Source: Selenomonadales bacterium (GTDB taxonomy: Bacteria; Bacillota; Negativicutes; Sporomusales; UBA7701). Taken from it: a stretch of 55,645 bases of DNA. Made by a program: the position numbers and the translations under genes. Numbering within the stretch: the first letter of the stretch is position 1; every line of letters begins with the position of its first letter. The stretch is from the NCBI GenBank assembly GCA_029975165.1, contig JARKPR010000042.1, positions 1 through 55,645 on the forward strand. The letters run 5' to 3'. The notes below the pieces were generated by a model. It worked only from the letters and a program-made list of their open reading frames with translations. It had not been told where the DNA came from and did not search any database. Of this stretch, positions 1-55,645 are shown piece by piece.

Positions 1-64
1 AAACGTAAGCAGTGAACCGCCGATCTGCGACAATCAACAAAGCCCCGCCCGCCAAACATCCACT

Positions 65-106
65 ATCCAACATCCAACATCTAATATCTAACATCCAACA
101 TCCAAC
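65..106. repeat. Six tandem heptamers abutting the korB stop
   Basis: Six consecutive 7-base units run from 65 to 106. Four are ATCCAAC and the two in the middle are variants (ATCTAAT, ATCTAAC). The array runs directly into the stop codon of the gene that ends at 106. On the coding strand the unit reads GTTGGAT. No open frame or hairpin of note accompanies it. It is a short simple-sequence repeat in the 3' flank of the oxidoreductase operon; function unknown. Confidence 0.85.
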
Positions 107-936
107 TACGCCCCCGGCCCGCTCTGGATGGCCCGGGCAGCCTCACGCACCTTGTTGTATTCCTGGGTATAGACGGGCAGGTCCCTGTCCACCAGGATTC
201 CGATGGTGAACCTGTCCTTGAGTTCCTCGGGCGTCATTCCCGCGGCCTTATCCACCCGGACGGCGGATTCCTTCTGCCAGCGCAGCATGTCCACCGCGTC
301 CCCCATCTTGTTTCTGCGTCCAAACTGGGTGTGGCAGTGGCTTACCACTTCCACTACGGAAAAACCCCGCTTGAAAATCGCCTTCCGGATCAGTTCATCC
401 AGCAGGGTGGCGTGGTACACCGTACCGCGGGAAACCATGCTCGCTCCCGCCATCACGGCCAGTTCCGCGATGGAGAACGCGTGCTCGATATTCCCGTAAA
501 GAGCCGTGGTCGCCCGGGAGCCGTAAGGTGTGGTAGGGGAATACTGTCCTCCGGTCATGCCGTAGATGTTGTTGTTCACCACGATGGCGGTGAGGTTGAG
601 GTTGCGCCTGGCCGCGTGGATAAAGTGGTTGCCGCCGATGGCGGTGGCGTCGCCGTCGCCGGTGATGACGATGACGTTGAGTTCGGGCTTGGCGAGCTTG
701 ATGCCGGTGGCGAAGGTGAGGGCGCGGCCGTGGGCGGTGTGGACGGTGTTGAAGTTCATGTAGCCCGAGGCGCGCGAGGAGCAGCCGATGCCGGAGACGA
801 CGACGGTTTTCTGCTGCTCGAGGCCGAGCTTGTCGACGGCCCGCAAGATGGCAGCGAGGAGGATGCCGTTGCCGCAGCCGGGGCACCAGATGTGCGGCAG
901 CGTGGACTGGCGGAGATATTTTTCGATTGCGGCCAT
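106..936 (-). CDS. korB: 2-oxoacid:ferredoxin oxidoreductase, beta subunit
   Basis: This 276-residue protein is the thiamine-diphosphate-binding subunit of a 2-oxoacid:ferredoxin oxidoreductase. The complex decarboxylates a 2-oxoacid to the acyl-CoA and reduces ferredoxin in the cytoplasm. The N-terminal WCPGCGN motif is typical of the family, and GDGDATAIGG followed by an Asn-rich stretch (VVNNNIYGMTGGQYSP) is the TPP/metal site. The ATG at 936 overlaps the TAA of the alpha subunit by one base (TAATG), which fixes the start and implies translational coupling. An open frame continues upstream of this ATG, but that part has no family resemblance. Substrate is not certain: KorB (2-oxoglutarate) and VorA-type (branched-chain) enzymes look alike. 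A gamma subunit is not visible in the 105 bases left in the window. Confidence 0.9.
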   Translation of the reverse strand: MAAIEKYLRQSTLPHIWCPGCGNGILLAAILRAVDKLGLEQQKTVVVSGIGCSSRASGYMNFNTVHTAHGRALTFATGIKLAKPELNVIVITGDGDATAIGGNHFIHAARRNLNLTAIVVNNNIYGMTGGQYSPTTPYGSRATTALYGNIEHAFSIAELAVMAGASMVSRGTVYHATLLDELIRKAIFKRGFSVVEVVSHCHTQFGRRNKMGDAVDMLRWQKESAVRVDKAAGMTPEELKDRFTIGILVDRDLPVYTQEYNKVREAARAIQSGPGA

Positions 937-2072
937 TATTTGCCACCTCCTGCCTTGACGATGGGCGCGAGTATTTCTTCCGGCCGGAAGAGTTCGCCGT
1001 CGTAGCGGGTGACGGAGACGACCTTTTCCCGGGGGAGGACGCGTTCGATCTCGCCGACGAGCTGGCCGTAGTTGAGCTCGGGGACGATGATTGTCTTGGC
1101 TTTGGCCGCGGCCTGGGCGACGATGTGGCCGGGGAAGGGCCAGATGGTGACGAGGGAGAGGAGGCCGGCCTTGATGCCCTGGGCACGGGCCTGCTTGACG
1201 GCGGCGATGGCGGCGCGTGTGGTGCCGCCGTAGGCGACGACGAGGATGTCGGCGTCGGCGGTGAGGTCTTCGTGGTAGAGGGTGATTTCGTCGCGGGCCC
1301 GGTCGATTTTGGTGTGCAGGCGGTCGATGAGTTCGGTGGTGGTGGCGCCGCCCGAGGCGGGCAGGCCGTTGTAGCCGTGGACGAGGCCGGTGACGTGGTA
1401 GTAGTAGCCTTCGCCGAAGTCGGCCATGGGCGGGACGCCGTCGGCGTCGGGCTTGAAGGCCTGGTATTCTTCCGGCGGCCCGGAGGGGCGCTTGCGGTCG
1501 ATGACTTCGATTTCGCCGGCTTCGGGGAGTTCTACCCGTTCGCGCATATGGCCGATGACTTCGTCGAGCAGGAGTATTACGGGCATGCGGAATTTTTCCG
1601 CGAAGTTGAAGGCTTTGACGGTGACGTCGAAGCATTCGCGTACCGAGGTGGGACTGAGGGCGATGACGCCGCGGTCGCCGTGGCTGCCCCAGCGGGCCTG
1701 CATGACGTCGCCCTGCGCGGGCGAGGTGGGTTTGCCGGTGCTGGGACCGAGCCGCTGGACGTTGACGATGACGCAGGGGATTTCGGCGATGGCAGCGTAG
1801 CCGATAAGCTCCTGTTTGAGGGAGAAGCCGGGGCCGCTGGTGGCGGTGATGGCTTTGGCGCCGGTGAGCGAGGCGCCGCAGACGGCCCCCATGCTGGCGA
1901 TTTCGTCTTCCATCTGGATGAATTTGCCGCCGAATTTGGGCAGCATTTCGGCGAGGAGTTCGGCGATTTCGGTGCTCGGGGTGATGGGGTAGCCGGCGAA
2001 GAAGGTTACCCCGGCGGCCAGCGCCCCTATGGCGCAGGCCTGGTTGCCCTGCATGAGCTGCGCTTTAGCCAT
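936..2072 (-). CDS. korA: 2-oxoacid:ferredoxin oxidoreductase, alpha subunit
   Basis: This is the 378-residue alpha subunit of the same complex. It opens with a typical GNQACAIGALAAG segment and the FAGYPITPSTEIAE motif. It also carries ATSGPGFSLKQE and QRLGPSTGKPT, which are hallmark segments of KorA/VorB. It lacks a fused gamma domain, so the enzyme is of the separate-subunit type. The ATG at 2072 lies inside the 3' end of the ferredoxin-like gene (8-base overlap), showing an order of delta, alpha, beta. VorB of 3-methyl-2-oxobutanoate oxidoreductase is the main alternative. Confidence 0.9.
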   Translation of the reverse strand: MAKAQLMQGNQACAIGALAAGVTFFAGYPITPSTEIAELLAEMLPKFGGKFIQMEDEIASMGAVCGASLTGAKAITATSGPGFSLKQELIGYAAIAEIPCVIVNVQRLGPSTGKPTSPAQGDVMQARWGSHGDRGVIALSPTSVRECFDVTVKAFNFAEKFRMPVILLLDEVIGHMRERVELPEAGEIEVIDRKRPSGPPEEYQAFKPDADGVPPMADFGEGYYYHVTGLVHGYNGLPASGGATTTELIDRLHTKIDRARDEITLYHEDLTADADILVVAYGGTTRAAIAAVKQARAQGIKAGLLSLVTIWPFPGHIVAQAAAKAKTIIVPELNYGQLVGEIERVLPREKVVSVTRYDGELFRPEEILAPIVKAGGGK

Positions 2073-2271
2073 TGCTCTCCCCCTTCCCGGCTTTGACGAC
2101 TTTGATGGCGTAGTCCGGACAGCGCAGTTCGCACTGGCCGCAGGCGATGCATTTGTCCGGCTCGGTGACGTACACCTTGCCTCTGTCGTCGAGGGCGAGG
2201 ATTTTTTTCGGGCAGAAGGCCACGCAGATACCGCAGCCTTTGCAGTACTTCTGATTGATATCCAGTGCCAC
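2065..2271 (-). CDS. korD: 2-oxoacid:ferredoxin oxidoreductase, delta (2x[4Fe-4S]) subunit
   Basis: This 68-residue ferredoxin-like subunit has two CxxCxxCxxxCP cluster motifs (CKGCGICVAFCP and CIACGQCELRCP). It carries electrons from the TPP subunit to free ferredoxin. The start is GTG at 2271, preceded by a strong AGGAGGTG. It is the first gene of the korDAB operon, so promoter and operator should lie in the 2280-2650 region upstream. Confidence 0.9.
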   Translation of the reverse strand: MALDINQKYCKGCGICVAFCPKKILALDDRGKVYVTEPDKCIACGQCELRCPDYAIKVVKAGKGESNG

Positions 2272-2605
2272 GTAAACACCTCCTGAAATTAAGCGGCGGA
2301 ACGCCGCGCCGGCCTGACACCGTTAGCCTGCCTCGCCTGCGGCTGGTAAATTCCGGCGCGCCGCGGCCGAAGGCTACGATGATGTACTCGGAGTTTTGTA
2401 TTCAAAAAACATTGTGTTCATGGATACACGCCCCGGAGCACGGCCGTAGCCGGGCATTTCTACCCGGCTACGTTCAGCAACGCTGCTTACTTGAAACGTA
2501 TTTTATTCTAGAATTATTACTTTCGTTGCCTGACCGGGTTTTCCTGCCAGACTACGGAAAAATTCCTTAAATGTCGAAATTCTACACAAAGATGCACCGT
2601 GAGTA

Positions 2606-2615
2606 TTGTATACAA
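2606..2615. promoter_or_regulatory. TTGTATACAA palindrome, candidate GntR-type operator
   Basis: A perfect 10-base palindrome TTGTATACAA sits in the leader region of korDAB, flanked by GTATT and AATAC. This resembles the operator style of FadR/GntR-family regulators. No regulator gene is in the window, so the assignment is an inference from form alone. Confidence 0.4.
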
Positions 2616-2651
2616 AATACTTTTCCTGCATCGCAGCATCATAAGGATGTT

Positions 2652-2684
2652 ACCCGCAGCCTGGCAAAAGGCCCGGCTGCGGGT
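2652..2684 (-). terminator. Hairpin after the TRAP permease gene
   Basis: A 10-bp stem (ACCCGCAGCC paired with GGCTGCGGGT) lies 25 bases past the permease stop. There is no strong T-run after it on the minus strand, so it may be a weak terminator or an mRNA-stabilising hairpin. Confidence 0.45.
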
Positions 2685-2708
2685 GGTCCAAGGTCATTGG
2701 CAGATGCG

Positions 2709-4649
2709 TTATTCGGCGCCGGCGGCTTTCTTCGCGGCGAGCTTCCGCCGTTTGATGTACTGAAAGACCATGAGCGCCGCCAGCACGCCGGCCCCAATGG
2801 CATCGGTAAATAGGCCTGGGTCGATCAGCAATAGGCCGCCGGCAAAAAACAGCACGCGGATCGGCATGCTTGCGGGGGCGAGGAAGTAGCCGATCATCGC
2901 TGAACTCAGGCCGACCATGCCGACGAGCGCGGTGCAGGTGCTCCACAGTACGGTGGCAGCCGTGGCGTTGATCATCAGCAGTACTGGGTTGAATACGAAG
3001 ATATACGGCACGACGAAGGCGGCGATGGCGAGTTTGGAGGCGTTGATGCCTGTTCGCATCGGATCGCTGCCGGCAATGCCGGCCCCGGCGAAGGCGGCGA
3101 GGGCGACCGGCGGGGTGACGTCGGCGATGATGCCGAAGTAGAAGGCGAACATGTGGGCGGCGAGGACGGGCACGCCCATTTGCATCAGCGCCGGAGCGGC
3201 GATGGTGGAGGTGATGACGTAGTTGGCGGTGGTGGGAACGCCCATGCCGAGGATGAGTGAGGTGATCATGGTGAAGAACATGGCGGGCAGGAGCTTGCCG
3301 CCGGCCAGGTCGAGCAGGGCGGAGGCGAGCTTCAGGCCGACGCCGGTCTTGGTGACGACGCCGATGATGATGCCGGCGGTGGCGCAGGCGATGAGGACGC
3401 CGAGCACTCCTTTGGCGCCTTTTTCCAGGCCAAGGACGATGTCTTTGGCGCTGATCCGGGTGGATTTCCGCAGGCAGGAGGCGGCGATGGCGAGGATGAT
3501 GGCCCACAGGGCGGCCTTCATCGGCGTGTAGCCGGCGACAAGAAGATAGACGATGACGATGAGCGGGATGGCCAGGTGGCCCCGCTCGACCAGGAGTTCG
3601 CTGAACTTCGGCAGTTCGCTGCGGGGAATGCCCTTGAGGCCATATTTTTTGGCTTCGAGGTGGACGCCGATCCACACGCCGCTGTAGTAAAGGAGCGCGG
3701 GGACGACGGCCGCGGCCACGACCTGAATGTAGGGGATGCCGATAAATTCGGCCATGAGGAAGGCGGCGGCGCCCATGACGGGCGGCATGAGCTGGCCGCC
3801 GGTGGAGGCGGTCGCTTCTACCGCGCCGGCGAATTCCGGCCTGTAGCCGAGCTTTTTCATCATCGGGATGGTGAAGGAGCCGGTGCCGACGACGTTGGCC
3901 ACCGAGCTGCCTGATACGGTGCCCATGAGGCCGCTGGACAGGACGGCGACTTTGGCCGGGCCGCCGCTCGCCCAGCCGGCGACGGCGTTGGCGATGTCGA
4001 TGAAGAATTTGCCCAGACCGGTGGTTTCCAGGTAGGCGCCGAAGAGGATGAAGAGGAAGATGAAAGTCGACGATACTCCCAGCGGGATGCCGAAGATTCC
4101 TTCGGTGGTGTAGAAGAGGTGGTCGATGAGCTCATCTACGCCGACGCCCCTGTGGGCCAGGATGTTCGGCATGTACGGCCCGGTAAACGCGTAGACGAGG
4201 AAGCCGCAGGCTACGATGACCATCGGCCAGCCGACGGCCCGCCGGGCAGCTTCCAAAACGATTAAGACGCCGATGACACCGATGACCATGTCGAGGGGCG
4301 TGGGCATTGAAGCCCGCCGGACGAGCTCCTCGTAAAAGACGACGATGTATAACGGCGCGGCGCCCCCGAGGATGGACAGCGTGAAGTCCAGGGGATGCAC
4401 CTTGTCCCGGGACCAACTGCGCCGAGTCGGGTAGAGGAGAAAGATCAGGACGAGGCCGAAGCTGAGATGGATGGCGCGCTGCAGAGCCGCGTCCAGAACC
4501 CCGAAGATGGCGGTGTACAACTGGAACAGGGAGAAACAGATGGCGATGGCCGTTACGACTTTGGCCATGAAACCTTTAATATTCCGAGTGTCCGATTCCC
4601 GGTCGTATTTTGCCAGAACTTCTTCGGCGGTAAGGGTTTTCTTCTCCAA
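2709..4649 (-). CDS. TRAP transporter fused permease (4TM/12TM)
   Basis: This 646-residue polytopic inner-membrane protein fuses the small (DctQ-like) and large (DctM-like) TRAP permease parts. The N-terminal third has the short set of membrane segments. The rest has the DctM-type segments, including the GLMGTVSGSSVANVVGTG loop and the GGQLMPPVMGAAAFLM motif. This architecture goes with TAXI-type binding proteins, which matches the gene at 5289-6263. Uptake would be driven by an ion gradient. The start is TTG at 4649, chosen because AGGAGG lies 8 bases upstream. Substrate is unknown; TAXI-TRAP systems are often linked to dicarboxylates or glutamate. Confidence 0.92.
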   Translation of the reverse strand: MEKKTLTAEEVLAKYDRESDTRNIKGFMAKVVTAIAICFSLFQLYTAIFGVLDAALQRAIHLSFGLVLIFLLYPTRRSWSRDKVHPLDFTLSILGGAAPLYIVVFYEELVRRASMPTPLDMVIGVIGVLIVLEAARRAVGWPMVIVACGFLVYAFTGPYMPNILAHRGVGVDELIDHLFYTTEGIFGIPLGVSSTFIFLFILFGAYLETTGLGKFFIDIANAVAGWASGGPAKVAVLSSGLMGTVSGSSVANVVGTGSFTIPMMKKLGYRPEFAGAVEATASTGGQLMPPVMGAAAFLMAEFIGIPYIQVVAAAVVPALLYYSGVWIGVHLEAKKYGLKGIPRSELPKFSELLVERGHLAIPLIVIVYLLVAGYTPMKAALWAIILAIAASCLRKSTRISAKDIVLGLEKGAKGVLGVLIACATAGIIIGVVTKTGVGLKLASALLDLAGGKLLPAMFFTMITSLILGMGVPTTANYVITSTIAAPALMQMGVPVLAAHMFAFYFGIIADVTPPVALAAFAGAGIAGSDPMRTGINASKLAIAAFVVPYIFVFNPVLLMINATAATVLWSTCTALVGMVGLSSAMIGYFLAPASMPIRVLFFAGGLLLIDPGLFTDAIGAGVLAALMVFQYIKRRKLAAKKAAGAE

Positions 4650-4680
4650 ATGGGCCGCCTCCTTTCATGGAATTTATCGA

Positions 4681-5196
4681 TCAGTCAGTATGAAGCCAAC
4701 GGTAATAGTAAGGTTTCGCCCTGATGGTGACGAACGCCCCGCCCTCGTGGAGGGCGTATAGGGGAATGGTCTGGTTTCCGATCTCGAGAACCTGTCCGGC
4801 TATCGGCCCGGCGTGCAAGGCCACCTTACCGAATTTGCGTCCCAGGCCGGAGAGGATGAATTTGCCTCCCTGCTGCTGGAAACGTCCCTCGCTGGGCAGG
4901 AAGGGAAGTCCCACGCCGTAGGTCTCGTATATGGTCGAGTCGAGCACCAGCTCATCGGCGCCGATAATGATGAAGGTTTCGGTAACAGGCGTTTTTTGGA
5001 CGGAGTGGGTATATTTCAGGCTGAATGAATCGCCCTTCTCGACAGGGATTATCAGTCGCGCCCCCTGGTCCGTGTCTATGAACAGGCAAAGCCGCATCGA
5101 CAGATACAGCCCCCCGGCGATAAACGCCAGCAACAGACAGGAGATGCCCAGCAGTGTTCTTGTCCGGACGTTGAAGATTTTGACGTGGCTAGACAT
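4681..5196 (-). CDS. DUF1850 protein of a TAXI-TRAP system
   Basis: This 171-residue protein matches the DUF1850 family, typically found between TAXI binding proteins and fused TRAP permeases. One N-terminal membrane segment (about residues 10-32) is followed by an extracytoplasmic beta-rich part containing FSLKYTHSVQKTPVTE. A longer frame starts upstream, but the ATG at 5196 is preceded by GGAG at good distance and gives a conventional signal anchor. Its place in the operon suggests an accessory role in transport; the biochemical role is unknown. Confidence 0.8.
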   Translation of the reverse strand: MSSHVKIFNVRTRTLLGISCLLLAFIAGGLYLSMRLCLFIDTDQGARLIIPVEKGDSFSLKYTHSVQKTPVTETFIIIGADELVLDSTIYETYGVGLPFLPSEGRFQQQGGKFILSGLGRKFGKVALHAGPIAGQVLEIGNQTIPLYALHEGGAFVTIRAKPYYYRWLHTD

Positions 5197-5288
5197 AGCG
5201 CAGCTCCAGTTCTGCCAGAAAAAGCCGGGAATCGGCATAACCGATCCCCGGCACGCTGATTATTGGTTTCGAAGCGTCGCGCCGCGGC

Positions 5289-6263
5289 TTATTTCTCTTT
5301 GAAGTACTTGTCGGCGCCGGCGTGAAGCGGGATGGACATGCCGGCCTGAGCGGTCTCCTTGGTGATGCTCTTGCCGACGGCATGGGCGGCTTTGATGCGG
5401 TCGAGGTTGCTGTAGAGCGCCTTGGTTATGGCATAGACGGTGTCGGCGTCCATTTTGTCGGCGACGACGAGCATGGCTTGGACGGCCACGGCGTCGGCAG
5501 CGGCGGTCTGGCCCTGGTAGGTGTTGGCGGGGATGTTGACTTTGGTGTAGAAGGGGTACTTCTTAATGAGGTCATCGGCCTTGGCAGCCTCGATGGGGAT
5601 CATGACGACCTTGTTCTGAACGGCGATGTCCTGGATGGCGGCGGTAGGATGGCCGGCGGTTACGAAGGCCACGTCGACGTTGCCGTCTTTCAGGCCGCTG
5701 GCGGCTTCGCCGAAGGACAGGTATTGGACTTTGATGTCGTCGTATTTGATGCCGTAAGTTTCGAGGATCTGGCGGGCGTTGGCTTCGGTGCCGGAACCAC
5801 GGGCGCCGACGGCGACGCGCTTGCCTTTAAGGTCGGCAATCGATTTGATGCCGGATTTCTCAAGGGCGACGATCTGAACGGTTTCCGGATAGAGGGTAGC
5901 GATGCCTTTGAAGTTGGCGACTTTGTTGTCTTTGAACATTTCGGTGCCGTTGGCGGCGTAGAAGGCGATGTCGTTCTGGATGAGCGCGAGGTCAACCTTG
6001 CCGTCTTTCAGCATGTTGACGTTGGCGACGGAGGCGCCGGTACTCTGGGCGCTGGTGTTGGCGCCCGGCACGTTCTTGTTGATGATTTCGGCCATTGCGC
6101 CGCCCAGCGGGTAGTACGTGCCCGCCGTGCCGCCTGTAGCGATGTTGATGAATTTTTGCGCAGCCGGTTTCTGCTCTTGTTTTTTGTCGCCGCCGCCGCC
6201 GCAACCGGCGATCAGGCCGGCGACCATGATGACGACGACCAGGATCGCGAGAACCTTTTTCAT
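5289..6263 (-). CDS. TAXI-family TRAP transporter substrate-binding lipoprotein
   Basis: This 324-residue protein captures the substrate outside the membrane. It has a lipoprotein signal peptide ending in GLIAGC, with the lipidated Cys at 21, then a Gly/Lys/Gln linker. The mature part begins with FINIATGGTAGTYYPLGGAM, the signature of the TAXI family, and contains VGARGSGTEANARQIL. The ATG at 6263 follows GAGGAGGGG. It is the first gene of a three-gene operon with the DUF1850 protein and the fused permease. Confidence 0.93.
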   Translation of the reverse strand: MKKVLAILVVVIMVAGLIAGCGGGGDKKQEQKPAAQKFINIATGGTAGTYYPLGGAMAEIINKNVPGANTSAQSTGASVANVNMLKDGKVDLALIQNDIAFYAANGTEMFKDNKVANFKGIATLYPETVQIVALEKSGIKSIADLKGKRVAVGARGSGTEANARQILETYGIKYDDIKVQYLSFGEAASGLKDGNVDVAFVTAGHPTAAIQDIAVQNKVVMIPIEAAKADDLIKKYPFYTKVNIPANTYQGQTAAADAVAVQAMLVVADKMDADTVYAITKALYSNLDRIKAAHAVGKSITKETAQAGMSIPLHAGADKYFKEK

Positions 6264-6346
6264 TCTTTCCCCTCCTCAGTATATTTGGAAATACAACGTT
6301 TATTTTTTTCGCCGTTTGCAGGGGTTTTCCTGCTTAATGGAAGCGA

Positions 6347-6376
6347 CAAGGCGGCGGAAAATTGCCCGCCGCCTTG
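6347..6376. terminator. Perfect 11-bp hairpin between small gene and TAXI operon
   Basis: CAAGGCGGCGG pairs with CCGCCGCCTTG around an 8-base loop. It lies 40 bases past the stop of the 50-residue protein and 84 bases before the TAXI gene. It lacks a T-run on either side. It may end the upstream transcript or reduce read-through into the TAXI operon. Confidence 0.5.
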
Positions 6377-6416
6377 TAATTACGCAATCATTCAAAAAAA
6401 ATCAAAAAAATCCACG

Positions 6417-6569
6417 TCAATGGTCAGCGGTGTCTGCCGTGCGCTTGTAGACGTAGTAGACGACCGCCAGCCAGACGAGGAAGCCCGGGCCGGCAACAAG
6501 CGGGTTGAGCAGCAGGCAGAATATGAAGCCGATGATGACCGGCCAGATATAAAAGCGGACGATTTCCAT
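6417..6569 (-). CDS. Small two-segment membrane protein (50 aa)
   Basis: The predicted product begins MEIVRFYIWPVIIGF and has two hydrophobic segments (about residues 6-20 and 28-43), separated by NPLVAGPG. It ends with a basic/acidic tail. A GGAGGTGAAAGG ribosome site sits just before the ATG at 6569; longer versions of the frame lack such support. It may be transcribed with the TAXI operon 150 bases downstream, although a hairpin lies between. I do not recognise a family. It resembles the many short membrane proteins found next to transporters. Confidence 0.65.
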   Translation of the reverse strand: MEIVRFYIWPVIIGFIFCLLLNPLVAGPGFLVWLAVVYYVYKRTADTADH

Positions 6570-6640
6570 TCCTTTCACCTCCCCCGTCGTTGCGCCGCCG
6601 TTAGTATTATTGGCGGCGGCCGGCCGTTTTAAACGGCCAC

Positions 6641-6669
6641 TTGGGGGCAAGGCGACAAGATGGTATAAT
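6641..6669 (+). promoter_or_regulatory. Sigma-A-like promoter for the 119-aa gene
   Basis: TTGGGG at 6641-6646 and TATAAT at 6664-6669 are separated by 17 bases. The -10 element is perfect and the -35 element is partial. The downstream gene begins at 6704. A near-palindrome, GGCCGTTTTAAACGGCC, lies just upstream and could be an operator shared with the divergent small gene. Confidence 0.65.
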
Positions 6670-6703
6670 AGTCGCAGCGATAGAGACGGAAAGGACGTGC
6701 CGC

Positions 6704-7063
6704 ATGGAAAAATTTTCATCAGGTTTGACGATTACCCTGGCCCGCACGCTATGGTTCAATATGTACCGGGCCCAGGTGGAGGATGGCGCCGGCCAGTATC
6801 TGGCGACCCTGCGCCTTATCCCCGCCATCCCCCTCGAGCGCGGTGCCGTGCCTGCCGACGCGCCGGAGGTGCAGCCGTACGTGCTGGTGCTGGTCGAGGA
6901 TGCCGTGTTCGGTGAGGAGGAGTTGGTCGCTTTCGAGGGCGCGGTGGCCGAGCAGCTGCTGGCGAGGATGACCCAGGAGGATTTCCGCCCCGCCTTCTGC
7001 CAGTTCGCTTACCCTTCGGCGCCGCGCGGGGCGGGGCCGGTTGTCACGGAGCTGGGAAGTTAA
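6704..7063 (+). CDS. Conserved-looking hypothetical protein (119 aa)
   Basis: One of the few plus-strand genes. The product begins MEKFSSGLTITLARTLWFN and is acidic, soluble and rich in hydrophobic beta-like stretches such as YVLVLVED. There are no signal peptide, cysteine motifs or known domain that I can identify. The ATG at 6704 has AAGGA about ten bases upstream and is 35 bases from a good -10 box. A strong terminator follows at 7114-7138, so it is probably monocistronic. Function unknown. Confidence 0.7.
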   Translation: MEKFSSGLTITLARTLWFNMYRAQVEDGAGQYLATLRLIPAIPLERGAVPADAPEVQPYVLVLVEDAVFGEEELVAFEGAVAEQLLARMTQEDFRPAFCQFAYPSAPRGAGPVVTELGS

Positions 7064-7113
7064 AAACAACGGGACCGTTGACGCGAACGGCCCCGGCAAA
7101 AAGGATTTTTTTA

Positions 7114-7138
7114 GGCGCCGAAGATTCGGCGCCTTTTT
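7114..7138 (+). terminator. Rho-independent terminator
   Basis: A 9-bp stem (GGCGCCGAA with TTCGGCGCC) is followed by five T on the plus strand. It ends the 119-aa gene and lies in the short gap before the convergent ArnT-like gene. Confidence 0.85.
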
Positions 7139-7142
7139 CATG

Positions 7143-8693
7143 TCAATGTCCGCCCGCTTTTTTATAGACCGCCAGGCGGTCGAATTGGGCGATCTTGCTG
7201 TATCCGGCCAAAGGTTCGCCGCCTTTGGCGACGAAGAGGTAAACTTCCGGCTGCCCGGCGGTGCGGGCGGCGAATTCGGCTTTGCTCTCGGTGGGCATGG
7301 TGTGTTTGCCGGCCCAGACGCTTTGCGGCGCCTGGATGGTGTCGACAAGGCGGGTGATGCGGTGGCCGCTGTAGAAGACGGCCGAGGTCGGGTAATCGCC
7401 GATGGCGGCGACGGTGGCCCCCTGCGCCGGCAGCACGGCGGCGGCCGCTTTGGCGGACCGGGACGCGGCCAGCGGGACGAGGCCCTGGCCGATGAGCAGC
7501 AGGCTTACGGCGACGACGGCCGCGCCAACGGCCAGCGGCTGCAGGAAAGCTTCGCCCCGGTGGCCGAGCCAGACGACGATGACGGCGCCGATGGCGGCCG
7601 TGAGCTGGAGGGGCCACCATACCGCCGGCGGCAGCCAGTGGGCGCCGACGGCGAACAGGGCCAGGAGCGCGACCGCGGGCACGGTCAGCCACAGCAGCGG
7701 CGGGCGGCGGACGGTCTGCATTTCTTCAAGCTCCCGCGCCACGAGGATGGCGGCGGGAAAGAGGGCGGGAAAAACGTAGGTGGGGTATTTGGTGGCCATG
7801 AGGGTGTAGAAGATGATGAAGACGCCCAGCCAGACGGCCAGGAAGGCGAAGTGCGGCCGCCGCCGCCCCGCCGCCAGCGCGCGGAGGAGGACGCCGGTCC
7901 AGGGGAGCAGGCTGAGGGGGAAGAGAACGAGGTAGTAGTAGAAGACGTTGTCTTTGGGGTGCTCGGAGACGGTGGCGCGGAGGTAGTTGTGGAGGCCGAG
8001 GAAGGTGTCGACAAAGTCGCGGCCGTGGGCGGCGTACATGGCGAGGTACCACGGGGCGGCCACAGCCAGGAAGACGATGGTGCCGAGCAGGATGCGCAGC
8101 CGGGCGATGCGCTCCCACCGGCGGGTGACGGCGATGTAGGCGAGGACGACGAGGCCGGGCATGACGAGGCCGACCGGTCCTTTGGTGAGCACGGCCAGCC
8201 CGGCGGCGGCGTAGGCGAGGACGTACCACCCCCTCCCCCCCTCTTTCAAGCCGAGGTAGAGGGCGGCCAGGCTGACGCTGCCGAACAGGAAGAGGACGGC
8301 ATCGGTGATGATCATTCTGGCGAGCACCCAGTATTCTAGCGAGGTGCCGAGGACGACGGCGGCCAGCAGCCCGGCCGGACGGCTGCCGTAGATGCGGGCC
8401 GCGAACCAGGCGGTGAAGGCTACGCCGGCGGCGGCGAACAGGCCCGTCGGGAAGCGGGCGGCGAATTCGCCGACGCCGAAGGCCTTGTAGCTGGCGGCGA
8501 TGAGCCAGTAGATCATGGCCGGTTTGTCGTACCAGAACTGGCCGTAGATTTGGGGCGAAAGCCAGTCGCCGCTGAGGAGCATTTCTTTGGCGGTAAGGGC
8601 GTAGTTGGCTTCGACCGGGTCGGTGACGGGGATGAGGCCGTTCATCGGCAGGTAGACGGCCAAGGCGACAAGGAATACGATCAGTGGCAGCAT
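7143..8693 (-). CDS. ArnT-like (GT83/PMT superfamily) glycosyltransferase 1
   Basis: This 516-residue integral membrane protein has about a dozen hydrophobic segments. It resembles ArnT and related polyprenyl-phosphate-dependent transferases that add a sugar to lipid A or other envelope glycolipids at the outer face of the inner membrane. Family marks are the acidic motif in the first periplasmic loop (TDPVEANYALTAKEML), the YDKPAMIYWL segment, and VLTKGPVGLVMPG. The ATG at 8693 follows GGGGAGG. It sits 16 bases downstream of a close paralogue (8710-10242), and the two probably act on related acceptors or donors. The transferred sugar cannot be told from sequence. Confidence 0.85.
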   Translation of the reverse strand: MLPLIVFLVALAVYLPMNGLIPVTDPVEANYALTAKEMLLSGDWLSPQIYGQFWYDKPAMIYWLIAASYKAFGVGEFAARFPTGLFAAAGVAFTAWFAARIYGSRPAGLLAAVVLGTSLEYWVLARMIITDAVLFLFGSVSLAALYLGLKEGGRGWYVLAYAAAGLAVLTKGPVGLVMPGLVVLAYIAVTRRWERIARLRILLGTIVFLAVAAPWYLAMYAAHGRDFVDTFLGLHNYLRATVSEHPKDNVFYYYLVLFPLSLLPWTGVLLRALAAGRRRPHFAFLAVWLGVFIIFYTLMATKYPTYVFPALFPAAILVARELEEMQTVRRPPLLWLTVPAVALLALFAVGAHWLPPAVWWPLQLTAAIGAVIVVWLGHRGEAFLQPLAVGAAVVAVSLLLIGQGLVPLAASRSAKAAAAVLPAQGATVAAIGDYPTSAVFYSGHRITRLVDTIQAPQSVWAGKHTMPTESKAEFAARTAGQPEVYLFVAKGGEPLAGYSKIAQFDRLAVYKKAGGH

Positions 8694-8709
8694 TGTCCTC
8701 CCCTTTCTG

Positions 8710-10242
8710 TCACTGCTTCAGGAGGAGCATTTTTTCGTCGGCCGTGTCCAGCAACGTGAGCCGCTGCTTGCCGGCGGCGTCGAGGCCCTCGTATTCCGTT
8801 TTGCGGACGACGAAGTACGCTTTGCCGGGCGCGGACCAGTCGGCCGGTGTGAGCTCCCGGCCGTAGACACCGGCGTAGAACGCGAAGCCGGGGCGGAGGA
8901 ATTTAGCGACATATACCGGCGATTTGCCGTCGTAGCGGGCGGTGAAGGCCTGGGCGATGTCGCGGGAATGGAAGGCCGGAGCGGCCGGCGGGATAAGCAG
9001 CGACATGAGGACGACGACGAGCAGGGCCATGCCGGCCACGTTCAGCCATACCGCCTGGTCGATCTCGCGCCGGGCGACGCAGTACCAGGTGCCGATTATC
9101 ATGGCGGCGAGGACGGAGGCGGTGGCGTAGGCGCCCGGCAGGAGGGCGGGCATGGCTTCGCGGGCGCCGTAGATGGCGCCGACCGCGAACAGGCCGCCGA
9201 GCAGGGTGAGGAGCAGCGGCCAGGCAAAAGGCCGCGCCCCCCGCCGCCAGTCGCCGATGTGGGCGAAGTACCAGCCCACGACCATGGCGAGCGGCGGGTA
9301 CATGGGCAGAATGTAGGAGACGAGTTTTGTCCGGGAGACGGTAAAGAAGAGGAAGATGAAGGCCGCCCAGATGATGAGGAAGAGCAGCGGCCGCGCGTGC
9401 TGCGGGCGACAGTCGGTGATGGCGGTCCACACTGCCTGGACCATGACCGCTGTCCAGGGCAGGAAACCGACGATGAGGACGGGGATGAAGTAGGACCACA
9501 GCACCCCTTCGGGATGCTCGGGACTGGTGAAGCGGGTGATGTTGTGGAAGCCGAGGAAGGTGTCGATGAAGGCGTTGCCGTGGATAAGGTACATGGCGAC
9601 GTACCACGGCAGGGCGGTGAGGGCGAAGAGGACGATGCCGGCCGGGAGCTTCATTTCTTTCAGCAGGGAGAAGCTGCGGGTGAGCAGCATGTAGAGGAAG
9701 ACGATGGCGCCGGGGAAGAGGAGCCCCACCGGTCCTTTGGTGACGGTGGCCAGACCGGCGCAGATATAGAAGAGGTAGTAGCGTTTTTCGAGGAAGGCGA
9801 GCAGGGCTACCGTGAGGAAAAGGGTGAGGGTGATGTCGGTGACCGCCGCTTTGCCGAGGTAGAAATATTCGAGGCTGGTGATGAGGACGAGGGCGCCGGC
9901 AAAGCCGGCGCGGTCGCCGAACAGGCGCGAGGCGGAAAAGTAGACGTAGAGGGCGCCGCAGATGGCGAGCAGGGCCGAAGGCAGGCGGGCGGCGAATTCG
10001 CTGACGCCGAACAGGCTGAAGGCGGCGGTCACAAGCCAATAGTACATGGGGGGCTTGTCGTACCAGTATTCGCCGTAGATGCGCGGCGAGACGAAGTCGC
10101 CGAAGTTGAGCATTTCTTTGGCGGTTTCGGCGTAGACCGGCTCGTCGGGGTCGAGAAGCGGCACGCCGCCAAGGTTGAAGAACATGATGAAGGCTGCGAT
10201 GAGGATGATGAGTATGGTGGCGAGACCCGATCTTTCCGGCAT
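8710..10242 (-). CDS. ArnT-like (GT83/PMT superfamily) glycosyltransferase 2
   Basis: This 510-residue membrane protein is a paralogue of the gene at 7143-8693. It keeps the same order of motifs: LLDPDEPVYAETAKEML in the first loop, YWYDKPPMYYWL, and TVTKGPVGLLFPG. The acidic pair in the first loop is the expected catalytic site in PMT-fold enzymes. The ATG at 10242 follows GGGAGGT. Only two bases separate it from the stop of the epimerase gene, so the pair is coupled. Tandem duplication is likely. Confidence 0.85.
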   Translation of the reverse strand: MPERSGLATILIILIAAFIMFFNLGGVPLLDPDEPVYAETAKEMLNFGDFVSPRIYGEYWYDKPPMYYWLVTAAFSLFGVSEFAARLPSALLAICGALYVYFSASRLFGDRAGFAGALVLITSLEYFYLGKAAVTDITLTLFLTVALLAFLEKRYYLFYICAGLATVTKGPVGLLFPGAIVFLYMLLTRSFSLLKEMKLPAGIVLFALTALPWYVAMYLIHGNAFIDTFLGFHNITRFTSPEHPEGVLWSYFIPVLIVGFLPWTAVMVQAVWTAITDCRPQHARPLLFLIIWAAFIFLFFTVSRTKLVSYILPMYPPLAMVVGWYFAHIGDWRRGARPFAWPLLLTLLGGLFAVGAIYGAREAMPALLPGAYATASVLAAMIIGTWYCVARREIDQAVWLNVAGMALLVVVLMSLLIPPAAPAFHSRDIAQAFTARYDGKSPVYVAKFLRPGFAFYAGVYGRELTPADWSAPGKAYFVVRKTEYEGLDAAGKQRLTLLDTADEKMLLLKQ

Positions 10243-10244
10243 GT

Positions 10245-11186
10245 TTACCTCCCGTGGTTGATGATGGCGGAGCTGGCCGCCAGGGCGCGGTAGGTGGCCG
10301 CCAGGCCGGCGGCCAGCGGCGTGCGCGGCTGCCAGGACAGGGCTTTTACGGCGGCGCGGTTGTTGAGGCGGGAGCGGTAGATGTCCCCTTCCCGGGCCGG
10401 CAGGTGGCGCACGGCCGGTTCCCGCCCGGCCACTCCGGCCAGCAGGCCGGCCAGTTCGTTGACGCTGGTTTCCGTCCCGGTGCTGATATTATACACGGCA
10501 TTGGCAGCCGATGATACGCAGGCCCGCCAGTTGGCCTCGGCGACGTCGCCGGCGTAGATGAAGTCGCGGCTTTGGCCGCCGTCGCCGAAGATGTCGAGCG
10601 GCCGGCCGGCGGCGAGGCGTCGGGCGAAGATGCTGACGACCCCGCCTTCGCCGGCGTCGCCCTGGCGTTCGCCGTAGACGTTGGCGTAGCGGAGGATGAC
10701 GTATTCCAGGCCGAAGGTGTCGTGGTACAGGCGAAGGTAGTTTTCCGCCGTCATTTTGCTGAGCCCGTAGAAGGAGAAGGGCGCCAAGACCGCGTTTTCG
10801 GCGATGGGAACGGCGGCGGCGCTGCCGTAGACGGCGGCGGTGGAGGCGAAGACGACCCGTTTCACGCCGGTGCGCCGGCTGGCTTCGAGGACGTTGACGG
10901 TGCCGAGGACATTGACGGCGCAATCGTGGTCGGGCGCGGCCAGCGATTTGGGCACCGCGGTCTGGGCGGCGAGGTGGATGACGAAGTCGAACCGTTCGGC
11001 GGCGAACAGCGGCCCCAGGTCGTCCCGGGCGACGTCCAGCCGGTGCAGGCGGGCCGGGGGAGAGACGTTGGCGGCCAGGCCGGTGCTGAGGTCGTCGGCG
11101 ACAACGACGTCGCAGTCCTTGGCCAGCAGGTTGGCGACGATGTGGGAGCCGATGAAGCCGGCCCCGCCGGTGACAAGTATCTTCAC
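10245..11186 (-). CDS. NAD-dependent nucleotide-sugar epimerase/dehydratase
   Basis: This 313-residue short-chain dehydrogenase of the extended type resembles UDP-glucose 4-epimerases. The Rossmann motif GGAGFIGSH is at the N-terminus. It also has the catalytic Ser/Thr region ASTAAVYG, the YxxxK pair (YGLSKMTAE), and VYGERQGDAGEGGVVSIF, which is typical of GalE-like enzymes. The GTG at 11186 is preferred because AGGAGGG lies 5 bases upstream; an upstream in-frame TTG would put this ribosome site inside the gene. It probably supplies a sugar nucleotide for the two ArnT-like enzymes downstream. Confidence 0.85.
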   Translation of the reverse strand: MKILVTGGAGFIGSHIVANLLAKDCDVVVADDLSTGLAANVSPPARLHRLDVARDDLGPLFAAERFDFVIHLAAQTAVPKSLAAPDHDCAVNVLGTVNVLEASRRTGVKRVVFASTAAVYGSAAAVPIAENAVLAPFSFYGLSKMTAENYLRLYHDTFGLEYVILRYANVYGERQGDAGEGGVVSIFARRLAAGRPLDIFGDGGQSRDFIYAGDVAEANWRACVSSAANAVYNISTGTETSVNELAGLLAGVAGREPAVRHLPAREGDIYRSRLNNRAAVKALSWQPRTPLAAGLAATYRALAASSAIINHGR

Positions 11187-11238
11187 GCGAGCCCTCCTAT
11201 GCAAATGTGGTAACTAAATGTTAATTACTGCTAACCAA

Positions 11239-11419
11239 GGCCGTTCAGAAGTGCCCAGATGCAAGGCGCACCGGAGGACGACACCACCGTTTCCTCCGCG
11301 ACCAAGTATGTGTGCATGGTTTGCAGAGAGACCCGGTGTAACAGCATCGCGCGTACACGTCAGTACGCTGAGGATGGCGTCCGAGGAGCAACGCCGCAGA
11401 GGGGCGCTTATGGGCGGCC
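11239..11419. repeat. Structured dispersed repeat, copy 1
   Basis: This 181-base element is shared with 38325-38446. The left arm (from GGCCGTTCAGAAGTGCCCAG onward) and right arm (ending GGCGCTTATGGGCGGCC) are imperfect inverted repeats of each other. The inside holds a smaller hairpin, GCGTAC...GTACGC, that both copies keep. This copy is about 60 bases longer than copy 2 in its central part. The right end overlaps the last 12 bases of the flippase-like gene and supplies its final codons and TAA. Similar elements with a GATGCAAGGCGC arm are, to my recollection, scattered in other anaerobes; no function is known to me. Confidence 0.9.
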
Positions 11420-12406
11420 TGTTTTTTTCGGCTGGGCGAAGAGGAAATCGCGGCCGAACACTTTGATGGTATAGTAGAAGCCGATGGCGAACGGCAGGTA
11501 TTCGGCCATTATCCGCCAGGCGACGGCGAGGATGCCGACCGTCCCCGGCGGCAGCAGTCCGCCGAACAGGAGGACGAAGCCGCCTTCGGCGATGCCGGAG
11601 CCGCCCGGCGTGGGCGCGAAGTAAAGGAGGATGTTGAGGAAGATCATGCGGCCCATGACGAGGGGCCAGTCGACCGCGACCCCGAGGCCGAGGAAGAGCA
11701 TGGGAACAACGGCGTACAGGGCCAGGAGGCTGGCCGCGGATTCGGCGAACACCCTGAGCATGCTGAGAGGGGCGGCGAGGAGGAGAAAGACGGCGCCGCG
11801 GGTGTCGCGGTAGAGGTCGAAGATCCGTCGCCGGCGCTCCCGGCCGACGCGGCGGGTGAAGCGCCGCAGGATGCGCAGGGATACGGGCGATCGCAGGAAC
11901 CAGACGCCGGCCGCGCCGGCGAGGAGGATGGCGCCGCTGACGGCGACGAGCAGCTCAGGCGGCACCCAGGGCAGCAGGCCGGGGTCGTACGCGAAGACGA
12001 ACGGCAGGCATACGAACAGGAACATGATCGACATGAGGGTGCGGATGAGGACGACGACGGTGGCGATGCCGGTAGGCACGCCGGCGCGGCGCAGGAACAT
12101 GACTTGGGCCACCGCCCCGCCCGTGGCCCCGGGGGTGAGGAGGGCGGCGAAGTAGTTGCTGAATATAACCTGCACCGCCTGCCCCAAGGTTATCCGCTGG
12201 CCGGAGATGCGGACGAGATGGAGGAGCCTTGTTCCGTCGAAGTACATGCCGACGGCCAGGCAGACGGCCACGGCGGCCAGCGACCACGGTTTGAAGGCTC
12301 CCAGGCTGCCGAGGGTGCCGATGTCGACGGTGAAGTAGATGACGGCGGCGGAGATGCCGCCGACGAGCAGGATGAGCAGGGCGAGACGCTGATAGAACTT
12401 ATTCAT
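11408..12406 (-). CDS. Flippase-like membrane protein (LPG synthase TM region family, UPF0104)
   Basis: This 332-residue protein has about eight membrane segments and the family features NYFAALLTPGATGGAVAQV and FAPTPGGSGIAEGGF. It belongs to the superfamily containing the flippase part of MprF and related uncharacterised proteins, so a role in moving a lipid or glycolipid across the membrane is plausible. The ATG at 12406 overlaps the end of the upstream deacetylase gene by 8 bases. The gene's last codons (Gly-Arg-Pro-stop) are provided by the dispersed repeat at 11239-11419, so the C-terminus has been remodelled by the repeat. Confidence 0.8.
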   Translation of the reverse strand: MNKFYQRLALLILLVGGISAAVIYFTVDIGTLGSLGAFKPWSLAAVAVCLAVGMYFDGTRLLHLVRISGQRITLGQAVQVIFSNYFAALLTPGATGGAVAQVMFLRRAGVPTGIATVVVLIRTLMSIMFLFVCLPFVFAYDPGLLPWVPPELLVAVSGAILLAGAAGVWFLRSPVSLRILRRFTRRVGRERRRRIFDLYRDTRGAVFLLLAAPLSMLRVFAESAASLLALYAVVPMLFLGLGVAVDWPLVMGRMIFLNILLYFAPTPGGSGIAEGGFVLLFGGLLPPGTVGILAVAWRIMAEYLPFAIGFYYTIKVFGRDFLFAQPKKTGRP

Positions 12407-13253
12407 GGCCCAGTTCCCGGAAGGAGATGAGCTTGATGCCGCCCGCGGCAAGGCGGCGCATGGTTTCCCCGTCGGTCACGGCGGCCAGCTCGTCCTGCCA
12501 GTGATAGCCCCAGCCGTAGGCTGCGCCCATGGCCCGGTCGTCGTCGCCCGGATGGACCATGATCTCGCTGACCCCGTCCGGCAGGCGGTCGATGATGGCG
12601 CGGAGGTATTCGCCCCGCAGGTTGCCGCCGGCGAGCATGCCGAAAAAATGGTCCGGCACGGCGAGGCCCCGGCGTTGCGCCTTGCGGCGGGCGGCGGACG
12701 CCAGCGACGAGAGGCCGAAGCGGCCGAGGAAACGGCCGGCGGTACAGGGGTAGCCGCCGGTGAAGAAGCGCTGTTCGGCGGGGATGCGCAGGGCTTTGAC
12801 GCCGAACGCCGCGGCCAGGTCGAGGACTATTTCGACGATGCCCGGCAGGACGTGCAGGTGTTGGTGGCTGTCGAGGTGGGTTATTGCGATGCCGGCGGCA
12901 GCCACTTTGGCTATCTGGGCGGTCAGTTCGGCGCGTATTTCCGCCCTGCTGACCCGGCCGCGCAGGAAGCGGGCCAGGAAAGCGGGGTACTGGGCGGGGA
13001 AGCGGCCGTCGCTGCCGACGAGCGAGGGGACGACGGCGGGCTCGAGCACCGGCTTCTCCGCCACGAGGGTAAGGTGCACGCCGGCGCCGAGGCCCGGATG
13101 TTGGGCGGCCAGGGCGGCGGCTTCGGCGAAGGCGGCGCCGCCGGGCATGAGCGATGCGCTGGTGATGCAGCCGCCGGTGTGGCCGGCGATGACGGCCCGG
13201 TTGACGGCGGGGTGAAGGCCGAAGTCGTCGGCGTTGACGATTAGCATTTTCAT
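12399..13253 (-). CDS. YdjC/ChbG-family carbohydrate deacetylase
   Basis: This 284-residue enzyme has the family's metal site: NADDFG at the N-terminus and THLDSHQHLHVLP in the middle. Members remove acetyl groups from diacetylchitobiose or from hopanoid- and lipid-linked sugars. Here, next to ArnT-like transferases and a flippase-like protein, a lipid-linked sugar is a reasonable guess. The ATG at 13253 is chosen because AGGAAAGGG precedes it. The gene overlaps the flippase-like gene, so the two are translated together. Some ArnT pathways use a deformylase of another fold (ArnD); this is not that family. Confidence 0.82.
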   Translation of the reverse strand: MKMLIVNADDFGLHPAVNRAVIAGHTGGCITSASLMPGGAAFAEAAALAAQHPGLGAGVHLTLVAEKPVLEPAVVPSLVGSDGRFPAQYPAFLARFLRGRVSRAEIRAELTAQIAKVAAAGIAITHLDSHQHLHVLPGIVEIVLDLAAAFGVKALRIPAEQRFFTGGYPCTAGRFLGRFGLSSLASAARRKAQRRGLAVPDHFFGMLAGGNLRGEYLRAIIDRLPDGVSEIMVHPGDDDRAMGAAYGWGYHWQDELAAVTDGETMRRLAAGGIKLISFRELGHE

Positions 13254-13436
13254 GGACGGACCCTTTCCTGTCACATTGACGGTACTACTAGTGTATACCG
13301 GCGGGGCGATAATCTTCCCGGCCGGCTGAGAACCGGCTGCCGGCCGCCGCCGCTCTGCCCGAAATTTCCAGGTATTGCGGCAGTCGGCCGGTCCATACTA
13401 CATATAGTACCCAGCATATTACAAGGAGGTTTCTCT

Positions 13437-13799
13437 GTGGACAAGAAGAATCAACAGTCGAAATCCCAATACGGCACGCTGACTGCCACGCAGGATGCCA
13501 ACCAGGATTACACATCCTCCAGCAAAAGCGGCGCGAGCAGCAGCACGATGGGGTCGTCGAGCAGCGGCATGTCGGGCGGCTCCAGCGGCATGTCCAGCAG
13601 CACGGCGGGCTCCAGCGGCATGTCGGGCTCCAGCGGCATGTCCAGCAGCACGATGGGCTCCAGCGGCGCCAGCGGGGCCGGCACGCTGACCGCCCAGTAC
13701 GACGCCAACAACGATTACGGCGGCAAGGGCAACAAGCAGAGCGGCCAGACGGGGCAACAGAAGGTGAAAACTTCCGATAAGAACATCAACAGCAAATAG
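13437..13799 (+). CDS. Low-complexity Ser/Gly/Met repeat protein (120 aa)
   Basis: The start is GTG at 13437, with AAGGAGG upstream. The protein has three parts. An N-terminal block contains YGTLTATQDANQDY. The middle has about 60 residues of imperfect SSGMSG/SSSTMGSSG repeats with no charged residues after the first lysine. The C-terminal part repeats the first motif as GTLTAQYDANNDYGG and ends in a basic tail. There is no signal peptide or membrane segment. A strong terminator follows, so it is monocistronic. I do not recognise the family. The composition recalls disordered surface or spore-coat proteins, but that is only a guess. Confidence 0.75.
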   Translation: MDKKNQQSKSQYGTLTATQDANQDYTSSSKSGASSSTMGSSSSGMSGGSSGMSSSTAGSSGMSGSSGMSSSTMGSSGASGAGTLTAQYDANNDYGGKGNKQSGQTGQQKVKTSDKNINSK

Positions 13800-13810
13800 T
13801 AATCGCCGTT

Positions 13811-13840
13811 AAAAGGGAGCCTGCCGAAGGCTCCCTTTTT
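13811..13840 (+). terminator. Rho-independent terminator
   Basis: AAAAGGGAGCC and GGCTCCCTTTTT form a long stem with a 7-base loop and a T-run on the plus strand. It ends the Ser/Gly/Met protein gene. The A-rich left arm means it could also work for the convergent methyltransferase gene. Confidence 0.88.
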
Positions 13841-13869
13841 GTCGCCTCAATCGCCTGAACAGGTCTGCG

Positions 13870-15840
13870 CTAGCCTCTCCGCTTGAGCGGGCTGCGGCGG
13901 CGCGAGCGCCGGCCGGCGAGCCTCGCCTCGTATTCTTCGACCAGGCTGACTTCGGCGGGAGTAAGGTCGTAAACGCGGTAGACCATCTGGTTGAAAAGGT
14001 CTTCCATGGCGGCGATCCGCGCGCTGGCGCCGCTGTCGCCTTCCCGGCGGCGGCGGATGAGGGAGATCATTATCCTGACCAGCTCCGGCGCGCGGGCGTT
14101 GGCCTCGGGGTGAACCTTGACCGGCAGGAGCTCGAGGGTGTCGATGTCGGTCTGGGCCATCGACCGGCCGTATTCCATGGTGACGACGTGGTAATAAAAG
14201 GACAGCAGCCGGGAGTTGATGAGCATCAGCAGGTAGTCGAGCGTGACGGCGTCGGTGGTGGGAATGAAGCTGTGGAGGTTGTTGAGGTGATAGTAGCCGT
14301 TGTCGTCGATGCAGGCGGTAAGGGTATACCCGGTCTGGCGGATGAGGATTTTGCGGCGCCCGACGACGGCGGGGTCCCAGCCGCCTTTGTAGATGCGGGC
14401 CGGGTCGATGTTCAGCCAGTGCCCTTCATAGGATAGGCCGTAGCGCTCGACCTGGCCGCCGGAGACAAGCCCGCGCCGCCAGGTGGGCCCTTCGCAGGCG
14501 GTGGCTATTATGTCGCTCTGCTTGGAGAGGGAGCGGACGCCGGTATGGCCCGAGGAAAAATCCGCCAGATGGCCGTTGCTATTATCTATTTTATCAATGA
14601 GTTTTTTGACCGTCAAATCGGCAAACATCCGGAACCGCTGGTAAGGCAGGGTGGCGAAGTATTCCTGGGCATACGAGCAACCCGCCGCCCCGGTCTCGAG
14701 GTCGTCCTTGTTCCCGACGTGCCGGACGGCGATCATCTGGCGGCTGCGGGCGGCAGGGTCGCTTTCCCGCCGCAGTATGCAGATGGCCGACATGCCCACG
14801 GCGGCGTTCTTGAACACGGGCAGGGCGATGTGGACCATCATTTCGATGGCGGTGTGGTCCATGATATAGCGGCGAATTTTCGAGTAGTAGCGCCCGAGAA
14901 GAAAGCTGTCGGGGAGGATGAACCCCAGCCGGCCGCCTTCGGTGAGCATTTCGATACCCCGTTCAAGGAAGAGGACATAGTAGCTGAGCTTATACTCGGC
15001 CGAGGCGCTGAAAGCGGTGCGCAGGTAGGCTTCGTAGTCGCGGTCGAGGCGTTGGGCGCCCCGCAGGCCGAAGGAGAGGTACGGCGGGTTGCCGACGACG
15101 TAGTCGTAGCGGGCCGACCAGAAGGCCCGGTCGTCCCCGCCCCCCTGCTCGGGGCGGCGCAGGCTGTCGCAGACGAGGATATTGGGACGGAGGTCGGCAC
15201 TGGCCGCCGGACGCTTGAGGAGCAGGCCGGCGGCGGCGGTTTCGGCCGCCAGGGCGTCGATGTCGGCGCCCCAGAGGTTGTAGGTTATGATGTGGCGGTG
15301 GATGCCGTCGTCCGACCAGTCCTGGCCGGGGAAACGCGCCGCGAGGACGTCGCGGGCGGCGACATATTTGCCGTGGAGGAGGTCGTAGGCGCGAAGGAGA
15401 AAGTTGCCGCAGCCGCAAGCGGGGTCAAGGATTTTGACGTGCGGGGTGGCGGCGATGTCCGTCTTGTCGGCGGTGGCGGCGAGGATGAGGTCGACGACCT
15501 GGGGGGCGGTATAGAAAAGTCCCTGGGCGCGGCGGCCCAGGGCGAGCTTTTCGTAGAGTTCGCCGAGCAGCCAGGCGTTGCGGGGGAGGGTGCATAGCCA
15601 GCGGGCGATGATGGCGTGAATGCTGTCGGGCACCTCGGGCACGCTGCCGGTCGGGGCTTGCTGGACGGCGGCGGACAGCGACACGGCGCCGGTCGCCTGG
15701 GCGGCGACGGCGTCGGGGGTGAGGCCGCCGCGCAGCACGGCCACGAGCGCGGCCAGCAGACCGCGCTCGGCCTCGCAGCCCTGGGCGCCAAGCCATGTCT
15801 TCAGTTCCTGGCACTCCGCCAGAAAGTGTTTCCAGTTCAT
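13870..15840 (-). CDS. Orphan N6-adenine DNA methyltransferase with TaqI-like specificity domain
   Basis: This 656-residue protein has the methyltransferase motif I (DPACGCGNF, about 139-147) and the catalytic NPPY (251-254), giving a gamma-type adenine methyltransferase of the Eco57I/TaqI style. The C-terminal third (including WLNIDPARIYKGGWDPAVVG and NLHSFIPT) resembles the TaqI-like target-recognition domain. I see no nuclease motif (PD-ExK or HNH), and no restriction gene is next to it. It therefore looks like a solitary methyltransferase, although a type IIG enzyme that has lost its nuclease is also possible. The extreme C-terminus is strongly basic (RRSRRRSPLKRRG). Confidence 0.85.
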   Translation of the reverse strand: MNWKHFLAECQELKTWLGAQGCEAERGLLAALVAVLRGGLTPDAVAAQATGAVSLSAAVQQAPTGSVPEVPDSIHAIIARWLCTLPRNAWLLGELYEKLALGRRAQGLFYTAPQVVDLILAATADKTDIAATPHVKILDPACGCGNFLLRAYDLLHGKYVAARDVLAARFPGQDWSDDGIHRHIITYNLWGADIDALAAETAAAGLLLKRPAASADLRPNILVCDSLRRPEQGGGDDRAFWSARYDYVVGNPPYLSFGLRGAQRLDRDYEAYLRTAFSASAEYKLSYYVLFLERGIEMLTEGGRLGFILPDSFLLGRYYSKIRRYIMDHTAIEMMVHIALPVFKNAAVGMSAICILRRESDPAARSRQMIAVRHVGNKDDLETGAAGCSYAQEYFATLPYQRFRMFADLTVKKLIDKIDNSNGHLADFSSGHTGVRSLSKQSDIIATACEGPTWRRGLVSGGQVERYGLSYEGHWLNIDPARIYKGGWDPAVVGRRKILIRQTGYTLTACIDDNGYYHLNNLHSFIPTTDAVTLDYLLMLINSRLLSFYYHVVTMEYGRSMAQTDIDTLELLPVKVHPEANARAPELVRIMISLIRRRREGDSGASARIAAMEDLFNQMVYRVYDLTPAEVSLVEEYEARLAGRRSRRRSPLKRRG

Positions 15841-15924
15841 GCCGCCATTCCCCGTAGCCGATTTTCGTCCCGTAATTTATATATGTAGCTCGCCGTTGAC
15901 GTATAACATCCTGTACGCGGCGGG

Positions 15925-16725
15925 TCAGAAAGTTCCGCCGGCGCCGACGGTCTCGACGTGGGCGGCGTAGGCGCTGTGGTTATGTATCGATTCGTAATTT
16001 TCGCATTCGACCTCGAACCAGGCCACGCCGTCCAGCGCCCGCAGGGCGAGGACGAGGTCGCGCAGCACGTCTTCGACGAATTTGGGGTTTTCGTAGGCCA
16101 GCTCGGTGAGGAACTTTTCGTCTTCCCGCTTGAGGAGGGAGAAAACGGGGGCGCTGCCCTGTGTTTCCATGATGGCGGCCAGGTCCTCGATCCAGATGAA
16201 ACGCCCCGGCTGATATTTGATCCTGACCCGCATGAGGCCGCGCTGGTTGTGGGCGCCGTAGGCGGATATTTCCCGGCTGCAGGGGCACAGGGACGTGAAC
16301 GGCACGGTCAGGCCGAGGACGAAGTCGAGGTGCTTCCCCTGCTCCAGGCTGCCCGAGAATACGCAGTCGAGGTCGAGCAGGCTTTTCAGGCCGCTGGCGG
16401 GGGCGGTTTTTTCGATGAAGAATTTGAAGGCGATGTCGATGTTGGCCCGTTTGGCGTCCAGCCGGCTGGCCAAATCGCTGAGGATGGCCTCCATTTCGCG
16501 GTAGGATACGGGTTTCTGGCTCCAGTCGCTGAGGACTTCGATGAAGCGGCTCATGTGGGTGCCTTTGTATTCTTTGGGCAGGTCGACGGTCAGCTTGATA
16601 TTGGCCAGCACGGACTGGAAGGAGCCGGCCTTGCGCTTAATGAGGAACGGCAGGTGGACTTCGCTCACCCCGACCTTCTGGATGGCGATGCCCCGTTCGT
16701 CGGCCAGACTTTGCACGTCTTTCAC
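15925..16725 (-). CDS. folE2: GTP cyclohydrolase FolE2 (type IB)
   Basis: This 266-residue enzyme converts GTP to 7,8-dihydroneopterin triphosphate, the first step of both folate and queuosine synthesis. Family marks are the metal-ligand Cys in SLCPCSREIS (147/149) and nearby His159, with GTHMSRF near residue 57. The start is GTG at 16725, preceded by GGAGTGAG. It is 26 bases downstream of queC, so the pair is probably an operon for 7-deazaguanine (queuosine) synthesis. FolE2 is a zinc-independent alternative to FolE in many bacteria. Confidence 0.93.
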   Translation of the reverse strand: MKDVQSLADERGIAIQKVGVSEVHLPFLIKRKAGSFQSVLANIKLTVDLPKEYKGTHMSRFIEVLSDWSQKPVSYREMEAILSDLASRLDAKRANIDIAFKFFIEKTAPASGLKSLLDLDCVFSGSLEQGKHLDFVLGLTVPFTSLCPCSREISAYGAHNQRGLMRVRIKYQPGRFIWIEDLAAIMETQGSAPVFSLLKREDEKFLTELAYENPKFVEDVLRDLVLALRALDGVAWFEVECENYESIHNHSAYAAHVETVGAGGTF

Positions 16726-16751
16726 GGGAATCTCACTCCGTCTCTGTGGGT

Positions 16752-17423
16752 CTACTTGGCGTAGGGGATTGGGTCTTCAAACCCTGCCTCGGCGAAGCCT
16801 TTGAGGCGCAGCAGGCAGCTGTCGCAGCGGCCGCAGGCTTCTTCCCCCCCGGCGTAGCAGCTGGTGGTGAGGTGAAGGGGGGCGCCCAGTTTGTTGCCGA
16901 GGAGGACTATGTCCTTTTTAGCCAGGGCAACGAGCGGCGTTTCCACCGTTATCCGCCGCCCGTCCTGGACGGCGGCTTTTGTGCTGTAGTCGGCGAGCCG
17001 CTGGAAGAGGGCGATGAATTCCGGCCGGCAGTCGGGATAGCCGGAGTAGTCGAGGGCGTTGACGCCGATGAAGATGCGCTCGGCGCCGCTGCTTTCGGCG
17101 TAGGCGAGGGCGTAGCTGAGGAAGATGAGGTTGCGGGCCGGCACGTAGGTGGCGGGGATGTCCGGGCGGGCGACGTCGCCGGCGGGGACGTCGACGGCCA
17201 TGTCGGTTAGGGCGCTGCCGCCGATAGCGGCCATGTTGGTGGTTATCACGAGATGGCGCACGATGCCGTAGTGGGCGGCCACCCGGCGGGCGCTCGCGAG
17301 TTCGCGGCTGTGGCGCTGCTGGTAATCGAAGCTTATCGGCAGAAGTTCGCAGCCGGCGGCGGCGGCCACCGCCATGCAGACGGTGGAATCGAGGCCGCCG
17401 GAGAGCAGTACGACCGCTTTCAT
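16752..17423 (-). CDS. queC: 7-cyano-7-deazaguanine synthase
   Basis: This 223-residue ATP-dependent enzyme makes preQ0 from 7-carboxy-7-deazaguanine and ammonia. The PP-loop motif SGGLDS is at residues 8-13, and the C-terminal zinc site is seen as CYAGGEEACGRCDSC. The ATG at 17423 is 8 bases after GAGGAG and gives the usual N-terminus (MKAVVLLSGG). It leads the queC-folE2 pair. queD and queE are not in the window. Confidence 0.95.
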   Translation of the reverse strand: MKAVVLLSGGLDSTVCMAVAAAAGCELLPISFDYQQRHSRELASARRVAAHYGIVRHLVITTNMAAIGGSALTDMAVDVPAGDVARPDIPATYVPARNLIFLSYALAYAESSGAERIFIGVNALDYSGYPDCRPEFIALFQRLADYSTKAAVQDGRRITVETPLVALAKKDIVLLGNKLGAPLHLTTSCYAGGEEACGRCDSCLLRLKGFAEAGFEDPIPYAK

Positions 17424-17506
17424 CAACAACACTCCTCATGGTAGCTGTAGGGTTATTATATGGCTGTTGCCGGCGCTGCTATGCGGCAGCGGCCAGAGAC
17501 TAAGGA

Positions 17507-17529
17507 AGGCTGTTTGTTTCAAACAGCCT
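17507..17529 (-). terminator. Hairpin after the first HD-GYP gene
   Basis: AGGCTGTTTG pairs with CAAACAGCCT across a 3-base loop, 28 bases past the HD-GYP stop. No clean T-run follows on the minus strand, so terminator strength is uncertain. It separates the HD-GYP gene from queC. Confidence 0.55.
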
Positions 17530-17557
17530 CGACCTCGGAAGGATTTTTTCGCGGCTC

Positions 17558-18622
17558 TCAGGTGCTTACTACTTTGATGATGCTGATGTCCTGGTTTTTC
17601 TCCAGGTCGATGAATTCGTCGTCCTCGGTGCGGACGACCGGCCGGGCGGAGATGAATTTGCCGAGGAAGACCACTTCGGCGTCCCGCCCGTCGCTGAGGA
17701 GGACGCGGTTGCCGATGAAGTAGTCGCGGACGTTGTTGAGGAAGACGGTGCCGATGTTGGGGTCGAGTTTGGCGTACATGTCGCGCATCAGGGAGTCGAC
17801 GGCATCGTAGGGGGTCGTCTTCTTGCTGTATACTTTGTCCGAGGTCATGGCGTCGTAAATGTCGACGACGGCGACGACCTTGGCGAAGGGGTGGATTTTG
17901 TCGCCGGCGACCTGCAGGGGGTAGCCGGTGCCGTCCTCCCGTTCGTGGTGCTGGAGGATGGCGTACAGTACCGAGGAAGGCAGGCCGAGCCCCTTGACGA
18001 GGTTGTAGCCCCGGACGGTGTGCAGGCGCATGACTTCCATTTCTGCCGGGGTGAGCTTGCCCGGTTTGCGGAGTATTTCGAGGGGGATTTGGGTTTTGCC
18101 GATGTCGTGGAGGAGGCCGGCCAGCACCAGATCCTTGAGTTCCTCGTCCCGGTAGCCGAGCCAGCGGCCGATGACGCCGCAGAGCACGGCCACGTCGATG
18201 CAGTGGTGGAAGGTGTAATCGTCCTTGCGCTGCACTACGAGGAGGTGGTTGAGGATGCCGGACCTGTTGATGAGGGGTTCGATGGTTTGGACGGCCAGGT
18301 CGCGGATTTCCTTGAGGGGCACCTGTTTGAAAAAGCGGATGGTTTCGAAGGATCTTTTCAGGGTGTGGACGGTGTTGTTGTATTCGCCGGACACGGCCTT
18401 CTGCACCGCGGACAGCGACGGCTCTTTATCTCCGTCGTTGACGACCTGGCGGATGTCGAGGGCCTCTATCCCCCAGCCCCGGAGCCGCTGGATAAGGCTG
18501 CGGGTCAACACCGTACCCCCGCCAAGCGCGAATTTGTCGTTGTCGGCGATCAGGCTGTCGGCCAGCTCCATTCCAGGCTGGACCTCATCAATCCTGAACC
18601 GTTTGGAGACAAACCGAGCCAT
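17558..18622 (-). CDS. HD-GYP domain protein (putative c-di-GMP phosphodiesterase) 1
   Basis: This 354-residue cytoplasmic protein has an HD-GYP domain in its centre. The motifs are HCIDVAVL, the metal pair in LLHDIGKTQIP, HTVRGYNLV, and HHEREDGTGYP, which contains the GYP signature. HD-GYP enzymes hydrolyse cyclic di-GMP. The N-terminal 120 residues show no recognised sensor domain, but RIDEVQPGMELADSL is a common start in this group. The ATG at 18622 is 6 bases after GGGGAG. A second HD-GYP protein with the same layout is at 22989-24035, which suggests paralogues. Confidence 0.88.
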   Translation of the reverse strand: MARFVSKRFRIDEVQPGMELADSLIADNDKFALGGGTVLTRSLIQRLRGWGIEALDIRQVVNDGDKEPSLSAVQKAVSGEYNNTVHTLKRSFETIRFFKQVPLKEIRDLAVQTIEPLINRSGILNHLLVVQRKDDYTFHHCIDVAVLCGVIGRWLGYRDEELKDLVLAGLLHDIGKTQIPLEILRKPGKLTPAEMEVMRLHTVRGYNLVKGLGLPSSVLYAILQHHEREDGTGYPLQVAGDKIHPFAKVVAVVDIYDAMTSDKVYSKKTTPYDAVDSLMRDMYAKLDPNIGTVFLNNVRDYFIGNRVLLSDGRDAEVVFLGKFISARPVVRTEDDEFIDLEKNQDISIIKVVST

Positions 18623-18808
18623 GCAGTACTCCCCTTTTCGCGGAAATCCCAAGGCACAGGGCCCAAATGGAAAGAAAATAATAAACTGTATTTTAAAAGT
18701 AATTTGACAGATTCTGCGTTTTTCCTTTTTTTCCTTCTTTTATTGCCGTTTCCCGCTTTTTATGCCGTTAATTCGATGGCGAGAAAGCGGTTTCTTTCCT
18801 GTTTCCGG

Positions 18809-19426
18809 TCAAGGCTCCCGCCCTTTGTTCAGGGCTTCGCTGGCCAGTTTGTCGGCCAGTTCGTTGCCTTCGACGCCGGCATGGCCGGCCACTTTGTTGA
18901 ACGCGACCCAAGACAGGTGGGGGCGGATGAAGGCGGCGTAGGCCTGGGTGAATTGATTGTTCGCCTTCCAGTCGCCGCTGGCCCAGGCGGCGATGCCTGT
19001 ATAGTCGTGGTGGATGGTGACCGGTCCGGCGCCTTGTTCCTGGGCCCATTTCACCGCCCGCATGGTGGCGGAGAGTTCGCCGGCGACGTTGCGGATGGCG
19101 GCGGCCGCTTCGTTGTCGCCCAGACCGCTGTCGGTGTGGACGACCCGGCCGCCGGCATAGACGACGAAGGCCCAGCCGTAGCGGTTCTCGTTCTGGCGGT
19201 AGGTGCCGTCGACGTAGATGTCGTATCCTTCCCGGCCGGCTGCCGCCGCGGCCGCAGGTTTTTCCGGCAGCGGGCCGGCTACGAAGTCGGCGGCTTCCTT
19301 TTCGGTGGGAAAGGCTTTGAACGCTGCCCCCGGATAGCCGTGGACCTGTGCCTGGCACTCGGCCCAGGTCCGGTAGACTCCCGGCGCCCGGCCGTTCCTT
19401 ACTGCATAGTATTTTTGCCGTGCCAT
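18809..19426 (-). CDS. rnhA: Ribonuclease H1 with N-terminal viroplasmin-like domain
   Basis: This 205-residue protein is a two-domain RNase HI that cuts RNA in RNA-DNA hybrids. The N-terminal 50 residues (KYYAVRNGRAPGVYRTW) form the hybrid-binding viroplasmin domain. An Ala/Pro-rich linker follows. The catalytic domain has the DEDD residues, seen as YVDGTY (Asp73), VAGELSA (Glu117), HHDYTG (Asp141) and GNELADKLA (Asp192). The ATG at 19426 follows GGAGGTGA. It lies 23 bases after larC on the same strand, so it is probably co-transcribed with the lar genes without a functional link. Confidence 0.92.
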   Translation of the reverse strand: MARQKYYAVRNGRAPGVYRTWAECQAQVHGYPGAAFKAFPTEKEAADFVAGPLPEKPAAAAAAGREGYDIYVDGTYRQNENRYGWAFVVYAGGRVVHTDSGLGDNEAAAAIRNVAGELSATMRAVKWAQEQGAGPVTIHHDYTGIAAWASGDWKANNQFTQAYAAFIRPHLSWVAFNKVAGHAGVEGNELADKLASEALNKGREP

Positions 19427-19449
19427 GTCGTCACCTCCGCAAGGAGTTC

Positions 19450-20646
19450 TCACTCGCCGCTTTCGGCAGTTTGCCCGTAAAGGTCCCAGGCCAGGGCGAG
19501 GGCTTTCTGCCAGACTACTTTGAGCGGCAGGCCCTGCCCGGCGGCCAGCCGGCGGCAATCTTCGTATTCGGGGGCGACGTTGGTCACCCGGCCCTCGACA
19601 GAGCTCACCTTGACGTTTACTTCGCCCCAGGGGGTTACGACCGTCGCCAGCCGGCGCTCGGCTTCCAGGCGGCTTACCGGATGGTAGCGCAGGCCGATGG
19701 TGGTGGTCTCGGCCATGAGGAGGGCGGCGACGGCGGGAAATGTCCCGCTGTCGGTCAGGACGGAGAGGGTTACGGCCGAGCGGCCTTTTTTCATGACGAT
19801 GGGGGTCAGCCAGGCATCGCGGGCGCCGGCGGCGAACAGTTTTTCCATGACGTAGGGATAAAGCTGGGGGTTGGTGTCGTCGATGTTGGCTTCGACGACG
19901 AGATATTCGCCGCTTGCGGCTTCGGCGACGGTATCGCCGAGCATGGCCCGCAGGACGTTGGGGATGTCGAGGTCCCATGAGCCGGCGCCGTAGCCGATGG
20001 CTTCGCTGGCGAAGCCGGCCGGCACGGTGCCGCTGCCGTGGGCGAAGTGGGCCACGAGCACGGCGCCGGTGGGGGTGACGAGTTCTTTGGCGATGTCGCC
20101 GTTTTCCCACGCGATGCCGCGGAGCAGTTCGGCGGTGGCGGGCGCGGGTACGGGCATGCGGCCGTGGCTGCATTTGACGAAGCCGCTGCCGGTCCTGAGC
20201 TTGGAGGTGTAGATGCGTTCGACGCCCAGCCAGCGGAGGCCGAGCACGCCGCCGACGATATCGACGATGGTGTCGACGGCGCCGACTTCGTGGAAGTGGA
20301 CTTTGTCGACGGTGGTGCCGTGGACTTTGGCTTCGGCTTCCGCCAGACGCAGGAAGACCTTTTGGGCGTCTTCCTTGACAGCGGCGTCGAGGGTGGAGCT
20401 ATCGATGATGGCGTTTATGTCCGGCAGGTGCCGGTGACGCTGCGGGAAGAAACCGGTCTTGACGTCTAGGTAGGTGGCGGCGATGCCTTGTTTGGTCACT
20501 TTTTTGACGATAAGTTCGTAGCCGTTAACCGGCAGCTTGGCCAGTTCCTGGCGGAGGACGGCCTCCGGGAAGCCGAGGTCGAGCAGGGCGCCGAGGAGCA
20601 TGTTGCCGCTGATGCCGCTGAAGCAGTCGAGATACAGGGTACGCAC
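19450..20646 (-). CDS. larC: Nickel-pincer cofactor biosynthesis protein LarC
   Basis: This 398-residue enzyme inserts nickel into the pyridinium bis-thiocarboxylate intermediate (CTP-dependent cyclometallase). The N-terminal DCFSGISGNMLLGALLDLG and VHFHEVGAVDTIVDIVG are family signatures. A His-rich stretch (PQRHRHLPDI) could bind nickel. In some lactobacilli LarC is made by frameshifting of two frames; here it is one continuous frame. The start is GTG at 20646, after GAGGTGAAA. It is the third gene of larE-larB-larC. The racemase larA is not in the window. Confidence 0.93.
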   Translation of the reverse strand: MRTLYLDCFSGISGNMLLGALLDLGFPEAVLRQELAKLPVNGYELIVKKVTKQGIAATYLDVKTGFFPQRHRHLPDINAIIDSSTLDAAVKEDAQKVFLRLAEAEAKVHGTTVDKVHFHEVGAVDTIVDIVGGVLGLRWLGVERIYTSKLRTGSGFVKCSHGRMPVPAPATAELLRGIAWENGDIAKELVTPTGAVLVAHFAHGSGTVPAGFASEAIGYGAGSWDLDIPNVLRAMLGDTVAEAASGEYLVVEANIDDTNPQLYPYVMEKLFAAGARDAWLTPIVMKKGRSAVTLSVLTDSGTFPAVAALLMAETTTIGLRYHPVSRLEAERRLATVVTPWGEVNVKVSSVEGRVTNVAPEYEDCRRLAAGQGLPLKVVWQKALALAWDLYGQTAESGE

Positions 20647-20653
20647 GCGGATT

Positions 20654-21406
<753 letters not shown>

Positions 21407-21407
21407 G

Positions 21408-22229
21408 TTACACCTCGTTCCGGGTTAGTGCTTCGTTCATGCTGCCGGTGCGGTAGCCGGCGAGATCGAGGGCGACGTAGGTGAAGCCGGCGGCGCGGAT
21501 CGCGGCGACGAGCGCGGCGGCCGTGTCCGGCCGGACGAGCGCGACCATGGCGGCGGCGGGCACTTCGATGCGGGCCAGGTCGCCGTGATGGCGCACCCGT
21601 ACCTGGCCGGGCACGAGGCGGCGTACGGCCCGTTCGGCTTCTTCCACCTGGCGGAGCCGTTCTTCCGTCACCGGCAGCCCGTAGGCGAGGCGGGAGACGA
21701 GGCAGGCGGCACTGGGCTTGTCCCAGGTGGGCAGGCCCCAGCGGCGGGAAGCGGCCCTGATCTCGTCCTTGCCCAGCCCGGCTTCGAGGAGGGGGCTGCG
21801 GACGGCGGGGAGTTCGGCGACGGCTTTCATCCCCGGGCGGTAGTCGCCGCTGTCGTCGGCGTTGGTTCCCTCTACGACCCACGCAAAGCCGTGCTCCTGC
21901 GCCCAGGCGACCAGGGCGGCGAAGCGGCCTTTTTTGCAGTGGTAACAGCGGTCCGGCGGGTTGGCGGTGAACGCCGGGTCGGCCAATTCGCCGCTGTCGA
22001 GCCAGATGTGCCTGATGCCTAAAGCGTCGGCGAGCGAGGCGGCGTCGGCCAGTTCCTCGGCTGACGAGGTCGCCGAGCGGGCGGTGATGAGGACCACCCT
22101 CTCCCCCAGGACCTTTTTGGCCGCCGCGGCCAGGAAGGTGCTGTCCACGCCGCCGGAAAAAGCGACGGCCACGCTGCCGAGACCGGCGAGTACGGCGTCC
22201 AACCGGTTCAACTTTTCTTCGGTTGTCAC
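21408..22229 (-). CDS. larE: ATP-dependent sulfur transferase LarE
   Basis: This 273-residue PP-loop enzyme (SGGVDSTF) adds sulfur to the LarB product. The Cys in SAACLVSRLAYG matches the position of the sacrificial sulfur-donor Cys known in lactobacilli. There is also a CYHC pair at about residues 94-97, reminiscent of LarE variants said to bind a [4Fe-4S] cluster and to work catalytically; that reading is tentative. The start is GTG at 22229, after GGAGGG. A promoter and a terminator-like hairpin lie just upstream (see 22256-22345), suggesting a regulated leader. Confidence 0.93.
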   Translation of the reverse strand: MTTEEKLNRLDAVLAGLGSVAVAFSGGVDSTFLAAAAKKVLGERVVLITARSATSSAEELADAASLADALGIRHIWLDSGELADPAFTANPPDRCYHCKKGRFAALVAWAQEHGFAWVVEGTNADDSGDYRPGMKAVAELPAVRSPLLEAGLGKDEIRAASRRWGLPTWDKPSAACLVSRLAYGLPVTEERLRQVEEAERAVRRLVPGQVRVRHHGDLARIEVPAAAMVALVRPDTAAALVAAIRAAGFTYVALDLAGYRTGSMNEALTRNEV

Positions 22230-22254
22230 AAAAAACCCTCCTATGCTGGTTCCA

Positions 22255-22295
22255 ATAAAAAAGACATAGGAATTCCGTGCGGAATGCTATGTCTT
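22255..22295 (-). promoter_or_regulatory. Terminator-like hairpin in the larE leader
   Basis: On the minus strand AAGACATAG pairs with CTATGTCTT, with an inner GGAAT/ATTCC stem and one bulge. Six T follow, then ATT. It has all parts of an intrinsic terminator. It lies downstream of a good promoter (22317-22345) and only about 25 bases before the larE start. It could be a transcription attenuator of larEBC, or simply the terminator of the 159-aa gene upstream. Confidence 0.65.
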
Positions 22296-22316
22296 CATGA
22301 CACTGTTTCGGGTTAT

Positions 22317-22345
22317 ATTTTACCATATCCCGGCGGCTGTCTCAA
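22317..22345 (-). promoter_or_regulatory. Sigma-A-like promoter for larEBC
   Basis: On the minus strand TTGAGA (22345-22340) and TAAAAT (22322-22317) are spaced by exactly 17 bases. The predicted transcript starts near 22309, giving a leader of about 80 bases that contains the hairpin at 22255-22295. It overlaps the gap just after the stop of the 159-aa gene. Confidence 0.65.
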
Positions 22346-22361
22346 CCATATTCACGGCTCG

Positions 22362-22841
22362 TCAGTTCTGCAGGTGCTTCTGGCGGGAACCGACCAGCAG
22401 AGCTTCGAGGTTTTCCATTATTTTGAGCTGGTTTTCTTCCAGCAAGCTGATGCTCTGGTTGAGGAGTAGGACCTGGGGGTTGACTCTGTGCTTGGGGTTG
22501 CGGGTAATGAGGTCGAGATGGCCGGCGGCCAGCTCGAGCTGTTCGGCGGCGGCGAGCACCTGGCTGTCGAGAAGCTTTTCGAGCATCACGTAATGGTATA
22601 CCTTTACCGCGTCCATGGCCTGGCTGAAGCCTTCGCTGCTCGCCTGGTGCTGGGCGAAAGTGTTGAAGTGGACACTGAATTCCTGAAATTCGCTGCTGGT
22701 AGCGACCGCCAGGTCGCTGTGCAATATATATATCAGTTTGTATATCTTATTTATATAGGAGTTCTGTAGCTGTATCAGCGACAGTACGTCGCCGAACTCG
22801 GCACCCTGGCTGGGCGCGAGGTGGAAATCCTGCAATTCCAC
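22362..22841 (-). CDS. Hypothetical all-helical protein (159 aa)
   Basis: This soluble protein, beginning MELQDFHLAPSQGAEFG, has long amphipathic helical stretches and no membrane segment. Its only histidine cluster is VHFNTFAQHQ. No known motif was seen. The start is GTG at 22841, with GGAGGTGG upstream. It stands alone between the lar operon and the second HD-GYP gene, and its expected terminator is the hairpin at 22255-22295. The helical character could suit a four-helix bundle; function unknown. Confidence 0.7.
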   Translation of the reverse strand: MELQDFHLAPSQGAEFGDVLSLIQLQNSYINKIYKLIYILHSDLAVATSSEFQEFSVHFNTFAQHQASSEGFSQAMDAVKVYHYVMLEKLLDSQVLAAAEQLELAAGHLDLITRNPKHRVNPQVLLLNQSISLLEENQLKIMENLEALLVGSRQKHLQN

Positions 22842-22957
22842 TCTAGTACCACCTCCATTGAAGCGTAGTCTGTCACTATATCCTATTCATTGTTACGTGT
22901 TATGTTTACAATTTCGGACAGCCCGCGACTGGCCGGGGCAAAAAAATTGCGCGGAAC

Positions 22958-22985
22958 AAAAAAGGCCAGGGATTTTGTCCCTGGC
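22958..22985 (-). terminator. Rho-independent terminator of HD-GYP 2
   Basis: An 8-bp stem (GCCAGGGA with TCCCTGGC) is followed on the minus strand by six T. It begins a few bases after the HD-GYP stop codon at 22989. Confidence 0.88.
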
Positions 22986-22988
22986 GGC

Positions 22989-24035
22989 CTATACTACGGC
23001 AACGATATTAAGGTTGCGCTCCCGCAGGAGATTTATGATGCCTTCCCGCGTCCAAACCACCGGACGGGACGGCTCGAGGCTGTTGATCCGCAGCACCGCC
23101 CCGGTCGCGCCGTTGTCGAGCTTTACGGCGCTGCCGATGTAATATGGGACGGTGATCCTGTTGACCGCTTCCACCACCTTGGGGTCGAACTGGGTGCCCA
23201 CCCCGGCGTTGATGATCCTGAGGGCTTCGTGGGCGGGGATGCGGGGCCGGTAGACGCGGTCGGTGATCAGGGCGTCGTATACGTCGGCGACGGCGATAAT
23301 ACTAGCCAGGGGGTGAATCTTCTCAGCGCCGATGCCCCACGGATAACCCCGGCCGTCGGGGCGTTCGTGGTGCTGCAGGGCCATGAGGGCGATGCGGCTG
23401 TCCGCCTTGGTCTCGACCCGCAGGATGTTGTAACCGAACGAGGTGTGCTTCTTGACTTGTTCGAATTCGTCCGGGGTCAGAGGACCGTGTTTTTCGAGGA
23501 TCTCGTCGGAGATGCATGTCTTGCCGTAATCGTGCAGCAGGCCGCCTATCCCCAGGATGCAGGTGTCGTCCCGCGACAGCCCCATCGCCATGCCGAAGGC
23601 GATGGCGAATACGCCGACATCGACGCAATGGCCGTAGAGATAGTCGTCTTTTTGGCGGATGTCGGTCAGGTATATCAGCAGATTTTCCTGCGCCGACAAT
23701 TCGCGGATGACCTCGTCGATGCATTCGCGCATGTACGGCAGGTGGGCGGCGATGCCGCTGCGATTGCGGAAGGCGTTCTGCATGGCCTGGATCATTTTCA
23801 GCCTGGTGCCGGCGCTGATGAGACTGGTGACGGCGGAAAGCTCCTGGTTTTTCGCCGGCGAGGCCGTCTGAATATTGACGGTGGCGACGCCGTGCTTGGC
23901 CAAAAAGGCGACGATCTCGCGCCGGAGCGGCGTACCGGCGTTGACGAGAACCTGACCGTGGATATTAGTGACATCATCGGCAAGAATCAAGCTTCCAGTG
24001 GCCTGGTCGAGCGAAATCTCCTTGATGCTGGTCAC
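22989..24035 (-). CDS. HD-GYP domain protein (putative c-di-GMP phosphodiesterase) 2
   Basis: This 348-residue protein has the same layout as the gene at 17558-18622. HD-GYP motifs are GHCVDVGVFA, GGLLHDYGKTCIS, KKHTSFGYNIL and HHERPDGRGYP. The N-terminal 100 residues carry no recognised sensor. The start is uncertain. GTG at 24035 is the first in-frame candidate, but it lies inside the best ribosome site itself (GGGAGGTGA). The site is properly spaced for an ATC codon 9 bases further on. The leader upstream holds two hairpins (see 24036-24472). Confidence 0.85.
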   Translation of the reverse strand: MTSIKEISLDQATGSLILADDVTNIHGQVLVNAGTPLRREIVAFLAKHGVATVNIQTASPAKNQELSAVTSLISAGTRLKMIQAMQNAFRNRSGIAAHLPYMRECIDEVIRELSAQENLLIYLTDIRQKDDYLYGHCVDVGVFAIAFGMAMGLSRDDTCILGIGGLLHDYGKTCISDEILEKHGPLTPDEFEQVKKHTSFGYNILRVETKADSRIALMALQHHERPDGRGYPWGIGAEKIHPLASIIAVADVYDALITDRVYRPRIPAHEALRIINAGVGTQFDPKVVEAVNRITVPYYIGSAVKLDNGATGAVLRINSLEPSRPVVWTREGIINLLRERNLNIVAVV

Positions 24036-24472
24036 CTCCCGGTCGCCAAATAATTAAGAACCCCGCCAAACTTTACAGTCCGGAGGGGTTCACTATTAGC
24101 TCGGTGTAAAATAAGTGACCACATAGTGTTTTACACGTCATTGCATCCCACTGTGTTCTTGCTTATGAAATTTTACTATTTCTTATAGATCAAAATTCGA
24201 CGTGACATAACAGTTTCCTGCTGATTATATCCAAAAAAGAGAAATATTTACCATAACTTTGTCATAAAATTCATGGGCGGCGGTCTCCAGACATGGCAGG
24301 CATCAAGTTGCCGTTGCCAAGGGCAGGTTTCTCATTATGTAGTCCAAGCGCTGCCGGCAATAATTAGAAAGTGTACATAACTCCACGGGCAGGTAAAAAG
24401 TGCGTCAGCCGCGAATAACAATAGTCACATCATATAATATAAATATATGAGCCACCCCGAGGAGGAACTAAA
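24036..24472. other. Divergent regulatory region between HD-GYP 2 and the CC-motif gene
   Basis: No gene is seen. It is AT-rich compared with its surroundings. On the minus strand, near the HD-GYP gene, there are two stems: GAACCCC/GGGGTTC (about 24060-24092) and TGTAAAA/TTTTACA (about 24105-24137). A TATAAT lies further upstream (about 24223-24228, minus). On the plus strand TATAAT at 24433-24438 precedes the CC-motif gene without a clear -35 box. I looked for a cyclic-di-GMP aptamer and did not find the conserved core. Confidence 0.5.
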
Positions 24473-24757
24473 ATGCTTAGCATCCAACCCGAAGCGGCCG
24501 CTTATATCCGCGAGCAGAATAAGCCGATCTACTTAGACATCCCGCCGGCCATCGGCACCTGCTGCATCCATATGCGCGACTGCCCCGCCGTCCGCTTCGG
24601 CGAGCCGCCGTACGACCGCGAGGAGTACGAGATGCGCGAGATAGACGGGGTGACGGTTTTCGTGCCTTACGAGCTGCCCGACCAGCCCCTGAGGATAGTC
24701 GTGCACAGTTATTTCGGCTATAAGAATCTTACGGTGTCGGGCTGGCATCTGGCGTAA
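24473..24757 (+). CDS. CC-motif small protein (94 aa)
   Basis: This soluble protein, beginning MLSIQPEAAAYIREQNKPIY, carries an adjacent cysteine pair in IGTCCIHMRDCP. It resembles the small CC/Se-motif family, in which one Cys can be selenocysteine. Here both codons are TGC, so the all-cysteine form is encoded. The third Cys four residues after MR may complete a metal or redox site. AGGAGG lies upstream of the ATG, TATAAT further up, and a strong terminator follows. Biochemical role unknown; the family assignment is from memory of the motif. Confidence 0.72.
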   Translation: MLSIQPEAAAYIREQNKPIYLDIPPAIGTCCIHMRDCPAVRFGEPPYDREEYEMREIDGVTVFVPYELPDQPLRIVVHSYFGYKNLTVSGWHLA

Positions 24758-24769
24758 TTTTCGAAAAGG

Positions 24770-24808
24770 GCCCCGGATGCGGCTTCGGCCTTGCATCCGG
24801 GGCTTTTT
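24770..24808 (+). terminator. Rho-independent terminator
   Basis: An 11-bp stem (GCCCCGGATGC with GCATCCGGGGC) is followed by five T on the plus strand. It ends the CC-motif gene, four bases before the convergent cbiA stop. Confidence 0.9.
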
Positions 24809-24812
24809 GCGT

Positions 24813-26207
24813 CTATGTGGCGGGATGTTCTTTTCGCCAGCCTGCCGCTAACGCCACGAATTTGGGCGCCCAGCCGGGGTTGGCGACGGCGTGGATGTGG
24901 TTGTAGGTGGCGAAGGTGTTCTTGTAGAGGAGGCCGTCGCGCCGGCCGTCAATGCCGTGGCCGCGGATAACTTCGTAGGTATAGTTGAGGCCGGGGTCGG
25001 CGCCCGTGAGGTGCGAGTGGTGGAATTCGTGCCCTTTTATTTCCGCCCCGGCGGCGAAAAAGGGGTTGCCTTGCAGGCTGCGCATGAGGGTGTAGCCGTG
25101 CCCCTGGGGCCGTTTGTCGACGGCGACGGCGAACGGGAATACGCCGCACATGGGGAAGGCGCGGCCTTCCCAGACGATCTCGCGGCCCAGGTACATGAGG
25201 CCGCCGCATTCGGCGTAGATGGGCAGGCCCGCTTCGGCCGCCTCCTTGATGGCGCGGCGCAGGCCGGCGTTGGCAGCGATGGCTTCGCCGAACACTTCCG
25301 GGAAGCCGCCGCCGATATAGAGGCCGTCGATGGCCGGCAGCTTTCCGTCGTTCATGCTGTTGATATAGACGAGTTCGGCCCCGGCGGCCGCCAGGGCTTC
25401 GATATTTTCCGGGTAGTAGAAGGTGAACGATTGGTCGTGGATGACGCCGATTCTGACGGTTATCGGACCGGCGCCCGGCCCGGCGGCGACGGCGGCCGGC
25501 AGGGCCGGCGCCCGGGCGGCGACGGCGAGGAGGCCGGCCAGGTCGAGGTGGCGGGCGGCGACGGCGACGTTGCCGGCGACGGCTTCGCGCACGGCGTCGT
25601 GTTCGGCGGCCGGCACCAGGCCAAGGTGGCGTTCGGGGAAGACGCTGTAGGCGTTCTTGGGGATGGCCCCCAGCACGGGGATGCCGCAGTATTCCTTGAT
25701 GGCCGCCCGCAGCATGCTTTCGTGGCGGGGACGGGCCACTTTGTTGAAGATGACGCCGGCAATGGTCACGTCCGGTTCGAAGTTCATGAAGCCGAGCACC
25801 AGGGGGGCGACGCTACGGGTGGTGCGGGTGGCGTCGACGACGAGGACGACGGGCGCTTTGGTGATGCGGGCGATCTGGGCGGTGCTGCCGGTGCCGGCGA
25901 GGTCGACGCCGTCGAACAGGCCCATGGCGCCTTCGATGAGGGCGATGTCGGCCCCGGCGGAACCGCGCCGGAAGGTGTCCCCGATCTGCTCCTCGTCCAT
26001 CCAGTAGCAGTCAAGGTTGCGGCACGGCCGCCCGGCGGCGTAGCCGAGCCAGCTGGGGTCGATGTAGTCGGGGCCCTTTTTGAAAGGCTGGACAGTGTAT
26101 CCTTGCTCGCGGAGGGCTCCCACCAGGCCGATGCTGATGGTGGTCTTGCCGGAGTGGCCGTGGGGGGCGCCGATGACCAGCCGCGGGATGTTCCAGGTTT
26201 GGCTCAC
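24813..26207 (-). CDS. cbiA: Cobyrinate a,c-diamide synthase
   Basis: This 464-residue two-domain enzyme amidates cobyrinic acid side chains a and c using ATP and glutamine during cobalamin synthesis. The N-terminal domain has the P-loop-like GAPHGHSGKTTIS and KGPDYIDPSW. The C-terminal class-I-like glutamine amidotransferase domain has the Cys in YAECGGLMYLG and GHEFHHS. The start is GTG at 26207, with GGGGAGGG about a dozen bases upstream. No other cobalamin genes are adjacent and no cobalamin riboswitch was seen upstream. Confidence 0.93.
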   Translation of the reverse strand: MSQTWNIPRLVIGAPHGHSGKTTISIGLVGALREQGYTVQPFKKGPDYIDPSWLGYAAGRPCRNLDCYWMDEEQIGDTFRRGSAGADIALIEGAMGLFDGVDLAGTGSTAQIARITKAPVVLVVDATRTTRSVAPLVLGFMNFEPDVTIAGVIFNKVARPRHESMLRAAIKEYCGIPVLGAIPKNAYSVFPERHLGLVPAAEHDAVREAVAGNVAVAARHLDLAGLLAVAARAPALPAAVAAGPGAGPITVRIGVIHDQSFTFYYPENIEALAAAGAELVYINSMNDGKLPAIDGLYIGGGFPEVFGEAIAANAGLRRAIKEAAEAGLPIYAECGGLMYLGREIVWEGRAFPMCGVFPFAVAVDKRPQGHGYTLMRSLQGNPFFAAGAEIKGHEFHHSHLTGADPGLNYTYEVIRGHGIDGRRDGLLYKNTFATYNHIHAVANPGWAPKFVALAAGWRKEHPAT

Positions 26208-26252
26208 GGGGGTTCTACCCTCCCCTGCTTAAGGATGAAGGTGAAGCAGTTG

Positions 26253-26597
26253 TCAGAGTACGTCCCACTTTCTGGCATATTCCAACAACACCTGAAATTC
26301 GTTGTCGGCAAAGCCCTGGGACAGCAGGTAGCGTTTCGCGTCCTGGGCTTCCATGGTTTCCGAGTCGGCCAGGACGCGGTTTTTTTCGAGCTTGAAGACG
26401 AAGCCGCGCGCCGCGAGGGCTTCCATCATCGCCGCGACCCTGCCGGCGCGGCCGGCGAGGTGCTCGCCGAAGCTGCGGACGCTGCCGGGGCTGGGCGTTC
26501 CCTGCCGGGTTATGATGTCGTAGGGCACCGGGTCTTCGACAAGGTTGAGGATGATGCGGGTGAGATGGTTGACCATGGGCTTGTACGGCTCGCTCAT
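26253..26597 (-). CDS. Hypothetical protein (114 aa)
   Basis: The product begins MSEPYKPMVNHLTRIILNLV and is a soluble, mixed alpha/beta protein. The central part resembles a small winged-helix layout (MMEALAARGFVFKLEKN followed by helices), but I cannot assign a family. The ATG at 26597 follows GGAGGCG. It lies 45 bases upstream of cbiA on the same strand and is likely co-transcribed. Confidence 0.68.
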   Translation of the reverse strand: MSEPYKPMVNHLTRIILNLVEDPVPYDIITRQGTPSPGSVRSFGEHLAGRAGRVAAMMEALAARGFVFKLEKNRVLADSETMEAQDAKRYLLSQGFADNEFQVLLEYARKWDVL

Positions 26598-26683
26598 GCT
26601 ATCGCCTCCGTAAAAAGTATACCATAAAGGCCGCCATACTACACTACCGGCGAAGTGCGCGCCGGGGCAGGCCCAGCCCGCTG

Positions 26684-26716
26684 AAAAGGCCCGGCAGACC
26701 GACTGCCGGGCCTTTT
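26684..26716. terminator. Bidirectional rho-independent terminator
   Basis: A 14-bp stem (AAAAGGCCCGGCAG with CTGCCGGGCCTTTT) lies just past the exporter stop at 26727. The A/T ends make it active in either direction; the gene it serves is the minus-strand exporter. Confidence 0.88.
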
Positions 26717-26726
26717 AGGGCTGTTG

Positions 26727-28076
26727 TTATTTGACGTTGAGCCAGTAGTCTACGAACACGTGATTCGACAGCCAATACCCCAGCGGCACGTTGATGAGCA
26801 CGCCGATAGTGAAGGCGGCGAACGGCTTCCAGCCGGTAGCGGTCAGTTCGCGGAAGCGGGTGGTGAAGCCGATGGACAGGAAGGTCCAGGTGAAGGTCCA
26901 GCCGCGCAGCGTTTTGATGACGCCGAGGGCGTCCTTGGAGTAGGCGGCGCCGACCTTGGGGGCGACGGAGGCGATGAGGATGGTGGTGAAGATGGAGGCG
27001 ACGAAGAAGCCGATGACGAATTTGGGGAAGCGGCGCCAGATTTCGCCGATGTCAACGCGCTCTTTGCCGTTGCCGTTGCCGTCTTTCTTCTCCCAGACGG
27101 TTACGGACAGGTAAGCGACCATGAGGGCCCAGATGCCGACGAACATGTCACGGCCGACGACTTTCATGAGGGTGAAGGTCTTGATGGCCCGCTCGTCGCC
27201 CATGTTGGCGGCGGCGGCGAAGCCGGCGGCGTCGGCGAATTCGGAGGTGCCGATCCAGGCGCCGGCCGGGCCGGCATCCATGCCGAGGGCCTTGCACCAG
27301 ATGGGCAGCAGGACGACCATGACGACCGCCCAGACGATGACGAGGGAGATGGCGACGGAGACGTGCTCTTTCTCAGCCCGGCAGGCGCCGCCGATGGCGA
27401 TGGCGCCGGACACGCCGCAGATCGAGCCGCCGGCGCCGAGGCAGGCGCCGAAGCGCGGGTCGAGGCCGAACAGTTTGGTGGCGGCGAAGAAGATCGAGAA
27501 GAAGGTGGTGGCGGCCACGATGGTGGCCTGGAGCATAGCCATGGGGCCGGCCTGCAGGATGATGGTGAACGGCAGGGTGGCGCCCATGAGAACGATACCG
27601 GTCTTGACGTAGAATTCCGTCTTGAGGGCGGATTTGAACCATCCCGGCAGCGTGACGAGGTTACTGACCAGCATGCCGAAGAGCAGCGCCAGCACCGGGG
27701 TTTCCAGCTGGAACCATTTCAGGGTGCCATTGCCGCCGAGGGCGGTGATGAACAGGGAGATTATGAACAGCACGGTGAAGCCGGCGGCATAGTTGCCGAC
27801 GTTGAGCTTCATCGTTTTGGCGGCGACGCAGAACGCGGCCATGAAAAAGACGAACAGGTAAATCATGCCGGTCGTGCTCTTGCCGAGGCTTACCCAGAGT
27901 TTGTCCATCTTGCCGAATTCCCAGCTGGAGATGCTTACGGCCATGGTTTTGAAGAAGCCCATGCCCCCGGCGAAAAAGGCGATGGTAATAAGGAATGTCA
28001 GCCCCAGGCCGATGATGATTGCCCAGGTATCTTCCCGTTCGTACCAGGGAAGGGCGGATTGAGGAGCACCTGCCAT
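26727..28076 (-). CDS. YeiH-family putative sulfate/sulfite exporter
   Basis: This 449-residue membrane protein has about eleven hydrophobic segments and belongs to the YeiH/PF03601 family, annotated as putative sulfate exporters. Segments such as LLFGMLVSNLVTLPGW, KTGIVLMGATLPFTIIL and GAGGSICGVSGAIAIGG are typical. It is longer than plain YeiH proteins because of an extra N-terminal part. It lies directly downstream of dsrC, so moving sulfite or a related anion is a reasonable inference. The ATG at 28076 follows AAAGGAGGA. A terminator separates it from dsrC, so it may have its own promoter and operator (28242-28257). Confidence 0.85.
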   Translation of the reverse strand: MAGAPQSALPWYEREDTWAIIIGLGLTFLITIAFFAGGMGFFKTMAVSISSWEFGKMDKLWVSLGKSTTGMIYLFVFFMAAFCVAAKTMKLNVGNYAAGFTVLFIISLFITALGGNGTLKWFQLETPVLALLFGMLVSNLVTLPGWFKSALKTEFYVKTGIVLMGATLPFTIILQAGPMAMLQATIVAATTFFSIFFAATKLFGLDPRFGACLGAGGSICGVSGAIAIGGACRAEKEHVSVAISLVIVWAVVMVVLLPIWCKALGMDAGPAGAWIGTSEFADAAGFAAAANMGDERAIKTFTLMKVVGRDMFVGIWALMVAYLSVTVWEKKDGNGNGKERVDIGEIWRRFPKFVIGFFVASIFTTILIASVAPKVGAAYSKDALGVIKTLRGWTFTWTFLSIGFTTRFRELTATGWKPFAAFTIGVLINVPLGYWLSNHVFVDYWLNVK

Positions 28077-28241
28077 GTGAAAATTCCTCCTTTAAAATAA
28101 TTCCTTAGCCTTCCTCCATACGAAAATTGCGTCTATTTCCTGTCGACCACCCCCCCATGCTTGCTTATGGCTCCATAAGCGTACATAGTCTCTTTTCGCC
28201 GGCAACTTTGTGAATCCCCTAACATTAATGGATAATAATTT

Positions 28242-28257
28242 TTGATGAGGTCATCAA
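28242..28257. promoter_or_regulatory. Perfect palindrome upstream of the exporter
   Basis: TTGATGA and TCATCAA are separated by GG, giving a 16-base palindrome about 165 bases upstream of the exporter start. The half-sites look like a FNR half-site (TTGAT), but the spacing is N6 rather than N4. It is a candidate operator for an unidentified dimeric regulator. Confidence 0.45.
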
Positions 28258-28278
28258 GAAGAGTTATAATTTGCCGGG

Positions 28279-28318
28279 AAAAGGCCACGCCACCTGTGAA
28301 GGGTCACAGGCGGCGTGG
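28279..28318 (-). terminator. Terminator after dsrC
   Basis: A long stem (CCACGCC/GGCGTGG and CCTGTGA/TCACAGG with one A-C mismatch) is followed on the minus strand by a TTTT run. It lies 13 bases past the dsrC stop and probably ends the ferredoxin-dsrABMKC transcript. Confidence 0.8.
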
Positions 28319-28330
28319 AAACTTTGGACT

Positions 28331-28648
28331 TTAGACGCAACCGGTGGGCTTGGGCAGGCCGGCCAGCTTGCAGGCGCCTTTGGCCGGGCCGGACGGGAAC
28401 ATGTCGTAGATCTGCTTGAGGCTGAAGCCGGTGTCTTTGCAGAGTTTGCGGATCATCGGGGCGATGCCGAACTGTTTGTAGTAGTCGCGCAGGTAGTTGA
28501 TGACTTTCCAGTGGTCTTCGGTGAGTTCGCTGACGTCCTCGAGTTTGGCGAACGCTTCGACGATGTCTTGGTTCCATACGTCGGGATCTACCAGGAAGCC
28601 ATCCTCATCGACTTCGATTTGTTGGCCTTTTACGTCGATATTCGACAT
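28331..28648 (-). CDS. dsrC: DsrC sulfur-carrier protein
   Basis: This 105-residue protein is the small partner that carries the sulfur atom from DsrAB as a DsrC trisulfide. Both redox cysteines of true DsrC are present at the C-terminus: Cys93 (KGACKLAG) and the penultimate Cys104 (PTGCV), eleven residues apart. TusE-type relatives lack the first Cys, so this is a functional DsrC. The ATG at 28648 follows AAAGGAGG. It is the last gene before the terminator and is 43 bases downstream of dsrK. Confidence 0.95.
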   Translation of the reverse strand: MSNIDVKGQQIEVDEDGFLVDPDVWNQDIVEAFAKLEDVSELTEDHWKVINYLRDYYKQFGIAPMIRKLCKDTGFSLKQIYDMFPSGPAKGACKLAGLPKPTGCV

Positions 28649-28691
28649 TTGATCCAACCTCCTTTGAATTATATGTGACGACGGTGTCGTT

Positions 28692-30026
28692 TTATGCCAG
28701 GACGATAGCCTTGCCGACAACGTCCATGACGCCACCCATTTTGAGGTCTTCCATACCATAGAACTTCATGACGTGCGGGAGCTGCGCCTTGCAGATGGAG
28801 CAAGGGGTCGCGAAAAAGTCGAGCGGGAGAAGTTCTTTGACTTGCTCGGCCTTCTTTTTGCCAAGCTGCATGCGGATGTCCATCATTTCGTCCATGAGGA
28901 TGCCGGAACCGCCGCCGCAGCAGAAGTTGCGCTCGCGATTGGGCGTCATCTCGACGAATTCGCTGACGCAGGCTTTCAACAGTTCCCGCGGCTGTTCGAT
29001 GATGTCGCCGGCCCGGGCGTAGTTACAGGGGTCGTGAAGGGTCACGCGCCAGGGCAGCTTTTCGAATTTGAGTTTGTCCATGTTCTGGTAGGCGTAGTCG
29101 AGGATGTGGACGAGGCCGAAGGGGGCGGGGCCGTTGGCGCCTTCGGTATACATCTTGGCCGCCCGCCAGCCGTGGCCGCATTCGCCCTGGACGACGAGTT
29201 TGGCGCCGACCATTTTGGCGGCCTCGCGCATCCGCTGGTTCTGTTCCTTCATGGCGTCCATGCTGAAGAGGAGGCCGAAGTTGGCTGCTTCGAGGACGGT
29301 GGAGGGGATGGTCCAGTTGGCGCCGATGGCGTGGAAGAATTTGGCCACGCCGATCATGGTGTCGACGTTGGAGAAGAAGTCGGCCGAGGACGGGATGTAG
29401 AGGATGTCGGAGTCGGGCTTGTCGACGGGAATCTTGATGTCGAGGCCCGTTTCTTCCTTCATCTCGTCTTCCATAAATTCGCAGCAGTCGATGGTGGCCG
29501 GCTTGGGGATGCCCATGTTGTTGCCGGTTTTGATCATGTTGGCCGCGACGCCGGTCATGAAGCGGGGCACGACGCCGAGGGCGGTCATGATGCTGCGGGC
29601 GGCGATGGTTATCTCGGCGGTGTCGATGCCGAAGGGACAGTAGACGGCGCAGCGCCGGCATTCGTTGCATTGGTAGAAGTAGGTGACCCACTTGGCGAGC
29701 GTTTCGGCGTCGTAGTCCTCGGCGCCGATGTAGCGGCCGATGGTTTTGCCTGTCCAGGTGAAGTAGCGCTTGTAGAGTTTGCGGAAGAGGTCGGCGCGGG
29801 CGGCGGGGATGTTGTTGAAGTCGCCGGTGCCGAGGTAGCTGTGGCAGGCGTTGGCGCAGGCGCCGCATTTGGTGCAGGTTTCGAGCATGACCATGAGCGA
29901 TCTGGCCCACTGGCGGTATTGGTCGATTCCTTTCACCAGCGCCTGCTGTTTTTCCTCTTCGGGGACGGCGCGCAGGCCGGCCGCCTGGAGGTCTTTTTCC
30001 TTGGCCATGTGCAGCGGTATTTTCAT
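28692..30026 (-). CDS. dsrK: Sulfite-reduction membrane complex subunit DsrK
   Basis: This 444-residue HdrD-like iron-sulfur protein is thought to reduce the DsrC trisulfide at the cytoplasmic face. It has two ferredoxin-type motifs (CTKCGACANACH and CNECRRCAVYCP) and the later cysteine-rich sites FCCGGGSG and TPCSICKAQLP, which form the special cluster of heterodisulfide-reductase-like enzymes. The ATG at 30026 overlaps the dsrM stop (ATGA) and follows AAGGGGGT. A longer open frame upstream is not coding. With DsrM it forms the minimal two-subunit DsrMK complex; DsrJOP are absent. Confidence 0.94.
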   Translation of the reverse strand: MKIPLHMAKEKDLQAAGLRAVPEEEKQQALVKGIDQYRQWARSLMVMLETCTKCGACANACHSYLGTGDFNNIPAARADLFRKLYKRYFTWTGKTIGRYIGAEDYDAETLAKWVTYFYQCNECRRCAVYCPFGIDTAEITIAARSIMTALGVVPRFMTGVAANMIKTGNNMGIPKPATIDCCEFMEDEMKEETGLDIKIPVDKPDSDILYIPSSADFFSNVDTMIGVAKFFHAIGANWTIPSTVLEAANFGLLFSMDAMKEQNQRMREAAKMVGAKLVVQGECGHGWRAAKMYTEGANGPAPFGLVHILDYAYQNMDKLKFEKLPWRVTLHDPCNYARAGDIIEQPRELLKACVSEFVEMTPNRERNFCCGGGSGILMDEMMDIRMQLGKKKAEQVKELLPLDFFATPCSICKAQLPHVMKFYGMEDLKMGGVMDVVGKAIVLA

Positions 30027-30832
30027 GCCTGCACCCCCTTGGCTTGGCCGGAGTCGGCGACCGGGGCCCTGGCGCCCGCGAAGGACGAGCGGAGCGGCGT
30101 GCCGGCCGGCGTGGGATATACCGGCGCTGCCTCGACGAGCATGGCCCGGTTGACGAGGAAGCCGGCGAAATGGAGCATTTTGGAGAAGGGGAAATAGATC
30201 ATGAAGAGCATGACGGTGACGAAGTGGGCGATGAAGACGCCGCTGTCGGGGATGGGCGCGGGGCCGAAGGCCAGCAGGCTGCCGAGGTACGCTTTGACGG
30301 CCGGCAGGTCGACCTCGACGCCCGGCAGCCGCATATGGTTGCCGGTGATGGCGATGACGAGGATGAACAGGAGGTCGATGTAGTCGGCGGGATCGGATAG
30401 CTGCTTGACCTCGGGATTGACGAGACGGCGATAAAAGAGGACGATGAGGGATATCAGGAGCGTTAGCCCGAAGACGGTGCCGAGGAAGGCGGATACCGTC
30501 TGACTGGCCGACGCGGACAGGCCGATGAGGGTGAACTGGTTCATGAGGAAGTAGATGCCGACGATGTGGCCGAGGATGACCATGGCCAGCGAGACGTGCA
30601 GCAGCCAGGCCCATAGCCAGAGGTTCTTGTCGTTGTTGTAGAGGCTCTTGAATAAGAGCACTTCCGTCCCTACGGCCGCGATGCGGCCGGCGCCGCTCGT
30701 CGGCGCAGGGAAAAGGGTAAGCTGAAAGGGAACAGGCACCTTCAGCCAGCCCGCCACCCGGTAGATCACGCCGATCAGGAAGATCGCGCCCGCGATGTAG
30801 GGCAGCACCTGTCCGACGAAGTACAGTAGCAT
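30023..30832 (-). CDS. dsrM: Sulfite-reduction membrane complex subunit DsrM
   Basis: This 269-residue NarI-like cytochrome b is predicted to oxidise menaquinol and pass electrons to DsrK. It has about five to six membrane segments with haem-ligand candidates in LWAWLLHVSLAMVILGHI and ITGNHMR. The C-terminal tail is Pro/Ala-rich and cytoplasmic. The ATG at 30832 follows GGAGGTTAAAG. The TGA overlaps the dsrK ATG by four bases. Confidence 0.92.
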   Translation of the reverse strand: MLLYFVGQVLPYIAGAIFLIGVIYRVAGWLKVPVPFQLTLFPAPTSGAGRIAAVGTEVLLFKSLYNNDKNLWLWAWLLHVSLAMVILGHIVGIYFLMNQFTLIGLSASASQTVSAFLGTVFGLTLLISLIVLFYRRLVNPEVKQLSDPADYIDLLFILVIAITGNHMRLPGVEVDLPAVKAYLGSLLAFGPAPIPDSGVFIAHFVTVMLFMIYFPFSKMLHFAGFLVNRAMLVEAAPVYPTPAGTPLRSSFAGARAPVADSGQAKGVQA

Positions 30833-30891
30833 ACTTTAACCTCCAGCCGGACTAGGCCGGGAGGGTCAGCCCTCCCGGCCGCCGGACGATA

Positions 30892-31950
30892 TTAGAGTCT
30901 GAACTGGCTGGTGGAGCGGAAGGTGGTCGGCGAGAAGGTGAAGTCGTCGATGTGTTTCTCGGTGAAGGGGATGCCGGTGAGTTTGAAGAAGCGCTCCCAG
31001 CCTACGCGGTCGATCCATTCGCCCATCCGTTCGCCGGCGCGGGCATTGGCGGCGTACACCTCGACGAGATGCTTGACGGCGTCGGTGACTTCCGGCCAGC
31101 GGGGCGGGTTGTTGGGCAGGAAGGGGATGGCCAGGCGGGAGAATTTCGGGGCGGTGCGGGCGTTGGAGACCTTGCCGCCGACCCAGATGGAGACGCCGTC
31201 GTTGACAGGGTCGGCGATTTCCATCGAGGGGCACATGGTGTAGCAGTTGCCGCAGAACATGCATTTTTCTTTGTTGACTTCGACGCTCTTGAGTTTGGGG
31301 TTGGGACGGATGGCGCCGGTCGGGCAGGCGGCGATGACCGAGGGGACTTCGCAGGCCTTGGCGACGCCTTCGTGGTTGATGCGGGGGATGGTGCGGTGGA
31401 TGCCGACGATGGCGATGTCCGAACAGTGGCAGGCGCCGCACATGTTGACGCAGCAGGCCACGGCCAGGCGGACGCGGGCCGGCATCTTCATGGTGGTGAA
31501 GTAGCCGTGGAGTTCGTCCATCATGGCCTTGACGAGGCCGGAGGCGTCGGTGGCCGGGGTATGGCAGTGGATCCAGCCCTGGGTGTGGACGACGTTGGAG
31601 ATGGCGTTGCCGGTGCCGCCCACGAGGTAGCCTCTGGCTTTGAGGTCGTCCAGCAGGGGCTGGAGCTGGTTCTCGTCGGAGACGAGGAATTCGACGTTGT
31701 GGCGGGTGGTGAAGCGGATATAGCCGCCGCAGTATTTATCGGCGATGTCGCAGAGTTCTTTGATCCAGTCGGTGCTGATGAGGCGGGCCGAGGCGATGCG
31801 CACCGAGTAGAGGATGTCGCCGCTCTCGCCGACGTGTTTGAGCACGCCTGGCTGGGGAATCTCGTGGTACGACCATTTCCCGTAGTTCTTGGCGATTACG
31901 GGGGGGATCATTGTCCGATAGTCGGGAGGGCCGAAATCGGTTTTAGCCAT
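30892..31950 (-). CDS. dsrB: Dissimilatory sulfite reductase, beta subunit
   Basis: This 352-residue catalytic subunit of dissimilatory sulfite reductase reduces sulfite to the sulfide level using siroheme-[4Fe-4S]. The sirohaem-cluster cysteines are in [15 protein letters not shown], and a complete ferredoxin motif ([12 protein letters not shown]) follows. The GAC form in GACHC has one more Cys than the GAVHC I recall in other DsrB proteins. The ATG at 31950 lies in the last codons of dsrA, with GAGGAGG inside dsrA, so translation is coupled. Confidence 0.95.
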
Positions 31951-33136
31951 GCTTCACTACCTCCTCATCCTGCCAGAAGATGTATGGGTTGGCGCGCGGC
32001 GCGGATACCATCTGCGGCTGGGGCGTCAGGCCGACGCCTTTGAGGAAGTTGCCCATGCCGACGCGGTAGATTAGTTCGCCGATCCGCTCGCGGGACTTGG
32101 CATGCTCGTCGAAGTATTCGGTGATCCTGGTAATGAGGTCGAAGATTTCGGCGTACGGGGCGTCGACTTTCATGAACGGTACGAGCACCCAGCCGATGAA
32201 GGCCGATTTGACGACCGGGGCCTTGCCGCCGATGAGAATGGCCGCGCCGCGGTCCTTGCCTGTTTTGATGGCTTTGGGCATCATGTCGATACAGTTCATG
32301 CAGCGGACGCAGTTTTCGGCGTCGAATTTGAGTTCCTGTTTGGCGCTGTCGTATTCGAGGGCTTTGGTCGGGCATTTGCCGACGACGAGCGCGTCGATGT
32401 TGAATCCGCCTTTGACGTATTCGCGGACGGCGTTCTGGTCGATCTTGAGGGTGTCGCACCAGGTGCCGATAACGGCGAAGTCGGAGCGGGCGGTGGCAGC
32501 GGCGCAGTCGTTGGCGCAGCCGGAGCATTTGATCTTAAATTTATACGGCCAGGCAGGGCGATGGATCGCGTCCTGGAAATGGCGGGTGACTTCCTGGATG
32601 AAGTCCATGCTGTCGATGCAGGCGAATTCGCAACGGGCCATGCCGACACAGCCGCTCGGGGTGCGGAGGCCGCCGCCGGAGCCGCCGAGGTCCCAGCCTT
32701 TTTCGGCCAGTTCGTCGAAGCAGGGCTGGAGATTTTCGGTGGTGGTGCCGAGAAGGACGAGGTCGCCGGTCGAGCCGTGCATGTTGGTGAGGCCGCTGCC
32801 GAATTTGTCCCAGGTCTCGCACAGGCCGCGCAGGGCCTCGGTGGTGTAGAAGAAGCCGGGAACCATGTTGACACGCAGGGTATGGAACTCCTTGACGTTG
32901 GGGAACTGGTCGGCTTTGGCCGAATAACGGCCGATGACGCCGCCGCCGTAGCCTTTTACGCCGACGATGCCGCCGTGCTTCCAGTAGCCGATTTTGTCCT
33001 TGTAGGATAGCTCAAGCTGATCCAAGAGGTCCTGGGAATTGGCTTTTTTGGCGGCGGCTTTCTTGATTTCGGTTACGAAACTCGGCCAGGCGCCTTTTTC
33101 GAGTTCGTCGAGCCTCGGGGTTTTGGAATCTGTCAT
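31943..33136 (-). CDS. dsrA: Dissimilatory sulfite reductase, alpha subunit
   Basis: This 397-residue subunit has the DsrA sirohaem-cluster motifs Cx5C (CVGMARC) and Cx3C (KCSGCANDC). Its ferredoxin insert reads [16 protein letters not shown], in which the last usual Cys is Met, as in other DsrA proteins. [10 protein letters not shown] provides another conserved Cys. The ATG at 33136 is chosen because GGAGGTGAAG lies just upstream; an earlier in-frame GTG falls inside that site. The gene belongs to ferredoxin-dsrA-dsrB-dsrM-dsrK-dsrC. No dsrD is present. Confidence 0.95.
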
Positions 33137-33164
33137 ACTCTTCACCTCCGCAATTTTAGGGCGC

Positions 33165-33347
33165 TTAGTATTCCTGTACTACGATAGCCTCCGTCGGGCA
33201 CATCATCATACAGCTTTGGCAACCCATGCATTCTTCGCCGGTAACTTCGGCTTTGCCATCGACTAGCGACAGAATTTTGGCCGGACACGCGGCGGCACAT
33301 TCACCGCAGCCGACGCACTTGTCCTGGTCGATCGTTACTACGAACAC
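33165..33347 (-). CDS. 2x[4Fe-4S] ferredoxin
   Basis: This 60-residue ferredoxin has two CxxCxxCxxxCP motifs (CVGCGECAAACP and CMGCQSCMMMCP). The GTG at 33347 is preferred over upstream in-frame codons because GGGAGGTGAAAAT precedes it at the right distance and gives a normal ferredoxin length. It leads the dsr operon, 28 bases before dsrA, so it may be a soluble electron donor for sulfite reductase. Confidence 0.88.
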   Translation of the reverse strand: MFVVTIDQDKCVGCGECAAACPAKILSLVDGKAEVTGEECMGCQSCMMMCPTEAIVVQEY

Positions 33348-33720
33348 ATTTTCACCTCCCTTACCGACTGCCCGCGCCGGGTTTCCGCCCCCCACAAAAA
33401 AATAAGGCATCAGGACCGCCGGTGCGTCATTTTGTGCGGCCTATACTTCGGGAAAAAACGAACGATTCGATTACAGCTTTAGAGTATCAAAATTTGCCGG
33501 CATCGACAAGCCGCCGACACATCACTTTTGCTTTACCGGGTATAATATATTGTTTATATAGTCACTCTGCCGGCCGGACACAAAGGCTGTATTCTCGGCC
33601 CGGGGCATCTTTTCCTCCGTCAAGGGCGTTTATGCCCGCTGGTAATGTTCGCCGCGGCGGGCATGCGGCGGCAGGGAAGGAACACGGCAGCCTGGACAAA
33701 GGCTGCCGCGCGTTTGAAGA
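33348..33720. other. Promoter region of the dsr operon
   Basis: These 373 bases hold no gene. On the minus strand a weak promoter TTGTCG, 17 bases, TACTCT can be read about 140 bases before the ferredoxin start. An AT-rich stretch with TATAAT-like sequence on both strands lies near 33540-33560. The part next to the RND gene contains several GC-rich stems. Confidence 0.45.
33685..33708 (-). terminator. Hairpin after the RND pump gene
   Basis: CGGCAGCC pairs with GGCTGCCG across an 8-base loop, 13 bases past the pump stop. On the minus strand it is followed by TGTTCCTT, a weak T-tract. Confidence 0.65.
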
Positions 33721-36700
33721 TTATCTTGTCCGGGCCTTGCCTGTCGCCGTCGCGAGCAGCGCCTGGCAGCCGGCGACGATGTGGCCGAGCTTTTGCTCGA
33801 AGGTGTTGGCCCGCCACCAGTTCTGGAAGTTGTCGACGAGGAGGTAGACGAGCGGGACGATGACGAGAGTGAGGAAGGTGGAGGTGATGAGGCCGCCGAC
33901 AAGGACGACGCCCATCGAGGAGCGCAGCTCGGCGCCGGCACCCCAGCCGAGGGCCACGGGCAGCATGCCGAGGATCATGGCGAAGGTGGTCATGAGGATG
34001 GGCCTGAGCCTCACGGTGCCGGCCTCGACCAGCGCGTCCATGATCGCCATGCCCTTGCCCCGCAGTTGGTTGGTGTAGTCGACGAGGAGGATGGCGTTCT
34101 TGGTGACGAGGCCCATCAGCATGATGAGGCCGATCATCGACATGATGTTGATCGTCTTGCCGCCCAGCAGCAGCCCCAGCACCGCTCCCACGAGCGAGAA
34201 CGGCAGGGACAGCATGATGGTGAAGGGGTGGACGAAGCTCTCGAACTGGGCGGCCAGCACCATGTAGATGAGGACGACGGCGAGGATGAGGGCCTTGCCG
34301 ATTTCCATGTAGGAGTCCTTCATCGTCTGGGCCTGGCCGACGAGGCGGTAGGTATAGCCGAAAGGCAGGTTCATGTTGGGGATGATTTCGTTCATTGCCT
34401 TGGTCATGACTTCGCCGGTGGATATGCCGACGGCGTTGCCGTAGACGATGACCTGGCGCTGGCGGCCTTCACGGTCGATCTGGGTCGGCCCGGAGGAGAA
34501 TTTGACGTCGGCGATGTCGCCGAGGCGGGCGAAGGAGCCTCTGGCGGTGGCGATGCGCAGGTTGGCGACGTCGTCGATGCTGCGGCGGTACTGCTCGGGC
34601 ATCTGGACGCGGATGTTGTAGGATTTGTCGGCGATGTTGAAGACGTTTTTCTGGACGATGCCGAGGAAGGCCATCTGGATGGCGTTGCCGGCGCTGGTGG
34701 CGTTGACGCCGAGCTGGCCCATGCGGACCGGGTCGAGGCGGATTATCACCTCGGGCTCGGACTGGGCGCTGGAGATGTCGACGTCGGTGGTGCCGGGAAT
34801 CTTGCGGAGCTCATCGGCGAGCTCGGTGCCGAGCCGCCTGAGGTCTTCCAGGTCGGGGCCGCGGAAGGCGATCTGGATGGGGCGCGGGTCGCCGCGGCCG
34901 ACGCCCGAGGCGTTGTTGACCGCCACTTTGAGCCCTTCGATCTTACGGAATTTGACCCGCAGTTCATCCATGGTTTCCATCATGGAGCGGGGCCATAGCT
35001 TGTCGCTGACCCGTTGTTTCAAGTCGACGTAAGACTTCGCCCCGGAAAAGATTTCCGACCAGGGGGTGTTTTCCAGCATGGGCGGCCGCTCTCCCACCGG
35101 CTTGAGCCGCACGCCCATAAAGCCTTTGTAGACGGGGTTGCGTGCCGAACCGATGTTGATGAAGGCCGTCTCCAGGCCGGGGATGCCGAGGACTTCCTTT
35201 TCGACGATGCCGACCAGTTCCTTCATCTTGTCGATCGAGGTGCCGGCCGGCGCCTCCATGGCGATGTTGAATTCGCCCGAATCGTACGTGGGCGAAAACT
35301 CGAAGCCAAGCAGGGGGATGAGCAAGACGTTTACGAACAGCGACAGTACGGCGACGGCGACCAGCTTCTTCGGCCGCTTGAGCGCCCAGGTCACGGATTC
35401 GCGGTAAAGGTCCCGGGAGCGCAGGAACCAGTTCTCCCAGACGTCGAGGACCTTCTGGACCCATTTGACCGGCCCCCGCAGGGTGGCCCGGTCCATAACG
35501 GTGAGCTTGAGCCAGTAGGCCGACAGCATCGGCGTCAGGGTGAAGGCGACGAACAGCGAGAAGGCGACAGCGAAGGCGACTGTCAGGCCGAACTGCCTGA
35601 AAAACTGGCCGATGATTTCGCCCATGTTGCCGACCGGCACGAACACCGCCAGGATGCAGAAGGTGGTAGCCAGCACGGCGAGGGAGATTTCGACGGTGCC
35701 GTCGCGGGCCGCCTCCAAGGACGGCTGGCCATGCTCGAGGTGGCGGTAGATGTTTTCGATGACGACGATGGCGTCGTCGATTAGGATGCCGACCGCCAGG
35801 CTGAGGCCCATGAGCGACATGTTGTTGAGGGTGAAGCCCATGATCTTCATGAGGAAGAAGGTAGCGACGATCGAGGTGGGGATGGCGATGGCGCCGATGA
35901 CGGTCGCCCGGGCGTTCTGCAGGAAAAGGAAGGTGATGAGGACGGCGAGCAGGCCGCCGAAGACGAGCGACAGAGTGACGTCCTCGACGTTTGCACGGAT
36001 GTAGCGGGTACTGTCGCGGGCAACGATGACCTTGATGTCGGGCGGCAGCATGTTTTTCTGTAGCCAGTCCATCCGGTCCCGCACACGGTCGGCAACGGCG
36101 ACGGTATTCGTCCCCGACTGTTTCTGGACGGCGATCATGACGCTGGGGATCCCGCCGATACGGGCGTAGTTGCGCTCTTCTTCCCAGCCGTCCTCGACGG
36201 TGGCGATATCGGCGATCCGCACATTTTGCAGTCCCTGGTTGGCGACGACGATGTTCTTGATGTCGTCGACGTTCTTATACTGGCCGAGGGTGCGGATGGT
36301 TATCTCCGTTCCCCTTTCCTTCAGCCGGCCGCCGGGGGTGTCCATGTTCTGGGCGTCGAGGATATCGAAGATCTGCTGGAAGCCGATATTGTACGCTTCC
36401 AGCTTGCGGGGGTCGACGTAGACGTGGATCTCGCGGGCCTGCGCGCCGTAGACGTCGACGTTGGCCACGTCGTCGAGGCGCTGCAGTTCGTCCTTGATTA
36501 TATCCCAGGCGATTTTGCGGATCTCGCCGCGGGGGCGGGTGTCGGACGCCAGGCTGAAATAGATGATGGACTGGGCGGTGATGTCGTAGCGCTGCACCGC
36601 CGGTTCGTCGATCTGGTCGGGCAGGCGCCGCCTGATGCCGGCCACCTTTTCGCGCACTTCGTTGGCCATCATCTTGGCGTCGGTGCCGAAGGTGAATTCG

Positions 36701-36975
36701 AGCGTCGTCTGTGAAAAGCCTTCGAGGGTGACTGATGAGAGCGTTTTTATGTTTGATACCGAACTGACGGCGTTTTCGATCGGTTTAGTTACCAGGGTCT
36801 CCATTTCTTCCGGCGAGGTGCCGGTCCAGGTGACGGTGACGGTGACGATGGGGAAATCGACGTCGGGATACAGGTCGATGCCGAGGTTGGGAAGAGCGTT
36901 AAACCCGAAGACGACGAGGAGCATGACGAGCATTGTCGTGAAAACGGGCCGCTTGATAAAGGTAAATATACCCAT
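33721..36975 (-). CDS. RND-family (HAE1/AcrB-like) efflux pump
   Basis: This 1084-residue inner-membrane pump exports drugs or other hydrophobic compounds using the proton gradient. It has the full RND layout: a membrane helix at the N-terminus ([15 protein letters not shown]), a large periplasmic loop, helix 4 with the proton-relay Asp-Asp ([13 protein letters not shown]), then a second loop and helices including [19 protein letters not shown]. AcrB-like pumps need an outer-membrane channel, which supports a diderm cell. The ATG at 36975 lies 6 bases after the adaptor stop. No channel gene (TolC) is adjacent. Confidence 0.95.
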
Positions 36976-36981
36976 CAGCGT

Positions 36982-38112
36982 TTATTCCCCTTTCCCACCG
37001 GGCTGCTCGATGGTCGCCCCGTCACGCAGCTTGTTCTGCCCGCCGGTAACTATCAGCTCGCCTTCTTTGAGGCCGTCGAGCACTTCGGCCCAGCCGCCGC
37101 CGACGTACCCGAGCTTGAGGATGCGCTGCTGGACCTTGTTGCCGTCCATGACGACGTACACCGATTTTTGGTCTTCCCTAAGGACAAGGGAACTCTCCGG
37201 TACGGCGACCACGTTCTTGCGCACGTCGCCGGCGACTTCGACCCGGGCGAACATGCCGGCAAGCAGCAGCCCTTCGGCGTTGGGGACGGTGACCTCAGCG
37301 GTGAAGGTGCGGACCGGCAGCGACGCCGCCGGGGTGATGCGGGTCACTTTGCCGGCGAACGGACGGTCGCCGAGGGCGCCGACCTTCACGGTGGCGGTCG
37401 TGCCGAGCTTAAGCTGGCTGATTTCGGCCTCGCCGACCGATGCCTTGACGAGCATCGAGCTGATATCGGCCAGGCTGACGATTGCCGTACCGGTTTTGGC
37501 GTAGGTGCCGGCCTGGAGATAGCGCTTGGTGATCACGCCGTCGCGCGGGGCGACGATGTTGGCGTTGCCGAACCTGGCCCGGAGCTGGGCCAGCGTGCCT
37601 TCGGCCGAGCGCAACTGGCCGACGGCGAGATCGCGTTTTATTCTCGCGGTATCGAGGGCCTGGGCGGAGATGGCTCCCTGCTGCGCCAGGGGTACGGCCC
37701 GCTTGAGGTCGAGCTCGGCCTGCTCGAGGTTGGCGCGGGCGGCATACACGCTGCCTTCGGCCTGGGTGACCTGGGGCAACAGCTCGTCGGTGTCGAGCGT
37801 GGCGACGACTGTACTGGCCGCAACCCTGTCGCCCTCGTCGACGAACAGCGCGTCAATCCGGCCGTCGACCTTCGGCGACAGCTCAGCCGTCCAGAAAGGC
37901 TCGAGGTTGGCGGAATAACTCAGCAGCGGCTGAATATCATGCCGGCCGACCGCATTGACCTCCACCGCTACCGCTCGGCCCTGGGTCACCCTGCCGGCCC
38001 GCTGCTTGTTCGCGTCGAGGTTGACGTAGATTCGAAAAGCGACTAGTACTGCAAAGACGGCAAAGACGATGATGACAATAATTTTGGCCGTTTTCCTCTT
38101 GTCTGTAGACAC
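36982..38112 (-). CDS. RND efflux membrane-fusion (adaptor) protein
   Basis: This 376-residue periplasmic adaptor has one N-terminal membrane anchor (IIVIIVFAVFAVLVAF), a biotinyl-lipoyl-like part split by a helical hairpin (VYAARANLEQAELDLKRAV), and beta-barrel parts ending in GELIVTGGQNKLRDG. It links the pump to an outer-membrane channel. The GTG at 38112 follows GGGGGAGAGAA. It is translated before the pump gene, with a 6-base gap. Confidence 0.92.
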   Translation of the reverse strand: MSTDKRKTAKIIVIIVFAVFAVLVAFRIYVNLDANKQRAGRVTQGRAVAVEVNAVGRHDIQPLLSYSANLEPFWTAELSPKVDGRIDALFVDEGDRVAASTVVATLDTDELLPQVTQAEGSVYAARANLEQAELDLKRAVPLAQQGAISAQALDTARIKRDLAVGQLRSAEGTLAQLRARFGNANIVAPRDGVITKRYLQAGTYAKTGTAIVSLADISSMLVKASVGEAEISQLKLGTTATVKVGALGDRPFAGKVTRITPAASLPVRTFTAEVTVPNAEGLLLAGMFARVEVAGDVRKNVVAVPESSLVLREDQKSVYVVMDGNKVQQRILKLGYVGGGWAEVLDGLKEGELIVTGGQNKLRDGATIEQPGGKGE

Positions 38113-38220
38113 TACTTCTCTCCCCCAAGCCGTGAAAATTCACTTGTTAATATTCGCTTCCGGACGGTACTCTCCTGCCGAAAGAGTGACCAAGCAGTCC
38201 AATAATCGCAAAAAATATTC

Positions 38221-38244
38221 GGGCGGCCCGAATTATGGCCGCCC
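38221..38244. repeat. Perfect 8-bp GC-rich hairpin upstream of the efflux genes
   Basis: GGGCGGCC and GGCCGCCC flank an 8-base AT-rich loop. It lies between the tldD-end repeat and the adaptor gene, about 110 bases upstream of the adaptor start. It could stop read-through from an upstream transcript or be an operator; no T-run follows on either strand. Confidence 0.4.
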
Positions 38245-38324
38245 AGGGCGAATTATACGTCTAGATGGGAGTTTTACCGCTTCGCTTATGAACGGACGGT
38301 ATGGTCGGTATGGCACCAGGCCGA

Positions 38325-38446
38325 GGCCGTTTAGAAGTGCCCAGATGCAAGGCGCACCGGAAGAGCGCGCCGCGCCGCGTACATCGGAACGTACGCAAGC
38401 AAGCGCTCTGAGGAGCAACGCCGCAGATGGGCGCTTATGGACGGCC
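38325..38446. repeat. Structured dispersed repeat, copy 2
   Basis: This 122-base element matches the arms of copy 1 (11239-11419) almost base for base over about 37 bases at the left and about 35 at the right. It has the same GCGTAC...GTACGC inner hairpin, enclosed here by GAGCGC/GCGCTC. Its right end overlaps the last 12 bases of tldD. On the tldD strand the sequence GGCCGTCCATAAGCG supplies Gly-Arg-Pro-stop. Confidence 0.9.
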
Positions 38447-39832
38447 GGAGTGGTCAGTGCCGCCGACGATGATTTCCGGGATGCGGATGGTCGGCTGCGC
38501 GTCCGATACCGGGGCGCCCTGGCCGTCCTTGCCGCAGGTGCCGATGGTGAAGCCCAGGTCGCGGCCGATCATGTCGATGCGGCGCAGCACCTCCGGGCCG
38601 TTGCCGGCGAGGGTGGCGCCCCTGACCCGGTTAGATACTCGGCCGTCCCTGATGAGGTAGCCCTCGGCGACGTCGAAGACGAAGTCGCCGTTGATGGTGT
38701 TGACCTGGCCGCCGCCCATTTTTTTGACGAGCAGGCCGTTTTTGACCGAGCCGATGACGTCGTCGGGGTCGTCTTTGCCGGGGGCGATGTAGGTGTTGCG
38801 CATGCGGGGGATGGGCTTGTGCTCGAAGGATTCCCGCCGCCCGTTGCCGGTGGGGCTCGCTTTGTCGCGCCTGGCGGTGAGGTAGTCGTACATGAAGCCT
38901 GTGAGCACGCCGTTTTCGATGAGGACGGTTTTCCGGGTGGGGAAGCCTTCGTCGTCGAAGCGCATGGTGCCGTAGCGGCCGGGGATGGTGCCGTCGTCGA
39001 CGACGGTTATGCCGGGGGCGGCGACCTGCTGGCCGGCGCGGCCAGCGTAAACCGACAGCCCTTTTTGGACGAGGTCGGCTTCGAGGCCGTGGCCGCAGGC
39101 TTCGTGGACCATCGTGCCGCCGGCGGCGCCGGCCATGACGACTGGCATCTTGCCGGCGGGGGCCGCCTTGGCCTCCAGGGCGTCGACAGCCCGGCGGGCC
39201 GCCTCGCGGGCTGTTTGCTCGCAGGCATCCATTGCCGCCAGTTCGAAGCCCTGGCTGCCGCCCCGGGCCTCGAACCCGGTCTGGATTTCCGCGCCGGCGG
39301 CGGCAACGGCGTTCACTGATAGCCGCGTCCGCACCCGGCGGTCTTCGACCAGCCGGCCGAGCGAGTTGGCGATGGTGACGTCCTGGATGACGTCCCCGTA
39401 CACTACCTGGACCTGCTTGATCCGCTCGTCGACGTCCCGGGCCGCTTTTTCGGCGGCGGCCACGACCGCCACCTTGTCGGCGACCGGCACAGCGTCGGGC
39501 AGGATGGCGATGTCGAGGTCCAGCGTCGGCTCGACTTTGCGGAGGTCGATGGCGACGACCGGCTGCGGGCCGCGGGCGGCCCGGCTGGCGACGTCGGCCG
39601 CCTGCAGCAGGTCGGCGGCGGTGATTTTGTTGGTGTAGGCGTAGGCGGTGGTGTCGCCGCAGACGACCCGCACGCCGGCGCCGCTGTCGACGCCGGTTTT
39701 GATGCGCTCGATCTTCTTGTCCTCGCCGGAAACGAGGGTGGTGGCCCGGTTCTCCAGGAATATGTCGGCGAAGTCGCCGCCGTGCCGCAAAGCTGTTGCC
39801 AGTACGTCGCCGAGTATCTTGCGGTCGAGCAT
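38435..39832 (-). CDS. tldD: TldD-family metalloprotease
   Basis: This 465-residue zinc protease subunit of the TldD/TldE type has the metal motif HExxxH in MVHEACGHGLEAD. TldD-TldE heterodimers trim unfolded peptides, and in some bacteria mature microcins. The second of two in-frame ATG codons (39832) is better spaced from GGGGAG than the first (39838). Known family members end near the EIIVGGT found here. Six extra residues, DHSGRP, follow because the dispersed repeat at 38325-38446 has replaced the 3' end. A partner tldE is not seen in the window. Confidence 0.9.
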   Translation of the reverse strand: MLDRKILGDVLATALRHGGDFADIFLENRATTLVSGEDKKIERIKTGVDSGAGVRVVCGDTTAYAYTNKITAADLLQAADVASRAARGPQPVVAIDLRKVEPTLDLDIAILPDAVPVADKVAVVAAAEKAARDVDERIKQVQVVYGDVIQDVTIANSLGRLVEDRRVRTRLSVNAVAAAGAEIQTGFEARGGSQGFELAAMDACEQTAREAARRAVDALEAKAAPAGKMPVVMAGAAGGTMVHEACGHGLEADLVQKGLSVYAGRAGQQVAAPGITVVDDGTIPGRYGTMRFDDEGFPTRKTVLIENGVLTGFMYDYLTARRDKASPTGNGRRESFEHKPIPRMRNTYIAPGKDDPDDVIGSVKNGLLVKKMGGGQVNTINGDFVFDVAEGYLIRDGRVSNRVRGATLAGNGPEVLRRIDMIGRDLGFTIGTCGKDGQGAPVSDAQPTIRIPEIIVGGTDHSGRP

Positions 39833-39855
39833 GTCCATCTCCCCTATCGCGCGCG

Positions 39856-40941
39856 TTATCGCGTAATTTCGTCCAATACCTGCCGCACGGCCTCCTCCGG
39901 CACGTCGGCGGTGACGACGGCGCGGCCGATGCCGCCGGTGAGCACCCAGTTGACCGCCCCGCCGATGCTTTTTTTGTCCCTGGCCAGGTAGGCCAGGAGG
40001 TCTTCGGGCCGGCAGCCGGGGGCGGCGGTCGGCAGGCCGAAGCGGGCCGACAGGGCGCGGATGGCGGCTACGGTGTCCGGGCCGCAGCGGCCGAGGAGGC
40101 TGCTCAGCCTGGCGGCGCCGTGCATGCCGACGGCGACCGCCTCGCCGTGGCTGTAGCGGGCGAAGCCGGTGGCGGCCTCGATGGCGTGGCCGATGGTGTG
40201 GCCGAAGTTGAGGATCATCCGCAGGCCGCTTTCCTTTTCGTCCTGTTCGACGACCGCGGCCTTGATTTCGCAGGAACGGCGGACGATTTCCGCTAAAGAG
40301 CCCGGCTCGCGCGCCAGGATGGCGGCGCTGTTGCCCTCGAGATAGGCGAAGAAAGCGGCGTCGGCGATGATGCCGTGTTTGACGACCTCGGCCAGGCCGG
40401 AGGCCAGTTCGCGCGCCGGTAGGGTGGCGAGGCAGCCGGGGTCGGCGACGACGAGGCGCGGCTGGTAGAAGGCGCCGATGAGGTTTTTGCCGGCGGGATG
40501 GTTGACGGCCACTTTGCCGCCGACGCTGGAGTCGACCTGGGCGAGGAGGGTGGTCGGCACCTGGATGAAGGGCACGCCTCGCAGATAGGTGGCGGCGACA
40601 AAACCCGCCAGGTCCCCCACCACCCCGCCGCCGACGGCGATCACCGGCGACCGGCGGTCCAGCCCGCAGGCGATGGCTTTTGTATAGAGGGTCTCCGCCA
40701 CGGCCAGCGCTTTCGAGTCCTCGCCGGGGGGGACGACGGCGAGGTCGGCGTTTATGCCGGCCTGCCGCAGGGCGTCGACGGCCCGCCCGCCGTACAGGGC
40801 GGCGACGGTGGCGTCCGACACCACCAGGGCCCGGTCGCCGAGCGCCAGACCGCGCACGAGGGCGCCGAGACGGCCGAGGCCGCCGGGGGCGATATGGATA
40901 GTATACCTGCCGGCAGGCAGGCTGACGTTAACTTCGGCCAC
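39856..40941 (-). CDS. aroB: 3-dehydroquinate synthase
   Basis: This 361-residue enzyme of the shikimate pathway converts DAHP to 3-dehydroquinate with NAD and a divalent metal. Signatures include PPGEDSKAL, AVGGGVVGDLAGFVAATYLRG and metal ligands in NFGHTIGHAIE. The GTG at 40941 follows AGGAGGGG. It overlaps aroK by 14 bases, completing the aroC-aroK-aroB operon. Confidence 0.95.
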   Translation of the reverse strand: MAEVNVSLPAGRYTIHIAPGGLGRLGALVRGLALGDRALVVSDATVAALYGGRAVDALRQAGINADLAVVPPGEDSKALAVAETLYTKAIACGLDRRSPVIAVGGGVVGDLAGFVAATYLRGVPFIQVPTTLLAQVDSSVGGKVAVNHPAGKNLIGAFYQPRLVVADPGCLATLPARELASGLAEVVKHGIIADAAFFAYLEGNSAAILAREPGSLAEIVRRSCEIKAAVVEQDEKESGLRMILNFGHTIGHAIEAATGFARYSHGEAVAVGMHGAARLSSLLGRCGPDTVAAIRALSARFGLPTAAPGCRPEDLLAYLARDKKSIGGAVNWVLTGGIGRAVVTADVPEEAVRQVLDEITR

Positions 40942-41455
40942 GGATATGCCCCTCCTGTCGCAGGAACGCGATGATTTTTTCCGCCGCCTGCCGCGGCGCC
41001 AGCCTGCTCGTGTCGAGGGTGAAGTCGGCGGCCGCGTATAGGGGGGCCCGTTCGGCCAGCAGCCTGGCGACGATCTCCTCGCGGTCCGGGCGGGCCAGGA
41101 GCGGCCGGGCGCCCTGGCGCCCCGTCCGTTCGAGGATGACGGGGACGGAGGCCGTCAGGCAGACGATGACGCCGCCGGCGCGCAGCCTCTCCATGTTGGC
41201 GGCGTCGAGGACTACGCCGCCGCCGGTGGCGATGACCGCCCGCCGGCGGCGGGAGACGCGGGCGACGGCCTCTTTTTCCCTGGCGCGGAAATAAGCCTCG
41301 CCGTGGCGGGCGAACATCTCGCCGATGGTGAGGCCGCTCTCCCGTTCGATCTGCCGGTCGAGGTCGACGAAGAGGCGGCCGAGGCGGCCGGCGAGCAGGC
41401 GGCCGGTGCTGGTCTTGCCCGTCCCCATGAAGCCGATGAGCACGATGTTTTTCAT
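40928..41455 (-). CDS. aroK: Shikimate kinase
   Basis: This 175-residue kinase phosphorylates shikimate. The P-loop GFMGTGKTS is at residues 8-16, and IATGGGVVL and the lid region [10 protein letters not shown] are present. The ATG at 41455 overlaps the aroC stop by four bases (ATGA). A longer frame upstream of this ATG is a shadow of aroC. Confidence 0.95.
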
Positions 41456-42609
41456 GCGTCGCCGTCCAGGCGGCCGCGGTAGTGGCGCACGGCCACCAGC
41501 AGGTCGTCGAGGTGGTCGCCGCCGAACTTCGCCTGCACCGCGCCGGCCAGGACGATGGCCACGGCCGCCTCGCCCACGACGGCGGCGGCGGGAACGGCGC
41601 ACACGTCGCTGCGTTCGGTGTTGGCGCGGGCGGGCTGCTTGGTGGCGATGTCGACCGAGGCCAGCGGCGCCATGAGCGTGGGGATGGGCTTCATCACCGC
41701 GCGCAGGACGAGGTCCTCGCCGGTGGAGATGCCGCCTTCCACGCCGCCGGACCGGTTGGTCTGCCGGTAGTAGCCGCGGCCGGCCGTGTAGAATATCTCG
41801 TCGTGGGCCTCGCTGCCGGGCAGGGCGGCGTTGGCGAACCCCTCCCCTATCTCGACCCCTTTTATCGCCGGGATGGACATGACGGCGGCCGCCAGGAGGC
41901 TGTCGAGGCGGCGGTCCCACTGGACATGGCTGCCCAGTCCGGGCAGCATGCCGCCGGCCACGACCTCGAAGATGCCGCCGAGGGTGTCGCCGCGCGTCTT
42001 GGCTTTGTCGATGGCTGCGACCATTTTCGCCTCGGCCGCCGGGTCGGCGCAGGCGAGGCGCGACGAGGCAGTGAGGGCGGCGATCTCGGCGGCGGTGCAG
42101 GTGCGGCGGGCGGCGGTTACGCCGCCGATGGCGACGACGTGGGCGGCGACGGTGATGCCGACGGCGGCCAGGAGCTGGCGGGCGACGGCGCCGACGGCGA
42201 CGCGGGCCGCTGTCTCGCGGGCGCTGGCCCGCTCGAGGATGTTGCGGATGTCGCCGTGGCCGTATTTCTGGCTGCCGGCGAGGTCGGCATGGCCGGGCCG
42301 CGGCGCGGTCACGGCCTCCCCGGCGGCCGGGCCGGTGGGCGACATGCGCTCCTGCCAGTTGGCCCAGTCGCGATTCCTGACGGCGAGGGCGAGCGGGCTG
42401 CCCAGGGTGCGCCCGAAGCGCAGTCCGGACAGCACTTCCGCCTCGTCTTTCTCGATACGCATGCGGCCGCCCCGGCCGTAGCCCTGCTGACGGCGGGCCA
42501 GGTCGCGGTTGACGGCGGCGATATCCACCGGCAGGCCGGCGGGCAGGCCTTCGATGACGGCCGTGAGGCACGGCCCGTGCGATTCGCCGGCAGTCAGAAA
42601 ACGGAACAT
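41452..42609 (-). CDS. aroC: Chorismate synthase
   Basis: This 385-residue FMN-dependent enzyme makes chorismate. [19 protein letters not shown] near the start, [14 protein letters not shown], and [17 protein letters not shown] are signature stretches. The ATG at 42609 lies about 10 bases after GGGGAGGG. It starts the aroC-aroK-aroB operon, directly downstream of the pilus operon terminator. Confidence 0.95.
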
Positions 42610-42707
42610 CGGTAAGCCCTCCCCTCCAGGCAATAATATATAAAATATAAAAACTATGACTGTAGTATTTCTAAACCAGATAACCCATATCCTGCCTGCG
42701 TAAAAGC

Positions 42708-42734
42708 AAAAAACCAGGGCGATCCGCCCTGGTT
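42708..42734 (-). terminator. Terminator of the pilus operon
   Basis: A 10-bp stem (AACCAGGGCG with CGCCCTGGTT) is followed on the minus strand by a six-T run. It lies just after the pilO stop at 42749 and separates the pil and aro operons. Confidence 0.9.
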
Positions 42735-42748
42735 CAAGGTTGCCGCAG

Positions 42749-43294
42749 CTACTTGGTGTTATAGATAATTATCTGGAGCTTGGTCTCCAGCCCCCCGCCC
42801 GGCTTGACATTCATCGCCAGGCCGGTGACAGTATTGAAGCGCGGGGCGTCTTCGAGCTGTTTGAGGAAGCCGACCGTCTGGAAGAAGTCGCCGCGGACGA
42901 CGACCTCCAGCAAGGTTTCCTGGAGGGCGTTCTTGGCGGCCGTCTGGGACGGCTTGACCTGGATGAGCTGCGAGCCGCTGGCCCGGGCCGCCTTTTCGGC
43001 GACGATGAGGAAATCGCTGACGCCGGGGGCGGCCGGCAGCAGTTGGTCGACCACTTTCCGTTTGGCGTCGAGTTCGGCCATGTGCTGGGCGGCGTCGGGG
43101 TGGGCCGTTATGTGGGCCTCGATGGCCGTCACCTGCCGCCGTTCGTTCTCATAGGTGGCGTTCAGCGCGGCCAGCCGGAGCCACTGCGCCTGGAAGACGA
43201 ACAGCCACGCCAGGACGGCAGTCAGCACGACCGCGACGGCGAACAGCAGCAGCTGGTATTTGAGGGTGAATTTTTTCGCCGGTGAATAGCTCAT
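42749..43294 (-). CDS. pilO: Type IV pilus assembly protein PilO
   Basis: This 181-residue bitopic protein has one membrane helix near the N-terminus ([20 protein letters not shown]), a coiled-coil region ([19 protein letters not shown]) and a C-terminal ferredoxin-like fold. It forms the inner-membrane alignment complex with PilN and PilM. It is the last gene of the operon; pilP and pilQ do not follow. Confidence 0.87.
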
Positions 43295-43297
43295 CGG

Positions 43298-43825
43298 TTA
43301 CAGCCCCTTGACCTTTACCGTCATTTCGAATTTGATCGCGGCCGCGGCGGCGATCCTTTCCGCCTTCCCCAGCACCGGCTCGACGAACAATTCGTCCTGG
43401 TCGAGCGTGCGCATGAAGGCGGCCAGGTCCGGGTAGCCTTTGGCCATGCCGTTAAGCTTGATGACATTCTTCTCGACTGTCAGGTCGGTGAGCCAGATTT
43501 CGGCCGGGGTTTTCGCCCCCAGCTGTGAGAGGATGGCGTACCAGGACGGGCGCTCGTTCGTGAGGGTCATGAGCACGGCGTTCTTGGCGTCGATGCCCTG
43601 CTGTTTGGCGTTGGCGGCCAGCATGGCTTCGCGGGCGGGCCGGAGGAGCTCGTAGCGGTTCTTGGTGTCCGCCAGACTGCGCTCGGTGTGGTCGAGCATG
43701 AAGGACAGCCAACCCCAGGCGGCGGCGAAGGCGCCGACGACCAGGAGGGTGAGGACGGCGAAGATTTTGCCGGTCCGCCACTTGGGGGGACGCTGCTCCG
43801 GCGGGAGGAAGTTGATGCGGATCAT
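43298..43825 (-). CDS. pilN: Type IV pilus assembly protein PilN
   Basis: This 175-residue protein begins MIRINFLPPEQRPPKW. The short INFLP(P) sequence binds PilM in known systems. One membrane helix (residues about 20-42) and a periplasmic domain follow. The ATG at 43825 overlaps the pilM TGA by four bases, and pilO starts three bases after its stop. Confidence 0.9.
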   Translation of the reverse strand: MIRINFLPPEQRPPKWRTGKIFAVLTLLVVGAFAAAWGWLSFMLDHTERSLADTKNRYELLRPAREAMLAANAKQQGIDAKNAVLMTLTNERPSWYAILSQLGAKTPAEIWLTDLTVEKNVIKLNGMAKGYPDLAAFMRTLDQDELFVEPVLGKAERIAAAAAIKFEMTVKVKGL

Positions 43826-44892
43826 GCGCCACCTCCCCGCAGGGCGAGGCCGACGGCCACACCCAGCCGGCCGGCGAGGCCGCGGATGTACTCGGTATCG
43901 AAGCTGCCGACGATGTCGACGGCGGCCAGGGGATCGTGAACGATTATCGGCCGGTCGATCTGGGCGGCGAAGTAGGCGGCGATGTTTTCCAGGCCGGCGC
44001 CGCCGCCGGTGAGGAAGACTTTGTCGATCGTCACCGCTTTGTTCTGGATCTGGTAGTATTCGATGGTGCGCATCGCTTCGCGGGCCGCTTCGGTGACGAG
44101 CAGCTCGAACCGGCTGTGGACGGGCGATTTGTCCCCGGTGGCGCCGGGGGCCGCCAGCAGGCCATGTTGGCGGAGCTTCCGGCGCTCGGCCTCGTTGTCG
44201 TCGACGGCAAACGCTTCCATGACGACTTCGGTGAACCGCTGGCCGCCGATCGGCACGGGGCGCGTGACCACCGGGCAACCGCGCTGGAAGATGGTGGCGT
44301 GGGAAATCTCGGCGCCGATGTCGACGACGAGGACATTGTCGGCGGCCAGCAGAGTGCGCTGGACGGCGAGCGGCTCGGCGTCGATGGCCACCGGCCGGAG
44401 GCCGGCGCCCTTGGCCGCTTCTATCAGGGGGTCGATGGCTTCGCGGGGGGTGGCGGCCAGCATGACCTTGAGCTCGAGTTCGTTCGCGCCCTGGCCGATG
44501 ACGGCGAAATCGTAGTAATAGCTGTCCGGGGCGTAGGGGACGTATTTCTCGCTGTCCCATTTCACGGCCTCCTGCAGCTCTTCGGGGTTGAGCGGCGGGA
44601 AGCTTACCTCGCGGAGGAAGAGGCTGGGCACGCCGATGGCCAGCACGGCGTCGCGGCGGCTGACGCCGGCGGCGGCGACGGCCCGGCCGATGACATCCGC
44701 CAGGGCCCGGGAGTCGGCGCAGACGCCGTTCTCGACGACGCCGGCCGGCAGGTCGGCCACGCCGGCGGCCCGCAATCTGGGCCTGCCCCCGCGGCGATCG
44801 AGCTGGACGACCTTGACGGCGCTGGTGCCGACGTCGACGCCGATGGCGTTGTCGGTGCGGCGGGCGAACAGGGTTTCGAGGATGTTGCCCAT
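43822..44892 (-). CDS. pilM: Type IV pilus assembly protein PilM
   Basis: This 356-residue actin-like ATPase of the inner-membrane platform has NAIGVDVGTSAVKVVQLD at the N-terminus (phosphate-1 motif), DIGAEISHATIF and GGGAGLENIAAYF. Two starts are possible: ATG at 44892, or GTG at 44901, which would overlap the comFB stop as GTGA. Neither has a strong ribosome site, so coupling to comFB is likely in either case. Confidence 0.9.
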   Translation of the reverse strand: MGNILETLFARRTDNAIGVDVGTSAVKVVQLDRRGGRPRLRAAGVADLPAGVVENGVCADSRALADVIGRAVAAAGVSRRDAVLAIGVPSLFLREVSFPPLNPEELQEAVKWDSEKYVPYAPDSYYYDFAVIGQGANELELKVMLAATPREAIDPLIEAAKGAGLRPVAIDAEPLAVQRTLLAADNVLVVDIGAEISHATIFQRGCPVVTRPVPIGGQRFTEVVMEAFAVDDNEAERRKLRQHGLLAAPGATGDKSPVHSRFELLVTEAAREAMRTIEYYQIQNKAVTIDKVFLTGGGAGLENIAAYFAAQIDRPIIVHDPLAAVDIVGSFDTEYIRGLAGRLGVAVGLALRGGGA

Positions 44893-44897
44893 GGCGG

Positions 44898-45176
44898 TCA
44901 CTCGTCCGCCCGACTATGGTGGGGCCGCGACGTCACGAGGATGATGGCGTTGGTGAGCGCGGCGATGATGTCGACGTGAAACTGCTGTTCGAGAGATTTG
45001 ACCTTGGTCAGAACCTGGCCCTTGTCGGTGACGGCGTAGCGGGGCGGCAGAAAGTTGAGGGCCAGGGCGACGATGTCGTAACGGCAGCGCTGGCAGGTGC
45101 AGGCTTGGGGATGGCCGGCGAGTACATCGGGCAGGTACTGCCAGACGAGGTTTTCCATGTAGTTGGCAAGTTCCAT
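44898..45176 (-). CDS. comFB: ComFB-family protein
   Basis: This 92-residue protein matches the late-competence ComFB family. It has CTCQRCRYDIVALALNFLPP, a cysteine cluster that may bind zinc. Relatives in cyanobacteria have been reported as cyclic-dinucleotide receptors that control pili. The ATG at 45176 follows CAGGAGTG. It sits inside the pilus operon between pilD and pilM, overlapping or touching pilM, which fits a regulatory role in pilus or competence function. Confidence 0.82.
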   Translation of the reverse strand: MELANYMENLVWQYLPDVLAGHPQACTCQRCRYDIVALALNFLPPRYAVTDKGQVLTKVKSLEQQFHVDIIAALTNAIILVTSRPHHSRADE

Positions 45177-45271
45177 ATGTGCACACTCCTGCATGGCAAA
45201 TCGTATTTGTATATAATTTGACAAAAGCCGCCTGCTCCCTGCCTGAGCGGCGGCCCCAAAGAGTAAAAATT

Positions 45272-46042
45272 TTAGCGGCCGAGCATATGGCGCGCGTACC
45301 AGTCGACGAGCGCCGGGCCGTAAAGGAGGGCGACGAAAGCGCCGGCGGCGATGAACGGCCCGAAGGGGATGAAGTCCTTGCGGCCGCGCAGCCTGAGGAG
45401 CAGCAGCACCGCCCCGCCGGCGCCGCCGATGACGAACGACAAGAAGAGTGTGAGGAGGGTGAGCTGCCAGCCGAACCACAGGCCGAGGGCGGCGAGGAAT
45501 TTGATGTCGCCGCCGCCCATGCCGCCGCGGGTGACGACGGCGATCGCCAGCATGACGCCGCCGCCGAGCAGTCCGCCGAGGAGCATGTCCCAAAGCAGGG
45601 GGAGCGCGGCGGCCGGAGACGCAGCGAGGGCGAGGTTGAGGGCGACGCCGGCGGCGGCCAGCCAGGCGACGACCTTGTCGAGGATGAGCTGGTGGTCGAA
45701 GTCGATGACGGCGACGACGACGAGGAAGGCCGTGAGGACGAGGGCCCTCACGAGCGCCGGCTCCGGGCCGACGACGGCCAGGCACCACGCGAACAGCGCC
45801 CCGGTCGCGAGCTCGACCAGGGCGTAGCGGGCGGAAAATGGGGCGCCGCACCGCCGGCAGCGACCGCGGAGCCACAAGTAGCTGACGACCGGGATAAGGT
45901 CGGGCGGCCCCAAGGTCTCGCCACAGGCGCGGCAATGCGACCGCGGGCTAATGACAGATTCACCGGCCGGCAGGCGGTGGATGCAGACGTTGAGGAAGCT
46001 GCCGACGGCGAGGCCGAGGAGGAAGAGGAGGATGATAAGCAA
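45272..46042 (-). CDS. pilD: Prepilin peptidase / N-methyltransferase
   Basis: This 256-residue membrane aspartyl protease cleaves prepilins and methylates the new N-terminus. The cytoplasmic loop carries two zinc pairs, CRAC and CRRC. The catalytic aspartates are in VIDFDHQLI and GGMGGGDIKFL. The TTG start at 46042 is chosen from AAGGAGTAA upstream. Confidence 0.94.
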   Translation of the reverse strand: MLIILLFLLGLAVGSFLNVCIHRLPAGESVISPRSHCRACGETLGPPDLIPVVSYLWLRGRCRRCGAPFSARYALVELATGALFAWCLAVVGPEPALVRALVLTAFLVVVAVIDFDHQLILDKVVAWLAAAGVALNLALAASPAAALPLLWDMLLGGLLGGGVMLAIAVVTRGGMGGGDIKFLAALGLWFGWQLTLLTLFLSFVIGGAGGAVLLLLRLRGRKDFIPFGPFIAAGAFVALLYGPALVDWYARHMLGR

Positions 46043-46120
46043 GGGATTTACTCCTTAGGATGTCTGTCAAGGGGCGAGAAGGCCGTCGAGATCCACTCGA
46101 ATCCCGGCGGCCGAGTAATT

Positions 46121-46519
46121 TTACCAGGCTACGTAGCCGACGCTGGCGGGCGAGAGGTGCGCCGTGCCGCTCGCGTCGTTCCCGCTGACGGTGTATCCGC
46201 CGGTGGCAGTCGCATAGGTAAACGTGTTGCCCTGTGCGTCAGTCGGTTCCTGATCATTGAAGGCGGCCTTCATTGCCGTCTTGTAGGTAGCAGCGTCTGC
46301 CGGATAGGCATTCTTGTTGTTGGCATAATACATCGCCAGGGCACTGTCGATGGAGCGCATGTCGGCCTTCATTTTGGAGTTTTTCGCCGACTGGGTGGAT
46401 TGTGTCAGGTTGGGGATTAGGATGGCGGCGAGGATGCCGATGATGGCGATGACCACCACGAGTTCGAGCAGGGTGAAACCGCGACGGCACCTGAGATTTT
46501 TCCGGATCGTCATTAACAT
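46121..46519 (-). CDS. pilA: Type IV pilin (major pilin candidate)
   Basis: This 132-residue prepilin has a short basic leader and a cleavage site at Gly14/Phe15, in CRRGFTLLELVVVIAIIG, with Glu5 of the mature protein. The head domain is short and includes YYANNKNAYPAD, resembling pilins of Firmicutes and pseudopilins. The ATG at 46519 follows GGGAGG. The 119-base gap before it is AT-rich, which may allow separate strong expression. Confidence 0.9.
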   Translation of the reverse strand: MLMTIRKNLRCRRGFTLLELVVVIAIIGILAAILIPNLTQSTQSAKNSKMKADMRSIDSALAMYYANNKNAYPADAATYKTAMKAAFNDQEPTDAQGNTFTYATATGGYTVSGNDASGTAHLSPASVGYVAW

Positions 46520-46638
46520 TGCTAAATCCTCCCTGTTGTTTATAACTTTTTTTTATTTGAGGAAAACACTATCAAGCCTGGCCCATCGCCAAGGGCAACC
46601 GACACTCTAAGACGTCCTATCCCACCTCCACCACTGCC

Positions 46639-47859
46639 CTACAGCTTGCCGATGTTGGCGACGATTTCGAATATCGGCCAGAGGATGGAAACCACGATCG
46701 TGCCGACGATGACGCCGAGGATGGCGAGCAGGAAGGGCTCCAGCAGGCTGCTGAGGCGGCTTACCAAATCGTCAACCTCACTTTCGTAGAAGTCGGCGAC
46801 CTTTTCGAGCATCTTGTCGAGCTCGCCGGTCTCCTCGCCGACGGCCGCCATCTGGATTACCATGGGCGGGAAGACGCCGGAGGCGCCGAGGGTGGCGGCC
46901 AGGCCCGCGCCTTCGCGGACGCCGGTCTGGGCGGCGGAGATGGCCTTGATCATCACCTGGTTGCCGGTCGTTTTTTTGACGGCCTCAATGGCGGTGATGA
47001 TTGGCACGCCGCCGTGCAGCAGCGTGCTGAGGGTGCGGCAGAAGCGGGCGGTGGCGACTTTGCGCATCAGACCGCCAAAAACCGGCAAATGGAGGACGAA
47101 CAGGTCGAACAACTCGCGGCCCCGCGGCCGGCGGACATAGAGGGCCAGGCCGTAGACGGCGGCGAGGAGGACTGCGGCCAGCGGCAGGCCGTGCTGCTGC
47201 AGGAAGCCGCTGACCGTCAGCAGGGCCCGGGTGAGCGGCGGCAGGGCGATCTTCATGCTGGCGAAAATATCCACGAAGCGGGGCATGACGAAGGTGAGGA
47301 TGAAGACGACCACCAGGCCGGCGAAGCAGAGCACGACCGCCGGGTAGGTGAGGGCCGACTTGACGCTGGTGGTGAGCTTGTGATCCTTCTCGAAGTGGCT
47401 GGCGAGGCGGTCGAGGACGATGTCGAGGACGCCGCCGACCTCGCCGGCTTCGACCATGCTGACCATGATGTCGGGGAAAACGCCGGGGTGGTTCTGCATG
47501 GCCCGGGAGAGGGCTTCGCCTCCCTGGACCTTGGCGAGCAGATCTTTGGCCGCTTCCCTGATGCGGGGATTGCCGGTCTGCTCGGCGAGGACGCCGAGGC
47601 TGACGGTGAAGGAGAGGCCGGCGCCGATCATGGTGGCGAACTGGCGGCAGAACAGGGAGAGGTCCTTGACCCCCACCGGGTTGAAGAGATGGACCATTTC
47701 GCGGTAGGTGGCCTGGCCGGCGTCGGCGGCCGGCTTGATCTGGGTAACGAAGTAGCCCTTGTCGCGGATGAACGCCGCGACGGCCGCCTCGTTGTCGGCG
47801 GCGAGCGTGCCGGCGATGGCCTGGCCGGCGCGGTCTTTGGCCCGGTAGGCGAAATTCAT
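46639..47859 (-). CDS. pilC: Type IV pilus inner-membrane platform protein PilC
   Basis: This 406-residue GspF/PilC family protein has two repeated T2SSF domains, each with a cytoplasmic helical part followed by membrane helices (SALTYPAVVLCFAGLVVVFI and LLAILGVIVGTIVVSILWPIF). The ATG at 47859 is preferred over a nearby in-frame TTG because GGAGG precedes it at a better distance. It lies between pilT and pilA. Confidence 0.93.
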   Translation of the reverse strand: MNFAYRAKDRAGQAIAGTLAADNEAAVAAFIRDKGYFVTQIKPAADAGQATYREMVHLFNPVGVKDLSLFCRQFATMIGAGLSFTVSLGVLAEQTGNPRIREAAKDLLAKVQGGEALSRAMQNHPGVFPDIMVSMVEAGEVGGVLDIVLDRLASHFEKDHKLTTSVKSALTYPAVVLCFAGLVVVFILTFVMPRFVDIFASMKIALPPLTRALLTVSGFLQQHGLPLAAVLLAAVYGLALYVRRPRGRELFDLFVLHLPVFGGLMRKVATARFCRTLSTLLHGGVPIITAIEAVKKTTGNQVMIKAISAAQTGVREGAGLAATLGASGVFPPMVIQMAAVGEETGELDKMLEKVADFYESEVDDLVSRLSSLLEPFLLAILGVIVGTIVVSILWPIFEIVANIGKL

Positions 47860-47881
47860 TGACGCCAACCTCCGAATGCGT

Positions 47882-48928
47882 TTATCCGTTTACGAGGCGG
47901 GAGAACGTTTCCGGGTCGATGGCCCGCGCCGCCGCCTCTTCGTAGCTCACGAGGCCGCGGCGGTACAGGTCGCGCAGGGCGGCGTCCATGGTCTGCATGC
48001 CGGCTTTGGCGGCGGTCTGGATGATGGACGGTATCTGATGGGCCTTGCCCTCGCGGATGACGTTGCGCACCGCCGGGGTGGCGACGAGCAGTTCGACGGC
48101 CGCTACCCGGCCCCCGCCTACGCGGGGCAGGAGCTGCTGGGCGACGATGCCCTGCAGGGTGAGGGAGAGTTGGACGCGGATCTGCTGCTGCTGGTAGGGC
48201 GGGAAGACGTCGACGATGCGGTCGATGGTCTGGGCGGCGTCGCCGGTGTGGAGGGTGGCCAGCACGAGGTGGCCGGTCTCGGCGGCGGTCATGGCGGTCG
48301 CGATGGTCTCCAGGTCGCGCAGCTCTCCCACGAGGATGACGTCGGGGTCTTCGCGGAGGGCGGCCCGAAGCGCGGCGGCGAAGGAGCGGGTGTCGGCCTG
48401 GACTTCGCGCTGGTTGACGATGCTTTTGTCGTGGCGGTGCAGGTATTCGATCGGGTCTTCGATGGTGACGATATGGCTTGTCCGCCCGCGGTTGATGCGG
48501 TCGATCATCGCCGCCAGGGTGGTGGATTTGCCGCTGCCGGTGGGGCCGGTGACGAGCACGAGGCCGCGGGGCTTGTCGGCGAGGGCGGCGACCGTGTCCG
48601 GCATGCCGAGCTCGGCGAGTGTGGGCACGCGGTTACCGACGATGCGGACGGCGATGGCCGTGGCCCCCCGCTGCCGGAAGGCGTTGACGCGGAATCTGCT
48701 CAGGCCGGGGATGGAGTAGGAAAAGTCGATTTCGCCCCAATCGACGAAAGCGGCCAACTGGCTCTCGCCGGCGATGGTCGCCAGGAGATTGTCCGTGTCG
48801 TCCGGTTTCAGAGACGGCAGGTCGGTGCGGACAAGGTTGCCGTCGATCCTGAGGACGGGCGGGATGCCCACCGTGATATGGAGGTCGGAGGCCTTGCGGG
48901 CCACCGCCTCGCGCAACAGTGCATTCAT
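47882..48928 (-). CDS. pilT: Type IV pilus retraction ATPase PilT
   Basis: This 348-residue hexameric ATPase powers pilus retraction. It has Walker A GPTGSGKST (about 135-143), the PDVILVGELRD Walker B region, and KASDLHITVGIPP at the N-terminus. The ATG at 48928 is 5 bases after GGAGG; a TTG three bases earlier is less well placed. It starts 11 bases after the pilB stop. Confidence 0.94.
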   Translation of the reverse strand: MNALLREAVARKASDLHITVGIPPVLRIDGNLVRTDLPSLKPDDTDNLLATIAGESQLAAFVDWGEIDFSYSIPGLSRFRVNAFRQRGATAIAVRIVGNRVPTLAELGMPDTVAALADKPRGLVLVTGPTGSGKSTTLAAMIDRINRGRTSHIVTIEDPIEYLHRHDKSIVNQREVQADTRSFAAALRAALREDPDVILVGELRDLETIATAMTAAETGHLVLATLHTGDAAQTIDRIVDVFPPYQQQQIRVQLSLTLQGIVAQQLLPRVGGGRVAAVELLVATPAVRNVIREGKAHQIPSIIQTAAKAGMQTMDAALRDLYRRGLVSYEEAAARAIDPETFSRLVNG

Positions 48929-48939
48929 CAATACCTCCG

Positions 48940-50613
<1,674 letters not shown>

Positions 50614-50888
50614 TTGCAACTCCTCCGCGCTGAATATAGGCCGGAGATGGGTCGGGCGGCAACAAAAAACAACCGCCAACAGCAATAATTTATGGATGGT
50701 GGTTGCATAACTAGTCAAGAAAGTATCCTACCGCGCTGAAAATTCCCACCATTCCCGTTATGTACATGCTGTAGTCAACAATACATTCGACATAAGTAGG
50801 AAACTTCCTGCTAGATTATGTAATTCGGTTGTAATTTTTAGGTAAATTTGTCGAGAAATCATCGCTATGATTCGACAATCATTCTTTT
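50614..50888. other. Promoter region of the pilus operon
   Basis: These 275 AT-rich bases separate aroE from pilB. On the minus strand, TTGACT followed about 20 bases later by TAAATT can be read near 50680-50715; the spacing is longer than ideal. I see no recognisable riboswitch. A hairpin belonging to the aroE end lies at 50848-50878. Confidence 0.4.
50848..50878 (-). terminator. Hairpin after aroE
   Basis: TTGTCG/CGACAA enclose AATCAT/ATGATT with a small bulge and a CGCT loop. It begins about 10 bases past the aroE stop. The T-tract is better on the plus strand (TTCTTTTTT) than on the minus strand, so it may be a weak terminator for aroE. Confidence 0.5.
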
Positions 50889-51746
50889 TTAAGTATTGGC
50901 CGGACCGAGGGCGGCGGCCAGGACGGTCCGCATCGCTTCCCGCGGGGCTTCACGGCCGGTCCAGAGTGTGAAGGCGGCCGCCCCCTGCTCGATGAGCATG
51001 CCGGCGCCGCCGATGGTGCGGTGGCCGCGTTCGCGGCCTTGGGCGAGGAACCTGGTGGTCTGCGGAGTGTAGATGAGGTCGCAGACGAGCGCCGCTGGCC
51101 GCAGGGCTTCCCAGTCGAGCGGCACCTCCTCATGCACGCGGGGATAGAGGCCGAGCGGCGTGCAATTGACGACGATGTCGCAGCCGCCCAGAGCGGCGGT
51201 GAAAGCGGCGGCATGCCAGCCGCAGCCTGTTACTGTCCCGGCGGGGAAGGAAGCGGCGAACGCCGCCGCCTTGGCCCCGTCGCGGGCGACAACGGTGACG
51301 GCCGCCGCGCCGCGCTCGATGAGCCCCCAGGCGACGGCGCGGGCGGCGCCGCCGGCGCCGAGGAGGACGGCGCGGCGGCCGGCGATGGCGACATCGGCGG
51401 CGAGCAGCGAGTTTACGAAGCCGGCCAGGTCGGTGTTGTAGCCGGTGGCGCGGCCGGCGGCGAAGACGACGGTGTTGACCGCCCCCACGAGCTCGGCGCT
51501 GCGGTCGAGGGCGTCGAGGCCGGGGATGATGGCGACTTTGTGGGGAACGGTGACGTTGATGCCGACGAAGCCGGCGGCCCGGAACCCGGCTACGGCGGCG
51601 GCGAGATTCGCCGGCTCGACGGGCAGGGGGACGTAAACGTAGTCGAGGCCGGCGGCGACGAAGGCGGCGTTGTGGATGGCGGGCGACAGCGAATGCTCCA
51701 CCGGCCAGCCAATGACGGCGGCGACCCTGGTTTTGCCTGTTATCAT
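50889..51746 (-). CDS. aroE: Shikimate dehydrogenase
   Basis: This 285-residue NADP-dependent enzyme reduces 3-dehydroshikimate. WPVEHSLSPAIHNAAF, NVTVPHKVAIIPGLD and LLGAGGAARAVAWGL (NADP loop) are the family marks. The ATG at 51746 follows GGAGGTG. It is 30 bases downstream of yqeG, an order also seen in other Firmicutes. Confidence 0.95.
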   Translation of the reverse strand: MITGKTRVAAVIGWPVEHSLSPAIHNAAFVAAGLDYVYVPLPVEPANLAAAVAGFRAAGFVGINVTVPHKVAIIPGLDALDRSAELVGAVNTVVFAAGRATGYNTDLAGFVNSLLAADVAIAGRRAVLLGAGGAARAVAWGLIERGAAAVTVVARDGAKAAAFAASFPAGTVTGCGWHAAAFTAALGGCDIVVNCTPLGLYPRVHEEVPLDWEALRPAALVCDLIYTPQTTRFLAQGRERGHRTIGGAGMLIEQGAAAFTLWTGREAPREAMRTVLAAALGPANT

Positions 51747-51776
51747 GATACACCTCCGGACGACGGTCGGGCGGCT

Positions 51777-52283
51777 TTACTTCAGAAGGCCCCTGGCTTT
51801 GAGCATCCTGACCGCCAGCCGCTCGAAGCGGCGGTGGATACGGGTGCCGATGAATTCCTGGGCCGTGAGCGGCTTGACCCAGATGGTCGTTAGGCCCAGG
51901 CGGTTGCCGCCCAGGACGTCGGTGAACAGCTGGTCGCCCACCACCGCTGCCTCGTGCGGCTCCAGCCCCAGCTCGGCCAGCGCCCGCCGGAAGCCCGTCT
52001 TGGCGGGTTTGTACGCCCGCGAGACGAACGGCAGGCCAAAACGGACAGCGATCTCCCGCACCCGGCCGCGCCAGTTGTTGGATACGATAGCCACCTTGAA
52101 GCCCTTCGCCAGCACGTCTTCGAGCCAGGCGACGATTTCCGGGCCCATTTCGCGACTGTCCCAGGGGATAATGGTGTTGTCGAGGTCGAAGATCACGCCG
52201 CGGACGCCCTGGCGGGCCAGGGCGTCGAGGTCGATGTCGAAGAGCGTTTCCACCGCCAGGGTGGGGCAGAGCAGACGGTACAA
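51777..52283 (-). CDS. yqeG: YqeG-family HAD phosphatase
   Basis: This 168-residue haloacid-dehalogenase-type phosphatase has the catalytic motif DLDNT (Asp33/Asp35), VSNNW and GDQLFTDVLGGNRLG. YqeG is conserved in Firmicutes, often next to yqeH and aroE; a yqeH gene is not seen here. The start is TTG at 52283, taken from GGGAGGTG upstream. The substrate is unknown; phosphatidylglycerophosphate phosphatase activity is reported for distant relatives. Confidence 0.88.
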   Translation of the reverse strand: MYRLLCPTLAVETLFDIDLDALARQGVRGVIFDLDNTIIPWDSREMGPEIVAWLEDVLAKGFKVAIVSNNWRGRVREIAVRFGLPFVSRAYKPAKTGFRRALAELGLEPHEAAVVGDQLFTDVLGGNRLGLTTIWVKPLTAQEFIGTRIHRRFERLAVRMLKARGLLK

Positions 52284-52340
52284 GCCGGCACCTCCCGGGA
52301 ATTGCTACCAAAAATTATATCATGTGCGGCATGAAAAGAC

Positions 52341-52366
52341 AAAAAGCCTTGCCACACGGCAAGGCT
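52341..52366 (-). terminator. Terminator of the sigK 3' half
   Basis: A 9-bp stem (AGCCTTGCC with GGCAAGGCT) is followed on the minus strand by five T. It lies 28 bases after the stop of the sigma-factor fragment. Confidence 0.88.
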
Positions 52367-52393
52367 CCGGACCGTTGATAAAGGCCTCTCGGG

Positions 52394-52690
52394 CTAAAAC
52401 TGGCCGTCCTCGGCGGAGAGGTTCTTGCTCAATTTGCCGATGGCCCTTTTTTCTATTCTCGAAACATAGCTGCGCGAGATGCCGAGGAGCTTGGCGATGT
52501 CGCGCTGGGTTTTCTTGCCGCCGTTCGGCATGCCGAACCGCATTTCCAGCACCCATTTCTCGCGGCTGCTCAGGCGCCTGATCTGGTTATTGAGACGTTC
52601 CTGCTCGCACTGGATCTCCACGGCTTCAGCCACGACGTCGGGAGCGGTGCCTAGGACGTCGATAAGGGTGATTTCATTACCACTATCAGG
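52394..52690 (-). pseudogene. sigK: Sigma-K C-terminal half (spoIIIC-like), interrupted at Gly-Asn-Glu
   Basis: The 99-codon open stretch ends at 52394. It encodes GNEITLIDVLGTAPDVV, then region 4 with SREKWVLEMRFGM, KTQRDIAKLLG and ISRSYVSRIEKRAI. This is the C-terminal part of sporulation sigma-K (the wording ISRSYVSRIEKRA fits sigma-K better than sigma-E). The similarity stops at the Asn-Glu codons, and a TAA at 52691-52693 closes the frame five codons before GNE; no start codon with a ribosome site is present. In Bacillus subtilis sigK is split at this part of the protein by the skin element, and the C-terminal half there is called spoIIIC. The other half is outside the window. A plain truncated pseudogene is the alternative. 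Confidence 0.85.
52674..52678 (-). other. AATGA, candidate crossover core of a skin-like element
   Basis: On the minus strand the codons for Gly-Asn-Glu read GGT AAT GAA and so contain AATGA. The same 5 bases are recalled as the recombination core of the B. subtilis skin element in sigK. Sigma-K similarity ends here. The matching site should be found at the far end of the element, next to the 5' half of sigK. Confidence 0.6.
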
Positions 52691-52693
52691 TTA

Positions 52694-53016
52694 TCTGTAT
52701 TCGTTCTCTAACCCTTGTAATTATTATATCTGAAAGTTGTTTGCGAGGCAAAATTTATTACCCACAGACCATTTGCCACCAAATACCGCGTGCTCAACCC
52801 GCCCCCTTTGAGGCTGGACGCTTACCTTACATCCAACACCCGGTCAATGCTGGCCGTTAGTCCATGTCAGCACGAGCGGGCGCGTCCGCACAAGACGAGA
52901 ATTGCTGGTAAAAAATACGAAGCCCCCGGGGGCGGCTCCGGCGGGCTTCGCGTTGGAGGCAAACTATTATAAAAAGAGGGAGGAAAGGTTATGCACCTAG
53001 ATAACGATAGCTAGGA
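52694..53016. other. Gene-free stretch next to the sigK break
   Basis: No gene is recognised in these 323 bases. The first part is AT-rich (including TAATTATTATATC near 52720). The middle is GC-rich and includes one ATCCAAC unit like those at 65-106. The last part carries the terminator at 52909-52950. It would be the left terminal part of an element inserted in sigK. Confidence 0.5.
52909..52950 (-). terminator. Terminator downstream of the YjcZ-like gene
   Basis: CGAAGCCC and GGGCTTCG close a long GC-rich stem. On the minus strand it is followed by TATTTTTTACC. It lies about 70 bases after the YjcZ-like stop. Confidence 0.82.
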
Positions 53017-53121
53017 TCAACACGTTGATTCCTCTTCGAAGGAGAACAGGAAGAGAAGAATGATTATAATAATCACTACAACTACTCCACCTTGGCCAAA
53101 GCCGCCAAATCCACGCATCAT
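53017..53121 (-). CDS. YjcZ-like small sporulation protein (34 aa)
   Basis: This very short gene encodes MMRGFGGFGQGG, then VVVVIIIIILLFLFSF and an acidic/Cys tail (EEESTC). A glycine/phenylalanine-rich head followed by one hydrophobic helix is the usual layout of YjcZ-family sporulation peptides. Two ATG codons are adjacent (53121 and 53118), and GGGGG lies upstream. A terminator follows. Its place beside sigK fits a role late in sporulation, but the tail differs from typical YjcZ endings. Confidence 0.7.
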   Translation of the reverse strand: MMRGFGGFGQGGVVVVIIIIILLFLFSFEEESTC

Positions 53122-53209
53122 GCAAATTCCCCCTTAAACTTAAGTTATAATATCCTATGTAAAGGCTCTTCAAATTGTTACTTGTTAAGTGGCTAGAAAC
53201 CAATCAAGC

Positions 53210-53237
53210 AAAAGCCCCCTGGCCAGCACCAGGGGGC
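53210..53237 (-). terminator. Terminator downstream of the catalase gene
   Basis: GCCCCCTGG and CCAGGGGGC form a 9-bp stem with a 6-base loop. On the minus strand TTTTGCTTG follows. It is about 120 bases after the catalase stop and is the first good terminator there. Confidence 0.8.
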
Positions 53238-53358
53238 GATACTATCCAACCGTCTATTGCCCGCGAAGTACCGTTCAGCCCTCGTTAGTTTCACCTGCTG
53301 CAATATATCCGATTTCCAAAATAGCCGGTCCTTCGGCATTTCCTTAATGGGTACATTT

Positions 53359-54810
53359 TTATAGATCCAAATTTATTCCCTGCGCTATTCTGCAGCCAAA
53401 TTCATTATCAACTCGCAAAAAATGTTCAATCATTCTTCTTTGAATAGGCTCATAAGCTTGACTTAGATTTTCTACGATATTAGAAATTAAATGTTTCCTT
53501 TCCACTGCAGACATATTTCGATATCTAAATCTGGCTTGATAATAATCGTCGCCTGTTATTTCGTACCGAGCTATACAACCTGAAGCAAAATTCTGAGCAG
53601 GTTTTCCTTTCTGAGGTGCTTCCATAGGCATCCCATCATCTAAAGTATTGGGTAAATAATTGACAATGCCTGGGTTATACATGGTTTGCATGTCTCCGTT
53701 CTGCATCATATTGTCAACCGAAGTTCTAGGCATATTTGTTGGAAGCTGTAAGTAATTTACGCCTATGCGATATCTTTGGGCATCTCCATAGGGAAAGGTA
53801 CGGCCTTGTAAAATTCTATCATTCGTAAAATCTATTCCCGGTACAATAGCCGCCGGAGCAAAGGCGGCTTGCTCGACTTCAACAAAAAAATTCTCAGGAT
53901 TTTTGTTTAGCACCATTCTGCCCACCGGCATTAATGGAAATAAGTTCTCAGGCCAAATCTTAGTAGGATCCAAGGGATCAAACGTCTGCTCGCACTCATC
54001 CTCAACGTTCATTATTTGCACACGCATTTCAAATTCAACTGTGTGCCCCGCAGCAATGGTATCAAACAAATCCCTGCTTGCTACGTCAGGGTCTGTGCCC
54101 GCAAGTTCAGCTGCTGTCTTGCTATCTATGTATTCAACCCCTGCACAGGGTTCCCAGTGATACTTAACATACACCTTTTCTCCGCATAAATTAACCCACG
54201 AATATGCGTTGACGCTATACCCAGGGATTGTTCTATAGCTTTTAACAATCCCATTATCTGAAAACAGATAGGTAAGGAAATTCATAGACTCCGGCCTTAA
54301 CGACATAAAATCCCAGAACCGGCTGGCTGCTATCGGACCTCCCCTGAGATTAGTAACCGGGTCCGGTTTTAAGGCATGAATAAGATCCGTAAACCGAATA
54401 GGATCTCTAATGGGAAATACGGGAAGATGGTTGCCAACAAGGTCATAATTACCTTCTTCTGTATAAAATTTAACAGCAAAACCCCTGATATCCCGCACTG
54501 TATCTGCGCTGCCAAGAGAACTGCCTCCTATCGAAAACCTAACAAAAACAGGGGTTTTCTTTTCAGTATCTTGCAAGAATTTCGCCTTGGTCAATGAAGC
54601 CATTGATTGATAGGGTACAAAAAAACCAAAAGCTCCGGCTCCTTTAGCATGTAATGCTCTTTCAGGAATTCTCTCCCTGTCGAAATGTGCAATCTTTTCT
54701 AGGAGAACTATATCCTCAAGTAATATTGGCCCCCTTTCACCTACAGTTAATGAATTTTGATCATCGGTAACAGGGGCTCCCTGGTTGCTGGTAAGATAGC
54801 GTTTCGTCAT
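53359..54810 (-). CDS. katA: Haem catalase (monofunctional)
   Basis: This 483-residue catalase converts hydrogen peroxide to water and oxygen. It has the active-site His (FDRERIPERALHAKGAGAF, His54), the distal Asn in VGNHLPVF (Asn127), and the haem-ligand region RTFPYGDAQRYRIG. The ATG at 54810 is preferred over an in-frame TTG because GGAGGAG precedes it. The gene is visibly AT-rich, unlike the GC-rich genes to its left, which suggests horizontal origin. A promoter (54892-54920) and an AT-rich palindrome resembling a PerR box (54836-54850) lie upstream. Confidence 0.95.
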   Translation of the reverse strand: MTKRYLTSNQGAPVTDDQNSLTVGERGPILLEDIVLLEKIAHFDRERIPERALHAKGAGAFGFFVPYQSMASLTKAKFLQDTEKKTPVFVRFSIGGSSLGSADTVRDIRGFAVKFYTEEGNYDLVGNHLPVFPIRDPIRFTDLIHALKPDPVTNLRGGPIAASRFWDFMSLRPESMNFLTYLFSDNGIVKSYRTIPGYSVNAYSWVNLCGEKVYVKYHWEPCAGVEYIDSKTAAELAGTDPDVASRDLFDTIAAGHTVEFEMRVQIMNVEDECEQTFDPLDPTKIWPENLFPLMPVGRMVLNKNPENFFVEVEQAAFAPAAIVPGIDFTNDRILQGRTFPYGDAQRYRIGVNYLQLPTNMPRTSVDNMMQNGDMQTMYNPGIVNYLPNTLDDGMPMEAPQKGKPAQNFASGCIARYEITGDDYYQARFRYRNMSAVERKHLISNIVENLSQAYEPIQRRMIEHFLRVDNEFGCRIAQGINLDL

Positions 54811-54835
54811 GGTCAATCTCCTCCTACATAAATCC

Positions 54836-54850
54836 TATATAATTTATATT
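54836..54850. promoter_or_regulatory. AT-rich 7-1-7 palindrome, candidate PerR/Fur-type box
   Basis: TATATAA, one T, then TTATATT form a near-perfect 7-1-7 inverted repeat in the catalase leader. This is the arrangement of PerR/Fur boxes (TTATAATnATTATAA), though the match to that consensus is partial. Peroxide control of catalase would fit. Confidence 0.45.
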
Positions 54851-54891
54851 AATTTTAGAATTACTTATGAATAATTGAGACCACCGACGAG

Positions 54892-54920
54892 ATTAATAAT
54901 TACCGGGACGGGGTTGTCAA
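54892..54920 (-). promoter_or_regulatory. Sigma-A-like promoter for the catalase gene
   Basis: On the minus strand TTGACA (54920-54915) and ATTAAT (54897-54892) are separated by 17 bases. The transcript would start near 54885, about 75 bases before the catalase ATG. Confidence 0.6.
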
Positions 54921-54961
54921 CCACTCCGCAGCAGCAACCTACGAAAAAAAGCCCATGCATA

Positions 54962-55440
54962 TTAATTCAGCATGGTACAGCCGCTGAAAACGGGGTTGAC
55001 GTCTTCCGGACTAATAGCAGCCTTGTTACCGACCCCGTGCTCGTCGCACTTCAAACTGACGATGGCCTGCCGGGTACAGGCCGAAACCGATGATCCGATA
55101 CGCCGGGAGGTCGCGGGAATCCGCTTCGCTAGGTCGCCAATGGTCAGCACCGCCCGGTTCCGCAGCTTCTGTCGCGTGGATCGGCCGACGTAGAGCAAAT
55201 CCCCCGCCGGCAGTGGCCAAACTACATCACGATAGTTTTCCGGCGTGATAACTGATGTGGCGTCCGGTTTTCGCAGGTCGCTGCCGAGAAAATCTTATTC
55301 CAGCTGACGCCGACGCTGCCGGTGATGCCCAACTCCTCACGGAGCCGCGGCGAATCTCGTCAACCAAGACATAGGCGGCTACTAAGTCGGTCGTATAGGC
55401 GCCCGGGCGGCGATCGGCAACCTCGCATACCTGAGATTGC
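54962..55440 (-). pseudogene. Degraded Y-family DNA polymerase (DinB/UvrX-like) remnant
   Basis: Pieces of a Y-family polymerase are readable in three frames. First comes AYTTDLVAAYVLVDEIRR, then (after a missing base) RLREELGITGSVGVSWNKI. After a deletion that is not a multiple of three comes GSDLRKPDATSVITPENY, continuing into LPAGDLLYVGRSTRQKL and VLTIGDLAKR, the helix-hairpin-helix part. The N-terminal catalytic motifs and a normal C-terminus are absent. Two frameshifts plus truncation make it a pseudogene. Confidence 0.72.
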
Positions 55441-55645
55441 CGGTCTTTTCCTTTGCCTAAAAGTTTGACTTTTTGAGCATGTGGAAGCTATCGGCATATT
55501 TTATAATAAGACCGGCTATAAAAAGTCAAGTGGGAAGGAACGTTACATGGCCGGGAGATAAGGAGCGTTGTCCCGAAGAACAGCAAAAATGATGGAAGTC
55601 ATTTTGCGGCAGACATGACCGACAGCGGTCATGTGGGACTTTCCA
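55441..55645. other. Right-end region with two strong hairpins
   Basis: No gene is recognised. Two hairpins lie close together: GCAAAAATGA/TCATTTTGC (55583-55607, one bulge) and ACATGACCG/CGGTCATGT (55613-55634, perfect, 4-base loop). On the minus strand a TTGACT box followed by TTATAA is seen near 55507-55535. The paired hairpins could be the end of a mobile element or a leader; the window ends 11 bases later. Confidence 0.5.

Follow-up and report, generated by a model that had tools for sequence, protein, structure and literature searches.

The closest described systems include sigK insertions reported in three papers. The skin element of Bacillus subtilis (SpoIVCA, Skr) has an AATGA core and encodes a large serine recombinase (LSR) beside the 5' part of the gene (PMC10745906). 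Its recombination directionality factor is 64 aa long, and Skr overlaps the LSR gene (PMC6957869). In skinCd of Clostridioides difficile (CD1231, CD1234), the directionality factor is encoded by a separate small gene under the control of sigma-E/SpoIIID (PMC5025042). Further insertions with AATGA are found at sigK position 423 in Bacillus cereus AH820, J7 and J62; for AH820, the recombinase gene is reported to adjoin the 5' region, and PCR with sequencing confirmed excision (PMC10745906).

Here we analysed a 55,645-nucleotide stretch of a Selenomonadales genome (the window), in which sigK is broken at Gly-Asn-Glu and followed by DNA of lower GC content up to the contig end. In our assessment, with a probability of roughly 0.8, the right end of the window is the attR end of a skin-type sigK element that would be excised in the mother cell by an LSR together with a small factor. 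The window shares its AATGA core with the B. subtilis skin, and in the elements of relatives the LSR likewise lies at the 5' half; however, Skr overlaps the LSR gene, whereas the small ORF of the relatives is separate and on the other strand. In this respect they resemble skinCd, which also has a separate small factor gene, and their small ORF has a predicted mother-cell promoter, although skinCd carries its LSR next to the 3' half in the other orientation. The insertions of B. cereus are closest in site, since position 423 falls by arithmetic on the same codons as the Gly-Asn-Glu break, a likeness of reported position and not of sequence. Their host is a monoderm and their cargo is 38-39 kb, and the available part of PMC10745906 names no directionality factor for them, whereas the Negativicutes elements have a candidate. 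Because that paper reports the B. cereus site, we dropped the idea that an insertion at Gly-Asn-Glu is new.

The right junction and its flank

All that the window contains of sigK is its last ~95 codons (52394..52678, minus strand), which begin with the Asn of Gly-Asn-Glu (codon ~141), run through the stop codon and lie on the host side of the junction. In a profile search, positions 138-226 of TIGR02846 were matched by 52397-52690 (minus strand) with 109.8 bits, and the initial annotation was right that C-terminal sigma-K alone is encoded and that the break falls at Gly-Asn-Glu, on AATGA. At this right junction the coding sequence is interrupted at a short core repeat, the crossover core AATGA (52674..52678, minus strand), whose GA is the centre of symmetry of the attP rebuilt from relatives. 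The site differs from that of the B. subtilis skin, which we take to be inserted at Glu-Asn-Glu, codon ~112, about 30 codons upstream. An arm, ACAGATAA, lies 12 bases from the core, and core and element-side arm together make up attR (52671..52698, minus strand). This is the single match in the window to the pattern ACAGATAA-N12-AATGARAT, built from the elements of relatives, versus 0 expected from 100 shuffles. The initial annotation was also right, according to PMC10745906, in naming AATGA as the crossover core of the B. subtilis skin.

The source assembly is a draft of 100 contigs with 4.19% contamination, so a chimeric or contaminant contig could have joined a sigK fragment to unrelated DNA. 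We regard this as highly improbable, as the arm typical of the family sits at its exact spacing across the junction, the cargo remnants match genes in the sigK element of a relative (G013), and the C-terminal half of sigK is 96% identical at the protein level to that of a congener. Compared with the intact sigK of congener G004, this half carries 34 synonymous and 4 nonsynonymous codon differences, a synonymous-biased signal that could be older than the insertion.

The right end of the intervening element extends over 52676..55645, where the contig end cuts it off. GC content drops from 63.5% (1-52690) to 45.8% (52699-55505), and the flank contains an intact catalase ORF as cargo (53359..54816, minus strand; PF00199 and PF06628) with 41.8% GC, much as the GC drop and low-GC catalase had been described from the letters. 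The initial comparison, with 13 relatives, found no catalase in their elements. At 52783..52863 (minus strand) lies the remnant of a small ORF, broken by an internal stop, whose counterparts occur in the G013 and G001 sigK elements (55.6 and 63.0% identity in tblastn). The "decayed polymerase" of the initial annotation proved to be a frame-broken UmuC/DinB-type remnant (55121..55347, minus strand), whose pieces in two frames are 75% and 57% identical to a UmuC/DinB-like protein, so named by eye, that is encoded towards attR inside the sigK element of G013. A 34-aa ORF (53017-53121, minus strand), which may resemble YjcZ-type sporulation peptides, gave no family match over the cut-off. Apart from the catalase, no ORF of LSR length adjoins the 3' sigK half within the 2.97 kb to the contig end. 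The contig stops at 55645, 2.97 kb beyond the sigK break, within a dispersed repeat (55506..55645) that is probably the end of an insertion sequence; 14 further occurrences are among the matches listed, and five of these lie right at contig starts. The DNA to the right is therefore unreadable.

A search of the 100 contigs with the TIGR02846 profile gave 11 matches, and none was an intact sigK. The only long strong match besides the window lay on contig C10 and was identified as SigE; two further matches are SigG- and SigF-type factors, and the remaining ones, at or below 70.6 bits, are unnamed. The 5' sigK half was not found in the assembly by the family search or with congener DNA, nor was the element LSR by a 40-aa probe, the Recombinase domain and alignment, nor the ~60-aa small ORF. 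Five proteins of the assembly match the Recombinase domain; four reach 44-83 bits against the element LSR model, on which 11 element LSRs score over 800 bits, and the fifth has no match. Contig C81, considered as the other side on the strength of a 26-bp match, was rejected, its first 20 kb being without homology to the corresponding G004 region. Nor does the assembly contain any of the neighbourhood that would lie upstream of sigK. Only the right end of the element is therefore visible, and the contig break together with this missing neighbourhood can explain why the 5' half and the LSR were not found.

Both the partly decayed cargo, with the UmuC-like and another ORF broken, and the failure to find the 5' half, LSR and small ORF in the assembly count against the proposed excision. 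They would fit an old prophage that decayed in sigK together with its recombinase, leaving a strain that has lost sigma-K and cannot finish its spores, and damaged sigK pieces do occur in some relatives (G025, G046). We consider such a dead insertion unlikely: the absence of the neighbourhood suggests that a contig was lost, not that DNA was deleted, the C-terminal half is intact with the synonymous bias given above, and the att arm is conserved. Decay of cargo is also compatible with function, as the B. subtilis skin, itself a defective prophage, has kept its recombination unit in working order (PMC6957869).

Complete elements in relatives

The remaining parts of such an element are seen in relatives. 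Among 41 sigK-bearing genomes of the class, the gene is intact in 19 and not in 22. Fifteen genomes contain complete elements with both ends on one contig, 2.8-57.9 kb long, and in all 15 an orthologous serine recombinase lies beside the 5' sigK half and a ~60-aa ORF is present. On paper, an uninterrupted sigK reading frame results in all 15 when the halves are joined at the core (12, plus three in which one or both core copies read AACGA); in three of the 15 the last residues are altered. One of the elements is from the same genus: in G001 the sigK halves are 51.5 kb apart and the recombinase is beside the 5' half, while in the congeners G002-G004 the site is empty and sigK intact. The arm ACAGATAA, called the left arm in relatives, is exact and at the same distance in 13 of the 15, and a right arm, TTATCTGT, 15 bases past the core, is exact in seven. 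The attR motif and the complete elements of relatives, including the one in the same genus, give strong support to the earlier suggestion of a skin-like element in a Negativicute sigK. Cargo varies from element to element, and the smallest elements (2.8-3.7 kb) keep hardly more than the LSR and the small ORF. Some of the split sigK genes may not be functional, since the C-terminal part lacks 12 codons in G025 and the final residues are altered in G049, G125 and G126.

The recombinase and a candidate directionality factor

Residues 23-514 of the 527-residue LSR align to the solved SPbeta integrase (E 3.4e-46). This integrase, SprA/YokA, pairs with SprB/YotN, and the resemblance does not extend to the insertion site, as SPbeta sits in spsM and not in sigK. 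Based on its size, co-occurrence and promoter, the ~60-aa ORF is a candidate recombination directionality factor. Over 60 genomes, 14 have both LSR and small ORF, three the LSR only, three the small ORF only (G005, G046 and G021, where it is degraded and close to an intact sigK), and 40 lack both (Fisher p = 2e-8, uncorrected for kinship). After removal of the 11 genomes that seeded the alignment, the counts are 3, 3, 3 and 40 (p = 0.019, likewise uncorrected). Upstream of the small ORF, all but one of 28 rows (27) have CATA at -33..-19 (mean 1.7 and maximum 7 after shuffling), and the -10 of sigK in these genomes is also of the CATA type, so that the promoter is predicted to be mother-cell-like; in Caloramator (L126), a row outside the 28, the box is off the usual distance. 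The structure model of the small protein (mean pLDDT 91, pTM 0.49) has a beta-beta-alpha-alpha order; no convincing sequence or fold match was found in the PDB, the fold search giving only six matches, all with E above 7.

An ordinary temperate prophage that uses sigK as attB and leaves on induction, outside sporulation control, could account for the G001 element, which by eye resembles a full prophage in its ORF list, and for related LSRs in phage records such as THSA-485A, in which 19-bp inverted repeats flank an AATGAG core. It would leave sigma-K broken in the mother cell, and neither the small elements reduced to little more than LSR and small ORF nor the conserved mother-cell-like promoter is expected from it; we consider it quite improbable.

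We favour excision during sporulation, which for the window genome is argued by analogy. The unseen left part would encode an LSR of ~520 aa beside the 5' sigK half, as well as a ~60-aa directionality factor expressed in the mother cell under a sigma-E-like promoter. The LSR would then recombine attL with attR at the AATGA core and release the element as a circle; the terminal mother cell would thereby regain a whole sigK from the two halves, and the spore would keep the element. As relatives carry insertions of this kind, each equipped with a cutting enzyme, bacteria with such insertions probably cut the DNA out and rejoin the gene when they sporulate.

Doubly interrupted sigK genes and significance

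In a few cases the gene is interrupted twice, and two of these are the clearest. In Shimazuella kribbensis DSM 45090, sigK breaks near codons 65 and 141, with elements of 16.2 kb and 22.0 kb. The pieces lie on one scaffold in the correct order, and removing both elements on paper gives a 246-aa SigK frame. In an uncultured member of the Selenomonadales, sigK is broken at Glu-Asn-Glu as well as at Gly-Asn-Glu; the piece left in the middle is 86 bp long and flanked by two recombinase genes, and the first sigK piece is on another contig. We lean towards the view that in some spore-formers sigK is cut in tandem by two, possibly three, independent elements, each with its own serine recombinase and core, so that two mother-cell excisions would be needed, a double safety lock.

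The skin elements described in PMC10745906, PMC6957869 and PMC5025042 belong to Bacilli and Clostridia. Against these, the Negativicutes branch, the candidate factor and the proposed double cutting of sigK by independent elements are new; the insertion site itself was already known from B. cereus AH820. The branch occurs in about half of the surveyed sigK-bearing Negativicutes and bears on the question of whether skin elements are parasites or regulators. This frequency, and the fact that one lineage with an element of only 2.8 kb still has the LSR, the small factor and its promoter, speak for a long-term domestication of sigK elements in diderm spore-formers. The conserved two-gene unit offers a directly testable recombinase/factor pair, and a doubly cut sigK, if true, would count as an unusual kind of programmed bacterial genome editing.

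Split sigK and the element end in the window

The window is the entire contig C80 (55,645 bp) of a 4.19-Mb draft genome in 100 contigs. The C-terminal part of sigma-K, ending in a stop codon, lies at 52394-52690 on the minus strand (TIGR02846 positions 138-226), with a YqeG-type phosphatase gene and aroE downstream. Reading upstream, likeness to the intact sigK of the congener G004 (L020) ends at GGTAATGAAAT, and the attR (right element end) has the exact arm and exact spacing of relatives' elements. A TIGR02846 search of the window's assembly gave 11 matches, the sole long strong one being SigE (above its own cut-off); SigG-type and SigF-type factors, recognised from partial reads, were also among them, and the remaining matches scored 70.6 bits or less.

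To the right of the sigK junction GC content is 45.8%, compared with 63.5% before it. This stretch contains a catalase ORF and two broken genes, one UmuC/DinB-like and the other a short ORF; in G013, homologues of both broken genes are neighbours on the attR side of the sigK element. The element also holds a 34-aa ORF (53017-53121, minus strand), Gly-rich plus hydrophobic, which we presume to resemble YjcZ-type sporulation peptides; a family search with it gave no match above cut-off. The final ~140 bases of the window are repeated at no fewer than 14 other places (counted among 40 scored of 47 candidates), five of which stand right at a contig start; the window's contig thus breaks off in a dispersed repeat. 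A region of ~10 kb upstream of sigK, common to the congeners G001, G002 and G004, had no counterpart in the window's assembly beyond scattered matches at 66-80% identity. As both this region and the continuation of the contig are missing, the absent 5' half of sigK tells little about the organism.

State of sigK across the class and anatomy of complete elements

Matches at E 1e-25 were present in 43 of 60 related genomes, a count that includes SigE. Within the genus of the window's organism, the sigK halves of G001 share a strand and are separated by 51.5 kb, and sigK is intact in G002-G004. The class-wide survey covered 252 genomes, each at least 90% complete, 48 of them with matches; six genomes of one genus (f18 g65), whose 104-117-bit matches resembled other sigma factors, and G035, with a SigE-like match only, were left out. 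Among the 41 kept, sigK scored above cut-off in 19 and not in 22. The latter comprised 17 genomes broken only at the Gly-Asn-Glu site near codon 141 (including the window's own, G000, with the C part alone), two broken only at the upstream Glu-Asn-Glu site (G024, G043), two in which the N piece stops at Glu-Asn-Glu and the C piece begins at Gly-Asn-Glu (G057, G127), and one anomalous genome, G046.

For fifteen Gly-Asn-Glu elements, of 2.8 to 57.9 kb, both ends lay within a single contig (G001, G009, G011, G013, G019, G023, G028, G031, G038, G049, G055, G124, G125, G126 and G129). All 15 carry a large serine recombinase (LSR) of 515-544 aa directly inside attL (the left end), on the strand opposite to sigK; the one LSR scanned contained Resolvase, Recombinase and Zn-ribbon domains. 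When attP is rebuilt from both element ends, it forms an imperfect inverted repeat whose centre is the GA of AATGA. Its left arm, ACAGATAA, is exact in 13/15, the exceptions being ACAGGTAA in G001 and a different sequence in G129, and its right arm, TTATCTGT, is exact in 7/15. The core is AATGA or AACGA: joining on paper at strict AATGA gave a full-length SigK frame in 12 elements, and so did joining in the other three, where AACGA stands on at least one side. The final residues of the joined SigK of G049, G125 and G126 were unlike those of other SigK.

In G046 (L255, C1 208000-227999) sigK is without the 23 helix-turn-helix codons. At 5.7 kb downstream there is an extra copy of codons 142-198 with a ACAGATAA-like arm before it, and further on comes the small ORF (~60 aa) that complete elements also carry. 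The C-part of the split sigK of G025 (L264, C36 90000-109999) is without 12 codons, and the gene may therefore be non-functional. A degraded small ORF copy ~8 kb from the intact sigK of G021 (L265, C29 2842-2988) is possibly left over from an element since lost.

Recombinase distribution and sigK genes cut more than once

An LSR scan of genome contigs, with the best 80 of at least 134 relatives retained, gave 79 loci, and a sigK piece adjoins the recombinase in 25 of these. An LSR tree was built from 56 rows, selected among the scan loci and supplemented with others. It has a supported clade (100/97) of 29 members, of which 27 lie in sigK, one is a rearranged Shimazuella soli locus and one a recombinase on a contig without sigK. 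Four more sigK-linked scan rows fall outside the clade, whose hosts include Pelosinus, Propionispora, Massilibacillus, Laceyella, Shimazuella, Halalkalibacter and Salibacterium. The phage record THSA-485A encodes a recombinase 51% identical, with a junction AATGAG flanked by perfect 19-bp inverted repeats, and such phages may seed sigK elements. In L109 (Clostridia MAG SV3-B14.1), the recombinase is flanked by the N-terminal piece of sigK on one strand and the C-terminal piece on the other, which suggests an inversion. Related recombinases of L128, L131 and L135 (Alicyclobacillaceae, Tumebacillus) adjoin the 3' sigK half, the side reported for C. difficile; a full-length sigK match also occurs separately in the genome of L128 (G078).

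Some sigK genes are cut twice or more. The middle piece, searched for in G057 only of G057 and G127, is an 86-bp sigma-K stretch between the LSR genes of the Glu-Asn-Glu and Gly-Asn-Glu elements; the recombinase stop codon of the former overlaps the core, and two joins on paper gave a full SigK frame, with the first piece on another contig. An uncultured Pelosinus (L120, G070) has the same pieces, the C part being absent among the matches listed. Shimazuella kribbensis carries three sigK pieces in order on one 299-kb scaffold, the middle one flanked on each side by a recombinase gene, and two joins gave 246 aa. In S. soli (L248-L249, C1 346000-376000) four pieces lie within 25.5 kb, the breaks being near codons 65, 118 and 141; the last piece has the reverse orientation to the others, possibly through recombinase-driven inversion. 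The sigK tail is altered from about codon 220 in P. propionicus (G125, L261), G126 (L262) and P. fermentans JBW45 (G049, L060); in G125 and G126 a further serine recombinase gene directly follows it, and the 3' end of sigK is a possible further insertion site there.

A candidate excision factor and the novelty of the elements

The small ORF is present in 15/15 complete Gly-Asn-Glu elements and in related elements of Bacilli and Clostridia (Halalkalibacter, Salibacterium, L109), was weakly matched in Laceyella and Caloramator, and was not found in Shimazuella elements. Pfam, NCBIfam and PHROG gave no match to the members scanned, nor did a profile search of the PDB give a convincing one. Over 60 relatives, 14 had both LSR and small ORF, 3 LSR only, 3 small ORF only and 40 neither (p 2e-8); without the 11 alignment-seeding genomes the counts were 3, 3, 3 and 40 (p 0.019). 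In the LSR-only genomes G012, G014 and G020, either the LSR gene sits at the end of a contig or it is on a different contig from the sigK pieces.

Upstream of the small ORF lies a block like AGGGnnGTCC-N14-CATA, in which CATA usually precedes the start by 24-30 bases. CATA was found in 27/28 rows (G129/L116 and G025/L104 being identical sequences), five of the rows were without GTCC, and the sole failure was a weak second match in G001. L117, G021 and G001's own copy were left out, as no start codon was found in them. CATA is absent at the usual place in Caloramator L126. We take CATACAAT to be the sigma-E -10. In small-ORF genomes sigK itself has a CATA-type -10 box. The SigE and SigK promoter motifs of the Negativicute Sporomusa sphaeroides resemble those of B. 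subtilis, according to PMC12456013. The known directionality factors Skr (64 aa) and CD1234 (53 aa), as described in PMC6957869 and PMC10747680, are of similar size. Based on the LSR co-occurrence, the CATA-type promoter and the size of known factors, we propose that the small ORF encodes the factor enabling the LSR to excise the element.

PMC10745906 reports insertions at sigK position 423, with AATGA, in three B. cereus strains, and confirmed excision in strain AH820. By arithmetic the Gly-Asn-Glu site is this same position, and thus the window's element belongs to an already known kind. The open-licence literature searched yielded no paper describing a split sigK in Negativicutes or a sigK cut twice. 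What is new is the branch in Negativicutes, together with the small ORF and promoter conserved in it, and the sigK genes with two cuts.
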